Assembly: GCA_009991955.1 (NCBI GenBank)
Contig: JAACWS010000022.1
Location: forward strand, 1-64,000
DNA from: Spirochaetales bacterium
Lineage (GTDB): Bacteria; Spirochaetota; Spirochaetia; DSM-27196; Salinispiraceae
Length of the DNA: 64,000 nucleotides
Direction: 5' to 3'
Under the pieces are notes generated by a model that was not told the origin of the DNA, made no database searches, and saw only the letters and a program-made list of their open reading frames with translations. The translations under genes were made by a program, and so were the position numbers. Below, in pieces: positions 1 through 64,000 of the stretch; the stretch's first letter is position 1, and each line of letters begins with the position of its first letter.

Positions 1-180
1 CGTGCCCGGCCGAAACTGGGGGGCTGGAGGTTTTCCCACCCCGACGGCCGGTCGGGCTTTTTGGGGCTTTCGCTTTCGCTCCGGCCTCCTCGGCCCGGCT
101 TTCGCCGGTCCTGCGGGGTCCACCTTCGGTCTCTCGCCCTCGGTGCCCCTCCAATCCCTCACGGGGCTATTGAGGCCCTT
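1..180. repeat. structured GC-rich intergenic element (REP-like)
   Basis: This stretch between the left edge and the purQ stop holds no convincing gene. It contains at least two compact hairpins: CCCGAC/GTCGGG with a 5-nt loop (40-56) and CCGGC/GCCGG with a 4-nt loop (95-108). The second presents a GAAA tetraloop when read on the minus strand. On the minus strand the run also contains motifs such as GGGATTGGAG near one end and AGCCCGACC near the other. That arrangement reminds me of multi-hairpin elements that follow genes in many bacterial genomes, but this is memory and was not searched. It lies directly downstream of purQ, so it may act in 3'-end formation or RNA stability. Confidence 0.4.
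40..62 (+). terminator. possible intrinsic terminator for a plus-strand gene left of the window
   Basis: A perfect 6-bp GC stem (CCCGAC at 40-45, GTCGGG at 51-56, loop GGCCG) is followed by CTTTTT at 57-62. This has the form of a Rho-independent terminator on the plus strand. It would serve a gene that ends before position 1, convergent with purQ. The T tract is short and the region is GC-rich, so it may simply be part of the surrounding repeat-like element. Confidence 0.4.
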
Positions 181-939
181 TTACCTCAAGCTCTTGACCG
201 CCCCCTGGAACAACCGTAACCCGGCGGTTGGCTCTTCGACCCCTTCCCGGGTCCAACGGGGATGCTGCTGGGCGTACAAGAAAGCCTCGGGGTGGGGCAT
301 AAGACCCAGAACTTGGCCCGTCCCATCGGTAATTCCTGCCACGTTATCGACACTTCCGTTGGGATTATCCCCATACCGAAAGGCTATCCGTTGGTTATTC
401 GTCAACTCTCGACGAATTATTTCGGATCCAAAAATAAACTTTCCTTCCCCATGGCGAATTGGGTACTCGAGGGGCCCATTTTCGACCCTTAACTCAGACA
501 GCCAAGGGCTGGAGTTCTTGGTATTCACTTCTAATCGAACCCATCGGTTCAAGAATTGGCCCGAATCGTTATGAATCAGACTCACCGAGGGTTCCATATC
601 TTGGTTCGTGTTCGGCAATAGGCCCATTTTCACCAGGGTCTGAAAGCCGTTACACACCCCCAGGACCAAACCGCCCCGATCGATAAAGGCTCGAATATTC
701 TCGCCAATTCGGGCCTTTATCTGGTGCGACAAGACCTTACCCGAGCCCAAGTGGTCGCCGAAGCTAAATCCACCGGGAAAGGACAAAATAGACCACTGGT
801 CCAGGAGTTGGGGTCGCTCAAAAATTTCAGAAATTGGGGTAATTTCCCCTTCGGCTCCCGCAAGCTCGAAGGCTTGGGCCAGCTCGAGGTCAGCGTTAAT
901 TCCAAAACCCGCCACTATTCCTACCCTCGGCTTTTTCAT
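181..939 (-). CDS. purQ: phosphoribosylformylglycinamidine synthase, glutaminase subunit PurQ
   Basis: This is the class I glutamine amidotransferase subunit of FGAM synthase. It supplies ammonia from glutamine to PurL at the fourth step of IMP synthesis in the cytoplasm. The nucleophile elbow GVCNGFQ carries the catalytic cysteine in the first half, and PHPEA near the C-terminus provides the His and Glu of the triad. I place the start at ATG 939, giving 252 residues. That codon overlaps the purL stop as ATGA and has a GGAAAGGGG-type ribosome site upstream. A GTG at 948 would add three residues (M-A-R). The length fits the larger PurQ class. The gene is the last in a two-gene purL-purQ unit and is translationally coupled to purL. 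Confidence 0.93.
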   Translation of the reverse strand: MKKPRVGIVAGFGINADLELAQAFELAGAEGEITPISEIFERPQLLDQWSILSFPGGFSFGDHLGSGKVLSHQIKARIGENIRAFIDRGGLVLGVCNGFQTLVKMGLLPNTNQDMEPSVSLIHNDSGQFLNRWVRLEVNTKNSSPWLSELRVENGPLEYPIRHGEGKFIFGSEIIRRELTNNQRIAFRYGDNPNGSVDNVAGITDGTGQVLGLMPHPEAFLYAQQHPRWTREGVEEPTAGLRLFQGAVKSLR

Positions 940-3900
940 TCTTGCCACCCCTTTCCCCAGGTTCGTCGCCCATCATCCAGTCTCAAGGTGACGGGGGGGA
1001 CCAAATTTCCTTGCACCTTTATTCGTTGATCTTTTTCCACCGTGCCAAGCCTCACAACTCCGAAGTTCTTGTAGAGCTCTTCGAAAATACCTGCTGTTCC
1101 GGGCCGAAGGGTCACAAGAAACCGAGTAGGCTCTTCGTTGAACAAAAGTTCGGCCATTCCGGCCGTTGTCTTCTGCTGGTAGGTGGCTACATCGATGACA
1201 CATCCAAGGCTACCTCCCATAGCCGACTCGGCCAAGGCTACGGCCAAACCCCCATCCGAAAGGTCGTGTATCGAGGTAAACAACCCCTGCTCCAGAGCTC
1301 GGGCGGTGGTTTGGTAATACCCCGGCGCCTCACTAAGGTCCACATTTGGAGCGGCCCCCAGGTGAAAGCCCTGGTCACCCCCGTAGGTCCGGGCGGGAGC
1401 CTGGGGACCGGCGAGGACCTTTTCGAGGAACGAACCCCCTAGGGCGAAGGTTCCTGGCTGGTTGGCCGGTTTGGTTTTCTGGCCTCCCCAGATAGCGGCC
1501 CTGGTTCCCACAAGCCAAATCTCATCCCCCGGGGCCTTAAAGTCCGAAGATACCAACCGCCGAAGGTCGGGGATAATTCCAAAGAGGCTCACCAAGAGGG
1601 TTGGGCGCACCGAAACCTTTACACCTCCCAGGCGAACATCGTTTTTCATCGAGTCCTTGCCCGAAACCAGGGGGAGGGTGTAGGCCAAACAAGCATCTCG
1701 GAGGCCTTGGTTTGCCCGGACCAGTTGGGCCATCTTGTAGGCTCCGTCGGGGGTCCCTGGTCCCTCTACGGGGTCGGGCCAGCAAAAGTTGTCGAGGGCA
1801 CTGGCCCCCAGGGGATCACCCCCCAGGGCAATGTGGCTACGGTAGGCCTCGTCCACCGCGAGGACGGCCATTTTGTAGGTGTCATCGTCTCCAACTCGGG
1901 GGTTTATTCCATGGGTCACCGAAACGCCCCGGTACGAATCGATCCGGGGCCGCAGGGCTCCTCCGTCGGTCGGGCCAAAAACACCCCCTTCGCCGGTGCC
2001 GGTAAAGGGTTTACCAACCGAGCGACCCTGGACCTCGTGGTCGTACTGGCGCACCAGGGGTTCTTTGCTGCGGATGTTTGGCTCTTCCAAGAGCGATAGC
2101 CACAGGTTCTCGATAGCTGCAGGGGAGTTGGGTAGGGAATGGTGGCTCCCTTGGGCCTTGGCTAGGGTTCGACGTTGAGTCGAGGGCTCCCATTGGGCCC
2201 TCAGGTTCATCTTTGGCAGACCGTCGTGGATAAACTCCAGGGACAAGAGTCCAAGGGTCTTTCCTCGGTAGCGTAAATCGACAAACCCGTTGTCGGTAAA
2301 CTGGCCTATCACACTGACTTCGACCCCTCGGCGCTGGGCCAGGGCAGCAAAATCATCCCAGGTACTGGGGTCCAATGCCAGACTCATCCGTTCCTGGCTC
2401 TCGCTGACCCAAATCTCCCAAGGGGAAAGTCCCTCGTACTTCAAGGGCGCCAGATCCAAATCGACCCGAACGCCACCGGAATACTCGGCCATTTCTCCCA
2501 AACTCGATGACAAACCCCCAGCACCGTTGTCGGTTATACCCTTGTACAACCCCAAATCCCGGGCCTCGAGCAGAAAATCGATCATTTTCCGTTGGGTAAT
2601 GGGGTCACCAATCTGCACCGCCGAGGTTGGACTGGTTTCGTCCAGCTCCAGGGACGAAAAGGTCGCCCCGTGGATGCCATCTTTACCAATTCGTCCCCCG
2701 GCCATAACCGCCAAGTCGCCGGCATCGATGTGTTGAACCCAACTTTCTTCTCCCCGGACCTTTCGGGGCATGAGTCCCCCGGTACCGCAGAAGACCAGGG
2801 GCTTTCCCAGGTAGCTCTCGTCGAACAAGAAGGCCCCAGCAGCCACGGGAATACCACTTTGGTTTCCCCCGTCGATTATTCCTTCGTGCACCCCGGCCAT
2901 TACCCGGCTTGGGGGTAGAAGCCCCTCGGGTATTTGCTCCCCTGGGGTATCGGGGTGGCCAAAACACAGGACATTGGTGTTAAAAAAGGGCCAGGCTCCT
3001 TTACCAGTACCCAGTATGTCCCGGTTCACCCCAACAATTCCCGTAATCGCCCCACCGTAAGGGTCCAGGGCACTGGGCGAATTATGGGTCTCGGCTTTAA
3101 AACACATGACCGTGTCCTCATCAAAATCGACGACCCCCGAGTTATCGTGGAAGACCGATCGGAGGTCCGGTCGAAGGGGCGTTAGGTCGTCGGTGGTTTT
3201 TTTGATATATGAAGAAAAAAGGCCGGCAATTTCGATCGGTTCCTGACCGGAGGCATCGTCATACTGAATTCGGGCGGCGAAAATTTTATGTTTGCAGTGT
3301 TCACTCCAAGATTGGCCTAACATTTCCAGTTCAATGTCGGTAACGGCCACGGGGAGGCCAGCTCTCCGTCGGGCCTCTTGGGTTGTGGGGTCTTGGTAGT
3401 AAGCCTGAATCACCTTCATTTCACCCAAGGTCAAGGCCAGCAATCTCTCTACGCTGAGGGCGAGCAGTTCATCATCTCTCATCGAAACCAAATCGTAGGT
3501 GAGGGGGTTTTTATCCTGGTCTCCAAGGGTCACCCGAGGGTAGATTCCAGGAAAGCTCGTCGGACCCAAATTGGTCTTCGGAACAACTATTGCCCGTTGG
3601 ATGAGTGGATTATGGAGGGCTGCGGCAATATTTTCGAGGGTCGTTGAAAGGGCGTCGGTAGTATCAAGGGCAAACAGATACTGCCGAGCCTGTTGGACAA
3701 CTACCTCGGGGCCCAATTGGCGGCCCAACTCGAGCTCCAAAGCCTCGCGGGCAGTAATGGCAATTGGGTCGGTAACCCCGGGCTTAAAGACTATCTCTAT
3801 TGCCCCGTCCCACCATTCTTCCTCTGCCGCCAAGGGTCTGTCGACCGCCGAGGTCTGGGAAACCTTCTCGCAGAACAGGTCCACGACCCGGGCAGGCTCT

Positions 3901-4040
3901 AGATCCACCACCCCATCGATCATATAGGCGTCGATAATTCGGCACTGGCTAACGGCCATTCTGCCAGCCCGTAGATGGCTCATAATTCGTTCGGCCCGAC
4001 CGTCGCCCAGTTCTGGCTTGTAGGCTATTTCTATTCTCAT
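936..4040 (-). CDS. purL: phosphoribosylformylglycinamidine synthase PurL, long form with N-terminal PurS-like region
   Basis: This is the ATP-dependent synthetase subunit converting FGAR to FGAM. The signature WSEHCKHK and the glycine-rich AIR-synthase-type motifs are present. At 1034 residues it is longer than small PurL (about 740) and shorter than the 1300-residue fused PurLQ. The first 150 residues contain two segments that look PurS-like: IEIAYKPELGDGRAERI, and IEIVFKPGVTDP followed by a QYLFAL strand. The PurS function therefore seems fused at the N-terminus while the glutaminase remains separate (purQ, ATGA overlap at 936-939). GAGG lies a few bases before ATG 4040. The gene diverges from the META lipoprotein gene across an 83-bp gap. 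Confidence 0.92.
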   Translation of the reverse strand: MRIEIAYKPELGDGRAERIMSHLRAGRMAVSQCRIIDAYMIDGVVDLEPARVVDLFCEKVSQTSAVDRPLAAEEEWWDGAIEIVFKPGVTDPIAITAREALELELGRQLGPEVVVQQARQYLFALDTTDALSTTLENIAAALHNPLIQRAIVVPKTNLGPTSFPGIYPRVTLGDQDKNPLTYDLVSMRDDELLALSVERLLALTLGEMKVIQAYYQDPTTQEARRRAGLPVAVTDIELEMLGQSWSEHCKHKIFAARIQYDDASGQEPIEIAGLFSSYIKKTTDDLTPLRPDLRSVFHDNSGVVDFDEDTVMCFKAETHNSPSALDPYGGAITGIVGVNRDILGTGKGAWPFFNTNVLCFGHPDTPGEQIPEGLLPPSRVMAGVHEGIIDGGNQSGIPVAAGAFLFDESYLGKPLVFCGTGGLMPRKVRGEESWVQHIDAGDLAVMAGGRIGKDGIHGATFSSLELDETSPTSAVQIGDPITQRKMIDFLLEARDLGLYKGITDNGAGGLSSSLGEMAEYSGGVRVDLDLAPLKYEGLSPWEIWVSESQERMSLALDPSTWDDFAALAQRRGVEVSVIGQFTDNGFVDLRYRGKTLGLLSLEFIHDGLPKMNLRAQWEPSTQRRTLAKAQGSHHSLPNSPAAIENLWLSLLEEPNIRSKEPLVRQYDHEVQGRSVGKPFTGTGEGGVFGPTDGGALRPRIDSYRGVSVTHGINPRVGDDDTYKMAVLAVDEAYRSHIALGGDPLGASALDNFCWPDPVEGPGTPDGAYKMAQLVRANQGLRDACLAYTLPLVSGKDSMKNDVRLGGVKVSVRPTLLVSLFGIIPDLRRLVSSDFKAPGDEIWLVGTRAAIWGGQKTKPANQPGTFALGGSFLEKVLAGPQAPARTYGGDQGFHLGAAPNVDLSEAPGYYQTTARALEQGLFTSIHDLSDGGLAVALAESAMGGSLGCVIDVATYQQKTTAGMAELLFNEEPTRFLVTLRPGTAGIFEELYKNFGVVRLGTVEKDQRIKVQGNLVPPVTLRLDDGRRTWGKGWQE

Positions 4041-4123
4041 AAGGCCTCGACCTTAGCAGAATTTGATTTCCAATGAAAGATTGTTTACCGATACTTAGGG
4101 GGTAGTACTCAACCGGAGGACCA

Positions 4124-4738
4124 ATGAAACCGATTATTCTTCATCGCTTAAGCCTCGTCCTGGGCTCTTTATTGTTTCTCGCCTTCCTTCTGGAAGGATG
4201 TGCAAGTTCCCCACCCCCGGTGCCTGAGCCTCCGCCGGTGATTGAACTACCACCTACCCTTCCACCCCCTCCCCCTCCACCACCGGAGCCAGAATCCGAG
4301 CCAATTCCACCCATATCCCTCGAGGGGTATAAATGGACCCTAACCTACCTGTACGGGACCGACCGCGTCCGAGTTCCCGACGACGAAATTGTATGGATTT
4401 CATTCATTCGCGATCCCGAAGGTCGCTTTTTTGGCAACGGGGGAGTAAATCAATTCTTCGGAGCCTACAACTTTGGTGGTCGGGCCGCATCCTTGTCTCC
4501 CGACACCCCAGCCCCCCTCGAAGGTTCAATCTCCCTGGGGAGTATTGGAGCAACAAAAATGGCCGGTCGCTACCTGGGGTTCGAAAACGTATTCTTTCAG
4601 AACTTGGGTATGGTCCAGGGCTACCTGGTTCGAGGATCAACCTTCGAAGACGGCCGTCTGGTTCTCTTTGGAGGATACGGTGGAGAAGAAATTATTTTGG
4701 TTGAGTTTAGGAGCGAACTACTATCGGAATCCGAATAG
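4124..4738 (+). CDS. META-domain lipoprotein (HslJ-like)
   Basis: This is a predicted lipoprotein of 204 residues. A hydrophobic signal ends in the lipobox LLEGC (cysteine near residue 27). It is followed by a Pro/Glu-rich spacer that probably spans the periplasm or cell surface. The C-terminal 130 residues match the META/HslJ pattern: an N-terminal W-x-L strand, GNGGVNQFFGAYNF in place of the usual G-x-GGCN-x-Y, then IGATKMAG, and a final strand pair. The cysteine usual in that motif is replaced. META proteins such as HslJ are linked to heat or novobiocin resistance, but the molecular role is unclear. GGAGGA at 4114-4119 supports the start. Its end overlaps the probable start of the macrodomain gene. 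Confidence 0.75.
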   Translation: MKPIILHRLSLVLGSLLFLAFLLEGCASSPPPVPEPPPVIELPPTLPPPPPPPPEPESEPIPPISLEGYKWTLTYLYGTDRVRVPDDEIVWISFIRDPEGRFFGNGGVNQFFGAYNFGGRAASLSPDTPAPLEGSISLGSIGATKMAGRYLGFENVFFQNLGMVQGYLVRGSTFEDGRLVLFGGYGGEEIILVEFRSELLSESE

Positions 4739-5244
4739 AACTTTTCCAGGAGGATATTACGTCCCTGGCCGTGGACGCCATCGTCAATGCCGCCAACTCT
4801 GGCCTCCTGGGTGGTGGTGGGGTGGACGGGGCGATTCACCGAGCCGCCGGTCCCGACCTCTTGACCGAATGCCGTGCCCTGGGAGGTTGCCTAACCGGCC
4901 AGTCCAAGATTACTCGAGGATACCGGTTAACCGCACCCTGGATCATCCATACCGTCGGTCCTGTTTGGTCCGGTGGTAGGGCGGGCGAACCGGAACTTTT
5001 GGCCAACTGCTATCAAACAGCCCTCGAATTAGCGACCGCAAAACACCTCACCTCTATCGCTTTTCCAAACATTAGTACCGGAGTCTATGGGTACCCTAAA
5101 GAGGCCGCGGCAAAAATTGCTTTGGCGACCGTTACCCACTACCTAGAAGAAAACCCCGGGAGACTGGCCAAAGTGGTATTTGCCCTCTTCGACCACGAGA
5201 ACTTCAAAATCTATAAGAAACTTCTGGACTCAATCGAAACCTGA
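4723..5244 (+). CDS. macrodomain protein (ADP-ribose / O-acetyl-ADP-ribose hydrolase type)
   Basis: This is a single-domain macrodomain protein of the YmdB/MacroD type, which hydrolyses O-acetyl-ADP-ribose or ADP-ribose ester linkages. The core motifs are DAIVNAANSGLLGGGGVDGAIHRAAG, split here as DAIVNAANS and GGGGVDGAIHRAAG, then ITRGYRLTAPWIIHTVGP and FPNISTGVYGYP. The only conventional start (GTG 4771) would delete the family's first strand. In-frame upstream codons give IELFQEDITSLAV, which matches the conserved xxGDITxLxxD region, but contain no ATG, GTG or TTG. AGGAG at 4709-4713 is 9 nt before ATC 4723, so I propose a non-AUG start there (173 residues). That overlaps the lipoprotein gene by 16 nt. 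Confidence 0.72.
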   Translation: MGIRIELFQEDITSLAVDAIVNAANSGLLGGGGVDGAIHRAAGPDLLTECRALGGCLTGQSKITRGYRLTAPWIIHTVGPVWSGGRAGEPELLANCYQTALELATAKHLTSIAFPNISTGVYGYPKEAAAKIALATVTHYLEENPGRLAKVVFALFDHENFKIYKKLLDSIET

Positions 5245-5261
5245 CTTTCTTCCAGTACTTT

Positions 5262-5304
5262 GGAGAATAGTCTTGACTATTTTCCATTACGGTGGAGAAT
5301 AGTC
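5262..5304 (+). promoter_or_regulatory. three-arm repeat with alternative hairpins over the ATPase ribosome-binding site
   Basis: GGAGAATAGTC occurs at 5262-5272 and again at 5294-5304, exactly 32 bp apart. Between them, 5275-5285 reads GACTATTTTCC, the inverse complement of both with one G-T type mismatch. The middle arm can pair with the upstream copy, leaving the downstream copy free. It can also pair with the downstream copy over an 8-nt loop, burying the GGAG ribosome site that serves ATG 5307. As DNA it could also be a palindromic operator with an extra half-site. Both readings imply control of the ATPase gene. Confidence 0.55.
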
Positions 5305-5306
5305 GT

Positions 5307-6437
5307 ATGAATCGAGAACAACTAGACAGAATTCAAAAAGATTTGGTTTCGAAAATGGTTTTCCTGACTGGTCCCCGACAGGTTGGAAAGACCTGGATAG
5401 CGAAGAACATCGCCCAAAAGACCGCCGACTCTGTCTACCTGAATTTCGATAACCTTCATGATCGCCAGGCTATCCAAGAAGGATCTTGGCCGGTAAAAAC
5501 GTCCTTGCTCGTCTTTGACGAAATCCATAAAATGGCCCACTGGAAAAACTGGCTCAAAGGTGTCTACGACACAAAACCCAAAACCCAGCAAATTCTTGTA
5601 ACCGGTAGCGCTAGGCTCGAAGCCTTTCGCCACTCGGGCGATTCCCTGGCTGGACGGTTTTTCCAACACCGAATCCTCCCCCTAACCCTCGATGAACTTT
5701 ACACCCTCAACCCCCAGGAAGACCCCCACGAAAATCTCGAAGCCCTTTTGTCCCGGGGTGGTTTCCCTGAACCCTGGCTCGCAGAAGATACCGTCGCGGT
5801 TGACCGATGGCGGAGCCTGTATGCCGACTCACTCATTCGTCAGGATGCGGTCGACCTGTCGCGGATTCACGATGTCAGGGCCATGATTACCCTCTTTGAG
5901 CTCCTAAAAACGCGGGTCGGTTCGCCAATCTCTTTTGCCGCCCTCGCCCGGGACCTGCAGGTCTCTCCAACGACCGTGGGAAAGTATATTGAAATTCTCG
6001 AAAGCCTGTATGTCGTATTTCGGGTCATTCCATGGTCACAAAACATCGCCCGCAGTCTGATAAAGGAGCCGAAAATCTACTTTTTTGACCTGGGCTTTGT
6101 AGAAAATGGCGAGGGTGCCCGGTTAGAAAACCTTGTTGCTCTCTCGATGCTGAAACATACGTACTCCCTCTTCGATCAAAAGGGTATTTCCGCCGAACTG
6201 CGGTACCTTCGGACCAAGGAGGGACAGGAGGTTGACTTCTGTTTCGTTATTAAACACACCCCAAGCCTCTTGGTCGAGGTAAAAACTACTCAAAAGGAAA
6301 TGAGCCCGGGCCTCTGGTATTTTGCAAAAAAGTACCAGGTTCCCGGCCTTCAACTGGTAAAGAACCTCCGCATTCCCCGGGACAAAGAAAACATCCAGGT
6401 CCGAAATTGTGCCCAGTGGCTCAGTAGGGAACTTTAG
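5307..6437 (+). CDS. AAA_14/DUF4143 family ATPase
   Basis: This predicted ATPase has about 376 residues. The P-loop GPRQVGKTW near the N-terminus and LLVFDEIHKM (Walker B) define the AAA_14 domain, and VTGSARLEAFRHSGDSLAGRF follows as the sensor-like segment. The C-terminal half has a small winged-helix-like part (ISFAALARDLQVSPTTVGKYIEIL) and the DUF4143 nuclease-like fold with EVDFCFV and LLVEVKTT. The family is widespread, often mobile and species-variable, and its cellular role is not settled. I chose ATG 5307 because GGAG (5294-5297) lies 9 nt upstream; GTG 5292 is an alternative. A repeat that can mask this ribosome site lies just upstream. The stop overlaps the convergent AraC gene by 4 nt. 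Confidence 0.85.
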   Translation: MNREQLDRIQKDLVSKMVFLTGPRQVGKTWIAKNIAQKTADSVYLNFDNLHDRQAIQEGSWPVKTSLLVFDEIHKMAHWKNWLKGVYDTKPKTQQILVTGSARLEAFRHSGDSLAGRFFQHRILPLTLDELYTLNPQEDPHENLEALLSRGGFPEPWLAEDTVAVDRWRSLYADSLIRQDAVDLSRIHDVRAMITLFELLKTRVGSPISFAALARDLQVSPTTVGKYIEILESLYVVFRVIPWSQNIARSLIKEPKIYFFDLGFVENGEGARLENLVALSMLKHTYSLFDQKGISAELRYLRTKEGQEVDFCFVIKHTPSLLVEVKTTQKEMSPGLWYFAKKYQVPGLQLVKNLRIPRDKENIQVRNCAQWLSREL

Positions 6438-7351
6438 CTCCGACTGGTCCTCCGATACTCCCGGGGGCTCATGCCCTCGCGGTGGGAGAAAAATCGGCTA
6501 AAATACAACTCGTCTCGAAAACCACAGCTAAAGGCAGTCTGTTTTACCGAGTTTCCTGCGGCCAAAAGTTCCCGGGCCGCGTTCATTCGCCGCTGTAACA
6601 GGTATTCCTTGGGTGGAACCCCAAAGTGGCGGCGAAACATACGTACCGCGTAGTCCCGGCTGAAGGGTACGGGCTCCAAAGCCCGGTCTACCGCATCGGG
6701 TAGGGTAAGGGCATCTTCGAGCCTGCGGGCCACGTCGAAAACAAAACGAAAGCTCGTCCGGTCCGCCGGTACCTCCCGCTCAAACCCTTCGCGCACAAAG
6801 GTAAACAAGAGAGACAGGAACACACTACTGCGCAGGACCGACGACCCGGGCTGGTTAAACAGGGCCACAAACCTCCGGTAGTCTCCGATCATAAGATCCG
6901 GTTCGGGCATGACCACAGGAGAATCAACCTGGACAAAGGAAAAAAAGTCGCCAGCCCCCGCAAGATTCAGGAAAAAATGCTGGGCAATAGCCCGAAAGTT
7001 CTCCTGGCCAGTCTTTCGGGCATAAATAGGAATCCCCGGAGGACACAAGAGTCCAACCCCCGGCCCCATCGAAAGCCTTGGCCCTTCCTGTCCTATTTGG
7101 AATTCTGCAAACCCTCGCAAGCACAGGAAAAAATCGTAGTCCGGATACACGACCCCGTCGATGGACCACCTATCGTCCTGATTTTGGTCGAAGGGTCGAC
7201 CGTTCAAGCTCAGGTGGAGGTCCTGGGGCCTTAGAACATCCAAGAGACCCCGAGGTTCGGTGGATAGCTGAGAGGCCGCGGTTACCCGAGCCGGCGAGGA
7301 GGTTGGAAAAGAGCTCCCGAATTGGTCGTTTTTATCCATGTTTTTTCCCAT
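6434..7351 (-). CDS. AraC-family transcriptional regulator
   Basis: This 305-residue regulator has an N-terminal cupin-like sensing domain (about 50-190) and a C-terminal pair of helix-turn-helix motifs (about 205-300). The end of the second HTH is recognisable as NSVKQTAFSCGFRDELYFSRFF followed by GMSPREYRR. It diverges from a Gfo/Idh/MocA oxidoreductase and sugar isomerase operon across 56 bp, so it most likely controls those genes in response to a sugar or cyclitol. ATG 7351 has no clear ribosome site. ATG 7339, four codons later, has GGGA upstream and is an alternative start. Its stop (TAA) overlaps the ATPase stop (TAG) within the tetranucleotide TTAG. Confidence 0.88.
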   Translation of the reverse strand: MGKNMDKNDQFGSSFPTSSPARVTAASQLSTEPRGLLDVLRPQDLHLSLNGRPFDQNQDDRWSIDGVVYPDYDFFLCLRGFAEFQIGQEGPRLSMGPGVGLLCPPGIPIYARKTGQENFRAIAQHFFLNLAGAGDFFSFVQVDSPVVMPEPDLMIGDYRRFVALFNQPGSSVLRSSVFLSLLFTFVREGFEREVPADRTSFRFVFDVARRLEDALTLPDAVDRALEPVPFSRDYAVRMFRRHFGVPPKEYLLQRRMNAARELLAAGNSVKQTAFSCGFRDELYFSRFFSHREGMSPREYRRTSRS

Positions 7352-7355
7352 TGGC

Positions 7356-7388
7356 TAACTATAAACCCGGTTAGTTACACCATACAAT
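7356..7388 (+). promoter_or_regulatory. inverted repeat and -10 box in the AraC/dehydrogenase divergent region
   Basis: TAACTA (7356-7361) and TAGTTA (7372-7377) form an inverted repeat with a 10-bp spacer, a plausible operator. TACAAT at 7383-7388 is a good -10 box for the dehydrogenase operon. No convincing -35 is seen at the right spacing, which fits activator-dependent transcription by the adjacent AraC protein. The predicted leader is very short, and GGAG lies before ATG 7408. Confidence 0.4.
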
Positions 7389-7407
7389 CTTTTCATAGGA
7401 GAATACT

Positions 7408-8580
7408 ATGCGAATACTCTTTGTTGGCCTCGGAAATATGGGTTTTGTTCACCTGAAAAATGCCAAACAATCGAAGGTCATCGACATTGCCGGAATTTGT
7501 GACCTGGATGCAAACATGATTACCCGGGCTCACGAGACCCTTGGTCGAGAGGTTCCTGCGTTTGCGGACTACTGCCAAGCCATGGACGAGGTAAAACCTG
7601 ATGGAATTTTGATCGCTACCCCCCACTACGATCACCCTCCAATTGCTCTGGCGGCTTTTGAACGGGGTATTCATGTCCTGGTCGAAAAGCCCCTGGGGGT
7701 TGACGCCTACCAAGCCCGACAAATGGTCGCCGGCTGGGAAAAGGCAAAAAAGGCTCACCCCCACCTGGTCTTTGCGGCTATGTTTCAGCAGCGGACCCTG
7801 GGCCACTGGAGAAAAATTAAGCAGCTCATTACCGAGGGCGACCTGGGCCGCCTGGTCCGCACGACCTGGATTATTACCGACTGGTTCCGGACCCAAAGCT
7901 ACTACAACTCTGGGGGATGGCGGGCAACCTGGAGCGGCGAGGGTGGCGGCGTATTGCTGAATCAGTGCCCTCACAACCTCGACCTTTATTGCTGGTTTGT
8001 CGGCCTTCCCTCTCGGGTAAGGGGATTTGTTTCTCTGGGCAAGTACCACGATATCGAGGTAGAAGATGAAGTAACCGGGTATTTCGAGCACGCCAATGGT
8101 ATGGTTGGTCACTTCATTACCACCACCGGCGAGGCCCCGGGCACCAACCGCCTGGAAATCGTCGGCGAAAACGGCAAACTGGTATACGAAAATAATCAGC
8201 TCACCTTCTTCCAAAACCGTAAATCCATGCTCACCCACCTGGCCGAATCGACCCAAGGTTTCTCGACCCCTGAAAATTGGAAGATCGAAATTCCGACCGA
8301 ACCGGTAGTCGAAGCGGGCCATCGTCAGATCCTGGAAGATTTTGCCCTGGCTATTCGGGACCATCGAGATCCAATCGTTCCCGCCCCAACGGGGGTCGAC
8401 TCGGTGCTCTTGGGCAATGCAATTCTCTACTCTTCACTCGAGAGTTCGACTGTCGAATTACCCATGGACGAGGCAGCTTACGACACGAAACTGCAAGAGC
8501 TGGCCAGATCTTCGCGGTTCGTCAAAAAGGCCCCCACCCCCCCCAAAGATGGTGGGTCAGATTTTGCAAAATCATTTTAA
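7408..8580 (+). CDS. Gfo/Idh/MocA-family NAD(P)-dependent oxidoreductase
   Basis: This 390-residue protein resembles inositol 2-dehydrogenase and related sugar or cyclitol dehydrogenases. The Rossmann motif VGLGNMG is at residues 6-12, and the hallmark EKPLG lies around residue 92 after HVLV. The C-terminal alpha/beta domain carries the substrate site, with GVLLNQCPHNLD as a characteristic stretch. GGAG at 7397-7400 supports ATG 7408. It is followed 15 bp later by a sugar phosphate isomerase/epimerase-type gene, a common pairing for cyclitol or oxidised-sugar catabolism. The exact substrate cannot be read from sequence. A Gly/Ser/Pro-rich tail of about 15 residues ends the protein. Confidence 0.9.
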   Translation: MRILFVGLGNMGFVHLKNAKQSKVIDIAGICDLDANMITRAHETLGREVPAFADYCQAMDEVKPDGILIATPHYDHPPIALAAFERGIHVLVEKPLGVDAYQARQMVAGWEKAKKAHPHLVFAAMFQQRTLGHWRKIKQLITEGDLGRLVRTTWIITDWFRTQSYYNSGGWRATWSGEGGGVLLNQCPHNLDLYCWFVGLPSRVRGFVSLGKYHDIEVEDEVTGYFEHANGMVGHFITTTGEAPGTNRLEIVGENGKLVYENNQLTFFQNRKSMLTHLAESTQGFSTPENWKIEIPTEPVVEAGHRQILEDFALAIRDHRDPIVPAPTGVDSVLLGNAILYSSLESSTVELPMDEAAYDTKLQELARSSRFVKKAPTPPKDGGSDFAKSF

Positions 8581-8595
8581 GAAGGAGGTAAAAAG

Positions 8596-9360
8596 ATGAT
8601 TCAATTAGGACTCAACCTTTATTCGGTTCGCGAGCTCTGTCAGACGATCGAAGATTTTGATACAACCATGGGCAAACTGGCAAAAATCGGCTATCCCTCG
8701 GTGCAGGTCTCGGGAATCCCCGCCTTCGACCCGGGTAAAATTCGCACAATCCTCGACAAGCATAACCTGGTCGGTTGTGCTGCCCACGAAAACCTGGCTA
8801 ACTTGCGGGAAAATGGGGTCAAACCGGTCGCCCAGCGCCTAAAAACTTTGGGAATTACCTTTACGGCCCTGGGTATGCCCGGCCTGGAGGACCTTGCCCC
8901 CGAAGGGTTTGACCGATTGGTTACCGATTTGGAGCGATTCGCCCAAGAATTCGCCCAGGAAGAAATTACCTTCGGTTACCACAACCATGCCGTGGAGTTT
9001 GAAATTCGCGACGGTGCACCCCTGTACGCCCATATCATCGAGCGGGCACCCTCCCTCGCCTTCGAACCCGACACCCACTGGATCCAGCGGGGTGGGGCTG
9101 ACCCTTCTCGCTGGATTCGCACCCTCAAAGGCCGTATCCCAGCGGTCCACGTCAAGGACTACACCTGGTACGACAAGAACCCCCAGTTCGCCGAAGTTGG
9201 CCACGGAAACCTCTATTGGCCCGATATTTTTGCTGCGTGCCGAGTAGCAGGGGTCAGTACCTACATCGTCGAGCAGGATAAGCCGACCCCGGGCCGAGAC
9301 ATTTTGGATTCGGTAGCCATGTCCTTGAAATTTCTCAAGGAGAATTTCGAGAAACTTTAG
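8596..9360 (+). CDS. sugar phosphate isomerase/epimerase-family TIM barrel (IolE/IolI-like)
   Basis: This 254-residue protein is of the xylose isomerase-like TIM-barrel superfamily, cytoplasmic and metal-dependent. Candidate metal ligands are in the segments GYHNHAVEFE, EPDTHWIQRGG, VHVKDYTWY and YIVEQDKPT. The family includes inosose dehydratases, inosose isomerases and 3-keto sugar epimerases. Pairing with the preceding dehydrogenase suggests the 3-keto or inosose product is the substrate. A near-perfect AAGGAGGT at 8582-8589 precedes ATG 8596. The stop overlaps the convergent small membrane protein gene by 4 nt. A strong terminator for this operon lies inside that opposing gene. Confidence 0.87.
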   Translation: MIQLGLNLYSVRELCQTIEDFDTTMGKLAKIGYPSVQVSGIPAFDPGKIRTILDKHNLVGCAAHENLANLRENGVKPVAQRLKTLGITFTALGMPGLEDLAPEGFDRLVTDLERFAQEFAQEEITFGYHNHAVEFEIRDGAPLYAHIIERAPSLAFEPDTHWIQRGGADPSRWIRTLKGRIPAVHVKDYTWYDKNPQFAEVGHGNLYWPDIFAACRVAGVSTYIVEQDKPTPGRDILDSVAMSLKFLKENFEKL

Positions 9361-9926
9361 GGGCTGGAGGGGGTCGTCGTACCAAGCCATTGATTCACAA
9401 CGCCGATAATCTCATCGGCGTTGTTTTTCTTCATTCCATGATTAAATCCAACGAGCCAACGCTGTTTATCGATGTCGGGGGAAAAAATAAACGAACTTTC
9501 CCCGTGAAGAATTTCGTCAGGAATCACGCCGGTTGCCAATGCCAAGCTATAGGTTGGTTTCGCATTTACATTTTGACTTCGTTGCCTTTCAAGATAAGCG
9601 AATAGGATTGGTTCAATTGGTCGTGTTTCACTGCGTGGACGAAAGAGGAGAATACTCCCGACAGGCAGGAGTGGTTCTGTTTTTCGAGTGATCGTTCCCG
9701 CAGGGCGATCAAAATGGATTTTCGTCTTTCGCATGGCCAATGAAAATAGACCGAGCAAGAATAATCCCCCAAAAATCACGATGAATTTATTGACCCCTGG
9801 AATCTCGGTCATTGATACCGGTTCCATCACGAAACTGAAACCGGCAATAATCAGACCAACGACTAGGCCCCACCAGGGTGTATCGGTAAGAGTAAGATTC
9901 TGGGTCGGGTTTTCGCGTATTTTCAT
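9357..9926 (-). CDS. small two-helix membrane protein of unknown function
   Basis: I do not recognise this 189-residue protein. ATG 9926 is chosen because GGAGGA precedes it at a good distance; an upstream extension to 10079 lacks such a signal. After about 20 polar residues there are two hydrophobic helices close together (WWGLVVGLIIAGFSFVM and FIVIFGGLFLLGLFSLAM). The remainder is a soluble domain with beta-rich stretches (KIHFDRPAGTITRK, SLALATGVIPDEI). The layout, two TM helices followed by a PH-like beta domain, is seen in several bacterial uncharacterised proteins. Its last codons encode the terminator hairpin of the opposing operon. Confidence 0.65.
   Translation of the reverse strand: MKIRENPTQNLTLTDTPWWGLVVGLIIAGFSFVMEPVSMTEIPGVNKFIVIFGGLFLLGLFSLAMRKTKIHFDRPAGTITRKTEPLLPVGSILLFRPRSETRPIEPILFAYLERQRSQNVNAKPTYSLALATGVIPDEILHGESSFIFSPDIDKQRWLVGFNHGMKKNNADEIIGVVNQWLGTTTPSSP
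9397..9430 (+). terminator. Rho-independent terminator of the dehydrogenase/isomerase operon
   Basis: ACAACGCCGAT (9397-9407) and ATCGGCGTTGT (9414-9424) form a perfect 11-bp stem with a 6-nt loop, followed by TTTTCT. This is a textbook intrinsic terminator on the plus strand, about 40 nt after the isomerase stop. It lies entirely inside the coding sequence of the convergent membrane protein, where it encodes the segment around NNADEIIGVVN. Confidence 0.85.
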
Positions 9927-10398
9927 AGTTTTCCTCCGGTGGAAGGTAGAGTATAGAAGGAAGGAGAAACAGAAGTAAGCTACATCGGTGGGTATCTCGA
10001 GAAGATTCAATCGATCACCTTGTTCTTTGCCGTGACTCTTCCCCTCATTGCCACCTTTTGAGGGCAAAATTCGCTCCAACCGGCCCGGGGTCTGAAGGGG
10101 TCACAATTTACATTCAATTGTCCGGGTAATCGAAAGGTAGTGAACGAAGCGATGAAACAGGAACGGGCCGGAGTTACATGACCCCGCAGAATCAGACTAT
10201 AACTTGACTTGGGATTCCTCAATCCTGTATAGGCAGCTCTGGAAACTACTATTTCCATGAGGTACCCGTATCAAGATCCAATCAAACCACCAAAACTTTC
10301 CCCCAATCCTGTAATAGTGTTGTAATAATTTTGTACCCCCCGTGTAATGCAGGCTTGGTAGGTTCTTTCTACAAGAAATCAAACCCAAAGGAGTGGTT
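9927..10398. other. 472-bp divergent intergenic region
   Basis: I see no convincing gene here. Short open frames on the minus strand lack ribosome sites and family resemblance. The left end holds the ribosome site of the minus-strand membrane protein gene. At 10236-10250 the plus strand reads GCTCTGGAAACTACT, matching the end of the inverted-repeat element at 29933-30029 in 14 of 15 positions. TTTCCATGAG follows a few bases later, so this looks like a collapsed or solitary element end. The right end holds the four-box direct repeat and promoter of the two-component operon. Confidence 0.6.
10310..10348 (+). promoter_or_regulatory. four TGTAAT-type boxes at 11-bp spacing (OmpR/PhoB-type operator) with overlapping promoter
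   Basis: TGTAAT starts at 10310, 10321 and 10343, and TGTACC starts at 10332. This is four hexamers at an exact 11-bp period, the geometry of PhoB/OmpR-family binding sites (7-mer plus 4-nt spacer). A conventional promoter can be read through them: TTGTAA at 10320-10325 and TGTAAT at 10343-10348 with a 17-bp spacer. The downstream operon encodes an OmpR-family regulator, so autoregulation is likely. Confidence 0.65.
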
Positions 10399-10803
10399 AT
10401 GAAAAAAAGAAATCGAAAGAAGCTCACCAAAATTCTTATTGGAATTGGTGTAGCCTGGGTAGTTGTCGCCGGATTGGTTGCGATACTCTTCACCATGGTT
10501 CCCGGCGACCAGTGGGGCCAATGGCGGGCAGAAATGGCTCAATTCCATGGAAGATCCTACGGGGACTGGAATACTCTTGGTCGCGGCCCAGGATACGGAT
10601 TCCCAAATAGAGGAATAGGATTTTTATTCTTTATACCTGGCCTCATTACCCTGGGGATAGGTTTGTTAGTGTACCGATGGGGAAAGAGATATCGTTCCCA
10701 GGTCGCCGATCCGGTGGAAAACCTTCGGTTACAGTATGCAAAAGGTGCAATGAACGATCAAGAATACACGAGTAGGCTTGCAGCTCTCGAAGGAAAGGAG
10801 TAA
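10399..10803 (+). CDS. two-helix membrane protein with C-terminal SHOCT domain
   Basis: This 134-residue protein has a basic N-terminus (KKRNRKK), a first membrane helix (residues about 12-35), a Trp/Gly-rich extracytoplasmic loop of about 40 residues and a second helix (about 75-95). It ends with a SHOCT-type tail (ENLRLQYAKGAMNDQEYTSRL). SHOCT is a short oligomerisation helix often found at the C-terminus of membrane proteins. AGGAG just upstream supports ATG 10399; GTG 10393 is less likely. It is the first gene of a four-gene unit with a second SHOCT protein and a two-component system, and is probably a target or modulator of that system. Confidence 0.75.
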   Translation: MKKRNRKKLTKILIGIGVAWVVVAGLVAILFTMVPGDQWGQWRAEMAQFHGRSYGDWNTLGRGPGYGFPNRGIGFLFFIPGLITLGIGLLVYRWGKRYRSQVADPVENLRLQYAKGAMNDQEYTSRLAALEGKE

Positions 10804-10806
10804 ATC

Positions 10807-11016
10807 ATGGCGTGGTTTTTACTACTGGGATTTTCTACCATGAACATTCTCAGCACCACATTCGCAGTACTATTGGTCATTCGGTTAGTCGCTGGTTTCA
10901 AAGCGAAACACGATCCAGCCCTCAAGGTGTTAGGTAATCGATTTGCCGCGGGTGAAATAACCGAAGAGGAGTTCTCCCATCGACGATTGGTTCTGGAAGG
11001 GGAGCTTCCTAGCTAA
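10807..11016 (+). CDS. short membrane protein with SHOCT domain
   Basis: This 69-residue protein consists of one hydrophobic N-terminal helix (about residues 3-28) and a C-terminal SHOCT motif (ALKVLGNRFAAGEITEEEFSHRRLVLEG). The start lies 3 bp after the previous stop. It resembles the C-terminal half of the preceding gene's product, so the two may have arisen by duplication or may form hetero-oligomers. The product probably sits in the cytoplasmic membrane. Its role is inferred only from its operon with a sensor kinase and response regulator. Confidence 0.72.
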   Translation: MAWFLLLGFSTMNILSTTFAVLLVIRLVAGFKAKHDPALKVLGNRFAAGEITEEEFSHRRLVLEGELPS

Positions 11017-11019
11017 AGT

Positions 11020-12096
11020 ATGACCGTTCGACGAAGAATTAGTCTCGCTCTGGCACTCATGGTTCTCCTTCCCCTCGGTTTTCTACTACTTACGGGAATA
11101 ATTGTACGACTATGGATGCTTCAGGGCGGTGATGTCGCCCATCTTCTACGACCCGGCGGTTTCGCCGGGCCCCTTTCTGTCCTGCTTCTCTATATGGGAT
11201 TGAATGGGTTTCTGTCCTGGTGGGTATCCCGAGGGGTTTCAAAGCCCCTTTCGACTCTCCAAGAGAGTGCCCTTCGCATGGGCGAAGGTGACCTTACCAG
11301 GGCTGTCTCGGTCCAAGGGGATAAAGAAATAGCCGACCTTTCTCAGGCCCTCGAAAAAATGCGGGTTCAGCTCCAGAGTTCCTTGGCCCTTCAGGAGGCT
11401 CACCTCCAGGCCCGGAAAGAGCTCATATCCCACGTTTCTCACGATCTGCGCACACCTCTTTCGATTATTCGAGGGTACGCCGAAGGTTTGCGAGACCAGG
11501 TTCCCCAGTCCCCCGAGGCCTACGATCGATACATACAAGTCATCCTCGATCGTTCCTACGACCTGGAGGCCCTCATACAACAACTTCTCGATTTTTCGAG
11601 CCTGGATGCGTGGAAAAAGTCCGTACCCCTGGAACCCAAGAATCCCGGCGAAATCCTTCAAGAGCAAGAAGTCAACCTTCGGGCGAACTATCCTGGAATC
11701 GAAGTTCACATAACCGGAGTACAGTCTCTTTCGCCAGACCTGAACATTCTCGTCCATCAACCGAGCCTTACAAGAATCTTGGCAAACCTCACCGAAAACT
11801 CCCTCCACCACAGCGGGGCAAACCCGGTTTCTCTTACCTGGGAGCTCGGTCAATCTACCTCATCGGTCTATCTTAAGGTTTCGGATAATGGATCATCCCT
11901 CGACCCCGAGGATTTGGGGCATATTTTCAAGCCCCTGTTCCGGGGAGATAAGGCCCGGGGACGAGGTGGTTCGGGCCTTGGTCTATCCATTGTGGCAGGA
12001 CTTATGGAAGCCCAAGGGGGAACCGCCCGAGCTGCCCTCAGTCCTAGAGGTGGACTCGAAATCATTCTAGAATTTAAGGGAGAACAAGACCCATGA
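11020..12096 (+). CDS. sensor histidine kinase (HAMP, HisKA, HATPase)
   Basis: This 358-residue inner-membrane kinase has two N-terminal membrane helices (about 9-30 and 45-65) with almost no periplasmic domain between them. This suggests sensing within the membrane or through partner proteins. A HAMP linker (about 68-120) leads to the H-box SHVSHDLRTPLS and its phosphorylated histidine near residue 140. The ATP-binding domain has N-box NLTENSLHHS, G1 DNGSSLDPEDL and G2 GRGGSGLGLSIV. It forms a pair with the next gene, whose ATG overlaps its TGA. The two SHOCT membrane proteins upstream are candidates for ligand or accessory input. Confidence 0.92.
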   Translation: MTVRRRISLALALMVLLPLGFLLLTGIIVRLWMLQGGDVAHLLRPGGFAGPLSVLLLYMGLNGFLSWWVSRGVSKPLSTLQESALRMGEGDLTRAVSVQGDKEIADLSQALEKMRVQLQSSLALQEAHLQARKELISHVSHDLRTPLSIIRGYAEGLRDQVPQSPEAYDRYIQVILDRSYDLEALIQQLLDFSSLDAWKKSVPLEPKNPGEILQEQEVNLRANYPGIEVHITGVQSLSPDLNILVHQPSLTRILANLTENSLHHSGANPVSLTWELGQSTSSVYLKVSDNGSSLDPEDLGHIFKPLFRGDKARGRGGSGLGLSIVAGLMEAQGGTARAALSPRGGLEIILEFKGEQDP

Positions 12097-12815
12097 CCCG
12101 CCGAATACTTATAATCGAAGATGAAAAGGACCTTTCGGATCTCCTTTTAGACTATCTCCAACCCGAAGGGTTCGAGCTAAAGGTCTGTGCCGATGGAGAA
12201 GCAGGGCTGACCGCAGCCCTGGAAGAAGATTGGAACCTTATCCTGCTCGATCTTATGCTACCGAAGAGGGACGGATTTTCGGTCCTTCGAAACCTTCGGG
12301 AAATGCGCGATATTCCGGTGCTTGTTTTAACCGCCCTAGGGAGCGACGGCGATAAGATTCGGGGGCTCGGCCTGGGAGCAGACGATTACATTACCAAGCC
12401 CTTTAGCCCCGCAGAGCTTACTGCTCGAATAAAAAGCCACCTAAACCGTTACGCCCGCTTGACTGGAAAACACGGGACAAGCGAAGAGGCAAGCCAAGAG
12501 TCCCCGGGGGGCTTGTGGATTACCGACGGGCCTATTCGCTACAACCCCACGGCAAAACGAGTTCAGGTAAACGAGGTAGACGTAAACCTGACGGCCAAAG
12601 AAATTGAATTATTAGATCTCTTTATCCATACTCCCGATCGAGTGTACTCGAAAGAAGAACTTTTCGATCGCCTTTGGGGACACAACCACTATGGCGACCA
12701 ATCAACGGTCACCGTTCATATTCGCCGTTTGAGAGAGAAAATCGAAATGAACCCAGCCAACCCAATCAAACTTGTTACCGTCTGGGGTATGGGCTACCGG
12801 TGGCAGGCCGGGTAA
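12093..12815 (+). CDS. OmpR/PhoB-family response regulator
   Basis: This 240-residue regulator has an N-terminal receiver domain (1-120) with the acidic pocket IEDEKD, phospho-acceptor Asp in LILLDLMLPKRDG and the conserved Lys in DDYITKPFSP. The C-terminal winged helix (about 140-238) includes LTAKEIELLDLF, the recognition region STVTVHIRRLREKIE and the wing VWGMGYRW. ATG 12093 overlaps the kinase stop as ATGA. The direct-repeat boxes at 10310-10348 have the spacing expected for this family, so autoregulation of the operon is likely. It ends 7 bp before the convergent dehydrogenase, the only convergent pair in the window that does not overlap. Confidence 0.93.
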   Translation: MTRRILIIEDEKDLSDLLLDYLQPEGFELKVCADGEAGLTAALEEDWNLILLDLMLPKRDGFSVLRNLREMRDIPVLVLTALGSDGDKIRGLGLGADDYITKPFSPAELTARIKSHLNRYARLTGKHGTSEEASQESPGGLWITDGPIRYNPTAKRVQVNEVDVNLTAKEIELLDLFIHTPDRVYSKEELFDRLWGHNHYGDQSTVTVHIRRLREKIEMNPANPIKLVTVWGMGYRWQAG

Positions 12816-12822
12816 ATTACTA

Positions 12823-13716
12823 CTATAGTGCCTGGGGTTTGTCGTAAAGTCTGTAGAGGGCTTGAGTCCCATCATTCTCATGACCCAAAACCGCTAACTT
12901 TTCGTACATCTCGAGGGATTGAGCAAGTCCCGGTAGCTCAATACCCAACTCCTGGGCTGAGTCGAGGGCAATCCTCATATCCTTAATAAAGTGCTTCACA
13001 AAAAACCCTGGGGCAAAGTTGTCGGCAATAATTCGAGGCCCAAGATTCGACAAGGACCAACTACCCGCGGCTCCGGGCCCGATACTTTCGAGCAATGTGC
13101 TTAGGTCGAGCCCAGCTTTCTTTCCATAAGCCAGGGCCTCGCAGACACCCACCATGTTAGAGGCTATGGCAATCTGGTTGGCCATTTTTGTGTACTGCCC
13201 CGAACCCGCAGAACCCTGGAGAACAATTATTTTTCCCATAGCCTCGAAAATTGGCGAAAGGGTATCGAAGGCATCCTTTTCGCCACCAACCATAATACTT
13301 AACCGAGCCTCTCGAGCCCCAACATCACCCCCAGAAACCGGGGCATCGAGAGCGTGTACCCCTCTTGCTTTTGCGGCCTCGTAGATCTTCTTCGCCAAAA
13401 CCGGACTTGAGGTTGTCATGTCCACGAGATAGGAACCGGGGTTCGCTGAAGCCACCAACTCCCCGGACCCAAGATAGAGGTCTTCTACATCTTTGGGGTA
13501 ACCAACAATAGTGATAAGAACTTGACTTTGGCGAGCCACTTCTTGGGGTGTCTTACACCATTGAGCTCCAGCCTCCAGGACCACCTTCGCGCTGTCGACG
13601 GTTCTTGTATACACCGAAAGACGAAATCCTGCCTTTATTAGGTTCAGTGCCATGCTTCGGCCCATGACTCCAAGGCCAATAAATCCAATTGTGTGGGTAG
13701 TAGGGTTAATCTTCAT
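12823..13716 (-). CDS. beta-hydroxyacid dehydrogenase (3-hydroxyisobutyrate / tartronate semialdehyde reductase family)
   Basis: This 297-residue NAD(P)-dependent enzyme shows the Rossmann motif GLGVMG at residues 15-20. It has the substrate-binding signature DAPVSGGDVGAREARLSIMVGG and the catalytic lysine in the helix GSGQYTKMANQIA. The family reduces short 3-oxo acids such as methylmalonate semialdehyde, tartronate semialdehyde or glyoxylate. The specific substrate cannot be assigned; GarR/GlxR-like or HIBADH-like are both possible. It stands alone on the minus strand between the two-component operon and the pseudogene zone. Confidence 0.88.
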   Translation of the reverse strand: MKINPTTHTIGFIGLGVMGRSMALNLIKAGFRLSVYTRTVDSAKVVLEAGAQWCKTPQEVARQSQVLITIVGYPKDVEDLYLGSGELVASANPGSYLVDMTTSSPVLAKKIYEAAKARGVHALDAPVSGGDVGAREARLSIMVGGEKDAFDTLSPIFEAMGKIIVLQGSAGSGQYTKMANQIAIASNMVGVCEALAYGKKAGLDLSTLLESIGPGAAGSWSLSNLGPRIIADNFAPGFFVKHFIKDMRIALDSAQELGIELPGLAQSLEMYEKLAVLGHENDGTQALYRLYDKPQAL

Positions 13717-13837
13717 AGTCCCTTAGTGTGCCCTGCCCACTCTCTCGGGGTCAAGGGAACCGGGTTCGTAAGGTAAAAACAAAATAGACGTCCGTTTTTC
13801 GGTTGAGTCCTTGGCTCACCCGGCGTATGGTACGATC

Positions 13838-14644
13838 ATGATTACAACGGAACTTCAAAACCGATATTACAAGGCCCTCATAGAGAAAGACCCTACATTC
13901 CTCGGCATATTTTTTGTTGGTGTAAAAACTACGGGTATTTTTTGCGCTCCTACATGTCGTACCCGAAAACCGAAAATTGAAAACACCGAGTATTTTTCGA
14001 CTATTCAGGCGGCTCGGCATAACCCCCGAGGTTCTACGCCGATGGTTCCTGAAGCACTATGGATTGACCTTCCACGCTTACCAAAGAATGGTCCGGATAA
14101 ATACGGCTATACAGGAACTATCCAAGGGTAAACAGGTTCTAGCCACGGCCCTGGATAGTGGTTACGATTCTCGACACCCTTGGGTCCTATGTTTGTCGTC
14201 GCATCAACGAAAGGGCTCTGTCTCTTGGAGTTTGTCGATCGGAAAATGTTAGAAACAGAGGTGAGAGACCTAAGCCGCTTCTTTAAAGCCCCGATTATTG
14301 CCGGCGAGAACGTATACACCCAACAGGCCGAGACGGAAGTAGGCGAGTATTTTCGAGGAACCCGAAAAGAGTTTTCGGTCCCCTTAGACTCCCCGGGAAC
14401 AGAATTTCAGAAGACCGTATGGAAGGCCCTTCAGAATATACCCTACGGAACTACAGTCTCCTATGAAACCATTGCCCGGGCAATAGGATCAGAACACAGT
14501 GTGAGGGCTGTAGGTACAGCAAACGGCGCTAACCGTATCGCTATCATCGTTCCCTGTCACCGAGTAATTCGAAAAGACGGAACCCTCGGTGGCTACGGTG
14601 GAGGACTAGAACGAAAAAGATGGTTACTCGAGCACGAAAGTTAA
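13838..14644 (+). pseudogene. ada: broken ada (AdaA, AraC-type and MGMT domains in three frames)
   Basis: Three consecutive parts of the Ada alkylation-repair activator are present in order but in different frames. An AdaA zinc-domain start (frame of 13838) runs through KTTGIFCAPTCRTRKPKIENTEYFS. The AraC-type segment follows, with LRRWFLKHYGLTFHAYQRM and INTAIQEL, about 14010-14170. The methyltransferase domain from about 14180 carries PLG-like GPMFVVAST, LLEFVDRKMLE and active-site PCHRV. The expected GFRPCxxC stretch, and the end of the AraC domain up to the MGMT start, are missing. These are deletions rather than single-base shifts. The last 154 codons form an intact frame and might still be expressed as a stand-alone O6-methylguanine methyltransferase. 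Confidence 0.82.
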
Positions 14645-15130
14645 ATCCGCGCCGCCAGGGCTCTATTCTTCACGTAGGCAATGAGTTCGTCCCGGGTCAA
14701 TTTTCCTTCTTCGAAGTCCACGTCCAGTGCCTTCTGATTATGTTTGACCAAAATGTTCTTGAACTCGTCCAAAGCAACGTCCTTGCCGGTTTCGAGTTTT
14801 ACACTGGTCATAGGTTCCAGGGCACGCTCTTTGATCTCCGGTGGAACGTAGAGCCCTTTGAACAATGGGACCGTATCCATCTGTTGGAGATAGGTCACGG
14901 CATTGAGAACATAGAGGTTTTCAATTTCGCTCAAGAGAATTGTCGCCAATTTTTTGCCACTCGCTCGAATGGCTCCCTGGTGACTGCACCAGGCATCTTC
15001 TAAACCAAGCTCTTTAAAGGCATCGATCAGGGCTGTACCGATAGTCTGAAAGGCAGTATCGGAATCGACGAAGCGAGACTTTTCGAAAATTATTTGTACA
15101 TTCCCAGTTCCTTCGGGCTCAACAAAAACG
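14641..15130 (-). pseudogene. lipoate-protein ligase remnant, 5'-truncated
   Basis: The C-terminal portion of a biotin/lipoate A/B-type ligase is recognisable, with SGKKLATILLSEIENLYVLN, FKGLYVPPEIKERALEPMTS and a FEEGKLTRDEL tail. The N-terminal catalytic part with its RR-x-SGGGAV motif is missing. In the same frame the sequence runs upstream into a fragment of an unrelated AMP-forming ligase. The chimera therefore looks like a deletion junction rather than a designed fusion. The TAA stop overlaps the ada stop within TTAA (14641-14644). Confidence 0.6.
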
Positions 15131-15441
15131 AAGGTCCATTGGCCGGTTACAATAATATGTTCCAGGGCCGGACATTCTCGCTGAATCTCCTGAATCAAGT
15201 TCGAAAAGTTACTCGGACAAATTATGGCCTTTGCCCGCGAATCTTGAAGGATAAAGCTGATTTCTCGCCCCTTATACCGGGTGTTAAATAGTACGGCTAT
15301 GGCCCCGAGTTTCTGTATTCCAAAAAAACTAAACAGAAAGTCGGGATTTTCGGGAGAATAAGGGCAACCCGGTCGCCCTTCCCTACCCCAAGGGCAACTC
15401 ACCTTGCTCGGTGGTACCAGCTTTTCCTTTTCCAAATCCAA
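15130..15441 (-). pseudogene. acyl-CoA/AMP-forming ligase remnant, N-terminal fragment
   Basis: This segment carries the typical early part of an AMP-forming acyl-CoA synthetase: ENPDFLFSFFGIQKLGAIAVLFNTRY, here read as PENPDFLFSFFGIQKLGAI followed by NTRYKGREISFILQDS and AKAIICP. No Ser/Thr/Gly-rich P-loop (YTSGTTG) follows; the frame enters lipoate-ligase sequence instead. Upstream, GDRVALILP can be read in another frame, so the 5' end is frameshifted too. It lies downstream of a C-terminal fragment of the same family (15448-15975), the reverse of the normal order. Two ligase genes, or a rearrangement, must have existed. Confidence 0.6.
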
Positions 15442-15447
15442 ACATGT

Positions 15448-15975
15448 TTAGGCCTTCCTATCGATGAGTCGCTTATACGGAGCAAGATGAAGTTCGCAGA
15501 ATTCGGTGAGTTCCCGGAGAGTTGGAGCGTCGGCTGAACCGGCAGAGCCCTCGGTACTCCCGGCCGTCTTTGGTACCCCGTAGGTAGTAACGAGCTCGTC
15601 ACCTTTAAGGCTCGGAACATTTACGACAGCGGCCTCGCTCACCTTCGGATGGGTAGCCAAGACCTCTTCCACCACCTCTTCCACCTCCCTGGGGCTGATA
15701 TTCTCGCCGTGGGAAATAATAATGTCCTTCTTTCGGTTGGTAATGAAGAACATATCGTCGGGTTTTAATACCGCGGCGGTTGCTTCGGGATTATTCCAAC
15801 ATCCCCGGAATATGGTAGTCGATCGAATGATTATTTCACCCTCTTCTCCATCGGGTAGGTCCTGACCTTCTTCGCCCACAATCTTCATTTCTACGCCGTT
15901 TACCGCTACAGGCAACGGTGCCCCGCCGGAAATACAGTACCTCAGGCTCTTTGGAATCTTTGTATTCCGAGACTT
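15448..15975 (-). pseudogene. acyl-CoA/AMP-forming ligase remnant, C-terminal fragment
   Basis: The frame begins with KIPKSLRYCISGGAPLPVAV and jumps directly to VNGVEMKIVGEEGQDLPDG, so the intervening GYGLTE motif region is missing. After LPDGEEGEIIIRS and WNNPEAT it jumps again from VLKPDD to FFITNRKKDIIISHGENISP. This drops the GWFHTGD motif needed for adenylate formation. A third loss follows LAPYKR, where the catalytic lysine region should be. The remaining frame is open but cannot encode an active enzyme. Repeated small internal deletions are the common theme with the nearby ada and lipoate ligase remnants. Confidence 0.72.
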
Positions 15976-16189
15976 AAGGCGAGCTCGCTCAACTGGATAG
16001 TCCCTACCGCCCGAGCACCATTTCGACCACCCCGGGCCATACGGGCTAGGGTTATGCCCCCAGGCGTGGCGTTATCCTTGTCGACCGAGAGAGCCACCCC
16101 ACTGTATGACCAGTCATTTTGCTGCGCACCGCAAAGCCTGAGGATGTTTCGATCTAAAAAATGAATAGTTTCGGGAAGCTCGATTTCAA
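15976..16189 (-). other. unassigned remnant between aminotransferase and ligase fragment
   Basis: These 214 bases follow the aminotransferase stop on the same strand. One frame is open (through LSVDKDNATPGGITLARM) but resembles no family I know and is out of frame with the ligase fragment that follows. By position it would be the middle part of the decayed acyl-CoA ligase, but I cannot recognise ligase motifs in any frame. Confidence 0.4.
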
Positions 16190-17062
16190 TTATAGCCGCG
16201 ACTCGGACCAAGCGGCCAAATATTCATCATACCATTTTTGGAGTATTTTAATTTCCTTGGGAATCGAAAGGTCAATTTTGTGATGCTCTTCCGGCATGAT
16301 TACCCCTTTAACAGGGAGTATCTTGGTTGAGGTACTACAGACAAAAACAGCCGGTGGATTGTCAGACCTTATTTCTTCGACCGACAAGGGTCGTTCAACC
16401 GTAGCAATACTCTGTTGTTTGAAACATTCAATAATTGTTCTACGGGTTATTCCATTGAGTACCTGGCTTAAGGGTGGTGTGTACACAACCTTAGGGATTC
16501 CCAAACCGTCTTTCTCCGGTTGAAAATAGAAAATATTGGTCCGGGTGCCTTCGGTGATATGATTATCTCGGTTCACCAACAGGGCATCGTAGGCCCCCAG
16601 GGCCTTTGCTTGCCGGAATGCCACGGTCGAAAGTAACATCGACAGGCTCTTGGCCTGGGGAAAGTGCCGCTCACCGGGAAAGAGGGTTACCAAGGTTCCA
16701 TCGCGTACTTCTTTTCGGTCTGGATAGAGGGGATTCAACACAAAGGCGTAAAGGTCTGCCGGACGTCCGGTGTGGCCTAGGAGCAGTACCTTCAGGTTGC
16801 AGTTCTGTCCTTTTTCGCCTGCTGATCGAACTAAGGAATTTAGGCCTGCTTCCAGGTCTCCAGCACTCAAGGTATGGTCAATTCCCAGAATGCGAGCAGA
16901 CTCGAAAAGCCGTTCCTCGTGGAATTGGGGGTAGTACAAGACTCCTTTTCGAACCTTGAGGGTCTCGTAAACCCCGTAGCCATAAGTCACATCGATATCG
17001 TCCAGAGATACCATCGCTTCGGATTCGGGGACAATATCACCATTTTTTAGTACGTGGTTCAT
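16190..17062 (-). CDS. class IV PLP aminotransferase (branched-chain or D-amino acid type)
   Basis: This 290-residue enzyme has the fold of IlvE, D-amino acid aminotransferase and aminodeoxychorismate lyase. The start region DIDVTYGYGVYETLKVRKGVLY is typical. The likely PLP lysine is in QAKSLSMLLS, and the cofactor-binding glutamate in HITEGTRTNIFYF. NGITRRTIIE and VFVCSTSTKILPV complete the motif set. ATG 17062 is chosen because the protein then begins at the family's usual N-terminus. The ribosome site is weak, with GGAG 13 nt upstream. The substrate could be branched-chain amino acids, D-amino acids or aminodeoxychorismate. The gene stands just upstream of the degraded ligase fragments. 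Confidence 0.85.
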   Translation of the reverse strand: MNHVLKNGDIVPESEAMVSLDDIDVTYGYGVYETLKVRKGVLYYPQFHEERLFESARILGIDHTLSAGDLEAGLNSLVRSAGEKGQNCNLKVLLLGHTGRPADLYAFVLNPLYPDRKEVRDGTLVTLFPGERHFPQAKSLSMLLSTVAFRQAKALGAYDALLVNRDNHITEGTRTNIFYFQPEKDGLGIPKVVYTPPLSQVLNGITRRTIIECFKQQSIATVERPLSVEEIRSDNPPAVFVCSTSTKILPVKGVIMPEEHHKIDLSIPKEIKILQKWYDEYLAAWSESRL

Positions 17063-17194
17063 AGGATTAATGTACTCCGCCCAGAAGACCCAGGCTACCC
17101 CTAAAGACTTGAGCGTATGGGTCGGCACCTTGGGAAAGAGGTAGTTTCCGGAGGTAACCAGGTATATACTGCACCTAGGAGCGAAACACCCAAA

Positions 17195-20100
17195 ATGATG
17201 AAAAAAGTCCATGTTTTTGGGGCGATACCACTACAAGGAGCTACTAAACACCTCTTATTTCTACTGTTCTGCCTTTCATCCATTTTTTCCTTGGACCTTT
17301 TTGCCCAGGTTTTGACCATCGATCAGCCAACCCTCATCCCCCAGGGCCGACAAGAGCAGCAACAATCTTCGGAACTATTATCCCTGGTGGCAAGCAGTCT
17401 TGTAAGCCCGGGGATTCAAGAATTCTCCCAAGTGGGCTTTCGAGGACAGAACTGGCACACCGATACCTCGCCGGTTCCCGGACGATCGTTGCCCCAGTAC
17501 CGATTACAAACCCAGTTTATCGACTCCGAGGGATCCCAAGTAAGCATGTTCACCTTGCTTGGACCAGGAAATAGAAGCGAACAGTACGTACTTCTCAAAC
17601 CCTTATCGACCCTTTCAGCCCGAGAAAGTGCCCAAATCATCGGCTATCTCAAAGCAGCGGTCGACCGCTTCCCATTGGCAGTTAACCCTGCGCCCCCAGC
17701 CCCTCTCCTGCTAGATATTCTTCGGGTAACGGAACTTCGAATTCGTGACCTTCCAATTACTCCTACCCTTATGCCCAACTCCCTGTCGGTGAACAAGGAC
17801 GGAAGGCTGGTGGTAGGCTCCATTGCCTTGGCTCTGGAATTTGATGAAGAAATGGCCCTGGCAGGTCAAACCGGTGCGACTCTCATGGACCAGGGGAACT
17901 ACTCGCCGGCCTATCTGGCAGCGGTGTCTAACGCCGGCACCCTCTTTCTGCGTCCGGCTCAGGGTGATGAGGTGTATCAATTCATTCCCGGTATCGACCG
18001 ACCCCGCAGGATTCAAACGGGTATAACCCTTGCTTCGGCCATGGCGGTTCTCCGGGATGGTTCATTGGTGCTCAACGATGCGATGGAGAACCGAGCGGTT
18101 CGCTGGTTCAACGGCGAAACTACCCGTTTTCCCCTCATCCCTGGAGATTACAATAGTGTAACCGCCCTCAAAGGTGGACCCGACGGCAATATATGGGTCT
18201 TTGAAGCGGTTTCGGGCCGAGTAAGCATTCTAAGTCCCCAAGGAGAGCTCCTCGATACAATCATCCCCCGAATCCCCCAAGCCGAACGGATGGCAATTCG
18301 GAACATCGGAATCTATGAAGATGGAAGTTTTGTAGCTGTTGGCACCGGAGGTTTGTACGGATTTACCCGAAGTGGGGGTCTCCTCTGGTCCCTGGACCAA
18401 GTACCAACCAACCCCCCGGGAAATTTTGCAAACCTCTTTACCGTAGAGGTCGATTCCCTTGGCGGGTACATTTACCTCACAGGACCCCAGGATGGAAAGA
18501 TTTATCGCTTTGTCGATTCCCACTACCGCCAAAAATACGCTATCGAAAACGAAAGAGACACTGCCCTCTATCCTCTCCTACAGCGGACCCGACAAGGAAG
18601 CAATCCCCAGGACCTGGGTGCCCTGGCCCAGTTCTACCAGGACCGTGGTGCCCCCGAGCTCGCAGCCCAGGCTTGGAACGAGGCTCTCAATCTGGACCCC
18701 TTCTACTTCGAAGCAGAAAACGCCCTATCGACCCTGCAACGGCTTACTTTCCTCCAGCAAGGCGATCGGGCTGCGGCGCGGATGAACCGGGACCTCGAGG
18801 TCTACGGGGTAGAAACCGCTCGTCCGGCCTACCAAATCGCCTTACGTCTGTACGAGCAGGCCTTGGCCCTCGAGTCAACCAGCACCGAGACCCAACAACG
18901 AATTCACCGGCTTCAAGATTCCTTCCTAGGGGCCCAAGGACCAAATCAAAGGCCGAATCGACCCCTCCGTATCGACCAGGTTCGTCTAGAATCAATTTTT
19001 CCATCCCTCATGGGGGTGTATCAATCCCAGCCCCTGGGAACAATCGAAATAACCAATACCCTGGACGTTCCGGTCCAGAATGTTCAGGCAGAGGTTCGAT
19101 TTTCGACCTATATGGATGCCCCGAGGGTAGCAGAAGGACCTGGGACCCTGGGGCCCGGTGAGAGGGCGAGTATTCCCCTCTTTATTGCCCTTAACGAACG
19201 AACCCTGGAGTTAGATGAAAATCTACCTGTTCTTACCGTTGTAGAGGTACGGTATCAAATCGCCGACGAAGAACACCGAGTAAGCCGAAACACTGGCACT
19301 ACCATCCTTCGCCGTACCGCCCTCAGCTGGGATGACTCCCGAAAAATTATGCCCTTCGTTACTCCCAACGAATCGCTCATTTCGACCTTTGCGTTCCAAC
19401 TTTTGGCCGGTTCGACTGGGACTACTCGATCACCTTCGTCCGGTCCCCTTTTGGAGAGCTTTTTTGAGGAGTTTCCGATTCTTGCCCGGGCCCGAGTCTT
19501 GGCCGACGGCCTGGGGGCCTATAATATCGAGTACATTGAGGACCCCGCCAGCCCAATTACCCAGGTCTTTGGCCAGGCGTCGGTTATCGACACCGTGCGT
19601 TTCCCCCGGGAAACCCTCTTTTACCAGAGGGGCGACTGCGATGATACCACCGCCCTTCTGACCTCCCTCTTCGAAGCAGCGGGGATTCGTACCGCTATCA
19701 TGACCAGCCCGGGGCACGTCTTCGCCGCCTTCAACAGCCGTATTCCCAGCGAAATGGTCTGGCTCTTCGAGACCAGCGGTCTTAAAACTCTTCTCCACGG
19801 GGGTGAAATTTGGATACCCCTGGAAACAACCAACCTGCCCGAGGGATTTCTTGCCTCCTGGACCTATGCGTCGGGTCTCTTACAAACCCACGGCAATCCT
19901 GGTCCCGATAATCCGCAGGTCGAGTTCATTCCCCTCGAGGAACACCGACAGGTCTTTCCTTCCTTACCACTGCCCCGGAGCAGCTTTGTCCTCCCTGTTC
20001 CTTCACCCGATCTGGCCCAGAGTACCCTCGCATCGTACCGTTCTGCCTTGGTAGCTTCTTTATACGAGGATAACCGACAGGACCTGGAAGACGACCGCCT

Positions 20101-20476
20101 TAGGCGCATCACGAACCTACCCTCTAACCGAATAGAACGTCGAAACATCTTGGTGTCCTTAAATAAGTTGGCAATTCTAAATGATTTGTTCGGTCAAGAG
20201 GACTCGGCCCGGCAGTTCTATCGACAGGCTCTGTCATTGGATCCCCTGTTCACGCCTACCCTGGCGAACTACGCGGGATTTTTGTATCGGACCGGTGATA
20301 GGGCCACCGCCCTGGATCTGGTTGACCAGGCGTTGGGGATTGCAAGAAGCCCATCGCTGGAGCAGTTGCGGCGGGTCATTGCTGGAGAGTCCGGTACCCC
20401 AACCCCCGGAGTCGACGCCCAGGGTCGAGCTTCCCAGGCCGACGGGCCTGCACGAAGCTTCTTCTTCGATTTATGA
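17195..20476 (+). CDS. large secreted protein: beta-propeller-like, TPR and transglutaminase-like domains
   Basis: This is a 1093-residue exported protein. A signal sequence (first 38 residues, ending near LDLFAQ) precedes a region with NHL/propeller-like repeats (about 190-440; VNKDGRLVVGS, LRDGSLVLN, GPDGNIWVF). TPR-type helices follow (about 470-570), then an Ig-like beta domain (about 590-710). A transglutaminase-like core has Cys in YQRGDCDDTTALL (near 814), His in PGHVFAAFN (near 842) and WIPLETT (near 872). C-terminal TPRs end the protein. The Cys-His-Asp set suggests an active papain-fold enzyme on the periplasmic or cell surface. ATG 17195 starts the signal peptide; AGGAG lies 14 nt upstream. 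The stop overlaps ppk1 by 6 nt. Confidence 0.75.
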   Translation: MMKKVHVFGAIPLQGATKHLLFLLFCLSSIFSLDLFAQVLTIDQPTLIPQGRQEQQQSSELLSLVASSLVSPGIQEFSQVGFRGQNWHTDTSPVPGRSLPQYRLQTQFIDSEGSQVSMFTLLGPGNRSEQYVLLKPLSTLSARESAQIIGYLKAAVDRFPLAVNPAPPAPLLLDILRVTELRIRDLPITPTLMPNSLSVNKDGRLVVGSIALALEFDEEMALAGQTGATLMDQGNYSPAYLAAVSNAGTLFLRPAQGDEVYQFIPGIDRPRRIQTGITLASAMAVLRDGSLVLNDAMENRAVRWFNGETTRFPLIPGDYNSVTALKGGPDGNIWVFEAVSGRVSILSPQGELLDTIIPRIPQAERMAIRNIGIYEDGSFVAVGTGGLYGFTRSGGLLWSLDQVPTNPPGNFANLFTVEVDSLGGYIYLTGPQDGKIYRFVDSHYRQKYAIENERDTALYPLLQRTRQGSNPQDLGALAQFYQDRGAPELAAQAWNEALNLDPFYFEAENALSTLQRLTFLQQGDRAAARMNRDLEVYGVETARPAYQIALRLYEQALALESTSTETQQRIHRLQDSFLGAQGPNQRPNRPLRIDQVRLESIFPSLMGVYQSQPLGTIEITNTLDVPVQNVQAEVRFSTYMDAPRVAEGPGTLGPGERASIPLFIALNERTLELDENLPVLTVVEVRYQIADEEHRVSRNTGTTILRRTALSWDDSRKIMPFVTPNESLISTFAFQLLAGSTGTTRSPSSGPLLESFFEEFPILARARVLADGLGAYNIEYIEDPASPITQVFGQASVIDTVRFPRETLFYQRGDCDDTTALLTSLFEAAGIRTAIMTSPGHVFAAFNSRIPSEMVWLFETSGLKTLLHGGEIWIPLETTNLPEGFLASWTYASGLLQTHGNPGPDNPQVEFIPLEEHRQVFPSLPLPRSSFVLPVPSPDLAQSTLASYRSALVASLYEDNRQDLEDDRLRRITNLPSNRIERRNILVSLNKLAILNDLFGQEDSARQFYRQALSLDPLFTPTLANYAGFLYRTGDRATALDLVDQALGIARSPSLEQLRRVIAGESGTPTPGVDAQGRASQADGPARSFFFDL

Positions 20477-22609
20477 CAGGGGAGGCTTGCGGCGCACGCT
20501 GAACTCTCGTTGATTTATCGGGGTGCGTTTTGTCGGAGTATCCCGGGATAACTCGTACCTGGTTCGTTGGCTCGAAATCCCTTTCCCTTTGGAATCCTTC
20601 ACCCGAGGGTAGGTTCCGTTGGATTCCAAGGCATAGGACTGAACTCGATCGTCGACACAGAGAGTGAGGGATCGTTTTACCCGTTCTTTCAGATCTGGAT
20701 CTTCGATTGGAAACAAAAGTTCGACTCGACGTTCGAGGTTTCGGGGCATCCAATCGGCGCTGGAGAGGTAGAGCTCTTCATCCCCTCCGTTTTTGAAGTA
20801 AAATGCTCGGGTATGTTCAAGATAGCGGTCAATTATACTCGTTACTCGTATATTCTCGCTTTGCCCCTTAACCCCGGGCACAAGCATACAGATTCCCCGG
20901 ATATTCAGTTCAATTTCGACCCCCTTGGAACTGGCCCGATACAGGGCCTCGATAACGTCTACGTCGGCCAGGGAGTTGAATTTTGCAATAATCTTTCCGG
21001 GATTTTCAGGGATTGATTTCTCCGCCTCTCGATCGATGAGCTCGAGAATGCGCAACTTCATTCCTTGGGGGGCCATAATAAGCTTGTTCAAAGAGGGTAT
21101 CGCCGAGTAACCGGTTATTGCATTAAAGAACAACCCGGCCTCGTAACAGAGGTCCTCGCGGCTGGTCATGAGGCCCATGTCCGTATAGAGCTTGGCAGTT
21201 TTATCGTTGTAGTTCCCCGTAGCCATATGGAGGTACCGGCAGATTCCTGTCGTTTCCTGCCGGATTACCAGGAGAGCTTTCGCATGAACCTTTATTTGGG
21301 CAATTCCATAGACTACGATAACCCCGGCCTGCTCGAGCCGATCGGCCCATGAGATGTTGCGCTGTTCGTCGAACCGGGCTTTAAGCTCAACCAACACGGT
21401 CACCTGCTTGCCATTATGGGCGGCGGTCTCAAGGGCTCGTACAATTGGCGAATTCCCGCTGGTTCGATACAAGGTCATCTTGATCGCGAGGACTGCGGTA
21501 TCGGTGGCAGCCTCCTCAACCATTCGAATAACCGGGTTAAAGGATTCGAAGGGATGGTGGAGTAAAATGTCTCGCTCTCTAAGGGTTTGCCATAGGGGTG
21601 CATCTTCGGGTAGTCCTCGGGGTTCCATAGGAGACCAGCCTTCAAATTTGAGCTTGTCGTATCCATTGATGAAAGTAAGGCTCATGAGGCTCGTAAGTTC
21701 CAGGGGTTCGGGGGTGTCGTAAACTTCGGTTGAGTCGAGGGACAGACTCTTCTGAAGGAGCTCCTGGAGGCGAGTCGATGTACTTCCAACATTTAATCGA
21801 ACGGCAGTACTTTTTTCTCGTCCCGTCAGAACCTGCTCCATTGCCTCAACAAAATCTTCGTCCCGGGTTTCATCAACCCCAAAGTCTGCGTCTCGGGTTG
21901 TCCGAAATACCAGGTGTTCTTTAATTTCATACCCGGGGAAAAGGGTATGCCCATACTGGACTAAGAGACTCTCGAGCAAAATAAAGGTTCGCTGTCCCTC
22001 TTTGTCGGGTAAAAAACAAATTCGTTCTAAGGATTGGGGCACCTGAACAATCGCCAAGTGCTCGCCTTTCTCTTCTTCGGTTATGAGTAAAGAGTCCGAG
22101 GCTGGGACTACCAGGAACGCGACCTGAAGTCGCAAATTGGCCCCAGGAATACTGGGGGCGTCTTTATTAACCCTCACCGGCGTTAGTAAGGGGAAAACTT
22201 GGTTCTCGAAGAAGGTTCGGGCGTAGTTTTTTTGATCGGTGGAGAGCTGATTGTAACTGTCCTTGTAGATCAGTCCTTGTTCGGCCAGGCCGGGTAGAAT
22301 TTCCTCGTGCAGACATCGGTACTGCTCGGACATAATTTCCTTGCTCTCCCTGCTACAGGCATCGAGTTGAGACTGGGGGCTCATGTGGCTGGGGCAGGTC
22401 GTATAATTCCCCGCTCGGACCTGGCGTTTAAGGCTCGCCATTCGAACCATATAGAACTCATCGAAGTTGGCGGAAACAATTGTCAAAAATTTGAGCCGTT
22501 CTAGTAAGGGTTTTTCGGGTCTTTTTGCCTCTTCGAGTACCCTACGGTTAAATGCGATCCAACTTAATTCCCGATTGAAAAAACGAGAGGCCTGGGTTTT
22601 TGCTGCCAT
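20471..22609 (-). CDS. ppk1: polyphosphate kinase Ppk1
   Basis: This 712-residue enzyme reversibly transfers the ATP gamma-phosphate to inorganic polyphosphate. The N-terminus RFFNRELSWIAFNRRVLEEA and the segment SANFDEFYMVRMASL are family hallmarks. The autophosphorylated histidine is in YLHMATGNYNDKTAKLYTD, and a second conserved His-containing region follows. SADWMPRNLERRVELLFPI near the C-terminus is also typical. Residues after about 690 form a short basic, low-complexity tail. It follows ppx by 4 bp and a ROK kinase gene beyond, so synthesis and hydrolysis of polyphosphate are encoded together. The stop overlaps the convergent large secreted protein gene. Confidence 0.95.
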   Translation of the reverse strand: MAAKTQASRFFNRELSWIAFNRRVLEEAKRPEKPLLERLKFLTIVSANFDEFYMVRMASLKRQVRAGNYTTCPSHMSPQSQLDACSRESKEIMSEQYRCLHEEILPGLAEQGLIYKDSYNQLSTDQKNYARTFFENQVFPLLTPVRVNKDAPSIPGANLRLQVAFLVVPASDSLLITEEEKGEHLAIVQVPQSLERICFLPDKEGQRTFILLESLLVQYGHTLFPGYEIKEHLVFRTTRDADFGVDETRDEDFVEAMEQVLTGREKSTAVRLNVGSTSTRLQELLQKSLSLDSTEVYDTPEPLELTSLMSLTFINGYDKLKFEGWSPMEPRGLPEDAPLWQTLRERDILLHHPFESFNPVIRMVEEAATDTAVLAIKMTLYRTSGNSPIVRALETAAHNGKQVTVLVELKARFDEQRNISWADRLEQAGVIVVYGIAQIKVHAKALLVIRQETTGICRYLHMATGNYNDKTAKLYTDMGLMTSREDLCYEAGLFFNAITGYSAIPSLNKLIMAPQGMKLRILELIDREAEKSIPENPGKIIAKFNSLADVDVIEALYRASSKGVEIELNIRGICMLVPGVKGQSENIRVTSIIDRYLEHTRAFYFKNGGDEELYLSSADWMPRNLERRVELLFPIEDPDLKERVKRSLTLCVDDRVQSYALESNGTYPRVKDSKGKGISSQRTRYELSRDTPTKRTPINQREFSVRRKPPLS

Positions 22610-22613
22610 AGGT

Positions 22614-24200
22614 TTATTGAACTCCCAAGAATTTTTTTTGTTCTAGTACTACCCGAAATCCGAAGACTTCCTCAAAAAGTTCGGACTTTGATTCGATTCC
22701 ATAGCGCTCCATGGACAAATCTCCTGTGCAGGTCGTAGAAATTACCAAATCTTCATCCCTAATTTCGAGGACTATTGTTTTTACGTGCTGAGTGTGGCTA
22801 CGGTCCAGGGCGTCGGCAACTCGTAAGATGCCCGATAACTTCAGGACCATAAGTCGCTCGTCTCGGGCAAGGGTCGTAAACTCGAGGTGAGTGCTATTTG
22901 GCTTTGAATTCCGGTGGTAACGAATGAGATTCGCCACAATCTTAATGTCGTTCCGTGAGAGGCCAAAGAGCTCGGAATTCATAAGGATGTATTGGCCGTG
23001 TTTATGGTGTCCCGATGCACTTACGAAATAGCCGATATCGTGCAGAAGCCCTGCTACCTGGAGAAATAGTCGTTCACGCTTGCCCATACCGTGTTCAACC
23101 TCGAGCTGATCAAAAATTTGCATGCTCAGGTCGCTCACAAGCTCGGCGTGATCTTCATCAAAATGAAACTTCTTCCCCAGACTTCGAGCGCTGGAAAGCA
23201 CCTGGGAAATAAACTGGTCGTTCATCTTCTTGTCTTTTCCCAGGGCGTAACGAAGAAGTACCCCTTCGCGAATACTTACATTGGGAATAATGATTGTTTC
23301 GGCTTCGGTCTCCTCGAGAAATACCTTATGGACCATTAAGGCAGGCAGCAAGCCCTCGGCTTCGTGGTAGGCCACCCCGAGCTTTTTGACAATTTGATCG
23401 ACCGTATAGGCCTGAATTTTCTGAACAAAGGCCAAAAAATCACCTCGACTTAGGGTCCAAAAGGTATCCCCGCCTTTCGTACCTATATGGCCAGCAACAA
23501 TCCGGGCGTCGCCCCCAACCATAACAAAGTATCGAACGGTTCCCAATTTTGTCTCGGTCTGGATTCCTTCCATGGTAACCCGAAAATGTTCACGGATGTA
23601 CTCCTCGAGGGGCAAGCTTGTTTCCCCGCTTCGGGGGACCATCTGCCGCTCTATTCGAATGGTTCCCATCTTGAGCGAGTGGGTAGCAGCCATTTTTCCC
23701 CGTTTGAGAACCATGAGTTCTATAGAACCACCTCCAACCTCTATAATAAGCGAGTTCGAACGGGAAAAGGAGGCCTGCATAGATTCGACGGCGTATTGGA
23801 CGGCGATGAAGGTAAGGTGATTTTCTTCTACTCCCTCGATTACCCGAATGCGCAGACCGGTCTTCATATACACTCGATCCAGAAAGGTGTCGCGGTTTCG
23901 AGCCTCTCGAATAGCGCTCGTTGCAATCGTGTAAACATCCGGTTCCAAAATTGCCCATCCATTCATGAGTTCCCGAAAACCCGCCAGAATCTGAATCGCC
24001 TGGGAGATAGTTTGTCGCTGAATTACCTTGTCCGAAAAAACATCCTGGCCCAAACGTACCGGTCGCTGGGCCCTATCGAGGGTTTTGTACCTGCCGTCGC
24101 TACTGACCTCGAGAATTACCATACGAATAGCCGATGAACCTACGTCAATAACCGCTACCGGTCGACTTGTATCCAGTGCCTGCGAAAGTTTTTTACTCAC
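22614..24200 (-). CDS. ppx: Ppx/GppA phosphatase with C-terminal HD domain
   Basis: This 528-residue exopolyphosphatase or pppGpp phosphatase has an actin/ASKHA fold in its N-terminal 300 residues. The motifs are VAVIDVGSSAIRMVILEV (phosphate 1), EVGGGSIELMVLK and MVGGDARIVAG. The C-terminal 200 residues form an HD-type domain with LLHDIGYFVSASGHHKHG and IRYHRN, as in the long GppA/Ppx class. It is sandwiched between the ROK kinase (ATGA overlap at 24197-24200) and ppk1 (4-bp gap). Polyphosphate is therefore the likelier substrate. Activity on pppGpp cannot be excluded. Confidence 0.9.
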   Translation of the reverse strand: MSKKLSQALDTSRPVAVIDVGSSAIRMVILEVSSDGRYKTLDRAQRPVRLGQDVFSDKVIQRQTISQAIQILAGFRELMNGWAILEPDVYTIATSAIREARNRDTFLDRVYMKTGLRIRVIEGVEENHLTFIAVQYAVESMQASFSRSNSLIIEVGGGSIELMVLKRGKMAATHSLKMGTIRIERQMVPRSGETSLPLEEYIREHFRVTMEGIQTETKLGTVRYFVMVGGDARIVAGHIGTKGGDTFWTLSRGDFLAFVQKIQAYTVDQIVKKLGVAYHEAEGLLPALMVHKVFLEETEAETIIIPNVSIREGVLLRYALGKDKKMNDQFISQVLSSARSLGKKFHFDEDHAELVSDLSMQIFDQLEVEHGMGKRERLFLQVAGLLHDIGYFVSASGHHKHGQYILMNSELFGLSRNDIKIVANLIRYHRNSKPNSTHLEFTTLARDERLMVLKLSGILRVADALDRSHTQHVKTIVLEIRDEDLVISTTCTGDLSMERYGIESKSELFEEVFGFRVVLEQKKFLGVQ

Positions 24201-25165
24201 CTGAGAACTGCCTCCTTGGCCAAAGCAGCAACTCCCCGAGCTACCGAATCGTCTCCCAACTCTGCTACCTTTAATTCAACCTTTGCCGCCAGGGAGGGCA
24301 TTGCAAACTCTCGCATCGTAGATTCAGCTACCGGAAACATCCAGGGTTGGAGCTTTTCAACCAAGCCACCACCAAGAATTACCAGCTCGGGGTTAAAAAT
24401 ATTGACGACATTTCCAAGGCCTACTCCTAGATACCAAGCGGCTTTTTCTACCAATTTTTGCACCTCGGTTTCTCCGGCTTCAATGCTTTTTTTAATGAGT
24501 CCACTCTTTATATTAGCAATATCGGTTCCTGCTTTCTCGAAAATTGTTGGAGCCTTACCGGTACCAGCGAGATGCACCAGGTCTTTGGCCAAAGATGTCT
24601 TAGAAGCCAAGGCTTCAAGGCATCCCCGTTGACCACAGCCACACAGCCGACCTTCTAATTGAATCTTCATGTGTCCTATTTCGCCAGCGCCGCCACTGGC
24701 GCCCCGATAGAGGTGGCCATCGATAATAATTCCGCCCCCAATTCCGGTTCCAGGATAGAGTCCAACCACGTGTTTGTATCCCCGGGCCGCCCCTGCAACA
24801 AATTCGCCGTAAATTCCTGCGTTTACGTCGTTTTCGAGGACCACAATTCCCGGAACCTTGGCTTCGAGACTGGTGCGGAGGGGAAAATCCCTTACCCCAA
24901 GATTTGGCGTGTCCTTCACATACCCTGTAGTAAAATCAACGGGCCCAGGAAAAGTTACCCCTAAGGAAACTAAATCTTCGAGGGTACCCGCGTTTTCGGA
25001 AGCCAGGGCGACTTCAATTTGCTCTATCATGAGAAGTACCAGGTCATCTCCACTTTCGAGTACCGGGGTTTTTACCTTACTTTTTCCGACAACTTCCATC
25101 GATTCGTTCAATAGTACGGTGAGAAGTTTTGTGCCACCCAAGTCGATTCCTGCGTAGAGTACCAT
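24197..25165 (-). CDS. ROK-family sugar kinase (glucokinase-like)
   Basis: This 322-residue kinase has the ATP/phosphate motif GIDLGGTKLLTVLL at the N-terminus and PGTGIGGGIIIDG. The ExGH catalytic motif is GEIGHMKI, and the ROK zinc cluster is CGCGQRGCLEALAS. There is no N-terminal HTH, so it is an enzyme and not a NagC-type repressor. Glucose is the usual substrate of this class. It is the first gene of an operon with ppx and ppk1, which raises the possibility that polyphosphate is an alternative phosphate donor. AGGAAGGA before ATG 25165 supports the start. Confidence 0.9.
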   Translation of the reverse strand: MVLYAGIDLGGTKLLTVLLNESMEVVGKSKVKTPVLESGDDLVLLMIEQIEVALASENAGTLEDLVSLGVTFPGPVDFTTGYVKDTPNLGVRDFPLRTSLEAKVPGIVVLENDVNAGIYGEFVAGAARGYKHVVGLYPGTGIGGGIIIDGHLYRGASGGAGEIGHMKIQLEGRLCGCGQRGCLEALASKTSLAKDLVHLAGTGKAPTIFEKAGTDIANIKSGLIKKSIEAGETEVQKLVEKAAWYLGVGLGNVVNIFNPELVILGGGLVEKLQPWMFPVAESTMREFAMPSLAAKVELKVAELGDDSVARGVAALAKEAVLR

Positions 25166-25282
25166 AGGTCCTTCCTTTATTTGTTCGTCTAAAGTCCGAA
25201 CACTATACCATGAATATCCAGTGCTCCCGTGAGATTTTGATGAGCTTGCGACCTAACCCCGGCATCGGATACACTCGGGGCC

Positions 25283-26077
25283 ATGAACAAACAGACCCAC
25301 GGGGTAGTAATCGGGAGGTTCATGCCTCCCCATAATGGCCACCGTTACCTCATCGATTTTGCAACAGCATACGCCGACCGGGTCACGGTCTTTGTGTGTA
25401 CCCTTTCTCACGAACCTATTCCCGGCGAACTCAGGTTTAGGTGGATGACCGAAATGTTTCCTTCCCCAAACATTCACTTGGTGCATATTACCCAGGAAAT
25501 TCCCGAGGCAAGCCGCACAAATCCGGACAGCCCCCACATCTGGGCCCAGGCGTTGCTCCCCTCCTTAGATACTCCTGTGGATTTTTTGTTTGCCAGCGAA
25601 GACTACGGTCAGCCCCTCGCCGAAGCCTTTGGTGCTCAATTTGTTTCCGTGGACCCTAGTCGTAACACAATCGGCACCTCGGCTACCAAAATTCGCCAAA
25701 ACCCCCTGAAAAATTGGAAGTACATTCCCCAGTCCGTAAGGCCCTACTTCGTCCGCCTCCTGGAAGTAACGCCTCCAAATGAACTCATGCCCGAAGACTC
25801 ATTAACCCTCTTATCCCAGATCGCCAGCCAATTAGATACGGTGTTTCTACCTGCCCTCGAGGCAAATCAATCTGGGCTCGCCCAGTTAAAGGCTCTTTGG
25901 GCCCAAGCTCGGGGATATATTGTCCTCTCAGTTGATCAATGGAGAACCTTCTCCCCATTCATAGGGAGAGTCTTCCCGGGCTTTCCCCTAGAAATCCGAA
26001 AAATCCAACTCCATTCAACGAATACCCCTAGTATCCAGGAATACCTCGCCCCCTTCCTTGAGGAATTGAGCAGCTAA
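25283..26077 (+). CDS. NadR-type nicotinamide-nucleotide adenylyltransferase-like protein
   Basis: The first 165 residues are an NMN adenylyltransferase domain with the nucleotidyl-transferase motif GRFMPPHNGHRYL and the second signature GTSATKIRQNP. This matches the NadR/NadM class that makes NAD from NMN and ATP. In NadR a ribosylnicotinamide kinase domain with a P-loop follows. Here the last 100 residues (from RLLEVTPPNEL) have no P-loop and are not recognised. The protein may be a NadR whose kinase half decayed or was replaced. It begins a plus-strand run leading to NfeD and two SPFH genes, with 16 bp to NfeD. No strong ribosome site is seen. Confidence 0.78.
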   Translation: MNKQTHGVVIGRFMPPHNGHRYLIDFATAYADRVTVFVCTLSHEPIPGELRFRWMTEMFPSPNIHLVHITQEIPEASRTNPDSPHIWAQALLPSLDTPVDFLFASEDYGQPLAEAFGAQFVSVDPSRNTIGTSATKIRQNPLKNWKYIPQSVRPYFVRLLEVTPPNELMPEDSLTLLSQIASQLDTVFLPALEANQSGLAQLKALWAQARGYIVLSVDQWRTFSPFIGRVFPGFPLEIRKIQLHSTNTPSIQEYLAPFLEELSS

Positions 26078-26093
26078 GGATACAATTTCATCT

Positions 26094-26537
26094 ATGGAAA
26101 TACTCTGGCTCGTCGGGGGATTTGTTCTCCTGGTCTCCGAATCCTTCTTACCCAGTTTTGAAGTCTTCTTTTTCGGTGTCGGAGCCCTGCTTACCGGTAT
26201 TCTAACCTGGCTGGTACCCGGAATTGCTGGCAGTGCGGCCATTCAAGTTGCCCTATGGCTTGGGTCTTCGGTCCTTACCCTCGGTGTTCTTCGGAAAAAA
26301 TTTTCGGGGATATTTCGGGGTAAGATGATCGAATCGGAGGATGAAAAAGAAATCGATGCTGGCCTTACGGCGGAGGTAACAAAGCCTATTGCCCCCGAAA
26401 CCCCCGGACGGATAAAAATGCACGGTACAACCTGGGAAGCTCGGTCCTACGACGACACCTTTGAGGTTGGAGAACGGGCCCTAATTCTTAAAAAGGAAGG
26501 AATGGTTTACTACGTTTCGAAAGAAACCGAACTCTAA
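26094..26537 (+). CDS. NfeD-family membrane protein
   Basis: This 147-residue protein is a short NfeD without a protease domain. Its N-terminal half has membrane helices (residues 2-20, 25-45, 50-70). A soluble OB-fold domain follows (about 85-145, with LTAEVTKPIAPETPGRIKMHG and WEARSYDD). Such proteins partner stomatin/SPFH proteins and are nearly always encoded beside them, as here with two SPFH genes 21 bp downstream. The pair is thought to shape membrane microdomains or regulate membrane proteases. Confidence 0.88.
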   Translation: MEILWLVGGFVLLVSESFLPSFEVFFFGVGALLTGILTWLVPGIAGSAAIQVALWLGSSVLTLGVLRKKFSGIFRGKMIESEDEKEIDAGLTAEVTKPIAPETPGRIKMHGTTWEARSYDDTFEVGERALILKKEGMVYYVSKETEL

Positions 26538-26558
26538 AGGCTGTAAAAGGAGGTAGAT

Positions 26559-27476
26559 ATGGATTTTTTTAGTTGGTTATCCGCCGCGGGAACTTTGGTT
26601 CTCTTTTTTATCATCTTCTTCAAGATGATTCGTATAGTCCCCGAACGGGAGGCGTGGGTTGTCGAATTCTTCGGCAAGTTTCAACGAACTCTTGGACCGG
26701 GCTTTCACTTGGTAATTCCCCTGGTCCAAAGGGTAGGATACAAACAAATCCTCAAGGAACAGGTAATTGATGTACCACCCCAGGTCTGTATTACCAAAGA
26801 CAACGTCCAAGTGACCGTGGACGGTATTCTCTACCTTCAGGTAATAGACCCGGTCAAGGCGAGTTACGGAATTGACAACTACCGATTTGCGAGCAAACAG
26901 TTGGCCCAGACCACCATGCGGAGCGAAATCGGGAAAATCGACCTCGACAATACCTTCAGCGAGCGTAGCCGAATTAATGAAGCGATCGTCCAGGCGGTAG
27001 ACGAGGCCTCAGATGCCTGGGGAATCAAAGTTACCCGCTACGAAATCCGTGACATTGCTCCCACCGATACCATCACCGAGGCCCTCGAACAACAGGTGAG
27101 AGCCGAGCGGGAAAAGCGGGCAGAAATTCTTACCTCCGAAGGAGAAAGGGAAAGTCGCATTAACGTCTCGGAAGGAAATCGAGAAGAATCGATCAACCTA
27201 TCCCAAGGTGAGCGGCAAAAACGAATCAACGAGGCCGAGGGTCGAGCGGCCGCAATGGAAATACTGGCGAATGCTACCGCCGAAGGAATTAAGGAAGTAG
27301 CTGACGCCATTAACGCCCCCTACGGTGACCGGGCGGTTAAGTTGCGAATCGCCGAGCAGTTTGTAGATCAACTAAGAAATGTTCTTTCGAACGCCGACAC
27401 CACCGTGGTCCCCTACGACCTCGCTCAACTTCAGTCGGTTATTGCTACCCTCTTACCTAAGGGAGGCCAAAAATGA
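26559..27476 (+). CDS. SPFH/stomatin-family membrane protein (first of a pair)
   Basis: This 305-residue protein has one N-terminal membrane helix (about 8-25), an SPFH domain (about 25-190) and a C-terminal coiled-coil region rich in Glu, Arg and Ala. Typical motifs are IVPEREAWVVEFFGKFQRTLG and RAEREKRAEILTSEGERES. It resembles QmcA and slipin-type stomatins, which form large membrane-bound ring assemblies. AAGGAGGT at 26547-26554 gives a strong translation start. It is followed by a paralogue of identical length overlapping by ATGA, so a hetero-oligomer similar to HflK/HflC or QmcA pairs is plausible. NfeD lies upstream. Confidence 0.9.
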   Translation: MDFFSWLSAAGTLVLFFIIFFKMIRIVPEREAWVVEFFGKFQRTLGPGFHLVIPLVQRVGYKQILKEQVIDVPPQVCITKDNVQVTVDGILYLQVIDPVKASYGIDNYRFASKQLAQTTMRSEIGKIDLDNTFSERSRINEAIVQAVDEASDAWGIKVTRYEIRDIAPTDTITEALEQQVRAEREKRAEILTSEGERESRINVSEGNREESINLSQGERQKRINEAEGRAAAMEILANATAEGIKEVADAINAPYGDRAVKLRIAEQFVDQLRNVLSNADTTVVPYDLAQLQSVIATLLPKGGQK

Positions 27477-28390
27477 ATCCGTTTACGATAATTTTTGTCG
27501 GTTTTCTCATTGTCCTTATCATTTCGGTCGTACGAAGCATTCGAGTCGTCCCTGCTCAAACTGCCCAAATAGTAGAACGCCTAGGAAAGTATACCAAGAC
27601 TCTCTCGAACGGATTACACATCCTGGTTCCCTTTATCGATAAGGTGCGCTACAGCCAGAACCTCAAGGAACAGGCTATAGATGTTCCAGTCCAGACCTGT
27701 TTTACCCACGACAACGTTCGAATCGAGGTGGATGGGGTTCTGTACTTCAAGGTTACTGACCCCAAGAAGGCCAGTTATGGCATTACCGACTTTCGGCTCG
27801 GGACCATACAGCTGGCCCAAACTACGATGCGTTCGGTCATTGGTAGATTGGAGCTCGATAAAACCTTCGAGGAGCGGGACAACATTAATGGGGCTATCGT
27901 CAAGGAAGTCGATGAAGCCAGCGACGATTGGGGCGTGAAGGTAACCCGCTACGAAATCAAGAATATCGAAATCCCCCCTACAATCCTCGGCGCTATGGAG
28001 TCCCAAATGCGGGCTGAACGAGAGAAACGGGCGGTAATCGCCCGTTCTTTGGGGGAAAAAGAATCAAAGATTAACTACTCCCAAGGGATGAAGGCCGAAT
28101 CGGTGAACCGTTCAGAAGGGGAAAAGCAAAAGTGGATCAACGAGGCGGAAGGTAGGGCGTCAGAAATTCGGGCCCTCGCCCGGGCTACGGCCTCGTCCAT
28201 TAAGACCCTCGCTGGAGCCCTCTCGGTTCCCGGAGGTCAAGATGCGGTCAACCTTCAGCTAACCGAACAGTACATTCAAACCCTCTCGACCTTGGGACGA
28301 AAGGAAACTAAGGTAGTATTGCCCATGGACCTCACCGACATGGAGCAAACCTTGGAAACCCTTCAGCGAATGCTTAAGGTGAAGAACTAA
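27473..28390 (+). CDS. SPFH/stomatin-family membrane protein (second of a pair)
   Basis: This 305-residue paralogue of the preceding protein has the same layout. It has an N-terminal membrane helix (about 4-22), the SPFH core starting at VVPAQTAQIVERLGKYTKTL, and a charged coiled coil with MRAEREKRAVIARSLGEKES. Its ATG overlaps the first gene's stop as ATGA, implying equal production. The C-terminal 40 residues differ from the paralogue and may specify partner interactions. The stop overlaps the convergent cupin gene by 4 nt (CTAA). Just beyond, 28405-28415 and 28431-28441 form an imperfect 11-bp inverted repeat that may fold in the transcript. Confidence 0.9.
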   Translation: MNPFTIIFVGFLIVLIISVVRSIRVVPAQTAQIVERLGKYTKTLSNGLHILVPFIDKVRYSQNLKEQAIDVPVQTCFTHDNVRIEVDGVLYFKVTDPKKASYGITDFRLGTIQLAQTTMRSVIGRLELDKTFEERDNINGAIVKEVDEASDDWGVKVTRYEIKNIEIPPTILGAMESQMRAEREKRAVIARSLGEKESKINYSQGMKAESVNRSEGEKQKWINEAEGRASEIRALARATASSIKTLAGALSVPGGQDAVNLQLTEQYIQTLSTLGRKETKVVLPMDLTDMEQTLETLQRMLKVKN

Positions 28391-28833
28391 TAACGTAGGT
28401 AGTCGCAAATCGCCGGGTTCTTCTGGAGCTCGGTGATTTGCTCTTGGGTAGGTCGAGCCGGCTTATCTCTCTCCCCTTTTACAATACAGATAAACCCAAG
28501 CTTTTCCCCCTCATCGGCGTAAAACTGATGCCAGGTGGCAGGGGGAACGAATATTCGGTCGAAGGCCTTTACTGGCTGAATTTCTGAACCCAGCAAAGCG
28601 TGGCCCTTTCCCCGGAGGATAATGACCCCGTGGACGTGCTGATGAAGTTCCAAAGCGCTATAGCCCCCGGCCTTGGCTTCAAAATACCGTATTTCGACCG
28701 GAAGGTTTTCATCTACATCAAAAAGGATCTGTTTCGACATCCCCGAGGACTGGGTTCCGGAGGAATTGTAAGCCTTTAGGTCAACCTGGGGCCATCGGAA
28801 GCTCTCTCCATCTATTTCGAAAGGGAAGATCAT
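28387..28833 (-). CDS. cupin-domain protein
   Basis: This is a 148-residue single-domain cupin. The metal-binding motif region HQHVHGVIILRGKGHALLG supplies the first histidines, and FVPPATWHQFYAD the second motif. The protein probably binds a metal and a small sugar or acid. It is the last gene of the PTS operon. Its start overlaps the HPr gene by ATGA, so it may handle the imported sugar derivative (for example as a lyxose or sugar-phosphate isomerase-type cupin). Function beyond the fold is not determined. Confidence 0.8.
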   Translation of the reverse strand: MIFPFEIDGESFRWPQVDLKAYNSSGTQSSGMSKQILFDVDENLPVEIRYFEAKAGGYSALELHQHVHGVIILRGKGHALLGSEIQPVKAFDRIFVPPATWHQFYADEGEKLGFICIVKGERDKPARPTQEQITELQKNPAICDYLRY

Positions 28834-29114
28834 ATCTTGACCCTCTCATTCACCTGAGTAAAGTCACTGGTTATAAGATTCGAGAGGTCTGAAATCGCTT
28901 GCTCTTCATCCTCCCCATCGGCGGTTATTCGTAGTTCGCTACCGGTGCGGACATTCAAGAGAATCACCTTAATAATATTCTTGGCATCTGAAGACTTGTC
29001 GCCTTTGAAAATGTGGATTTTTGAAGAGTAAAGTTTTGCAGTTCGACAAAAGAGGTCTGCGGGACGGGAGTGCAGTCCCGTGTCGTTGGTTACAGTGAGG
29101 GTTACTTCTTTCAT
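28830..29114 (-). CDS. ptsH: PTS phosphocarrier HPr
   Basis: This 94-residue HPr-family protein passes phosphate from EI to EIIA. The active-site histidine is in TGLHSRPA (residue 15). Around position 46, where Firmicutes-type HPr has the regulatory serine (KSIM), this protein reads AKNII, so HPr kinase control by Ser46 is unlikely. The gene overlaps both neighbours by ATGA and lies in an operon that also encodes EI, EIIA, EIIB and EIIC. It may therefore be dedicated to this PTS rather than a housekeeping HPr. Confidence 0.92.
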   Translation of the reverse strand: MKEVTLTVTNDTGLHSRPADLFCRTAKLYSSKIHIFKGDKSSDAKNIIKVILLNVRTGSELRITADGEDEEQAISDLSNLITSDFTQVNERVKI

Positions 29115-29506
29115 GAGGATTCTCCTTTCGAGTCGGCAATTTTGTCTAGAAGCTCGCGGGAAGCCCCGTGCTTCTTGACGAGGACCCTTACAAGATTTTT
29201 CTTTGTAAGACGATAAATTCCAAAAAAGTACGGCGACGAAATATACCTAAACCGAACCGTTGCTCCGACCCAATCTTGAAAAATCGAGTCTTCCTGTTGG
29301 ACCAACCAGTCCAAAATGAGGTTCCAGTCCTTCGAGCCACTTTCACCCAGGAGTCTGGACTCAATCTTCCTCAGATTCTGGTGTACTATCGCCAAAATAC
29401 TCCCGTAGATTACGACTAAGGTATTTAACAGTACCTGGTTCGCCAAGTAAAGCTCAACAAGGGTGTTACTCGCCGAACCAAACATTTGGTAGAGAATTTC
29501 TGCCAT
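29111..29506 (-). CDS. uncharacterised membrane-anchored protein in PTS operon
   Basis: I do not recognise this 131-residue protein. A hydrophobic segment (about residues 20-42) could anchor it to the membrane. The remainder is charged and probably cytoplasmic, with a Trp-rich stretch (LDWLVQQEDSIFQDW) and a basic part (LTKKNLVRVLVKKHG). It sits 5 bp after the Mth938-like gene and overlaps HPr by ATGA. It is therefore co-expressed with the PTS and may support its assembly or regulation. Confidence 0.6.
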   Translation of the reverse strand: MAEILYQMFGSASNTLVELYLANQVLLNTLVVIYGSILAIVHQNLRKIESRLLGESGSKDWNLILDWLVQQEDSIFQDWVGATVRFRYISSPYFFGIYRLTKKNLVRVLVKKHGASRELLDKIADSKGESS

Positions 29507-29511
29507 AGGAA

Positions 29512-29853
29512 CTAAAAGAGGCTGAAAGCCCCAACGACTTTCTTTGTGACCCCCAGGGCGGTATAACGCTCGACAGCTTTAGGCGTATCTTCCACTATAC
29601 ATTCGGCCCCGGCCTCCTTAATTCGAGCAATTGTCTCGTCGAGAACACGCACCTTTGCGTTGTAACCCACCCCAAGCACAACTACCTCGGGTTTGGTCGC
29701 CAGAATGTCATCGAAGTCTTCGGGAGAAAAAGCCATTCCATCTTTGCGCCACCATCGACCATCTACCTTGTCGGGGTAGACCACCAGGGGTGCTCGGTAA
29801 ACCTTACCATTACAGACCATTTTTCCAAAAGCAACGTCTTCAATCTTTGTCAT
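29512..29853 (-). CDS. Mth938/DUF498-domain protein
   Basis: This 113-residue protein has the Mth938-like fold. The hallmark pattern reads VAFGKMVCNGKVYRAPLVV, then WWRKDGMAFSPEDF, VVVLGVGYN and a C-terminal VGAFSL strand. Relatives include NDUFAF3 of mitochondrial complex I assembly and small bacterial proteins of unknown role. I prefer ATG 29853, which starts at the usual family N-terminus. A GTG at 29874 would add seven residues. It lies inside the PTS operon, downstream of an inverted-repeat element that separates it from the EIIB gene. Confidence 0.75.
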   Translation of the reverse strand: MTKIEDVAFGKMVCNGKVYRAPLVVYPDKVDGRWWRKDGMAFSPEDFDDILATKPEVVVLGVGYNAKVRVLDETIARIKEAGAECIVEDTPKAVERYTALGVTKKVVGAFSLF

Positions 29854-29904
29854 GTATACGGGTACCTCTCTCACCCTTGATTCTTAATCGGCTCAGGATC
29901 TTAA

Positions 29905-29923
29905 GTCATTGCGATGCAATGAC
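29905..29923. repeat. perfect inverted repeat GTCATTGC-GAT-GCAATGAC
   Basis: GTCATTGC (29905-29912) and GCAATGAC (29916-29923) form a perfect 8-bp inverted repeat with a 3-nt centre. The same arms with centre ACG recur at 29968-29986 inside the adjacent 91-bp element. The outer copy may be a fragment of a second element or an operator. Confidence 0.55.
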
Positions 29924-29932
29924 TAACTTAGC

Positions 29933-30029
29933 GGGGACCTCTGGAATCTCGTTTTCTGTATAATTCGGTCATTGCACGGCAATGACTTACGTGCTTCAAT
30001 CTGACTAAAGAAGTAGTTTCCAGAGGTGC
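29933..30029 (+). mobile_element. MITE-like inverted-repeat element, copy A
   Basis: Terminal inverted repeats ACCTCTGGAA (29937-29946) and TTCCAGAGGT (30018-30027) enclose a 91-bp unit with no coding capacity. An internal perfect hairpin GTCATTGC-ACG-GCAATGAC lies at 29968-29986. The reverse complement of 50009-50099 matches it over its whole 91-bp length at roughly 80% by eye. It sits between the Mth938-like and EIIB genes of the PTS operon, where it may act in RNA processing or attenuation. Confidence 0.7.
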
Positions 30030-30032
30030 TCT

Positions 30033-30317
30033 CTATTTCAAGTACTCCATAATTTTTTCGATATCTTTGTCGATTCCAATACCCGTCAGGAACGACACCG
30101 TATGAATAACCGGAATATCGCCGGTCCCCGACACCATGGTGGTAGTAACTACCAGATCGTACCCTTCGATCTTGCTTGGAACCTCGGTGGCCTTACACTG
30201 GGTCGTTGTTATTTCGATTCCCCGCTTCCCCAGTTCCTCTTCTATTTTTCGAGCTACCACGGTAGAGGTCGCAATCGCCGTACCGCAGGCTACAAGAATT
30301 CTCTTTTTTACTCCCAT
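30033..30317 (-). CDS. PTS EIIB, galactitol type
   Basis: This 94-residue phosphotransferase protein carries the phospho-accepting cysteine in ILVACGTAIATSTVVA (near residue 11), typical of the galactitol/GatB class. It receives phosphate from EIIA and passes it to the sugar at EIIC. AGGAGA upstream supports ATG 30317, 3 bp after the EI stop. It is a separate polypeptide rather than fused to EIIC, as usual for the galactitol family. Confidence 0.9.
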   Translation of the reverse strand: MGVKKRILVACGTAIATSTVVARKIEEELGKRGIEITTTQCKATEVPSKIEGYDLVVTTTMVSGTGDIPVIHTVSFLTGIGIDKDIEKIMEYLK

Positions 30318-30320
30318 AAA

Positions 30321-32063
30321 TCAGTCTCCTTTTTCCAAGATACTTTGAATTTCTTTGCTGTCCCCTAGTTTCAAAACCCTATCGGCGAGGGCTTTTGCTT
30401 GGTGAAAGGTAAGGGAACGGATTTTGTACACCGACTCGGCCAAGGATTGACTATTCATGCTCAGCTCGTCTACCCCCAAACCGATGAGAGCCGGTAGAGC
30501 CCGGGGCATTCCCCCGAGTTCGCCACAAATTCCAACCCACTTGCCTACTTGATGGGCCACCTGGACCACTTGGTGGATCGCCCGAAATACCCCCGGATGG
30601 AAGGGCTGGTAGTAGTCTTGGATTTGCTCATTCATTCGATCGGCTGCCAGAAGGTATTGGGTAAGGTCGTTGGTTCCGATACTCACAAAATCTACGAGAG
30701 CTAAAATTTCAGGAGCCATAAAGATCGCCGAGGGAACCTCCAGCATAACCCCAATTTGCAGGTGTTCGTCGAACTTTTGTTTCTCGTTCTTTAGGTCTTT
30801 CTTGATTCGGTCGAGGTGTTCATAAATTGTACGAACTTCATCGGGACCACAGATCATCGGGAACATGATTTTAAGATTCCCGTAGGCAGAGGCTCGAATG
30901 GCTGCCCGCAATTGGGTCGTAAACAGATCTGTTCGGCCTAGGGAAATTCTAACTCCCCGGTACCCGAGGAAAGGATTTTCTTCGTGGGCCAAAGGAAGGG
31001 CGTCGACCTTTTTGTCTGCCCCAATATCGAGGGTCCGCAAAATAACGAAACCTTCGGGAAAGGACTCGACCGCTTTTTTATAGGCCTGGAACTGGGCCTC
31101 CTCTCCCGGGAGGGTCTTTTGGGCCATAAACAAAAATTCGGTGCGAAAGAGGCCCACCGACTGGGCGCCATCGGCCAGGGCCTTGGGGATGTCCTCCACC
31201 GACCCAATGTTCGCCGATAGCTTGATTCGGTGCCCGTCGAGGGTAATTGGCTCTTGGCCTTTTTGGTTTTCCAAGAATTCTTGGCGCTGCTGGTAGGCCT
31301 GGCGGCGGATTTTGAGTGGGGCGGCAGTGTCGGGGCTTGGGTTGCCGTAGATCTGGGCCTGGGAGGGCTCGGTACAATCGAGGGTGATTTCATCCCCCGA
31401 TTCCAGGGTAATGGTAGCACCCCGCACCCCTACTGCTGCGGGGACTCCCAGGTTTCGGGCGATTATTGCTACGTGGGAGGTAATGCCCCCCTTTTCTGTC
31501 ACTAGGCCCTGGACCATTCTTTTATCCATAGCTGCGGTGTCCGAAGGAAAGAGTTCCTCGGCAATAACAACGACCGGCCGCTCAAGGAAGGCCAGAGACT
31601 GCTGGGGTCGTCCGAGAAGAACTCGAACCAGGCGATTTTGTACGTCTTCCAGATCTGCGATTCGTTCTCGGTTGTAGTTTCCTTCTTCTATTTCCTCAAA
31701 GAGAGCCCTGTAGGTTCCAAAGACCTCCAAAACTCCCGACTCTGCAAGGCAGGACTTTTCGCGGATACTCTCGCGTATTTCATCGAGAAGGGAATCGTCT
31801 TCTACTATGGTTTGTTGAGAACGAAAAATATGGGCACTTTCTTCGCCCAGTTGGGATTTTACTTTCTGTTTCAGAATTTCGAGTTCGTCGAAAGTCGCCT
31901 TTGCAGCCCTATTCAGCCGATCAATTTCTTGATCCACTTCGGGAACTCGGTGGGGTTCAAAATCCAGGTTTGTAGGTTTGTACACCAGTGCCTCGCCCTG
32001 GGCAAATCCCGGTGAGGCAGCTATACCTGTAAGGTTATTAACGTTTTTGTTTTTCGTGGACAT
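30321..32063 (-). CDS. ptsI: PTS enzyme I (phosphoenolpyruvate-protein phosphotransferase)
   Basis: This 580-residue EI transfers phosphate from PEP to HPr. The N-terminal HPr-binding and swivel domains carry the active histidine in GGITSHVAIIARNLGVPAAVG (near residue 190). The C-terminal PEP-binding barrel has GLFRTEFLFM, LRTLDIGADK, MFPMICG, VSIGTNDLTQY and GICGELGG with its catalytic cysteine. The ATG lies 26 nt inside the end of the EIIA gene, so the two are coupled. Presence of EI and HPr within a sugar-specific PTS operon suggests a self-contained phosphorelay. Confidence 0.95.
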   Translation of the reverse strand: MSTKNKNVNNLTGIAASPGFAQGEALVYKPTNLDFEPHRVPEVDQEIDRLNRAAKATFDELEILKQKVKSQLGEESAHIFRSQQTIVEDDSLLDEIRESIREKSCLAESGVLEVFGTYRALFEEIEEGNYNRERIADLEDVQNRLVRVLLGRPQQSLAFLERPVVVIAEELFPSDTAAMDKRMVQGLVTEKGGITSHVAIIARNLGVPAAVGVRGATITLESGDEITLDCTEPSQAQIYGNPSPDTAAPLKIRRQAYQQRQEFLENQKGQEPITLDGHRIKLSANIGSVEDIPKALADGAQSVGLFRTEFLFMAQKTLPGEEAQFQAYKKAVESFPEGFVILRTLDIGADKKVDALPLAHEENPFLGYRGVRISLGRTDLFTTQLRAAIRASAYGNLKIMFPMICGPDEVRTIYEHLDRIKKDLKNEKQKFDEHLQIGVMLEVPSAIFMAPEILALVDFVSIGTNDLTQYLLAADRMNEQIQDYYQPFHPGVFRAIHQVVQVAHQVGKWVGICGELGGMPRALPALIGLGVDELSMNSQSLAESVYKIRSLTFHQAKALADRVLKLGDSKEIQSILEKGD

Positions 32064-32535
32064 TGGTTTTTAAAATTTCAAAGATTTCTTTCTCGTCTGC
32101 TGCTTTCATAATGGCGTCGAGAACATCTTCATCTTGGTACACATTTATGAGGGTCTCAAGAAGATCCCCAATCATCCACTTTTCCTTGAGGGCAAACATC
32201 GAAATCATCGATACCTGGAGCTTTTCATCCGGGTCTCCCATAGACCTAAACTCAAGAGGTTTTGTTACCCGGGCAAAGAGCAAAGCCGAGTTGTTTACGT
32301 AGGTCGCGTCGGCATGGGGTATTGCGATTTTTTGTCCCGGCATTGGAAGGGCCGAAGGATGATTTTTTTCTCGATCGAGAATCGCAGCTACATAGGGCTT
32401 TTCACAGTACCCTTTTTCTACTAGTAGGCTGGCCATGGTCTCTAAAGCCTCATCCCTGGAAGCCACATTCAAATCACAAAGGATAAGATCCTCGCGAACC
32501 ATATCTTTGAACTGCAAAGCATTTGGGTTTGCCAT
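32038..32535 (-). CDS. PTS EIIA, fructose/mannitol (EIIA-2) type
   Basis: This 165-residue EIIA domain protein has the phosphohistidine in KIAIPHADATYVNNSAL and the downstream conserved helix region LLETLINVYQ. EIIA-2 proteins serve fructose, mannitol and galactitol-type permeases. It accepts phosphate from HPr and donates to EIIB. It lies 77 bp after EIIC and overlaps EI by 26 nt. Confidence 0.88.
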   Translation of the reverse strand: MANPNALQFKDMVREDLILCDLNVASRDEALETMASLLVEKGYCEKPYVAAILDREKNHPSALPMPGQKIAIPHADATYVNNSALLFARVTKPLEFRSMGDPDEKLQVSMISMFALKEKWMIGDLLETLINVYQDEDVLDAIMKAADEKEIFEILKTNVHEKQKR

Positions 32536-32612
32536 ACTGTACCGCCCTTAGAATTTCTCTACTCAAAAGAAGTACGGGTCCCCGAAAGGACCCGCACCTT
32601 GACGTTGAACCC

Positions 32613-34001
32613 TTATTTTTTGTCTGGGTCGTAACCTGCAGCCTTTTCCCAAGCGGCTGAATTCTTTCGATACAGGAACCAAAGAACGACGAGCACTACA
32701 AGAATAATAGCGTTTCCAACCCAGAAGTTGTTGGCCGCCCATACGAACATACCGGCCAAGAATGTACCACCGTCCCCAAGAGAGGTAATGGTGGTTGCGC
32801 CTTCGGGGAAGGCAAAACCTACAGACCGAGCAACAGTGGTCTGAGCTTCGGCCAAAGCATTCATGATGTAGAGAGTAGGAATCATAACAACGGTACTGGT
32901 TATGATGGCTCGAACTACGTTACCTCGAACGATCGGCACCATCATGGCTACCATGAAAGGAATTGTTGCCAGGTCACCAAAGGGCAGAACCCGATTTCCA
33001 GGAAGAATTACCGCCAAAAGCAAAGTAATAGGTACCATTACCAAGGAAGTAGCAATCGCTGTTGGGTGACCAATTGCGATTGCCGAGTCCAGACCGATGT
33101 AAATCTCCCGACCATTCGCTCGCTTTTGCAAGAACTCTCGAGCTGCTTCGGACAGAGGAATTAATCCCTCCATAAGTAAAGAAACCATCCGTGGCATAAG
33201 GACCATAACCGCAGCCATGGTAATTCCTAACTGAAGTACTTGGGGAAACCATACGTCAAATGTTGAGGTACCCGCGTAGCCCAAAGCCGCAATAACCAAA
33301 CCAATTACTCCACCGATAAAGACCGGCTCACCGAATACACCAAATTTCTCTTTGATGGCTTCAGGATCGGCTTCTATCTTATTGAGCCCGGGAATGTAGT
33401 CGATAACCTTATTCGTAACCACTGCGAACGGTACAAAAGAGGTCGACAGTCCGTGGGGTAAGGATATTCCAGGAATGCCCAGAAGCTGTTGGGTTGCAGG
33501 GGCTGTCCAGTCCGCCAGGAAGAGGGCCATGGCCGCAAACAACATAGCCGAAATAAGTCCGTACCAAATGTTTCCAGTAACCGCTTGAACCATGGCTCCG
33601 GCGAAAGCGAAGTGCCAGAAGTTCCAAATATCAATGTTGATTGTCTTGGTAACTCTCACCGAAAGTAAAAGTAGGTTCAACAAGATTCCCGCAGGAATTA
33701 CCAAAGCAGCCAGCTCCGAGGCAAACGCAATTGCTGCGGATGCAGGCCAACCGACGTCGATAATTGAAAGTTCGATACCGAATCTTTCTACCATAGCCTG
33801 AGCAGCAGGACCCAGATTTCCCATGAGAAGTCCGATAATCAGGTTGATTCCGACGAATCCAACCCCTACCATAAGACCGGCCCGAAGTGACTTTCCTACC
33901 TTGGCACCAAAGGAAACTGCCAAAATGAAAATAAGAATTGGCAGAAATACGCTGGCCCCGAGGTTAAGGAAGAACTGCACAAACGATTGGATTGCTTCCA
34001 T
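32613..34001 (-). CDS. PTS EIIC, galactitol family permease
   Basis: This 462-residue membrane permease has about ten hydrophobic helices. The galactitol EIIC family pattern is seen in the N-terminal QFFLNLGASVFLPILIFIL, in GLMVGVGFVGINLIIGLL and in the loop IDYIPGLNKIEADPEAI. A conserved substrate-loop region VLPFGDLATIPF lies in the C-terminal half. It is the first gene of the PTS operon and has a strong promoter upstream (34029-34056). The actual sugar is not determinable; galactitol, or another polyol or pentitol, is likely. Confidence 0.9.
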   Translation of the reverse strand: MEAIQSFVQFFLNLGASVFLPILIFILAVSFGAKVGKSLRAGLMVGVGFVGINLIIGLLMGNLGPAAQAMVERFGIELSIIDVGWPASAAIAFASELAALVIPAGILLNLLLLSVRVTKTINIDIWNFWHFAFAGAMVQAVTGNIWYGLISAMLFAAMALFLADWTAPATQQLLGIPGISLPHGLSTSFVPFAVVTNKVIDYIPGLNKIEADPEAIKEKFGVFGEPVFIGGVIGLVIAALGYAGTSTFDVWFPQVLQLGITMAAVMVLMPRMVSLLMEGLIPLSEAAREFLQKRANGREIYIGLDSAIAIGHPTAIATSLVMVPITLLLAVILPGNRVLPFGDLATIPFMVAMMVPIVRGNVVRAIITSTVVMIPTLYIMNALAEAQTTVARSVGFAFPEGATTITSLGDGGTFLAGMFVWAANNFWVGNAIILVVLVVLWFLYRKNSAAWEKAAGYDPDKK

Positions 34002-34028
34002 AATCGCCCCCTATGAATTGGTTACTTC

Positions 34029-34100
34029 ATCCTAAACCGGTTCTGCCAGTTGTCAACATTTTTCTTTGAGACTTTTGCATATGAGTGCAATATTTTTGCA
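34029..34100 (-). promoter_or_regulatory. sigma-70-type promoter and operator-like repeats of the PTS operon
   Basis: On the minus strand, TTGACA (34056-34051) and TAGGAT (34034-34029) with a 16-bp spacer form a strong promoter about 30 bp before the EIIC start. Upstream lie TGCAA/TTGCA half-sites at 34075-34079, 34086-34090 and 34096-34100. These make overlapping inverted repeats with the outer TTGCA copies 21 bp apart (two helical turns). They look like an operator for a sugar-responsive regulator that is not encoded in this window. Confidence 0.6.
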
Positions 34101-34122
34101 GAAACAGGATGGAAACTTGGAT

Positions 34123-35187
34123 TCAGTGTCGGGTAGCGAGGTCCTCGAGGTTTGCGGTGGGAATTTCAAAAACGTCAAAGTAGATTTCGTTGTTCAAAAC
34201 GTAGGTTCTCGTAAACACAGAAATCCACTCTGCATTCGCCGTGTCGAACCGTTCTTGTATAAAGACTACGTTACCAAGTTCGATTGTATATTGGTAAAAA
34301 CCAAGACTCGAGTAAACCGTCATAGTTCCGTCAATCTGAGAAAAAAGCTGACTATCTGAAAGTACACCGGTGAGAAGTACATCGAGACCAACAAATTCGG
34401 TCGGTGCACCGACTGCGTCGTTCACATTTGATGTCCAACGAAGATTACGAATCGAACCATCTTCCATAATAAACGAACCGACAAAATCGCCGTTTCCGGG
34501 GTATCGTCCAATGAAGCCCTTCTTCGGTATTCCGTAGGTTCCGACGTCGTACCCCGTCGAAACGGGTGCACCAAATGAATTGACAGAACTACCATCGGAA
34601 AAAGGCTCTCCCCGAATAGAAAGTGTCCCAGAGACGTTCTCCCAGTCTGCTACCGAGAGCATATCTAGGGAACTATCGTTTGGGTTAATACCGGACGCAA
34701 AGCGCACACCTGCCGCCGGCAAAACTATTGATGCATAAGAAATGCCACTTGCCGATTGTGCTACTATTCCTTCGACATACCCTATTTGAGTTCGTGTATA
34801 AAAACTAATCCCGCTGACGTCAGCACCAAATCCCAATAGTCGAGAGTCATTTGTATACCCATCAGAGTAATCCGAAATCAGATCGAGTTCGTCGAGTACG
34901 TCATCATACGCGACTGAATAATATCGAAGATACTTTTTCTCGGTGTTGAGTAGTACCATCATGCCGGAAGAAGGGAGGGGAATACGAAAAGGTATAAATA
35001 CAAGCTTAGCTTCCAGATCATCCTCGTTCGGTTGTTTAATTCCTCCGGAAAAAGATCTCACATGACTAAGTCTCTGGGTGAGCTGCTCACCCACAGAAAC
35101 TTCGAGGTCAAAAAGTGGATGCCAACATCCTCCCAAGGAAAAAACCAAAACTATCACGAGGACAAAAATTACACTTCGATTTTTCAT
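34123..35187 (-). CDS. predicted lipoprotein, unknown function (last gene of cyclase operon)
   Basis: This 354-residue protein has a lipoprotein signal ending in SLGGC (cysteine near residue 21). The rest appears beta-rich without recognised catalytic motifs. A segment reading FIPFRIPLPSSGMMVLLNT followed by KKYLRYYSV resembles one in the lipoprotein two genes upstream (36383-37462), where KVIILLKTDMNRFLLFLDT occupies the same place. The two may be diverged paralogues with propeller-like repeats. Its ATG overlaps the previous stop as ATGA. It ends the five-gene operon headed by the class III cyclase and probably acts in the periplasm or at the outer membrane. Confidence 0.65.
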   Translation of the reverse strand: MKNRSVIFVLVIVLVFSLGGCWHPLFDLEVSVGEQLTQRLSHVRSFSGGIKQPNEDDLEAKLVFIPFRIPLPSSGMMVLLNTEKKYLRYYSVAYDDVLDELDLISDYSDGYTNDSRLLGFGADVSGISFYTRTQIGYVEGIVAQSASGISYASIVLPAAGVRFASGINPNDSSLDMLSVADWENVSGTLSIRGEPFSDGSSVNSFGAPVSTGYDVGTYGIPKKGFIGRYPGNGDFVGSFIMEDGSIRNLRWTSNVNDAVGAPTEFVGLDVLLTGVLSDSQLFSQIDGTMTVYSSLGFYQYTIELGNVVFIQERFDTANAEWISVFTRTYVLNNEIYFDVFEIPTANLEDLATRH

Positions 35188-36389
35188 AACCGGAACCTCA
35201 CGCCAAAACGTCCTACGGGGAACTCGATAACTGCGGGGCCAAGAATTGTACCCAAACCCGGAAGGTTGTTTCCATCGGATTTCAAACTGGCCGCATACGC
35301 AAATAGTCCCGGATTCGAAGGAAAATACCCATTCACCCCGAGCTCACCAAAAATTCCAAACCTACGCGACCGGGCATACTCCAGACCAATGACCCCACTT
35401 AGTCCCCATGGGGCGATGGGGTCGAATACTCCTATGATCTCAGGGGAAACCACGAGACGTGCAAAAGCTCCTAATCCGCCATAGGGCCGAAACCTTTTTT
35501 CGGGAGAATTTAAGAAAGCTCCAAAGAGAATACCCGGTTGTATCAACGGCAAACTCAAGAATATTGACTGGGCTTCGGCGTTTGGATCGTATTCGTAGCC
35601 ATTGCGTTCGTTGCTCAAGTAAAGGCCCGCCAAAAACTGTTGTAGGGTGATTCTCGCAAAACCACCTTGCCCCAACCGAAGGGTTAATGACACCTCGGGA
35701 AACTGCATCATGTATAATGCTAGGTCGATTGAGAGACGCGATAACCGCTGCTGATCAATTTCGACAATCTCCCCGGACCTCTGAATTCCGACCGAAAGTT
35801 TCTCCCGGTAATAGCCTGAAAGGCTTGCGGCAATCGTATAGGTACTCGGTAAAGTTCCGGGAACCCACAGCTGACCGTCTTCTGAAATGGCTAAGGTGTC
35901 CCCTACTCCCAAGTCAATTCTTGTACCCGAAAGTCCTCGAACGATGAATCCTTCTAAAGGCTCCGGCTCAACCTGGGCTACCGCCTCCTCCATGGCCTCC
36001 AGTAGGGGAATCCAAAAGTAATCCGCCAAATCTCGCTCCCGGGGAACCAGACCTTGAATACTTCCTTCCGCGAGTACTTGTTCATTCTTTACCAAGGTGA
36101 TTTTCCAATTGGCAACAATTCGATTGGGATTATTCGGATTCGGTCGAACTTCTACCGCAGTCTCTAATTGGGCGGACGAAAGTTCATCACCAGCCCATCT
36201 CTGCACCTGGGCAATCGATTCCACCGCCAGAAGAGCGCTATCCAAGGAATCGTGCCAGTAGGGCTCCACTCGACCATTGATGCGAGTCTGTACTATGACA
36301 CCGGTTTCTTGGCTATAAACAGCTATGATGGAGAAAACAAATAGAAACAAGGTTATCGAAAGGACCAAACTTCGTTTCATTTTCACCAC
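35184..36389 (-). CDS. exported envelope protein, putative beta-barrel C-terminus
   Basis: This protein has 398-401 residues depending on start (ATG 36380 or GTG 36389). A signal peptide (SLVLSITLFLFVFSIIAVYSQ) is followed by a periplasmic N-terminal half. The C-terminal half alternates short hydrophobic strands and turns and ends in a strand with a terminal aromatic or hydrophobic residue (FPVGRFGVRFRL). That form is common in outer-membrane beta-barrels. I recognise no family. It resembles the layout of the product at 37456-38814, which also has an N-terminal periplasmic part and a barrel-like C-terminus. Confidence 0.6.
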   Translation of the reverse strand: MVKMKRSLVLSITLFLFVFSIIAVYSQETGVIVQTRINGRVEPYWHDSLDSALLAVESIAQVQRWAGDELSSAQLETAVEVRPNPNNPNRIVANWKITLVKNEQVLAEGSIQGLVPRERDLADYFWIPLLEAMEEAVAQVEPEPLEGFIVRGLSGTRIDLGVGDTLAISEDGQLWVPGTLPSTYTIAASLSGYYREKLSVGIQRSGEIVEIDQQRLSRLSIDLALYMMQFPEVSLTLRLGQGGFARITLQQFLAGLYLSNERNGYEYDPNAEAQSIFLSLPLIQPGILFGAFLNSPEKRFRPYGGLGAFARLVVSPEIIGVFDPIAPWGLSGVIGLEYARSRRFGIFGELGVNGYFPSNPGLFAYAASLKSDGNNLPGLGTILGPAVIEFPVGRFGVRFRL

Positions 36390-37462
36390 CAGACCCTATT
36401 CTTATAAAGAAACCCCGTTGAATGCTCGTACATAAGCCACCACCGGACTTCTCCATTGAAGCCTGGGTCGAAGTTAATCACTCGGGCCAGATCACTTGCA
36501 AAACGAAATGACCGATGTTTCGTTCCATCAAAATTGAATGAAGTCATGTCGCCTCGATCTCGAAAACTTACGACTAGATAGTCCTCGGTAATCCATGCTT
36601 CTAACGATGAACCACTGAACGGATCAAAATCTATAGAGGGAAATGGTTGGATGACAACTCCTGGAACATCGATCAAATTTGAACCCGAAACCTGGGCAAC
36701 TACGTCATCGATACTAGGAAATGAAAGAAGACGGACTTCTTTGTCCCCGCTTAACAACGTTAGCTGAAGGAGTATTCGAAACACTTTCGTACTACTATCT
36801 ACCTCAGCATCGAGGATATACATACTCTCGTTGTTCGCGGAGTACACATAGTAGTTCGAAATCACTCCCGATGAATCGGTATTTGGATAACGATCGACAT
36901 AGAGAAATTGGCCAGACCCTTCGAAACGAGTTCCATATAAGTCTTCTCTTACTACAACGGGGTTATTAAGGGGAGAAATAAACCCCAAGTTGCCCGGAGA
37001 CCCTAGATTAGTCGGATCAAAGTACCACGGTCCAACGCTAAACCCTTGGGGAGTATCCTTTATATGGTTTCCTGAAAGGGGAATCGCCAAGAACGCCCCC
37101 GTAAGAGATTCGAGAGCCAGAATGTCTGCCTCATTATAAACCACACTAACGTCGGGCTTCAGGGTCTCGGTATCGAGAAATAACAGAAACCTATTCATAT
37201 CAGTTTTTAGCAAGATAATCACTTTTGAAAAGTCTTCCCCTGCGATTTCCGAGTGGGCGTATTCCCCGACCATTTCATAACCATCGATCCGTGTTACTCC
37301 ATATTCGGTCCACATAAAATCAGCTAGATTAAACCGACTCTCAGCAAAGGTCATGTACATGGGTAACAAGCTACTCCCAAGAAAATCACACCCCCCCAAG
37401 AGTACAAGAACGAGGGTCAAGACCACGATAATAGTTCGATAGGTCGTTACTTTTTTTACCAT
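36383..37462 (-). CDS. predicted lipoprotein, unknown function
   Basis: This lipoprotein has about 359 residues, with signal and lipobox VLLGGC near the N-terminus. ATG 37462 is preferred over GTG 37468. It contains several repeated strand-turn units with aromatic residues (FLLFLDTETLKPDVSVVYN, YIYSANNES-like stretches), compatible with a beta-propeller. It may be distantly related to the lipoprotein at 34123-35187. The gene overlaps both operon neighbours slightly. It is presumably surface- or periplasm-facing and co-regulated with the class III cyclase. Confidence 0.62.
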   Translation of the reverse strand: MVKKVTTYRTIIVVLTLVLVLLGGCDFLGSSLLPMYMTFAESRFNLADFMWTEYGVTRIDGYEMVGEYAHSEIAGEDFSKVIILLKTDMNRFLLFLDTETLKPDVSVVYNEADILALESLTGAFLAIPLSGNHIKDTPQGFSVGPWYFDPTNLGSPGNLGFISPLNNPVVVREDLYGTRFEGSGQFLYVDRYPNTDSSGVISNYYVYSANNESMYILDAEVDSSTKVFRILLQLTLLSGDKEVRLLSFPSIDDVVAQVSGSNLIDVPGVVIQPFPSIDFDPFSGSSLEAWITEDYLVVSFRDRGDMTSFNFDGTKHRSFRFASDLARVINFDPGFNGEVRWWLMYEHSTGFLYKNRVWW

Positions 37463-38814
37463 CGCCACATCCCCCCTAAGATAAGGATGAAGGGCAATGG
37501 ATCATCGGGTAGCCAACCCTGTTGAAGAAAGCCAGTACCCAAGGCGTAGGTGCCCCGAATTTCGCCAAAAAGCACTACCGGACGTAGATGGGCCTCTAGA
37601 CCGAGGACTATCGGATCAAAGGCTAAATCGACACCAAAGGGCTCAGAAAAGGTAGCAGCCGAAACCGGTACGTAGGTCATAATGGCCGAGAACGATGCAC
37701 CAAGGTAAATCCGTAGGCGGGCATCGGGGGGGGTAAAGGGATACAGACCAAATCCCGCCCGGACCTCGTTATGCAGAATCGGGAGGGAGCCGGGCAGAAA
37801 GGGATAGCTGAGCCAGAAGTTATCCTGGGCGAACAGAAACAAAAAATCCCGTACAGGATACCAGCGAAAGCCCCCGGTTATCCCAAGAACCCGCGGCAAA
37901 GTAAGGCCAAGATACCACCCTCCCCGTACCTCCGGCAGCAGCGTGGGTACGGCAAAGTGATCCACCGGCGGATCTTGCGGAACCTCTACGCTAAACTCCT
38001 GGGGGTGGTGGTCTTCCAGCACCACGGTCAGGGTAAGAATAGACCCAACCTCGTACGGTCGATACTCCAGATTCGCGTACCCATCCTCCCCCACCTGGCC
38101 AAGGGCCACACCGTCCTCCTGGGAACCCAGAAATATGGTGGCACCCGGCTGGGACCCGGTAAAAACCAAGGGATACCGAATAACCGCTGTACCCAGACCG
38201 GCGGCCGCCAAAGACGGAATGCGGGCGCTCACCCGAGCGGCCGACTCTTTAATTTGAGGTATAACGGTAATTCCTGCAAAACCAGCCGAGGAATCCGAGG
38301 CCAAGAGGGTGCCATCCACCCCATCAAAAATACCGATACGCCATATAAGCCGGCGGTCCTCGATCTTTGCCAGAGACAAAACGACAAATCGAATTCCTCG
38401 ATTACGAGAAATCCTCATTGCTAGGCGACGGTCCGAAAGATTTGCGATTGGGGCTGAGCCACCACTGGCAGTTGTGCCTGGGCTAGTAGGTTCCGATTCT
38501 GTCAGGACTCCTTCTAAAAACTCCGGTGGCTCCGACAAGTTAATCGACACCGGATATGCCAAAGCCTCGGTGCCGTCCAGGCGACTCGAAATTTCGAGCC
38601 CTGCAGCCTCGGCGTAGGTAAGGGAGTCGGAATCGAATCCAACCGAAGCAACGAGTAGGGTTCGAGGGTCGTCGGGGTCTGGAAGTTCCTCCGCTGGGTC
38701 GTTGGCCGCCTCACCTCGTCCCCGGGCGTAGGCTGAACCGGTCGCAAGGAGTACAAGGACAACGAAAAAAAAGAGACGACGAAACTGGGCAGTTCGATCG
38801 TGTTCTTTTTTCAT
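37456..38814 (-). CDS. exported protein with PEGA-like domain and barrel-like C-terminus
   Basis: This 452-residue protein has a signal peptide ending near GSAYARG. An N-terminal half of about 200 residues begins TLLVASVGFDSDSLTYAEAAGLE and may bind other envelope components. A PEGA-like stretch follows (TGSQPGATIFLGSQEDGVALG). The C-terminal 180 residues are rich in aromatic strands (GGFRWYPVRDFLFLFAQ, ILILGGMWRW) and may form an outer-membrane beta-barrel. Its ATG overlaps the cyclase stop as ATGA. PEGA proteins are common in spirochaetes and other diderms and are usually surface-associated. Confidence 0.62.
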   Translation of the reverse strand: MKKEHDRTAQFRRLFFFVVLVLLATGSAYARGRGEAANDPAEELPDPDDPRTLLVASVGFDSDSLTYAEAAGLEISSRLDGTEALAYPVSINLSEPPEFLEGVLTESEPTSPGTTASGGSAPIANLSDRRLAMRISRNRGIRFVVLSLAKIEDRRLIWRIGIFDGVDGTLLASDSSAGFAGITVIPQIKESAARVSARIPSLAAAGLGTAVIRYPLVFTGSQPGATIFLGSQEDGVALGQVGEDGYANLEYRPYEVGSILTLTVVLEDHHPQEFSVEVPQDPPVDHFAVPTLLPEVRGGWYLGLTLPRVLGITGGFRWYPVRDFLFLFAQDNFWLSYPFLPGSLPILHNEVRAGFGLYPFTPPDARLRIYLGASFSAIMTYVPVSAATFSEPFGVDLAFDPIVLGLEAHLRPVVLFGEIRGTYALGTGFLQQGWLPDDPLPFILILGGMWRW

Positions 38815-40472
38815 TTCGAGGTCAGTACCTCCACACCGTTCCAGTCTGCTGGAGGGGGCGCGTCAACGTACCGTCGGCACCGTTCTTCCATGCTGGTGGA
38901 AGCAAAATCATCGGGACCAAGAAGAGTGGTTACCTCATGAAAATGGTCAGCCGCCCGGGCAAAATCGCGATTGTAATACATTTCCATCGCCGAATCATGA
39001 ATCGGCCAGGCCTTCGCTTCTTCGGGGGTAAGGACTCGTCGGGAAGTATAGATTTTAACTCCCTTCTTTTTACCTTTTACCGCAACCGAATCGACTAGTC
39101 GGCAAGGAATTGTATTTTTTACCTCTTCATAGAGGAACTCAGAGATGATGACCGGTTGATGGTAGGGCTTGGTTAGGCCTTCCAGTCGGCTGGCCAGGTT
39201 TACCGAGTCCCCAATAACCGTGTAATCCATCTTTCGTTCACTGCCAATGTTTCCGACCGTAACTTCGCCCCAGTTAATACCAATGCCCGTAACAAAGGCC
39301 GGTTTGCCGTTTGCAACCTGATGGGCGTTAAAGGCCGCAAGGGCGTCAACCATATCAAGGGCGGCGTTTAGGGCCTGAACCGGATCGTCTTCGTGGTGAA
39401 CCGGAGCACCAAAAAAGGCCATGATGGCATCCCCGATGTACTTATCGATAATCCCACCCCGACCCATAATTATGTCGACCATCTGGGAGAAATATCGGTT
39501 CAAACTGGTAACTAACTCATCGGGCCGCATAGCCTCGGAAATGGTGGTAAAGCTCCGGATATCGGAGAATAAAATTGCAAGGTTTCGGTTCTCGCCTACC
39601 AACATCGATTCGGGGTTTTCAAAAAATCGATCTATGAGCTGTTGGGGAACATATTTTTGAAAAATGTTTCGAATCTTTGCTTCTTTTTTTTGGGCTAACA
39701 CCGCATCGAAGGCGTACTTCTTAATCTGATTATACGCCCGTTCCAGTTCTCCAAGCATGAGGTTAAAGGTATGGGAGAGCTGGCCTATCTCGTCCTTGAA
39801 CTCCACATCCACCCGTTCCCCAAGGTTCCCCGAGTCGATAATGCGACGCATGGCCCCTGCCACATTTTTGAGCGGCCGAGTCAGGAAGGCTATAAAAAGA
39901 AGGAGCAAGAGGGCCGCGGCGGTCAAGGATACAACAAGAATGATAATGCTCTGCTGGGTGATTTGATCTACCGCCGCATAGAAGGTGTCCCGTTGTTCGG
40001 TAACCAGGACGTACCAGCCGAAGGGGCCAAAGGAAAAGGACGAGGCCACTCGCTCTATTCCATTCAATGGCAGGTAGTAAAAGGCCCGAGCGTTTTCTTC
40101 GATTCGCCGTTGGAGCTCGGATCGCTCGGCGTCAAGAACTTGGAGGGCTCCGGTTCGCAACACCGGGTTCCCTTCGGCGTCGAATGCAACGATGAGCTCG
40201 GTGTCGCTTTGGACTATTGCCCGAGCAAAACTCTCGACCCCTGCCTGGGCCGCCTGTACCAAATCTGGCCTGGAGGCTACCCCGTTTTCGACTAAGAGAT
40301 TCCACTGACTTTCGGCGTACTTTTCGAGCTCGCTCGCTTTAAAACTCAAAAAGTCGGTGGCTATTCGAGTTACCGCTCCGGCTGCAACAAAGTACGAGGA
40401 CATGCTTACTAAAATGACCGAAACCAGGAGCAGAGGAAGTACAATAAGAATAATTTTTACGCGGATACTCAC
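38811..40472 (-). CDS. class III adenylate/guanylate cyclase with sensor and HAMP domains
   Basis: This 553-residue membrane cyclase has an N-terminal membrane helix (about 7-29), a periplasmic sensor (about 30-170), a second helix (about 172-198), HAMP (about 200-250) and the catalytic domain (about 290-470). Metal-binding aspartates are in LFSDIRSFT and KYIGDAIMAFFG, and the transition-state Asn/Arg region is GDSVNLASRLEG. A short C-terminal TPR-like tail follows. It heads a five-gene operon whose other four products are exported. Signal output could be cAMP, and a Crp-like site occurs upstream of ndh in this window. Confidence 0.9.
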   Translation of the reverse strand: MSIRVKIILIVLPLLLVSVILVSMSSYFVAAGAVTRIATDFLSFKASELEKYAESQWNLLVENGVASRPDLVQAAQAGVESFARAIVQSDTELIVAFDAEGNPVLRTGALQVLDAERSELQRRIEENARAFYYLPLNGIERVASSFSFGPFGWYVLVTEQRDTFYAAVDQITQQSIIILVVSLTAAALLLLLFIAFLTRPLKNVAGAMRRIIDSGNLGERVDVEFKDEIGQLSHTFNLMLGELERAYNQIKKYAFDAVLAQKKEAKIRNIFQKYVPQQLIDRFFENPESMLVGENRNLAILFSDIRSFTTISEAMRPDELVTSLNRYFSQMVDIIMGRGGIIDKYIGDAIMAFFGAPVHHEDDPVQALNAALDMVDALAAFNAHQVANGKPAFVTGIGINWGEVTVGNIGSERKMDYTVIGDSVNLASRLEGLTKPYHQPVIISEFLYEEVKNTIPCRLVDSVAVKGKKKGVKIYTSRRVLTPEEAKAWPIHDSAMEMYYNRDFARAADHFHEVTTLLGPDDFASTSMEERCRRYVDAPPPADWNGVEVLTSK

Positions 40473-40498
40473 GGTCTAACTATAGGCCTAAGGTCAAA

Positions 40499-40514
40499 GA
40501 AATTCCAGAGGTCC
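40499..40514 (-). repeat. solitary end of the inverted-repeat element
   Basis: The 16 bases at 40499-40514 (minus strand GGACCTCTGGAATTTC) match the left end of the element at 29933-30029 (GGGACCTCTGGAATCTC) closely. No full copy surrounds them in the 56-bp gap between the M15 peptidase and cyclase genes. They look like a remnant or an independently used end sequence. Confidence 0.4.
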
Positions 40515-40528
40515 TTTTGGGCAATAGA

Positions 40529-41533
40529 TCAGGGTTTTTCATCGAGGATTTCAAGGGGCTGTTCAAAGACCATGTACTCGGGCCGGTATTCAAAATGCAC
40601 CGTATCAAAGGCGGCCCAACGTCCACCCCAGATAAATCCTTCTTCTTCAAAGGCTCGAACGATCTCGGATGGGGGGGTCCAGTAGTCCCGGGGCGATAAC
40701 CTCCACCAATAGGGATACCCTGATTCGAGAGCCCAACGCCAGTACGGAAAGCGCCTACCGTAGTATCCGGGAATAAGATCGACTGCTATTCCGTAGGAGT
40801 GCATACTTCTCCGGCTTGTACCGGCTATTGGGCGCCAAAAGAACCCCCAGACCTGGTCAAGGTTTTCGATGAAATCTTGAACTTCCGAGGAGGAATTTTG
40901 GGCTAAGCGGATGTGTTCATCGACCCGCCGAAGGGCAGGCACAGCTCGGGGGTGAATTTGTATTGGTAGACCGAGAAAACGAACCCATTCCATCTGAGAT
41001 TCGCTGGTCTCTTGGGTAGGTGCGTCATAGAGCAAGTCTAAAAAATCCTGATTTCTCACTCTAGGGTCGAAACCGTAGGTTTGGTTCAATTCAAAAAACG
41101 GACGTTGGTTCTCCCGCAAGATTTTTCGTTCCCAAATTGGAAGACCCAGACCCTCCAAGTCCCACATGGGAAGATAGGTTGCATGGACCTGTTCGGTATA
41201 GGGGTAGTCAGAGTTGAGCATGCGGCCATCGGCCCACCGAAACTGTGCTGTTCCGAGATCCACGAACCAGTCTTCAGTACTTGCCCATAGTCCTTGGATC
41301 TTTTCGGGAAACGCTCGCCACAGGGCTAAAAGCCTAGCCAGTGCATCAGAAGAGGGGGGGGCGATGTTGGTATCTAGAGTTTCGAAGGTGAGAAGTTCTA
41401 TTTCGACTACATCCGGTGGTTCAACAGGGGCCATTTCGAGCTCAAGAGCGGTCTCAATCGGCTCGGGAGTAACACAAGAACCAAAGAGTAGGATAAAAAG
41501 GAGAACCAAAGGAAGGAAACTTCGAGGGCCCAT
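40529..41533 (-). CDS. M15-family peptidase lipoprotein (D-Ala-D-Ala carboxypeptidase type)
   Basis: This 334-residue exported peptidase has a lipobox near FGSC in the first 20 residues. The zinc-ligand motifs of family M15 are visible: SMHSYGIAVDL (His and Asp, the latter separated as usual) and FDTVHFEYRPE (His, with catalytic Glu). The enzyme would trim peptidoglycan stem peptides in the periplasm. The gene follows the cyclase operon in the same direction but after a 56-bp gap. Its relatives include VanY and DdcY. Confidence 0.85.
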   Translation of the reverse strand: MGPRSFLPLVLLFILLFGSCVTPEPIETALELEMAPVEPPDVVEIELLTFETLDTNIAPPSSDALARLLALWRAFPEKIQGLWASTEDWFVDLGTAQFRWADGRMLNSDYPYTEQVHATYLPMWDLEGLGLPIWERKILRENQRPFFELNQTYGFDPRVRNQDFLDLLYDAPTQETSESQMEWVRFLGLPIQIHPRAVPALRRVDEHIRLAQNSSSEVQDFIENLDQVWGFFWRPIAGTSRRSMHSYGIAVDLIPGYYGRRFPYWRWALESGYPYWWRLSPRDYWTPPSEIVRAFEEEGFIWGGRWAAFDTVHFEYRPEYMVFEQPLEILDEKP

Positions 41534-41547
41534 ATAATCGTACTATA

Positions 41548-42261
41548 TCAGAAAACTTCGTAATATCTCAGATCATCGATAGTGAGTTGGATTTTAACAT
41601 CGGCCATAAATTGACCCTTGTCGGACCAAATACGAGGTGAATCGGCCAAAATCGCCCGGCCCGAAATTTCGGCCGGTTTATCCTGGGTTATCCCCCGGGC
41701 ATAAGTCCGTACGGCCTGAAGAAATCCTGCTTCAAAGGCTTGGGCTGTTCCTTCCGGGGGGAGAGACAGAGGTGCCTGCCCAAGACCCCGGGAATTTTGA
41801 ACCTGAACCCCTAACCACCGCCGGCGCAAAAGGACCTGTTCGTCACTCAAACGATATCGAAATGTCATCTGAACCCAGGATTCAAAGTCACGATAGTCCT
41901 CTAACGAGAGGCGTTCATCGCCCCAGGGAATTCTATTTGCCGGTTCCAGAATAAATTCCTCGGTAACCCGCCGGGATAGATCGGGAGGAACGTAGGAATA
42001 AGTGTACCCATAAATCATACCCGATACAAAGTTCCTCGCCATTTCTAAAGCCCCAAGGGCCGGGGAAGAATCCCCAGGGCTTCCTTCCCATGTTCGTGAA
42101 AAATCGGTGGGAGGAAAGGCTTCTCGGTCGTACCAGACCGTGACCCGTACATCGTTAGCGAGGGCGGCCGAATTCCCCCGGAAGGATTGAGCATAAAGCG
42201 GCAAAAAGCCTACTACAAAGAGAAGCAATAGGAAAAAAACACCCAGGCGGTACGATCCCAT
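41548..42261 (-). CDS. exported protein of unknown function
   Basis: This 237-residue protein is counted from ATG 42261, which begins a clear signal peptide (LGVFFLLLLFVVGFLPLYAQ). Longer frames would overlap the rhomboid gene and lack a signal. The mature part is soluble, with Trp-rich stretches (WGDERLSLEDYRDFESWVQM) and no family I recognise. There is no convincing ribosome site, and the start lies 7 bp after the rhomboid stop. The gene likely encodes a periplasmic protein in an operon with rhomboid and M15 peptidases. Confidence 0.62.
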   Translation of the reverse strand: MGSYRLGVFFLLLLFVVGFLPLYAQSFRGNSAALANDVRVTVWYDREAFPPTDFSRTWEGSPGDSSPALGALEMARNFVSGMIYGYTYSYVPPDLSRRVTEEFILEPANRIPWGDERLSLEDYRDFESWVQMTFRYRLSDEQVLLRRRWLGVQVQNSRGLGQAPLSLPPEGTAQAFEAGFLQAVRTYARGITQDKPAEISGRAILADSPRIWSDKGQFMADVKIQLTIDDLRYYEVF

Positions 42262-42268
42262 AAAGATG

Positions 42269-42904
42269 TTATCGGCGGAACCACTCCTGAACCGGATTCT
42301 TTCCGAATCGTACCAGAAAAAAGAGGTAGGCAAAGCCAAATCCCGCCAGGTGGGTAAGGTGAGCTACCCCTCCCCCTCCGCCGGTGAGCTGACTGTAAAT
42401 TTCCATGCCCGTGTAAAGAAGGACTAGCATGAAACTTCGAATTGGCAAAATACCAAAAATATACACCTGGGCATCGGGATAGAAGGCCGCAAAAGCAAAG
42501 AGGACTCCGTACACCGCTCCGGAAGCTCCAAGCAGGAAGACCATTTGGCTACCGGTAAGGGTAAAAATCAGAAATGACGCCATTCCTGAAAGAAAGCCGG
42601 TGAGCAGATAGAAGAGAAGAAACTCCCACGAACCAATTGTTCGTTCAACCTGGGTACCGAAAAAAAAGAGCCCAAGCATATTGAAGAAGAGGTGGCTAAG
42701 AGAAGCGTGGGCAAACATGTAGGTAAAAAGTGTCCACAAAAATCCTTCTTGGATTACGAACACCGGGTTCATTGCCAGGTAGACCACGAGGTCGCGGTTT
42801 AGGTTCGTTAGTAAGAATACCCCCAAGTTTACTGCGATGAGGATGAGGGTCATATTAAGGGAAGCATAGGGTAAGGGACGTCGAAGGTGTTGTTTTAAGG
42901 TCAT
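42269..42904 (-). CDS. rhomboid-family intramembrane serine protease
   Basis: This 211-residue protein has six or so membrane helices. The catalytic serine is in the helix GASGAVYGVLFAF and the catalytic histidine in HLTHLAGFGFAYLFF. The N-terminal loop and first helix follow the GlpG/rhomboid plan (LTNLNRDLVVYLAMNP, MFAHASLSHLFFNMLGLFFFG). It would cleave membrane proteins within the bilayer. The stop lies 7 bp before the next exported-protein start, so the two are probably co-transcribed. Confidence 0.92.
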   Translation of the reverse strand: MTLKQHLRRPLPYASLNMTLILIAVNLGVFLLTNLNRDLVVYLAMNPVFVIQEGFLWTLFTYMFAHASLSHLFFNMLGLFFFGTQVERTIGSWEFLLFYLLTGFLSGMASFLIFTLTGSQMVFLLGASGAVYGVLFAFAAFYPDAQVYIFGILPIRSFMLVLLYTGMEIYSQLTGGGGGVAHLTHLAGFGFAYLFFLVRFGKNPVQEWFRR

Positions 42905-42914
42905 GGGTCAGAAA

Positions 42915-43331
42915 TTACTGCTCAGATTCTTGGGGGTCAAGGATTGGGGGTGCTATTGGTTCGGTGGTATCGGCGGCCTTGGTTTTTAGGGTAGCTACAT
43001 GGAGGGTAACTGCCAAAGCAATTCCCATGAGCATCCAGCGGACCCAGAGGATTTCTACCCCAAAGAAGGCAGAAAAAACAATCGTCACCCATAGGAAAGT
43101 AATGGTCCAAAGTTTGTATCCCAGGGTAACTCCAGTTTTTTCCGTATAGGCACGCAGATAAGGCCCTAGGATTTGGTTACGATGCAACCAACGATACATG
43201 GTAGGTGAGGACTTCAGAAACACTGCGCTTGCCAAGATCAAGAAAACGGTTGTAGGCCAGACTGGGACGACAATTCCGATGATTCCCAAAATCGTAAAAA
43301 AGACCCCCAGGGCCCGATAAAAATGTTTCAT
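42915..43331 (-). CDS. DUF454 (YbaN-like) inner-membrane protein
   Basis: This 138-residue membrane protein begins with a helix (FYRALGVFFTILGIIGIVVPVWPTTVFLILASAVFLK) in the YbaN pattern, with the signature SSPTMYRWLHRNQILGPYL. Two further helices follow (residues about 70-95 and 100-115), with a short acidic tail. The function of the family is unknown. It lies 10 bp before the rhomboid gene on the same strand and diverges from the NlpC-like lipoprotein. Confidence 0.8.
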   Translation of the reverse strand: MKHFYRALGVFFTILGIIGIVVPVWPTTVFLILASAVFLKSSPTMYRWLHRNQILGPYLRAYTEKTGVTLGYKLWTITFLWVTIVFSAFFGVEILWVRWMLMGIALAVTLHVATLKTKAADTTEPIAPPILDPQESEQ

Positions 43332-43396
43332 ATCCGAGAAAGTACCAACTTTTGCCCCCGCCGGCTACGGGAGAAGAATAATTGCGATATATTAAA

Positions 43397-44143
43397 ATGA
43401 TGGTTCGCAATCTTACCGTCGCACTTATAATTGTTTTTCTCGCTGGTTGTCAGTCCCTGCCCCAGGGTGGTCCGCTCAATAGTGAACGACCGGGGCCGAT
43501 TGTGTCGGTCGATGCCCGGAGTGGTATGGGAGGCGACAACGGGTACGGTCAAGAGTACTGGGTGTCCTTCGATGGTCTTACAACCGACCAAGAATTGGTC
43601 GTCCGTTCGGCCATGGAATTGTTAGGACGCGATCGATTAGTTGTCCGGGGTCGAAGATTTACCCTGGATTGTACGGGAGTCGTATTGGCGGCCTACTGGG
43701 GTGCTGGGTTCGACCTAATGCCCCTCTTTAATGCCGAAACTGGCAATGGGGTAAAACGTTTGCACGATATTGGAGTAACCGGCGGCACCCTCAAGGATGA
43801 CCAGAGTGCCCTTCCGGAACCCGGCGACATAATCATTTGGGACAATACCTACGATCGAGACGGAGACAAAAAATGGGGCGACCCAATGACCCACAACGGG
43901 ATTGTAGTCGATGTGACACCCGATGGTCAGGTGACCTACATTCACCATAATTACGCAGCGGGAATTGTAACCGCCCGGATGCACCTGGGCAAGGTCGAAA
44001 CCCACCTGGATGTCGATGGCCGAACCGAGGTGAACTCCCCCATGCGCATGCGTAGCGATCGATACATTCGCCCAAGCCAATGGCTATCGAGTCATCTTTT
44101 TCGAGAATACGTTGAAGTTTTAAGTCTATTAGAGCAGTCTTAG
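43397..44143 (+). CDS. NlpC/P60-like lipoprotein, putative cysteine peptidase
   Basis: This is a protein of about 248 residues. The lipobox VFLAGC follows a short signal. The catalytic cysteine is probably in FTLDCTGVVLAAYWGAG and the histidine in MTHNGIVVDVT, followed by IHHNYAAG. It may hydrolyse peptidoglycan or another amide bond at the surface. Two tandem ATGs (43397 and 43400) are possible starts, and no ribosome site is seen. A TATATT box about 10 bp upstream raises the possibility of a very short leader. Its stop overlaps the convergent polyprenyl synthase gene by 4 nt. Confidence 0.72.
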   Translation: MMVRNLTVALIIVFLAGCQSLPQGGPLNSERPGPIVSVDARSGMGGDNGYGQEYWVSFDGLTTDQELVVRSAMELLGRDRLVVRGRRFTLDCTGVVLAAYWGAGFDLMPLFNAETGNGVKRLHDIGVTGGTLKDDQSALPEPGDIIIWDNTYDRDGDKKWGDPMTHNGIVVDVTPDGQVTYIHHNYAAGIVTARMHLGKVETHLDVDGRTEVNSPMRMRSDRYIRPSQWLSSHLFREYVEVLSLLEQS

Positions 44144-45363
44144 TAATGCCGATTCTCTAAAAATCCCAAGAGAAGGTCTAGTCGTTCGAGTACTCCTGGG
44201 GCTTTACACTCTCTGCAGGCTTTCTGAAACTCCCTGCGGGCTTTTTCGAGGTAGTTCCGACTTCGGGTATCCGCAGCAGAAAATCCCCCCAGACCTCGAA
44301 TATCGTGAATGATAGTATCAAGGACTTCTTCATTCCCTTGGCGGAACTGGCCAATATGCTGGATAAGGGATCTTTGTCGTTCCTTAACCCCTGGGTCCTC
44401 GGGATTTCGAGGGACCAGGGCCTCAATCAGGGGAAGGGTAACTTGCCCATCCCGCAAATCTTGCCCTGGCGGTTTGCCAAAGCGTTGGCGGGAACCCAGG
44501 TAATCCAAAATATCGTCCTGCACTTGAAAGGCCACACCCAAAAAATACCCACCCCGGCGGAAGGACTGAATGGACGAACCCGTTTCGCCAGCCATTTCCC
44601 GGGCCCCAACACTCAGGGAGAGGGAGAAGAGCATCGCGGTCTTTCCGGTAATTACCCGATTGTAGATCCGTCGACTGGGTTGCACTAAAACTCCGTCGAA
44701 ATGCTCGCGATCTAAGGCTTGCTGAAACTCGCTACGAACCATGAGCCGAACCATTCCCGACAAAATCTGTCCGGTCACAACCCGGGAGCCATGGCTGACC
44801 AGGGCAAAACACAGAGACAGCAGCAAGTCGCCCAAAAGAACCGCGTGCCGACTTCCCAGCACCTTCCAAGCCGCAGGCTGTCCCCTGCGCAGGGGCGAAC
44901 CGTCGACCACGTCGTCGTGCACCAGGCTAGCCAGGTGAAGAATTTCCAAGGCGCCGGCCAGGAGATAGATTCGGTTTGGGAGCCCTCCGGGAAAAGGACT
45001 TTCAGCTTTCCAGGCTTCGAGCTCTGGGCTGGCTCGCTCGTCATCTCGGGTAGATCGAAGGGTACTCAGAAGTTTTTGCGACTGGTTTGTCAGCTCCAGA
45101 CCAACCCCGAGTCCCGGGGCATCGGGCAAATGAGGATAGTCCAAACTCGCCCCACCAACCCCCCGAGCCCCAAGAACCACCAGAAGGGGGCGAAGCATTT
45201 TGCCTCCGGCCTTCTTCATTCCTTCCAGGGCCGGGGCGATGATGGGCGACACCCGGGCTTCCTCATCCAAAACCGAATGGATGATGCTTTGAATGTAATG
45301 TAAGTCGGCCCGGATCCATGGCTGTTGGTACAGGGAATCCAGGCCGTCAATAGGTTTATTCAT
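44140..45363 (-). CDS. trans-isoprenyl diphosphate synthase (polyprenyl synthetase)
   Basis: This 407-residue prenyltransferase makes the isoprenoid diphosphate used for quinones or undecaprenyl carriers. The first aspartate-rich motif is LVHDDVVDGSPLRRGQPAAW and the second is FQVQDDILDYLG. The GKTAMLFSLSLSVGA segment separates them. It is about 80 residues longer than common members. An extra stretch of about 45 residues, with SQKLLSTLRSTRDDERASP, sits between the first helix pair and the first motif. The gene follows ndh2 by 36 bp. The pairing suggests production of the quinone tail used by that dehydrogenase. Confidence 0.88.
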   Translation of the reverse strand: MNKPIDGLDSLYQQPWIRADLHYIQSIIHSVLDEEARVSPIIAPALEGMKKAGGKMLRPLLVVLGARGVGGASLDYPHLPDAPGLGVGLELTNQSQKLLSTLRSTRDDERASPELEAWKAESPFPGGLPNRIYLLAGALEILHLASLVHDDVVDGSPLRRGQPAAWKVLGSRHAVLLGDLLLSLCFALVSHGSRVVTGQILSGMVRLMVRSEFQQALDREHFDGVLVQPSRRIYNRVITGKTAMLFSLSLSVGAREMAGETGSSIQSFRRGGYFLGVAFQVQDDILDYLGSRQRFGKPPGQDLRDGQVTLPLIEALVPRNPEDPGVKERQRSLIQHIGQFRQGNEEVLDTIIHDIRGLGGFSAADTRSRNYLEKARREFQKACRECKAPGVLERLDLLLGFLENRHY

Positions 45364-45399
45364 GCCAGGTTCAGTAACCTTTCGTTAGCCTGGTTTGAA

Positions 45400-47550
45400 T
45401 TACTTTTTCTTTTTCTTGATGATTGGCTCACCGCTGTACAGATAGGTTCGCTGGGCCAACTTTGTGGTATTCCAACGATCCTTAATCCAAGGCATTACCC
45501 AGTGGTCCAGACCCGCTACGTGGCCGGCTCCGCCCATCATAACTATTGCTAAGAACACAAACCACAGCTGATTCCAGGTGAACATTCCCGAAAGGGTGAA
45601 CACCACTGTCATACCAATGGTGGCGACCGCAGCACCCCAGGTGAACAATCCACCCATGAGAGCAAGGCCCAAGGCAATTTCCACCAACACAATGCTCCAC
45701 TGGAAGAGACTAAAGTGCAGATGGGCGGCAAGATTATCCATGAAGGTAGTTCGAAACCAGGTAACCAGCGCCGAATCCCATTGGAAAATTGAGGCATCCA
45801 GGTCCCAGTACTTCTTCAATACTTCGCCAGCCACGGGTACCGATTCTTCTACCCACTCCGAGGCGGCAGCAACGGCATCGGCCGCTACGTATGCTGCATC
45901 GGTTACTGAGTCAGTTGCAGCGGTTACCGCATCTGCGATTGGCTCAACGACAGTTCCAGAAGCCGCGGTTCCAACATCGGTCCAGGCTGCATCGGTTGCT
46001 GCACTTACGACCTGGGCTACCTCACTTTCACCGTAACCAGGCATTCCTCGCTGTAGAGTCTTGGATGAGAACATCCATCCCGATCGTGATCGGTCGCCTC
46101 GCAGCCAACCTTCACCAATCTTGTTTGCCCCTTCGATGACCCACATGAGGCCAAGCCACAGTCGAGCGGGCAGTACCCAGTAAGCAGGAACCTTGGCTGC
46201 AACATGACCACCAAGGATCGAACGCTTGTTCTTGATTTGGAAGAACTCTTCCTGTAGGTAGTTCCAGCAGGCGTTGAAGCCTGCTAGGCCCCAGAGGTAA
46301 TGGAGGTTGATAAAGTGCTTCAAAGCCATAGCAAAAAAGCCGTAAAGGTTCATTCCCATGACCGAGGCGACTCCGTACCGACCGCCGATAGAAACCATGA
46401 AACCGTGGTAGTTGGGAACGTAGATCTTCTTTTCTTTCTTCTCTTCTATCTCGGCTACAATGTTGTGAACTGCAACTTCGGCAGTTTGGAGGGCGTTTTC
46501 TACAATCTGGGCCACCACTTTTTCTTGGTGGAGGTACCAGATCATATCCCCTGCCAGATACACGTTTTTATAATCCACCGACTGCATTTCGCCGGAAACC
46601 AAAATCCGCCCCCGTTCTCCTACAATATCCCTTTCGTCTTCGTCAAAATGGCAGCCTGACATTCCGTGGATACCTTCGGGAGTAGCGATCGAACAGTTGT
46701 CGTTGGATTTTCGTCCTTTAGTAAGATCGATTTTTGCGGTAAATTCCGAACCTTGAATACCACAGGTCCAGACAAAGGTGTCGGTTTCAATAACCCGACC
46801 GTCTTTGAGGGTATAGGCACCGTTACTTTCACCTTTGACAATTGGAGCATTCAGGAGGATTTCTACCCCGTTTTTCTCCATATACTCTTTGGCTTTTCGT
46901 TGGGGCTTTTCGGACAGAATTGGCAAAACCCGATCTTGGGCCTCGACCACCATAATTTTGACCTCGTCTCGGTCGATGTGGTACTTCCGGCAAAGGGTAT
47001 CTGCTCGCTCCATCAACTCACCGACGAGTTCGATTCCGGTAAATCCAGCTCCGGCGACTACGAAGGTCAGTTGCTTTCGACGATGGTTTTCGTGGGGTTC
47101 TTTGGCAGCTGCGCGGAACATGAGTTCAACGTGCTCTCGAATTCGTATGGCATCCTCTAAAGACCAGAGGGTAAAAGAATTGGCCTGAATTCCATCGATT
47201 CCGAAGAACTCGGGGTGGCCCCCGGTGGAAAGGACAAGGTAATCGTAGGGATACTCGGCTACCTTGGACTTAAGTTTATTATCTGGAAAATCGATCGCTT
47301 CGATTTCGTCGATAACAACGTTTACTTTGGTGCCCGAGAATATTCGCTTGAAGCTGACCTGGACCGCTTCGGGTTCGGTTCGACTTCCGGCAATTTCGTG
47401 TAACTCGGTCATGAGGGTGTGGTACGGATTCTTGTCTATGAGGGTAATCGATACATTCTGGTTTTTCTTATACTGCTTATTGAGCAGCTTGGCGGCTTCG
47501 ACCCCAGCGTAGCCCCCTCCAAGAATGACGATTTTTGTGGTATCGCCCAT
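45400..47550 (-). CDS. type II NADH dehydrogenase fused to DoxX-like membrane domain
   Basis: This 716-residue protein begins with an FAD motif (VILGGGYAGVEAAKLLN) and has the NAD-binding GAGFTGIELVGELMERA and the membrane-proximal FAD segment VYLAGDM. Together these define NDH-2, which passes electrons from NADH to quinone. From about residue 380 the C-terminal part carries DoxX-like membrane helices (LWLGLMWVIEGANKIGEGW and later helices). An Ala/Val/Asp-rich amphipathic linker of about 70 residues interrupts them. ATG 47550 has AGGAG upstream. Listeria-type electron-transfer NDH-2 also carries an extra membrane domain. Neighbours are the polyprenyl synthase and the NusG-II protein. Confidence 0.9.
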   Translation of the reverse strand: MGDTTKIVILGGGYAGVEAAKLLNKQYKKNQNVSITLIDKNPYHTLMTELHEIAGSRTEPEAVQVSFKRIFSGTKVNVVIDEIEAIDFPDNKLKSKVAEYPYDYLVLSTGGHPEFFGIDGIQANSFTLWSLEDAIRIREHVELMFRAAAKEPHENHRRKQLTFVVAGAGFTGIELVGELMERADTLCRKYHIDRDEVKIMVVEAQDRVLPILSEKPQRKAKEYMEKNGVEILLNAPIVKGESNGAYTLKDGRVIETDTFVWTCGIQGSEFTAKIDLTKGRKSNDNCSIATPEGIHGMSGCHFDEDERDIVGERGRILVSGEMQSVDYKNVYLAGDMIWYLHQEKVVAQIVENALQTAEVAVHNIVAEIEEKKEKKIYVPNYHGFMVSIGGRYGVASVMGMNLYGFFAMALKHFINLHYLWGLAGFNACWNYLQEEFFQIKNKRSILGGHVAAKVPAYWVLPARLWLGLMWVIEGANKIGEGWLRGDRSRSGWMFSSKTLQRGMPGYGESEVAQVVSAATDAAWTDVGTAASGTVVEPIADAVTAATDSVTDAAYVAADAVAAASEWVEESVPVAGEVLKKYWDLDASIFQWDSALVTWFRTTFMDNLAAHLHFSLFQWSIVLVEIALGLALMGGLFTWGAAVATIGMTVVFTLSGMFTWNQLWFVFLAIVMMGGAGHVAGLDHWVMPWIKDRWNTTKLAQRTYLYSGEPIIKKKKK

Positions 47551-47589
47551 AATTTCTCCTTCTAGTAGTGGTTCAAGTACGACCAAAAT

Positions 47590-47671
47590 AGTATACCAAA
47601 CAGGTCATAATGAGAAGTACTCTCGTGACTTTTTTTTATGTTTATTGAGTTTTGTTGTGCCTTTAATCACA
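47590..47671 (-). promoter_or_regulatory. ndh2 promoter with Crp/Fnr-like site
   Basis: On the minus strand TATACT (47595-47590), preceded by TG-G, forms an extended -10 about 40 bp before ATG 47550. Upstream at 47656-47671 the plus strand reads TGTGC-CTTTAA-TCACA, nine of ten bases of the Crp consensus TGTGA-N6-TCACA. The centre is about 80 bp upstream of the predicted start, a common activator position. Regulation by a cAMP- or redox-responsive Crp/Fnr protein is likely. Such a protein is not encoded here. Confidence 0.5.
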
Positions 47672-47675
47672 ATAA

Positions 47676-48077
47676 CTAATAAACTTGCGCATCAACCGAG
47701 TCTTCACCTTCGGCAGCTGCCCGAACGCGGACAAAAACTCTGTTCGGTAGACAGGCACTCCACTCGCCGGTCTGCTCTAACCACCCCGCAGCAACACAGA
47801 TTTGGTCACGACAGGGACTGGACAAGACTCGAACCCGGTTCTCAAGAATTTCGATAACTGTATCGCCGATGGGCCCCTCAAAACTGTAGGTGCCCTGGGT
47901 ATCGAGAGAATAGAGGAAGTCTCCTGCCTCGGCTTGAATAGATACCTGTCCAGGATTTCCTGCCGCACCGTAAGCTCCGAGGGTTACAAACACAAACACG
48001 CCAACACTCAGAAAAAAGGCAAACCAATCCATCGGAAGGAAAAAAAAGCTGTAATCCCCTAGTTTTTTTCTTGCCAT
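47676..48077 (-). CDS. NusG domain II-containing membrane protein (EetA-like)
   Basis: This 133-residue protein has one membrane helix (about 15-40) and an extracytoplasmic NusG-II domain. The pattern includes a central SSPCRDQICVAAGW and CLPNRVFVRVRA, matching DUF1312/NusG-II. In flavin-based electron-transfer loci of Firmicutes, proteins of this type (EetA) are encoded beside NDH-2 and polyprenyl synthase. The cysteine pair in CRDQIC may bind a cofactor or form a disulphide. The start is 3 bp after the NYN gene stop, without a clear ribosome site. A promoter region of 125 bp separates it from ndh2. Confidence 0.75.
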   Translation of the reverse strand: MARKKLGDYSFFFLPMDWFAFFLSVGVFVFVTLGAYGAAGNPGQVSIQAEAGDFLYSLDTQGTYSFEGPIGDTVIEILENRVRVLSSPCRDQICVAAGWLEQTGEWSACLPNRVFVRVRAAAEGEDSVDAQVY

Positions 48078-48080
48078 GGG

Positions 48081-48836
48081 TTATTTTCGCTTACGAATAT
48101 CGCGGATGTAAATAGATTTTGAAGGACTATTTGGGGTAGCCCGACTATCAAACTCAAAAAGCCCAATTGCTCGAATGAGCTCACCCAGTTTCTGGTAACC
48201 ATAGTTCCGGGTATCGAAATCGGGGTACTTATTGCTGATCGCTTGGCCGAGAGTACCAAGGTTTGCCCAACCATCGTCATCGGCCAGATCTTCAAGGGCA
48301 TTTCGAATCGCATTAACTAACCACGAGTCTTGTTTGAGCTCATTAGAGTTCATTCGCTTATTTCGATGTTGTTGTTCGGTTTCTTTTTCCGGTTCTACCC
48401 GTAGATTTTCGGTGTAAATGAACCGGTCGCAGGCTCCGACGAAGGCTTTGGGGGTCTTCTTTTCCCCGAAGCCATAGACCATCATGCCCCCTTCCCGAAG
48501 CCGGGCCGAAAGACGGGTAAAGTCACTATCGCTAGACACTACACAAAATCCATCCAAGGTCTTGGAGTACAGCAGGTCCATGGCGTCGATAATGAGGGCC
48601 GAGTCGGTTGAATTCTTTCCGGTAGTGTAGCTAAACTGCTGAATTGGCTGGAGCCCAAAACGCAGGAGTTCTTCTTTCCACCCTTTCAGATTAGGACTGG
48701 TCCAGTCGCCGTAAATGCGCTTAACACTGGCAATACCCAGGTTTGCTACCTCTTCTAATAGACCCTCGATAATCGAGGGGGCTGCGTTGTCGGCGTCGAT
48801 GAGCACCGCCAAGCGGGGCTGTCGTTGATTGTCCAT
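48081..48836 (-). CDS. NYN-domain (LabA-like) ribonuclease with C-terminal OST-HTH/LOTUS
   Basis: This 251-residue protein begins with an NYN/PIN-like nuclease domain. The acidic residues are visible in AVLIDADNAAP, in NSTDSALIIDAMDLLYS and in CVVSSDSDFTRLS. A charged linker (EKETEQQHRNKRM) leads to a LOTUS/OST-HTH domain (about 165-245, LVNAIRNALEDLADDDGWANLG and LGELIRAIGLF). This combination is common in bacteria and thought to bind and cut RNA, though targets are unknown. It follows thyX by 27 bp and precedes the NusG-II gene by 3 bp. Confidence 0.88.
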   Translation of the reverse strand: MDNQRQPRLAVLIDADNAAPSIIEGLLEEVANLGIASVKRIYGDWTSPNLKGWKEELLRFGLQPIQQFSYTTGKNSTDSALIIDAMDLLYSKTLDGFCVVSSDSDFTRLSARLREGGMMVYGFGEKKTPKAFVGACDRFIYTENLRVEPEKETEQQHRNKRMNSNELKQDSWLVNAIRNALEDLADDDGWANLGTLGQAISNKYPDFDTRNYGYQKLGELIRAIGLFEFDSRATPNSPSKSIYIRDIRKRK

Positions 48837-48863
48837 TCTATTTTCCTTCTATTATCCGTTCGG

Positions 48864-49736
48864 CTAGTTCTGTCGGCCTTCTACTATTTTCGTCACCAGC
48901 CGGTCTCGGTCCTTCAGGGCCAGTCCGGCTCGTTCCAAGCCTTGGGCGAGAGCCTGCGAATCCCTCGCCGAATCTCCAAGCAAGCTTCGCAGAGCCTCGA
49001 GTTCGACAGCAGAAAATCTTACTCCTCCCAAGAGGTGGTCAGAAAAACTCTGGCAGGCCATGGGAGCAACGGTCTTGGCGATTTCAAACATGGTCTGGGC
49101 GTACACTCGAATCTCGTACTGGGCGTGGGCGTCCATTCGTAAACGCAGAAAATGAAAGAGGTTGTGCAGGTCGATCTGCCAGTACCATTCAGTGTACATA
49201 GCCAGGGGTAGGTTGATGCGCGCCAGTTCCCTCGCCAGTCCCCGGTTAACCAGGTCCATGTAGGCCGCGTAGGCCGCTCCCTGCTGGGTGGCCAGGGATT
49301 CCTGGATTTCTGTTTGCACTGCTGGGTCCACTGCTTCTTCGCTACGCCCCTGCTTATTGTCTTCGCTTTGAAAGGAGATATGCGGCCCATCGGGGACGTA
49401 GAATTCGTCTTTCATTACACTGTAGCGGCCAGAGATCTCGTTGAGCCGGGCTGTTCTATGGCGTACCCACTGGCGAGCTACGAAGATGGGCATTTTTGTG
49501 TGAAAGGTCAGGACGACCTGCTCGAAGGGGCTGGTATGCTCGTTTCGCAGGAGGTAATCGATAAGTCCTCGATCCTGGCGGTAACTCTTGGTTCCTTCTC
49601 CGTAACTCACCCGGGCTGCCTGGACAATTCGCTGGTCAGAACCCAGGTAATCAACGAGGCGAACAAATCCTTTATCGAGTACAGGGTACTCTTTATCTAA
49701 AAGGGCCTCGGCCTCGGCCACCACAGTATGCGCCAT
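48864..49736 (-). CDS. thyX: flavin-dependent thymidylate synthase ThyX
   Basis: This enzyme of about 290 residues methylates dUMP using methylene-tetrahydrofolate and FAD. The hallmark RHRxxxxxxxS is present as VRHRTARLNEISGRYS. The segments LAREL(A)RINLPLAMYTEWYWQIDLHNLFHFLRLR, here split as ARINLPLAMYTEWYW and LHNLFHFLRLRMD, match the FAD and dUMP sites. ATG 49736 follows GGAGGAACC, a strong ribosome site; an ATG at 49757 is less likely. It is the first gene of a minus-strand run continuing to NYN, NusG-II and ndh2. Confidence 0.95.
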   Translation of the reverse strand: MAHTVVAEAEALLDKEYPVLDKGFVRLVDYLGSDQRIVQAARVSYGEGTKSYRQDRGLIDYLLRNEHTSPFEQVVLTFHTKMPIFVARQWVRHRTARLNEISGRYSVMKDEFYVPDGPHISFQSEDNKQGRSEEAVDPAVQTEIQESLATQQGAAYAAYMDLVNRGLARELARINLPLAMYTEWYWQIDLHNLFHFLRLRMDAHAQYEIRVYAQTMFEIAKTVAPMACQSFSDHLLGGVRFSAVELEALRSLLGDSARDSQALAQGLERAGLALKDRDRLVTKIVEGRQN

Positions 49737-50005
49737 GGTTCCTCCACGGGGTAACATTGTACCCTATAATGCGGAGTTGCACTACCAGCTCAGTGGTCGT
49801 CGGGGTGATTGTTAGCCAGGGAATATACGTCGATACCCCCATATACCGCTACCTGAAGAAAGGGAGGATGGTTGTTGAATCGAGGATACGTGGCCTAGGA
49901 AATAGCGGGGTCTAGGGGGGCGAGGTTGGCGAAGGTCAGGGTGTCGGAAGAAGTTTGGGCAAACCCCAGGGACGAGTAGGATATCCAAAAAAGGCGAAGA
50001 AGACT

Positions 50006-50101
50006 GGGACCCTCTAGAAACTTCTTCTTTCGTGAGTTTGACGCGTGTGAGTCAGTGCGGTGCAATGAACGAATTACACAAAAAAAGGATTCCAGAGGTC
50101 C
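50006..50101 (-). mobile_element. MITE-like inverted-repeat element, copy B
   Basis: On the plus strand the ends are ACCCTCTAGAA (50009-50019) and TTCCAGAGGT (50090-50099). The 91-bp unit is inverted relative to copy A at 29937-30027 and matches it along the whole length at roughly 80% by eye. The shared core includes ACCTCTGGAATC, TAATTCG-TCATTGCAC and AAAGAAG-AGTTTC. The left terminus is degraded relative to the consensus. Unlike copy A, the internal hairpin is no longer perfect. Confidence 0.68.
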
Positions 50102-50125
50102 CACACTCTTAATTCTGACAAACTC

Positions 50126-50155
50126 TTGGTCATCGCAATTCCAGTGTAGTATATT
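50126..50155 (+). promoter_or_regulatory. candidate promoter of M23 peptidase gene
   Basis: TTGGTC (50126-50131) and TATATT (50150-50155) with an 18-bp spacer form a moderate sigma-70-type promoter. It lies about 25 bp upstream of ATG 50178 and about 25 bp downstream of the element copy B end. Confidence 0.45.
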
Positions 50156-50177
50156 TTGGCCCGATGCGGAATCTCCC

Positions 50178-51428
50178 ATGAAAAAACTACCGAGCCGGGT
50201 TTTCTTGGTTCTTCTTTTTACTCTTTTGTTGGCTTTTTCCTTGCATGGACAGCTCGATCCTGGGGGAGAACTTCAGTATCTCCAAGGGTCCGACGGTGCA
50301 ATCTACTTCTACGCCCAGGTCCAGGGCATCATTCCTGTTTACCTTTGGGTAGATTTTCCCCAACTGCAGAACTTGGAACCCTCTTCACCCTTTCCCCAGG
50401 GCTGGGTCATACCACCAACTCTTTCGGAACAAGAGGAGCTCCAATCTTCTCTCTTGTCTCTCCTTCCCGAGGCCCCTCCTGAGGACCTCGAAATCCCCCC
50501 CGACGGCCTTATTCTTTTTAGTCTCCGGCCCAAGGCAAACTCTTCGACCCGATTTCAAATTCAGTTTCGGTATACCTACGGTATTCCGATGGACCCCAGG
50601 TCCCACGACCACCTTTACCTTTTCCCCTTTCCCCACGGTACGAAATTTCAGGTTACCCAGGGATTCAACGGGTCATTCACCCATTTTGGCGAAAATCAGT
50701 ACGCCCTGGATTTTGACCTCGGGGTTGGTGACCCAATTCACGCGGCCCGGAGTGGTCGAGTCATTGGGGTAAAAGAAGATTCAAATCGTGGTGGGGCCAG
50801 TTCGTCCTTCGCCTCGTACGGGAATTACATTTTGGTGTATCACGACGATGGCAGTTTTGGTAACTACGTGCACCTTCGGCAAAACGGTGCTCTGGTCGAG
50901 GTAGGGGATTGGGTGGAGGCTGGACAGCTTCTTGGATATTCGGGAAACACGGGCCAAGCTTCGGGGCCCCATTTGCACTTCGACGTTCGGGTCCCAACCA
51001 GCGATGGCCAATTCAAATCTATTCCCGTTCGTTTTGTAAGCTTATATGGCGAGATAATCGATCCCGAGGTTGGAAAAAGTTACTATGCAGTACATCCGGG
51101 TGGCCAGCCCTTTGTCCCGGTTTTTGGGGACGATATAAGGGACGAAGATTTTGCCGGGTATCTCGAGGCTGTCCCCCGGGGTGATTCGCTCGAAATTCGT
51201 ACCGAGGTGGTCGACTCTACCACGCTGGTCTTTCTCCAAAATACCTACAACCAAGCCTACTGGGTCGAGATAAGCCTTTCCCTTACAAACCTTTTGAGCA
51301 CCCAAGGATCTCGAATAATCCGAGAGGTCCCTGCCCAAACCGAGGTATTTCTTACTCTCCTACGACCCGCAAACCCCGAAAGGGGTTGGTCTCACCGAAT
51401 TCAATACCGATTCCGGCCCCTTCCTTAA
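50178..51428 (+). CDS. M23-family peptidase (LytM/peptidoglycan endopeptidase type)
   Basis: This 416-residue exported protein has a signal peptide (KKLPSRVFLVLLFTLLLAFSLHGQ). The central zinc peptidase domain has first ligands in THFGENQYALDFDLGVG and the HxH motif SGPHLHFDV. NYILVYHDDGSFGNYVHL lies between them. It would cut peptidoglycan cross-links, or act as a divisome or secretion regulator if inactive; all ligands appear intact. A C-terminal beta domain of about 130 residues follows. ATG 50178 begins the signal, with GGA 7 nt upstream as a weak ribosome site. The stop overlaps the CheB-CheR fusion by 4 nt (TTAA). Confidence 0.88.
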   Translation: MKKLPSRVFLVLLFTLLLAFSLHGQLDPGGELQYLQGSDGAIYFYAQVQGIIPVYLWVDFPQLQNLEPSSPFPQGWVIPPTLSEQEELQSSLLSLLPEAPPEDLEIPPDGLILFSLRPKANSSTRFQIQFRYTYGIPMDPRSHDHLYLFPFPHGTKFQVTQGFNGSFTHFGENQYALDFDLGVGDPIHAARSGRVIGVKEDSNRGGASSSFASYGNYILVYHDDGSFGNYVHLRQNGALVEVGDWVEAGQLLGYSGNTGQASGPHLHFDVRVPTSDGQFKSIPVRFVSLYGEIIDPEVGKSYYAVHPGGQPFVPVFGDDIRDEDFAGYLEAVPRGDSLEIRTEVVDSTTLVFLQNTYNQAYWVEISLSLTNLLSTQGSRIIREVPAQTEVFLTLLRPANPERGWSHRIQYRFRPLP

Positions 51429-54400
51429 GTGCGTTCCTTTGACTCAGGGGCAGAACCAAGGTCGTCGGGGTTCAAGTGAAACTCAATCTTTGTGTGGGCA
51501 CCGCCAGAACTCCGTAGAGTTAGGGTTCCTTTCAGTTGCTGGGAGAGACTCTCGATGAGTCTCATTCCTATACCCGTTCGTTTGCCTTCTAACACATCTT
51601 TGGGATACCCTTGCCCATTATCTTTGTAATCCACGACTACAGTACCGTCGGTAGAGGATATAGAAAGTCTCACCACCGGTGGTTTCCCAGGTTTTTCTTG
51701 GTCTTTGAAGGCGTACTTAAAGGAGTTTGTGAGCAACTCATTCATAATAAGGGCGAGGGGAATCATGGTATCGGTCGGAAGATAGAGTTCATCGATATCT
51801 CTTTGAACCAGGAGCTCCTTTGAGTGATTTGGATAGGAGTAAAGAATGTGATCCATGAGGGACTCGAGGTATCCCCGGAGGTTTATATGGGAGACCCGAT
51901 CGTAATCGTACATTTCCCGGTGGATGAGCGCCATTGAAGTAAGCCGATCCCGGGTTTCCTCTATAAAGGTTCGAGCAGTTTCGTCTTCCATCGACATAAG
52001 TTGGAGTTCAAGAATCGAACTAATAGTCTGGAAATTATTCTTCACCCGGTGATGCACTTCGCGAATAAGGACTTCTCGTTCCTTGACCGCATCGGCCAAA
52101 GCCAATTCGCTCCTTTTGCGCCGGTCCACGTTTATCACAACGCCCGTAAGCCTCAGGGGCTTTCCTGCCTTCGTCCTACCGACTATTTGACCCTTGTCCC
52201 AGTACCAGATAAAACTTCCGTCTTTTCTCTGGATTCGATACTCCACCTCATACGCAGGGCTTCTTCCCTCAAGGTGCCTTCGCATATTGTCCATCATCGG
52301 TTCATAGTCGTCGGGGTGTACCCGGGCGGTAAAGGATTCCATGGTTTTTGAGAACTCATCTACTGGGTATCCAAGCATAGTAATTTTTGAATCGCTACAT
52401 TCGACTACGCCAGTCTCTATGTTCCACTCCCACCAACCAAGCTCGCCCCCCCAGAGGGCAAGCTCTAGCCGTTCGCGGCTGGCTTCCAGTTCCAACTCTC
52501 GCTCCTGAAGGAGGGCATTCGCCGTTCGAAGTTCAGCATAGGCTACTTGAATTTCTTCGTTACTGGCCTGGAGTTCTTCGTTCGAGGTCTCGAGTTCCTC
52601 GTTTGAACTTTGGAGTTCCTCGTTGGTACTTTGCATTTCTTCATTCAAAGATTGGAGTTCTTCGTTCGAGGTTTCCAGCTCCTCGATATAATTCTGCAAA
52701 CTTTCGCGCGCACTTGCCAGCTCCAGTTCTAGCTGGGATACTCTCTGATCCTTAAGGGCCTCGGAGTTTGGTGCCAATTCACCGGTAAGATCCCCAGCAA
52801 CTTCTACCCGATTAAAGATGATGGCGTAATAATCGTTGTCCAAATCCCCATAGAGCAAGGGTTTTACCAATACCCGAAGTAACCAGGTGTGTCCTTGATA
52901 ATGAAAGAGCCGATAGGGTGTGCTAAGGGTAACCCGATCTTTTAGACTTCGTACTAGGGTGGTTCGTAATTCGACCGGAAGCTCCGGTCGAAGAAGGGAA
53001 AAAACCGAGGTATCCAGGGATCCCGCCCTCAGAGCCATATAGGGCGAGACATCGCCGATAATTTCTACGACCTCGTGGTTTCCTCGAATTACGACGTAGG
53101 GATCCTCGAAGGTTGCGTAAAAGGTCTCCCGAATCATTTCATGGAGGGAAATTTCTGGGGTCCGTTTTTCTGTTTGTCGCGAGGTTTGTACTCTCTGGCG
53201 ACCGAAGCTTCCCGAGAATCGGGGCACGCCAGCACTTGAGCCCCGGCGACGGAATATGCGGTGCTTTGCTTGTTCGGAATCAAAGAGATCAGTGAAAGAT
53301 CCGACACTTTCACTTCTCCCTAAAAAGAGGATTCCTCGGGGGTTGAGAGCGTAATGAAAGACCGGAAACACCTGTTGTTGTAAGTTTTGGTTGAAATAAA
53401 TGAGTAAATTCCGACAGCTAATAAGGTCCAAACGAAGGAATGGTGGGTTTTCGGTTAGATCGTGGCGACTAAAAAGAATCATTTGTCGTAAATTTTTGGT
53501 AATCTGAAGCCCCCCATCCATAGGGGTAAAAAACTTCTCGACTAAGGAGGACGGAACTTCCATCACACTTTCCGGTGAATACACCCCTTTTCGGGCTACC
53601 TCTAGAGCGTTTTCATCGATATCGGTGGCAAAAATTTGTACCGTGTATTCAGCAACCCGGTTTCCTAGTAAGTCGGCTACCAAAATAGCGATACTGTAGG
53701 CCTCTTCACCCGTTGCACACCCAGCGATCCACAATCGGATAGCATCGCCCGGGCGTTTTTCCTCCAGAATGGCTTTCAAGCTACCCCGAAGGGCTTCGAA
53801 TGGCTCTTTATCTCGGAAAAACTGAGTAACCCCAATCAGAAGGAGCTGAAAAAGCTTGTCCAGTTCTTCGGGATGTTGTTCAACAAAAACCATGTACTCT
53901 TCGAGGGTCGAAATCTTAAGGGCCATGAGTCGCTTCTCGAGCCTACGGCCTATGGTGTTGGGTTTATAGTCCCGAAAATCGACCCCCGTTCGTTTGCTAA
54001 GATGGTGAAGAAGCCACCCCATAGCCTCGCCCTTTGGGGATTCTCCCTCGGGGGGCAAAATACCTGGGTGCTCAAAAATTTCTTCCAACTCCTCACCCAT
54101 TCGATCGGGGGTAAAGATAAAATCTGCCTTACCAATTTGAATAGCTGCTAGGGGCATGCTGTCGTACTTTGCGCTCGAGGGATCCTGGGCGACGGTAATA
54201 CCACCCTCGTTTTTAATTTCTCGTATTCCTGCCGAACCATCTTTGCCCGTACCCGAAAGTATGATTCCAACGGCAAACTCCTTCATTTCGAGGGCGATGG
54301 ACCGAAGAAGGGTATCGACATTGGGTTTGGGGCCAGCGATATCCGGTCGCTGGAGGTAGAGTTTACCCCGGCGAAAAATAACGTTGTTGTCCGGGGGGGT

Positions 54401-54634
54401 AATATAAATCTTGCCCGGTTCAACTTCCATAGCATTCTGAATTTCGAGAACTGGGCGGTTTACCACCCGGCCTAAGAGCTCTACGAGCCGGCTTTTATAA
54501 CTCGGACTCAGGTGTTGGGCTATGACAAAGGCTGCATTCTTCACTGTTTCGGGCAAGTTAGAAAGAAAGTCCTGTAGGGCTTCGAGTCCACCGGCCGAAG
54601 AGCCGATTCCAACGAGGTACCGCAGATTTTCCAT
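51425..54634 (-). CDS. CheB-CheR fusion with PAS and HisKA_2/HATPase kinase module
   Basis: This 1069-residue multidomain protein begins with a CheB methylesterase (about 1-185; GIGSSAGGLEAL, VIAQHLSP and LSGTGKDG). A CheR methyltransferase follows (about 205-480; WIAGCATGEEAYSIAIL). A Glu-rich coiled coil of repeated ELETSNEELQ-type units spans about 640-720. A PAS domain (about 740-860) and a HisKA_2 phospho-acceptor (REVHHRVKNNFQTI) come next, then an ATPase (LIMNELLTNSFKYAF). Such fusions sense signals and may phosphorylate stand-alone receivers. ATG 54634 has GAGGA upstream. It diverges from an HD-GYP response regulator, a likely partner. Confidence 0.93.
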   Translation of the reverse strand: MENLRYLVGIGSSAGGLEALQDFLSNLPETVKNAAFVIAQHLSPSYKSRLVELLGRVVNRPVLEIQNAMEVEPGKIYITPPDNNVIFRRGKLYLQRPDIAGPKPNVDTLLRSIALEMKEFAVGIILSGTGKDGSAGIREIKNEGGITVAQDPSSAKYDSMPLAAIQIGKADFIFTPDRMGEELEEIFEHPGILPPEGESPKGEAMGWLLHHLSKRTGVDFRDYKPNTIGRRLEKRLMALKISTLEEYMVFVEQHPEELDKLFQLLLIGVTQFFRDKEPFEALRGSLKAILEEKRPGDAIRLWIAGCATGEEAYSIAILVADLLGNRVAEYTVQIFATDIDENALEVARKGVYSPESVMEVPSSLVEKFFTPMDGGLQITKNLRQMILFSRHDLTENPPFLRLDLISCRNLLIYFNQNLQQQVFPVFHYALNPRGILFLGRSESVGSFTDLFDSEQAKHRIFRRRGSSAGVPRFSGSFGRQRVQTSRQTEKRTPEISLHEMIRETFYATFEDPYVVIRGNHEVVEIIGDVSPYMALRAGSLDTSVFSLLRPELPVELRTTLVRSLKDRVTLSTPYRLFHYQGHTWLLRVLVKPLLYGDLDNDYYAIIFNRVEVAGDLTGELAPNSEALKDQRVSQLELELASARESLQNYIEELETSNEELQSLNEEMQSTNEELQSSNEELETSNEELQASNEEIQVAYAELRTANALLQERELELEASRERLELALWGGELGWWEWNIETGVVECSDSKITMLGYPVDEFSKTMESFTARVHPDDYEPMMDNMRRHLEGRSPAYEVEYRIQRKDGSFIWYWDKGQIVGRTKAGKPLRLTGVVINVDRRKRSELALADAVKEREVLIREVHHRVKNNFQTISSILELQLMSMEDETARTFIEETRDRLTSMALIHREMYDYDRVSHINLRGYLESLMDHILYSYPNHSKELLVQRDIDELYLPTDTMIPLALIMNELLTNSFKYAFKDQEKPGKPPVVRLSISSTDGTVVVDYKDNGQGYPKDVLEGKRTGIGMRLIESLSQQLKGTLTLRSSGGAHTKIEFHLNPDDLGSAPESKERT

Positions 54635-54651
54635 ATCATTCCTCAATGTCT

Positions 54652-54680
54652 ATTATAAGAGAAATACAGAAACCTGTCTC
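54652..54680 (-). promoter_or_regulatory. promoter of the CheB-CheR kinase gene
   Basis: On the minus strand a perfect TATAAT lies at 54657-54652. GAGACA, 17 bp upstream, is a 4/6 match to the -35 consensus. The predicted start is about ten bases before ATG 54634, giving a very short leader with GAGGA as ribosome site. Confidence 0.55.
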
Positions 54681-54683
54681 CAA

Positions 54684-54750
54684 GAAACCCCGGTAAGGGT
54701 GGCATCCGCAGCCTCGGCCTACTATACTTTCTTAGGACGAGGTACACTAA
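54684..54750 (+). promoter_or_regulatory. hairpin sequestering the ribosome-binding site of the HD-GYP regulator gene
   Basis: CCTCG (54712-54716) pairs with CGAGG (54738-54742), and CCTA (54718-54721) with TAGG (54733-54736). The 3' arm contains GAGG, the ribosome site 8 nt before ATG 54751, so the fold would block translation. A TATACT at 54723-54728 lies in the loop and could be a promoter whose transcript starts after the 5' arm and escapes the fold. Upstream AAACC, GGTAA and CCGCAGCC motifs faintly recall c-di-GMP-I riboswitches, but key positions are not convincing. Confidence 0.4.
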
Positions 54751-55752
54751 ATGCATTTTCCAATCCTCATTGCCGAGGATTCAAAGTTTCAGAGTTTAGT
54801 TCTAAGAAACCATTTAGAAACCTTAGGTTACGAGGTTCTTTCGGCGATCGATGGAAGACAGGCCCTTGAACTTTTCGAAAAATATCAACCCCGCATCCTC
54901 ATTACAGACATGGAAATGCCCCTGATGAATGGGATCGATCTTATAAAAGCGGTCCGAGAGCGCCAGATGAGTTACACCCATATTACTGTCTTGAGTTCCT
55001 TAGACTCGAAAGATGTAGTCATTCAAGCGATTGCTGCCGGAGCCGACGACTACCTCATCAAACCCTTTCATCCCACCGAAATGTCTCTCCGCTTGGAAGC
55101 TGCGGAACGAATGGTGCGAGCCCAAAGCCAAGAAAAAATCATCTTGCTTATGGCCAAGCTCACCGATTATCGAAGCCCCGAAACCGGGTTCCATATCGAA
55201 CGGGTACAGTACTACACCCGCCTCATTGCCCAAACCCTCATGGAAGAGGGGCTTACAAGCCTCAACCCCCGGGTAGTAGCGACGATGTTTACTGTCTCTT
55301 GCCTCCACGACATTGGAAAAATAGCTATTCCTGACGATGTACTTAAAAAGCCCGGAAAGCTTACACCTGAAGAATTTACCCTCATGAAAACCCACGCAAC
55401 TATTGGGGGCAAGATTCTAGAGGAGGCCTACAAGGAAGTAGGTTCCGAACTCTTGCACTATGCGAAGGATATGACCCTTTACCACCACGAGAAGTACGAC
55501 GGAACCGGGTATCCTAAGGGCCTCATGGGCGACACTATTCCCCTATCGGCTCGAATTCTGGCCCTAGCCGACGTATTCGATGCCCTCAGTAGCGAACGGG
55601 TATACAAACCGGCCTTCGACCGGGAAACCTGCCATAAAATCATTACCGAAGAGTCGGGGAAACACTTCGATCCCCGAATAGTAGGGGTCTTTGAAAAAAA
55701 AGAAGATGAATTCTGGAAAATTCACGACAAATATGCAGATACATCCTCGTAA
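54751..55752 (+). CDS. response regulator with HD-GYP domain (c-di-GMP phosphodiesterase type)
   Basis: This 333-residue protein has a receiver domain (1-125; acidic pocket IAEDSK, phospho-acceptor LITDMEMPLMNG, lysine in DDYLIKPFHP). The HD-GYP domain follows (about 150-320; GFHIERVQYYTRL, LHDIGKIAIPDDVLKKPGKL, YHHEKYDGTGYPKGL). The HD pair and GYP motif are complete, so c-di-GMP hydrolysis is likely. It diverges from the CheB-CheR kinase fusion, the probable phosphate donor. A hairpin may cover its ribosome site. It is followed 32 bp later by an ABC-F gene. Confidence 0.93.
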   Translation: MHFPILIAEDSKFQSLVLRNHLETLGYEVLSAIDGRQALELFEKYQPRILITDMEMPLMNGIDLIKAVRERQMSYTHITVLSSLDSKDVVIQAIAAGADDYLIKPFHPTEMSLRLEAAERMVRAQSQEKIILLMAKLTDYRSPETGFHIERVQYYTRLIAQTLMEEGLTSLNPRVVATMFTVSCLHDIGKIAIPDDVLKKPGKLTPEEFTLMKTHATIGGKILEEAYKEVGSELLHYAKDMTLYHHEKYDGTGYPKGLMGDTIPLSARILALADVFDALSSERVYKPAFDRETCHKIITEESGKHFDPRIVGVFEKKEDEFWKIHDKYADTSS

Positions 55753-55784
55753 GATAGGGCATAATCCTGCCCTCGGAGGATGCA

Positions 55785-57401
55785 TTGATCAACTTATCGG
55801 GAATTGCCCTTAGCCACGGGGAACGAACCCTCTTCTATGACAGCGACATGGTTATTCGGGCTGGAGAAAAAATCGGCCTTGTTGGCCCCAACGGCGCAGG
55901 AAAAACCACCGTCTTTCGGCTCATTGCGGGCCAAGAAAAACCCGACCAAGGAACAGTCTCAATCGACCCAGGAATTACCCTGGGGTATTTTTCCCAAGAA
56001 GTAGGCGAAATGGGGGGGCGAACGGTTCTGGAAGAAGTTCTGGCCGGGGCCGGTAGGGTCAGCGAGGTAGCCCAGACTCTTTCGGATCTGGAGTATCGAA
56101 TGGCCCACCCGGACAAGGGCAAAGAATTCTCCGATCAGGATATGAACTGGTATGGCGAGCTGCAAGAGGAGTTCATGGCCCTCGAGGGTTACGAATTAGA
56201 GAATCGAGCCCAAACGATAGTGACGGGATTAGGAATTGGTCCCGACCGGTGGGACGAAAAGGTTGAAACCTTTTCTGGGGGCTGGAAGATGCGAATCGCC
56301 TTGGCCCAAATCCTCTTACTCAATCCAGACTTCTTGCTTATGGACGAGCCTACCAACCACCTGGATATTGAGTCGATACTATGGCTCGAAGGTTGGCTCC
56401 AGAATTATAAAGGTGCCCTGGTTATGACCAGCCACGACCGGGAGTTCATGACCCGCCTATGTTCCCGAACCGTCGAAGTAGGATTTGGAACAATTACCTC
56501 GTACAGTGGCGATTACGACTTCTATCTCCAGGAACGATTGGTCCGGAGGGAACAATTGGTAGCCACGGCAAAACGCCAACAGGCTATGCTGGCAAAAGAA
56601 GAGGAGTTCATCGCCCGTTTCGCCGCCCGGGCTAGCCATGCCGCCCAAGTCCAAAGCCGGGTAAAGAACCTCGAAAAAATCCAACGGGTAGAAATTCCCC
56701 CCGACCCCAAGGTCATGAAAATTCGTTTCGAGCCGGTTCAACGAAGCGGCGATCTTGTTGTTACTCTCAATACCCTAGCCAAAGAATGGCCTAGAGCCGA
56801 TGGAGCACCTCACCCTGTCTTTTCGGGTATTACCGGGACCGTTCGGCGGGGAGACAAAATTGCCCTAACCGGGGTCAATGGTGCAGGAAAATCGACGCTC
56901 CTCAAGGTCATCACCGGCCAAACACCCCCAACCTCGGGAACCGCTACCCTGGGAGGCAGCGTTGAGTTAGGCTACTTTTCCCAGTATTCGGGCGATCTTT
57001 TAACCCCAACAAAAACCATAATGGAGGAGGTCCACGACCGCCTTCCCTTGGCCAGTATTGGCACGATCAAGAACATTTTGGGAGCCTTTCAGTTCCGAGG
57101 CGAGGACTCAGAAAAGAAAATTTCAGTCCTTTCGGGGGGTGAAAAAAGCCGAGTAATGTTGGCGTGTATGCTGGCGGTGCCAGTAAACTTCTTAGTCCTG
57201 GACGAGCCGACGAACCACCTGGACATCGCCAGCCGGGAGGTTCTGCTCGAGGCTCTCAAAGATTTTGAGGGAACCCTCATGGTAGTCAGCCACGACCGAT
57301 ATTTTTTGCGCTACCTGGTAAATCGGGTCTTCGAGATCGACCACGGGGCCATGAAAGTCTATGAAGGTGACTATTCTTACTATTTGCGATTAATCGAGTA
57401 G
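55785..57401 (+). CDS. ABC-F family ATPase (translation factor type)
   Basis: This 538-residue soluble protein has two ABC domains and no membrane helices. Walker A motifs are GPNGAGKTTVFRLI and GVNGAGKSTLLKV. The signatures are FSGGWKMRIALAQ and LSGGEKSRVMLA, each followed by a DEPTNHLD Walker B. The interdomain linker contains charged helices. ABC-F proteins act on the ribosome (Uup, EttA and resistance types). The start codon is TTG 55785 with GGAGGA at 55775-55780; no in-frame ATG is near. It lies 32 bp after the HD-GYP regulator gene and may be co-transcribed with it. Confidence 0.9.
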   Translation: MINLSGIALSHGERTLFYDSDMVIRAGEKIGLVGPNGAGKTTVFRLIAGQEKPDQGTVSIDPGITLGYFSQEVGEMGGRTVLEEVLAGAGRVSEVAQTLSDLEYRMAHPDKGKEFSDQDMNWYGELQEEFMALEGYELENRAQTIVTGLGIGPDRWDEKVETFSGGWKMRIALAQILLLNPDFLLMDEPTNHLDIESILWLEGWLQNYKGALVMTSHDREFMTRLCSRTVEVGFGTITSYSGDYDFYLQERLVRREQLVATAKRQQAMLAKEEEFIARFAARASHAAQVQSRVKNLEKIQRVEIPPDPKVMKIRFEPVQRSGDLVVTLNTLAKEWPRADGAPHPVFSGITGTVRRGDKIALTGVNGAGKSTLLKVITGQTPPTSGTATLGGSVELGYFSQYSGDLLTPTKTIMEEVHDRLPLASIGTIKNILGAFQFRGEDSEKKISVLSGGEKSRVMLACMLAVPVNFLVLDEPTNHLDIASREVLLEALKDFEGTLMVVSHDRYFLRYLVNRVFEIDHGAMKVYEGDYSYYLRLIE

Positions 57402-57422
57402 TCCGACCGGGCCAGGAGTTTC

Positions 57423-57451
57423 TTGCTTATTTGAATGGCATTCAGTATAGT
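57423..57451 (+). promoter_or_regulatory. tetR promoter with palindromic operator inside the spacer
   Basis: TTGCTT (57423-57428) and TATAGT (57446-57451) form a good promoter with a 17-bp spacer. The 13-bp palindrome TGAATG-G-CATTCA (57432-57444) fills that spacer, so a dimeric repressor bound there would block RNA polymerase. This fits autorepression by the TetR protein encoded next. The predicted start is only about 2 nt before ATG 57460, suggesting a leaderless or near-leaderless message. Confidence 0.65.
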
Positions 57452-57459
57452 CAAAAGGC

Positions 57460-58038
57460 ATGGCTAGGCACCAGGACGACGAAAAAAGAGATCGAATACT
57501 CCAGGCATCGATTAAGGCCTTTCAAGAAAAGGGTTTTACTACCACCACTATGAAAGATATTGCCGATCGGGCAGGAATTGCTCCCGGGTCGATTTACACC
57601 TATTTCCAGGATAAAGAGGTGCTCTTTATTGCGGCGGTAGACACGGTGTGGAAGGGATTTTACAAGGGCCTCAAGCCGATTATTTCCGAGGCCCTGGGTT
57701 TTGAAGCCCAACTGAAAGCAATGCTTGACTACGGATTTCAACTTCTCCTAGAGCTCCACCCCCTGGTACAAGGAATGTACCAAGAACCCCACCGACTAAA
57801 TCTCTTTCATAAAAATATGGTAAAGCTGGCCAAACAATTGGCCTTCTTCTTCGAGCAATCCGACTCCGCTCGACCTTCTTTGAGCCGCATGGATCGACGT
57901 AGCCGCATGAACCTCATGAAGATATGGATATCAGGAATGATGTTCACCCTCTCGTCCCTGCCAGCCAATAGGATCCATCTAGAAATAACCCAACAACGAA
58001 AAATGATACTTCTCTTGCTCTTAGGTACTCCGGACTAG
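57460..58038 (+). CDS. TetR-family repressor of the efflux operon
   Basis: This 192-residue regulator has the N-terminal helix-turn-helix DRILQASIKAFQEKGFTTTTMKDIADRAGIAPGSIYTYFQDKEVLF, here cut at ILQASIKAFQEKGF, TTTMKDIADRAG and GSIYTYFQDKE. The C-terminal ligand-binding part is helical and hydrophobic. It is followed by the membrane fusion protein, RND pump and outer-membrane factor genes, and its own promoter contains a palindrome. It therefore most likely represses the whole operon and responds to the pump's substrates. There is a 12-bp gap to the next gene. Confidence 0.92.
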   Translation: MARHQDDEKRDRILQASIKAFQEKGFTTTTMKDIADRAGIAPGSIYTYFQDKEVLFIAAVDTVWKGFYKGLKPIISEALGFEAQLKAMLDYGFQLLLELHPLVQGMYQEPHRLNLFHKNMVKLAKQLAFFFEQSDSARPSLSRMDRRSRMNLMKIWISGMMFTLSSLPANRIHLEITQQRKMILLLLLGTPD

Positions 58039-58050
58039 TATTTTCTGCCT

Positions 58051-59331
58051 ATGAAACAACTTAAGCCCGGGGCCATTATTGCCTTAGCTATACCCCTAGT
58101 CTTTATTGGTCTTGTAGTTCTGCAGCTTCTGAGTGGTGGTCGAGAGGAAATCGCGTTTCTTCCCACCCCAGTTGTGGCCCACACTCCAAGTATTCGAACC
58201 ATCGAAGAGCAAATCACCTTTTCCGGAAACCTCCGACCAGAAACAACGGCCATGGTTATTCCCAAGGTGAGTGGACGGATCATCGAGCTCTTGGTCTCCG
58301 AGGGTGATGTAGTGACCCAAGACCAAGTGATTGCCCGACTAGACGACCAGGTTCTCCAACTTCAGGCCCAGCAGGCCCGATCCGCCTACGAAGCTGCCGA
58401 GTCTCAATATCAAAAGGCCGTTCAAGGCGCCCGTCCAGAGGAAGTTGCCAACGCCCAGGCTAGCCTCAACCAAGCCCGGCAAGATCTTGAAACAGCCCAA
58501 AACAACTTCGAGCGCACCGAAAATCTCTATCGGGCAGGAACCATTAGCCAAGCACGGTTCGAGGAAGCCCAGAACGGTTTCCAAAACGCCCAGACCCAGG
58601 TGAATAACGCCGAACGGTCCCTAAATTTGCTCATTGAAGGAGCTCGGTCCGAGGACGTGCAAACCGCCCGAGCCCAGGCCGAGGGAGCCCTGCGACAGTT
58701 CGAATTGGCCGAGCTCCAACTGAGTTACGCTCAAATTACCTCCCCGGTGACCGGTCGAATTGCCCGGGTTCTGGCCGACGAAGGGAACCTAGCAAGCCCC
58801 CAGTCGCCCCTGTTCTCGGTAATTAGTGAAGGTACCATTTTTGCAAACATCCCCGTTCCCGAAGGGCTGTACGGTCGATTCCTGCTTACCTCCGATACAA
58901 TTGGAGTTCGTGTACGACCTATTGCCTACCCCGGCGAAATCCCTTTTTTAGCCAGCATCTCCCGAATTGGTTCTACAATCGATCCGGGAACCCGGACCTT
59001 CGAAGTAGAGGTGGGGGTCGAAAATCGCCAAGACCTCCTACGCCCAGGAATGTATGTGAATGTCGACTTTACCCTGGCTACCCTGGAAGAAGCTCTCGTT
59101 CTTCCGGCCCGGGCAGTATTACAAAGGGAGGGCCGTCGAATTGTCTTTGCCTTTGAGCCAGCTGAGGGCAACCGGGGAACCGCCCGAATAGTTCCTATTG
59201 TCCCAGGGGGAGAAACCCGGGACTTTGTGCAAATCCTTGAAGGTATCGAACCGAGTACCCAGATCATCGTAAACGGGAACTCCTTTCTCGAGGATGGCCA
59301 ACCGGTTCGATCGGTAGAGGTAGCCCAGTGA
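58051..59331 (+). CDS. RND efflux periplasmic adaptor (membrane fusion protein)
   Basis: This 426-residue protein has an N-terminal membrane anchor (AIIALAIPLVFIGLVVLQLL). Lipoyl-like halves flank a long alpha-hairpin rich in Gln, Ala and Arg (about 110-220, RSAYEAAESQYQKAVQGARPEE). Beta-barrel and membrane-proximal domains follow (ARVLADEGNLASPQSPLF). It would link the RND pump to the outer-membrane factor. The GTG start of the pump overlaps its stop (GTGA), so the two are coupled. ATG 58051 is 12 bp after tetR. Confidence 0.92.
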   Translation: MKQLKPGAIIALAIPLVFIGLVVLQLLSGGREEIAFLPTPVVAHTPSIRTIEEQITFSGNLRPETTAMVIPKVSGRIIELLVSEGDVVTQDQVIARLDDQVLQLQAQQARSAYEAAESQYQKAVQGARPEEVANAQASLNQARQDLETAQNNFERTENLYRAGTISQARFEEAQNGFQNAQTQVNNAERSLNLLIEGARSEDVQTARAQAEGALRQFELAELQLSYAQITSPVTGRIARVLADEGNLASPQSPLFSVISEGTIFANIPVPEGLYGRFLLTSDTIGVRVRPIAYPGEIPFLASISRIGSTIDPGTRTFEVEVGVENRQDLLRPGMYVNVDFTLATLEEALVLPARAVLQREGRRIVFAFEPAEGNRGTARIVPIVPGGETRDFVQILEGIEPSTQIIVNGNSFLEDGQPVRSVEVAQ

Positions 59332-62300
59332 GTATTTCTCGCCTGGCGGTTAAACATCCGGTTACCTCAACCATGGTTTTTGCGGCCTTCTTTATCCTGG
59401 GGATAATTTCCCTCGGCCGCATTGGCCAGGAACTCTTTCCAAACGTCGAATTCCCCACCTTGGTAGTTATTACCCCCAGCGCAGGGGTTGGACCCCGGGA
59501 GATTGAATCTACTATTACTATTCCCATCGAGGGGGCGGTCGCAGCAGTCAGTGGAATCGAGACTATCTCTTCTACCAGCCTCGACAGCGTTAGCCAAATG
59601 GTTCTGGGTTTTGCCTCGGGCACAAATCTGGACGTGGCGGTAAACGATATTCGGGAGGCCCTGAACGAAATCGAGGGCGATTTTCCCTCGGGGACCGAGC
59701 GAGGGCGGATTTTTCGATTCTCCGCCAGCCAATTGCCCAGTCTGCGGTTGAACCTCTACGCCCGCACCGAGGGTATCGACCTACGCCGTTTAACCGAGGA
59801 CACCATTGTGCCCAGGCTGGAACGAATTCCCGGTGTAGCCCAGGCCAACGTTTTTGGCGGCCGGGAAGAGGCGGTGCTGGTCGAACTCAACCTGGACAGC
59901 ATTAACAAACTTCGAATACCAATTACCTCGGTAATGCAAGTGTTTCAGGGCGAAAACATAAGTCTGCCTGGAGGTACAATTCGGCTTGCGGACCAGAATT
60001 TGGTCTTGCGTACCCTAGGGGAGTTTTCCGATGTCGAAGATGTAGGCAATATTCTCTTGGGGTACCGGGATGATGTACCAATATTCTTAAGCGACGTAGC
60101 GACTATTGACCTGGGGTACCTGGACCAAGAAGAATTTGTGCGAACCCAAGAATACGAGGGGATTCGCCTGGCTATCCAGAAACAATCGGGCTACAACACT
60201 GTCCAAGTGAACGAGGCAGTATTGGCCGAACTGGAAAACCTACGACCCAGTCTGCCCCCGAGCCTCCAGATCGAAATTCAAGAGGACCAGGCGGTACAGG
60301 TCCGAGCCAGTATCGGCGGGGTCGCAGCCTCGGCTTGGCAGGGGGGACTTTTGGCCATATTGGTGCTCCTGTTTTTCCTGCGAAACCTTCGTTCCACGGT
60401 TATCGTATCTGCAGTGATTCCAATTTCGATTATTGCCACCTTTAGTCTCATCGACTTTGGGGGCATGACCCTGAACATTACCAGCCTGATGGGAATTACC
60501 CTGGCGGTTGGTATGTTCGTAGACAACGCTATTGTCGTGTTGGAATCGATTTACCGAAAACAACTGGTGGGACTGGACCCCGAAACCGCAGCTATCGAAG
60601 GAAGCGAGGAGGTCTCAAAGGCTATCACCGCCTCTACCCTTACAACGGTTGCGGTCTTCCTGCCTATGCTCTTTGTCGACGGGGTCGCCGGGGCCCTTTT
60701 CCAGGACCTTTCCTTGACAATCAGCTTCTCTTTGGGGGTATCGTTGATTGCGGCCCTGGCCCTGATTCCGGTCCTTTGTGCAAAATTCCTTCGGGTCGAG
60801 GCCGTGCCTGCGGAGGTCCGCAGAAGAATCGAAGAAGAAAATCACGAACTTTCCTTGGCCGACGTCGAAGTCCACAGTAAATCGAAGTTCCTCAATGGAA
60901 TCGCCCTGGGTATTCAACACGTTCTTCAGAGGATGGACGATGGGTACGAAAAAGCTATTACTTGGAGTCTGCGCCACTCTCGCTGGGTAGTGCTCTCGGC
61001 GATTTTCCTCCTGGTATTAAGTGTGAGTTCGGTTCTGCTTCTGGGAATGGAGTTCTTGCCCGAAGCCGACGAAGGGGCCTTTAGTATTCGTATCGAAACC
61101 CGGGTTGGGGCCCCTTACGCCGAAACCGGAGAACGAGTGACAGAAATCGAATCGATTATCCGGGACATCGCCGGGTCCACAATAGCAACCATGGCCAGCC
61201 GGGTTGGAGAGGGTGGCAGCAATTACGGGAACATCGAGGTCCGACTAGTCGAGAAAGACGATCGGGACAAGAGTATTTGGGATATTACCAACGAGGTTCT
61301 GCGACGGGTGCGAAACGAGGTGGTGGATATTCGTTCTACCCTCACCATCGAAGGTATGTCCGCCCTGGCCAGCACTGCGGGGGGTGACAGTACTCCTATC
61401 GTCGTACGTTTGACCGGAGATGACATCGATGCCCTGTACACCTACGGGAAAAGAATCGAAAGCCGCATGGAACTTATTCCGGGCATCCAATCCCCTCGAG
61501 TGGATTACAGCTACGGTAAGCCCGAACTGCAGTTCCAAATTCGCCGCCGCGAGGCGGTTAGCCTGGGCCTTACTCCCCTGGAAATCGCCGGAACTATCCG
61601 TACTGCCTACAACGGCTACACCGCCAGTACCTTTAGCTTCGAGGGCAACGACTACGACATAGTCATCCTGCTCCGACCAGAAGACCGCAACAGCATCGAA
61701 CGAATTCGGGAACTGACCTTTACCAATCCCGCAGGAATGCAGATCCCCTTGGAGAACCTGGTAGACATTGTCGAAGCCGAGGGCCCCCTGTCTATTACCC
61801 GGCTGAACCGAGAACGGTACATCGATGTAAAAGCTGGGACTACCGGTGAACGGGCGCTTAACCGAATCGTAGAAGACCTGGAACGGGAAATCGCCGACCT
61901 GGGTCCACCTCCGCCGGGGTCGGACTTGTCTATCGAAGGGGCCAGCGCCGAAATGGCCGAGTCTTTCGAAAGTCTCTTTTTTGCCCTGGCTCTGGCGGTT
62001 GCCCTGGTGTACATGGTTATGGCAAGCCAATTCGAAAGCTTCTTGAACCCCTTCATCGTTATGTTTAGTGTACCCTTCGCAGTTATTGGATTGGTTGCCT
62101 CCCTGCTCATAACAAACACAACTTTTAATATTTTGTCTTTTACTGGGGCGATTCTCCTGGTAGGTATCGTAGTAAATAACGCTATCGTTTTGGTCGACTA
62201 CATTGTCACCCTGCGTCAGCGAGGTGAACCTCTGGAGTCGGCAATTATTAAGGGTGGCCGCACCCGTCTTAAACCAATTCTCATGACTACGGTAACCACA

Positions 62301-62471
62301 ATTCTTGGACTTATTCCTATGGCCCTGGGCTACGGAATTGGGGCGGAATTGCGTGCGCCTATGGCCCGGGCGGTCGTTGGAGGACTAGCAACCTCTACCC
62401 TCATTACGCTTATTTTGATTCCTACGGTCTACTGGATTTTGGAGTCGAAGGTGAAAGGACGAACTCGATGA
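59328..62471 (+). CDS. RND multidrug/lipophile efflux transporter
   Basis: This 1047-residue inner-membrane pump is of the AcrB/HAE-1 type. It has twelve membrane helices and two large periplasmic loops. The N-terminal segment SRLAVKHPVTSTMVFAAFFILG and the TM4 motif GMFVDNAIVVLESIYRK with its proton-relay aspartate are diagnostic. A repeat of the helix block near residue 870 (SLFFALALAVALVYMVMASQFES) supports the duplicated architecture. The start is GTG 59328, overlapping the adaptor stop. The outer-membrane factor gene follows with an ATGA overlap. Confidence 0.94.
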   Translation: MSISRLAVKHPVTSTMVFAAFFILGIISLGRIGQELFPNVEFPTLVVITPSAGVGPREIESTITIPIEGAVAAVSGIETISSTSLDSVSQMVLGFASGTNLDVAVNDIREALNEIEGDFPSGTERGRIFRFSASQLPSLRLNLYARTEGIDLRRLTEDTIVPRLERIPGVAQANVFGGREEAVLVELNLDSINKLRIPITSVMQVFQGENISLPGGTIRLADQNLVLRTLGEFSDVEDVGNILLGYRDDVPIFLSDVATIDLGYLDQEEFVRTQEYEGIRLAIQKQSGYNTVQVNEAVLAELENLRPSLPPSLQIEIQEDQAVQVRASIGGVAASAWQGGLLAILVLLFFLRNLRSTVIVSAVIPISIIATFSLIDFGGMTLNITSLMGITLAVGMFVDNAIVVLESIYRKQLVGLDPETAAIEGSEEVSKAITASTLTTVAVFLPMLFVDGVAGALFQDLSLTISFSLGVSLIAALALIPVLCAKFLRVEAVPAEVRRRIEEENHELSLADVEVHSKSKFLNGIALGIQHVLQRMDDGYEKAITWSLRHSRWVVLSAIFLLVLSVSSVLLLGMEFLPEADEGAFSIRIETRVGAPYAETGERVTEIESIIRDIAGSTIATMASRVGEGGSNYGNIEVRLVEKDDRDKSIWDITNEVLRRVRNEVVDIRSTLTIEGMSALASTAGGDSTPIVVRLTGDDIDALYTYGKRIESRMELIPGIQSPRVDYSYGKPELQFQIRRREAVSLGLTPLEIAGTIRTAYNGYTASTFSFEGNDYDIVILLRPEDRNSIERIRELTFTNPAGMQIPLENLVDIVEAEGPLSITRLNRERYIDVKAGTTGERALNRIVEDLEREIADLGPPPPGSDLSIEGASAEMAESFESLFFALALAVALVYMVMASQFESFLNPFIVMFSVPFAVIGLVASLLITNTTFNILSFTGAILLVGIVVNNAIVLVDYIVTLRQRGEPLESAIIKGGRTRLKPILMTTVTTILGLIPMALGYGIGAELRAPMARAVVGGLATSTLITLILIPTVYWILESKVKGRTR

Positions 62472-63811
62472 AGATAGTAGCCGGACTGATTTTTTGCCTT
62501 TTCTCCCTTTCGGCGGTGGTTTCTCAAACCTACACCCTCGAGGACCTTATTCGGATAGGTTGGGAAAACGCCCCTCAAATGGCGGCCGCCCGATTAGATT
62601 CTGTAGCCGCCACCGAGGGAGTGGCCGCTACTCGTTCGGAATTCTTTCCTACCCTGAGCGGTCGGGTGTCGGGGAGCCTATTGGCCGACCCACCGGCCGG
62701 GCTCAAAATTCCTGCTGGAAGTTTTGGCTCCGGCCTCCCGCCGGCCGAAGTAGATTTCTCCCCCGAAGCTGGGGACTTTTCCTACCAAGTTGGTCTTAGT
62801 CTGCAACAGCCCCTCTTTACCTGGGGAAAGCTGGCCAATTCCCTGAAGATCTCGTACCTCGACTCGACAATCGCAGGACTAAATCTCCAAAAAACCCGGA
62901 AAGAAACAGCGAGGGAAATTCGTAAAGCTTTTGCCCTTTCGCTCTTTGCCGAACAATCCCTCTCGACTCTACGGGAGGTCGAATCGGTCTACCAAGAGGT
63001 CGCCGCCGATCGGGAGCGGAGTTTTGAGCTTGGAGCAATCAACCGAGAAGAACTGCTTCAGTCGCGACTCCAGCTGGTCGAAATTCAATCCCAGGTAGAA
63101 CAGGCAATTTTTACTTCCCTCATCGCCCGGGAACAACTACGCATATTAACCGGTCTATCGGATCTTCTCCCCGAACAACTCCAGGGCCAACTCCCCGATT
63201 CTATCGAACTTGTAGACGATATAGAGGGCGAAGTTGCCCGGGTCTTGCCGGACAATGAAGAGTTGCAGGTCCTGGGAATCCAACTTCTCCAGGCCCAGAC
63301 CGCAACCGATATCGCGGCCCGGACGAATGGACCCTTTCCCGACTTGGCTCTCCAGGTAGATTTGGAACTCCAGGGATCCGAATTTCCAGGAACCGAGAAC
63401 TGGGACGACTCCTGGTCCAGTAGCCTCACTATTACCCTCGGCACTCAACTGACTATCTTCGATGGGGGAAGACGACGCAATGCCGCCGATATTCGAAGGG
63501 TGCAGGCGGATCAGGTCGCCCTTGGAATAGAAAACCAGGGGCTCATCCTATCGTTGAACATTATTCGAGCCTACGAGGCAGTGGTAAAGGCCCAACGACA
63601 CCTTCTGGACACCCAGGCCCGTTTGAACTACGTGGAAGAGCAAGAGAAAAACGCCCGGGTCAGTTATGAGAACGAACTTGTTACCCGGGAACAACTTTTA
63701 GGTGCTCGCATCCTCTTACTTACCACAATCCTCGAAAAAACTTCGGCGGGATTTGAAGCTGAAACTGCAGCGGCCGACCTTGCTTTTTATCTGACCGAAC
63801 CCTTAGAATAA
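62468..63811 (+). CDS. TolC-like outer-membrane efflux protein
   Basis: This 447-residue protein has a signal peptide (AGLIFCLFSLSAVVSQ). Two TolC/OEP repeats follow, each with long alpha-helical and beta-strand segments (LGAINREELLQSRLQLVEIQS; IRRVQADQVALGIENQGLIL). It is assumed to trimerise as the outer-membrane channel of this tripartite pump. Its ATG overlaps the pump stop as ATGA, completing the four-gene tetR-adaptor-pump-channel operon. Confidence 0.92.
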   Translation: MKIVAGLIFCLFSLSAVVSQTYTLEDLIRIGWENAPQMAAARLDSVAATEGVAATRSEFFPTLSGRVSGSLLADPPAGLKIPAGSFGSGLPPAEVDFSPEAGDFSYQVGLSLQQPLFTWGKLANSLKISYLDSTIAGLNLQKTRKETAREIRKAFALSLFAEQSLSTLREVESVYQEVAADRERSFELGAINREELLQSRLQLVEIQSQVEQAIFTSLIAREQLRILTGLSDLLPEQLQGQLPDSIELVDDIEGEVARVLPDNEELQVLGIQLLQAQTATDIAARTNGPFPDLALQVDLELQGSEFPGTENWDDSWSSSLTITLGTQLTIFDGGRRRNAADIRRVQADQVALGIENQGLILSLNIIRAYEAVVKAQRHLLDTQARLNYVEEQEKNARVSYENELVTREQLLGARILLLTTILEKTSAGFEAETAAADLAFYLTEPLE

Positions 63812-63839
63812 GCCAGAGTTAGAAACTCCGGAGGGATTG

Positions 63840-64000
63840 TTGCAGCAGCCCGGGCACTTTAAACAACTACGCCACGAACTACGAACTTGTTTAAATCACA
63901 TTATCGGCTACGCCGAAATTCTCGTCACCGACGCTCGGGAATACAACCACGAGCGGTACATCCCCGCCCTCCAGGGTATCCTCAAGAAAGCGGAAAAGAT
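63840..64000 (+). CDS. histidine kinase N-terminal region, cut by the window edge
   Basis: A frame opening at TTG 63840 runs to the edge and reads HFKQLRHELRTCLNHIIGYAEIL. This is an H-box of a histidine kinase dimerisation domain (compare HELRTPLNHIIGYSEIL). A cysteine replaces the usual proline after the phospho-accepting histidine. GGAGGG at 63830-63835 precedes TTG 63840 by 4 nt. The protein would start almost directly at the HisKA domain and so lack a long N-terminal sensor. It might be a soluble kinase or part of a multidomain regulator. It is 28 bp from the TolC-like stop and may belong to the same transcript. Confidence 0.65.
   Translation, partial: MQQPGHFKQLRHELRTCLNHIIGYAEILVTDAREYNHERYIPALQGILKKAEK

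Follow-up and report, generated by a model that had tools for sequence, protein, structure and literature searches.

Flavin-based extracellular electron transfer (EET) of the FLEET type has been worked out in Gram-positive bacteria, and its genes in a spirochaete pose the question of how a chain suited to one membrane would pass an outer membrane. The question is raised by three neighboring genes in the window, that is, the whole 64,000-nucleotide stretch of contig JAACWS010000022.1 (assembly GCA_009991955.1, Spirochaetales bacterium) analyzed here. The locus very likely feeds electrons from NADH to a quinone and then to acceptors outside the cytoplasm, and we read it, with a probability of roughly 0.7, as the core of an electron outlet of the FLEET type that is dispersed, lacks pplA, and operates in a double-membraned host. 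The genome containing the window (G000; 2.44 Mb, 90 contigs, 93% complete) was searched with profiles family by family; relatives are denoted by further G numbers.

Gene content and organization of the locus

As the first-pass annotation had described, a polyprenyl diphosphate synthase, a type-II NADH dehydrogenase (NDH-2), and a NusG domain II (NusG-II) protein are grouped together, all on the minus strand and in the transcription order NusG-II, NDH-2, polyprenyl synthase (Table 1); EetB, ApbE, and a flavin lipoprotein are absent from this region of the window, again as described there. The EetA-like NusG-II protein (PF07009, 67.8 bits; cut-off 29.6) has a single N-terminal membrane helix (residues 19–37) and three cysteines (CRDQIC...C), and is 31% identical to EetA of Enterococcus gilvus, whose FLEET-type locus is complete and annotated MenA-MenA-ApbE-PplA-Ndh2-NusG_II-Gx transporter-polyprenyl synthase. 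The DmkB-like synthase (PF00348, 162 bits) has two DDxxD motifs, DDVVD and DDILD, and is 34% identical to E. gilvus DmkB. The locus is flanked upstream by genes for a NYN/LOTUS protein and ThyX and downstream by those for a CHAP-like protein and a rhomboid protease. As far as known, the NYN/LOTUS protein lies outside the pathway; many families of the order keep its gene beside eetA.

The gap between eetA and ndh2 contains a palindrome that is the sole match with no more than one mismatch within the 64 kb, 1.75 matches being expected at up to two mismatches. G002 (L049:10137) and G001 (L113:1065) have similar palindromes between EetA and PplA, and G000 encodes two Rex-type DNA-binding proteins. 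The Rex and CRP consensus sequences are indistinguishable here, and the palindrome was not counted as evidence.

Table 1. Positions of the locus and of related features in the window and elsewhere in G000 (locus handle, with genome and contig in brackets).
Feature	Position	Strand	Description
eetA-like gene	47676..48077	minus	NusG domain II protein, PF07009
ndh2-like gene	45400..47550	minus	type-II NADH dehydrogenase, PF07992 + PF00070
dmkB-like gene	44140..45363	minus	polyprenyl diphosphate synthase, PF00348
eetA/ndh2 intergenic gap	47551..47675	minus	125 bp
Palindrome TTGTGCCTTTAATCACAA	47655..47672	+	1 mismatch to TTGTGA-N6-TCACAA; weak candidate Rex- or CRP-like site
NYN + OST-HTH/LOTUS protein gene	48081..48836	minus	PF01936, PF12872; upstream neighbor of eetA
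EetB gene	L044:5429-6679 (G000:C18)	minus	long C-terminal membrane half; adjoins kbl and rny
PplA-repeat-like secreted protein	L155:3800-4228 (G000:C89)	minus	142 aa; resembles a single PplA repeat
Nqr/Rnf-like cluster	L109:7372-11566 (G000:C34)		NqrB/RnfD-, NqrC/RnfG-, NqrD-, NqrE-, and NqrF-like genes

The NADH dehydrogenase

The longest NDH-2 frame spans 45400-47586, and the likelier start is the ATG at 47550, which is preceded by a ribosome-binding site and gives a protein of 716 aa. Two GxGxxG-type nucleotide-binding motifs are followed by an Ala-rich linker and a hydrophobic C-terminal part with hydrophobic segments near residues 611–680, bearing out the extra membrane domain proposed from the sequence at the outset. 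The closest solved structures are NDH-2 enzymes, with an alignment spanning the first ∼426 residues; canonical NDH-2 (e.g., PDB 4nwz) has the FAD/NADH catalytic part in common with the window protein but is without its linker and C-terminal membrane domain. E. gilvus FLEET Ndh2, in contrast, is matched over its full length (430 bits) and carries an Ala-rich linker in the corresponding position. Identity to it is higher in the C-terminal membrane domain (49%; residues 598–692 against 537–631) than in the catalytic part (40%), which favors the FLEET reading. Among the 25 matches listed from a plasmid collection, most align to the catalytic part alone, at ∼30% identity or less, and the C-terminal domain is covered by none but those of Acetoanaerobium, Enterococcus, and Listeria (∼41% identity).

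By its domain architecture, the window protein is thus placed with the FLEET Ndh2 enzymes. In an NDH-2 tree, long branches meet and the deep forks are weakly supported, and a clade with the Firmicutes FLEET Ndh2 is neither shown nor excluded. A match of the C-terminal domain to Pfam DoxX fell below the cut-off and was not used, and an AlphaFold model of NDH-2 built from four sequences was discarded (mean pLDDT 34).

Conservation across the order

Synteny of Ndh2 and DmkB, often with EetA, is order-wide. In relatives 52–81% identical in NDH-2, DmkB adjoins NDH-2 at almost every locus of sufficient length to judge, and in 12 genomes the distance from EetA to NDH-2 is at most ∼3.5 kb; several families have the recurrent order ThyX-NYN-EetA-[PplA]-[ApbE]-Ndh2-DmkB-[CHAP]-[rhomboid], with ApbE inside the locus in G002, G003, G006, and G028. 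In Spirochaetes bacterium GWB1_60_80 (L129), MenA, Ndh2, and DmkB are encoded side by side. Polyprenyl synthases and NusG domains do occur in other contexts, and the three genes might have been chance neighbors, the synthase making a cell-wall carrier lipid and the NusG-II protein acting in transcription. However, because the adjacency of Ndh2 and DmkB (in GWB1_60_80 as well) and the proximity of EetA recur in relatives, the grouping is not by chance; EetA, moreover, is a membrane protein with a FLEET homolog, and the chance-neighbor explanation is already refuted by the synteny.

Under a published operational definition, in which a membrane NADH dehydrogenase lies within ≤5 genes of a secreted ApbE or an FMN-binding protein (PMC8238504), such loci are found in G001, G002, G003, G006, and G028; in the window, secreted ApbE and FMN-binding protein are both absent nearby. 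In G026, an EetA-EetB pair adjoins a divergent gene for an FMN_bind and fumarate-reductase-like flavoprotein (L006, contig C36), which is a possible alternative flavinylated acceptor.

Remaining EET genes in the genome

The other genes that the first-pass annotation had proposed to look for were recovered in large part: eetB (contig C18), apbE/fmnB (C33), and a dmkA-like gene (C29) are present, but pplA was not found. EetB (PF07456, 107 bits; 29% identity to E. gilvus EetB) forms part of a 416-aa protein that is perhaps an EetB/ECF-T fusion, its C-terminal half being weakly ECF-T-like in sequence (CbiQ as the sole match, 11.6 bits, below cut-off). The half equivalent to this part is a separate neighboring gene in G007 and G004, and EetB-ECF-T fusions have been reported (PMC9973259). 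EetB stands beside kbl and rny in G002 and G003 as well. The secreted ApbE (PF02424, 309 bits; 41% identity to E. gilvus ApbE) has a lipoprotein-type signal with a lipobox-like ALVGC. On the same contig as the window locus (C29, ∼100.0-100.9 kb), a UbiA-family protein, 30% identical to E. gilvus MenA, has DHNA polyprenyltransferases as its top NCBIfam matches (best NF009926, 159 bits), all below the strict cut-offs. Each of these three proteins is best matched by its E. gilvus counterpart.

The case against an EET locus had been set at the outset as a lack of the remaining EET genes combined with a NusG-II protein from another pathway; EetB, ApbE, and a DHNA polyprenyltransferase are instead encoded elsewhere in the genome. 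Together with the FLEET-type C-terminal domain of Ndh2, and with the same locus in relatives carrying ApbE and/or PplA beside EetA, Ndh2, and DmkB, they support the original reading. Alternatively, the NqrC/RnfG-like protein encoded on contig C34, and not EET, may be what ApbE and EetB serve. The cluster encoding that protein has no adjoining NqrA gene and has the composition of a mixed NQR/Rnf-type complex.

Apparent loss of PplA

In G000, PplA was not found (best NF041941 match 22.8 bits), and the FMN_bind profile PF04205 gave a single match, the NqrC/RnfG-like subunit on C34. In G001, of the same genus, a double-FMN lipoprotein is encoded between EetA and Ndh2 (NF041941, 137 bits; L113:975-196), and in G002, of the same family, a PplA-type lipoprotein gene occupies this slot with ApbE beside it (124 bits; L049:10039-9287); in the window, the position of these genes corresponds to the 125-bp gap. 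G003, a single contig, has EetA, ApbE, Ndh2, and DmkB together and no clear PplA. Because G001 and G002 carry PplA and G003 has no clear PplA, it is probable that the ancestor had the lipoprotein and that some lines have lost it, although a pplA gene of G000 could be hidden in the unassembled part.

The 22.8-bit match falls on the 142-aa secreted protein on C89, which has DAISGVSIT where the FMN attachment motif would stand and is, by its sequence, a possible periplasmic flavoprotein. As a substitute for PplA it is a lead only (FMN_bind 14.4 bits), and a longer homolog in G003 is without the motif in this form. A similar 143-aa protein with DGISGVSIT is encoded in G028 (L150).

The apparent loss might mean that the pathway is a decaying remnant, idle since pplA disappeared, with EetB and ApbE kept for the Nqr/Rnf-like complex, whose NqrC/RnfG-like protein is of the type that ApbE modifies; G000 is also smaller than G002 and G003. 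We consider this unlikely, since ndh2, dmkB, and eetA are intact, keep their motifs, and have high identity to relatives, and since Lactococcus, which lacks only pplA among the FLEET genes, yet gives anode current (PMC8837199). Lactiplantibacillus plantarum, too, can produce current without PplA (PMC8837199).

Quinone headgroup and terminal oxidase

Among 11 genomes searched with one marker gene per headgroup pathway, MenB gave only matches below the cut-off and MqnA none. Because neither was detected, in spite of the DHNA polyprenyltransferase and DmkB, we infer that cells probably import the headgroup, DHNA or a naphthoquinone like it, by analogy with L. plantarum, which performs EET with exogenous DHNA (PMC10746273). 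Cytochrome bd oxidase (PF01654) is absent from G000 and 30 relatives; the same profile detected it in 10 of 14 control genomes. This absence from all 31 genomes bears on a further explanation, an ordinary respiratory NDH-2 feeding a terminal oxidase beside an unrelated prenyl synthase. Its catalytic part is indeed normal, but with no bd oxidase, with a C-terminal domain common to FLEET Ndh2 and uncovered in canonical NDH-2 matches, and with linkage to EetA, DmkB, ApbE, and PplA kept, such a role is very unlikely.

Proposed electron flow

From this gene content we infer the following course of electrons for the FLEET-type outlet. Ndh2, anchored in the inner membrane by its C-terminal domain, would oxidize cytoplasmic NADH and reduce a quinone of the (demethyl)menaquinone type in that membrane; DmkB would make the polyprenyl tail, and the DHNA polyprenyltransferase on C29 would couple headgroup and tail. 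EetB on C18 would provide the periplasm with FAD, and FMN would be attached to periplasmic proteins by the secreted lipoprotein ApbE (C33). The end carrier in the nearest relatives would be the double-FMN lipoprotein PplA; without it, electrons might exit by way of another flavoprotein or of free shuttles such as DHNA and flavins, and true EET from a double-membraned cell would need shuttles or an outer-membrane step. In Listeria, export of FAD requires EetB, which binds this flavin, and deletion of eetA has no phenotype (PMC9973259), the latter counting against the FLEET reading. Against it stand also the missing PplA, the scatter of the genes over at least three contigs as opposed to the compact loci of Firmicutes, and the spirochaete outer membrane.

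That outer membrane lends itself to a module confined to the periplasm, in which flavinylated reductases of the periplasm, or ferric iron destined for uptake, would accept the quinol electrons, with no reduction outside the cell. Flavinylated reductases and links of flavinylation to iron uptake are known (PMC8238504), and FMN_bind proteins are numerous in relatives, including the one joined to a fumarate-reductase-like frame in G026. On the other hand, the locus partner in G001 and G002 is a stand-alone PplA-type lipoprotein, of the kind that faces ferric iron or electrodes, and in G000, with its single PF04205 match, no flavinylated reductase was found; a purely periplasmic role is therefore possible but doubtful. 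Extending the FLEET reading to the whole order would have these double-membraned spirochaetes respire to outside acceptors through a cytochrome-free chain with naphthoquinone headgroups made by neighbors, PplA being dropped in some members and replaced there by free shuttles or another periplasmic flavoprotein. This extension is tentative; if true, it would explain the presence of spirochaetes in electrode and iron-oxide enrichments, which is on record with no mechanism stated in the accessible parts of the papers (PMC7555509; PMC13374861).

Comparison with known systems

FLEET genes in the spirochaete phylum are already known. A 2019 paper mentions in passing a spirochaete module of cad(PplA), ApbE, NADH dehydrogenase, and prenyltransferase (PMC7074142), and a 2022 paper likewise mentions Ndh2, DmkAB, EetAB, FmnB, and PplA in the Sphaerochaetaceae MAG OKU10 (PMC8921683). 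These spirochaetes have the same gene set as G000, with PplA in OKU10, and belong to another family; the parts of the two papers available to us contain no locus analysis and leave the loss of pplA and the missing quinone pathway undiscussed. In the accessible portions of open papers, no description was found of the order-wide synteny, the apparent PplA loss in G000, or the lack of headgroup and bd-oxidase genes. The order-wide gene set offers a possible mechanism for the enriched spirochaetes and makes spirochaetes testable candidates for flavin-based EET.

In Listeria, Enterococcus, and Lactiplantibacillus, the FLEET locus is arranged fmnA-dmkA-fmnB-pplA-ndh2-eetAB-dmkB, whereas the genes of G000 lie on at least three contigs, PplA was not found, no separate FmnA was seen, and EetB has a long C-terminal extension; the host, moreover, is double-membraned, and the headgroup pathway was not found. 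Lactococcus lactis makes its own quinones (PMC8837199) and has cytochrome bd, whereas MenB, MqnA, and cytochrome bd were not found in G000. As in Lactococcus, however, which has every FLEET gene but pplA (PMC8837199), pplA is missing from the FLEET genes found in G000, and with the Listeria, Enterococcus, and Lactiplantibacillus systems G000 has in common homologs of Ndh2, membrane domain included, EetA, EetB, DmkB, DmkA, and FmnB/ApbE.
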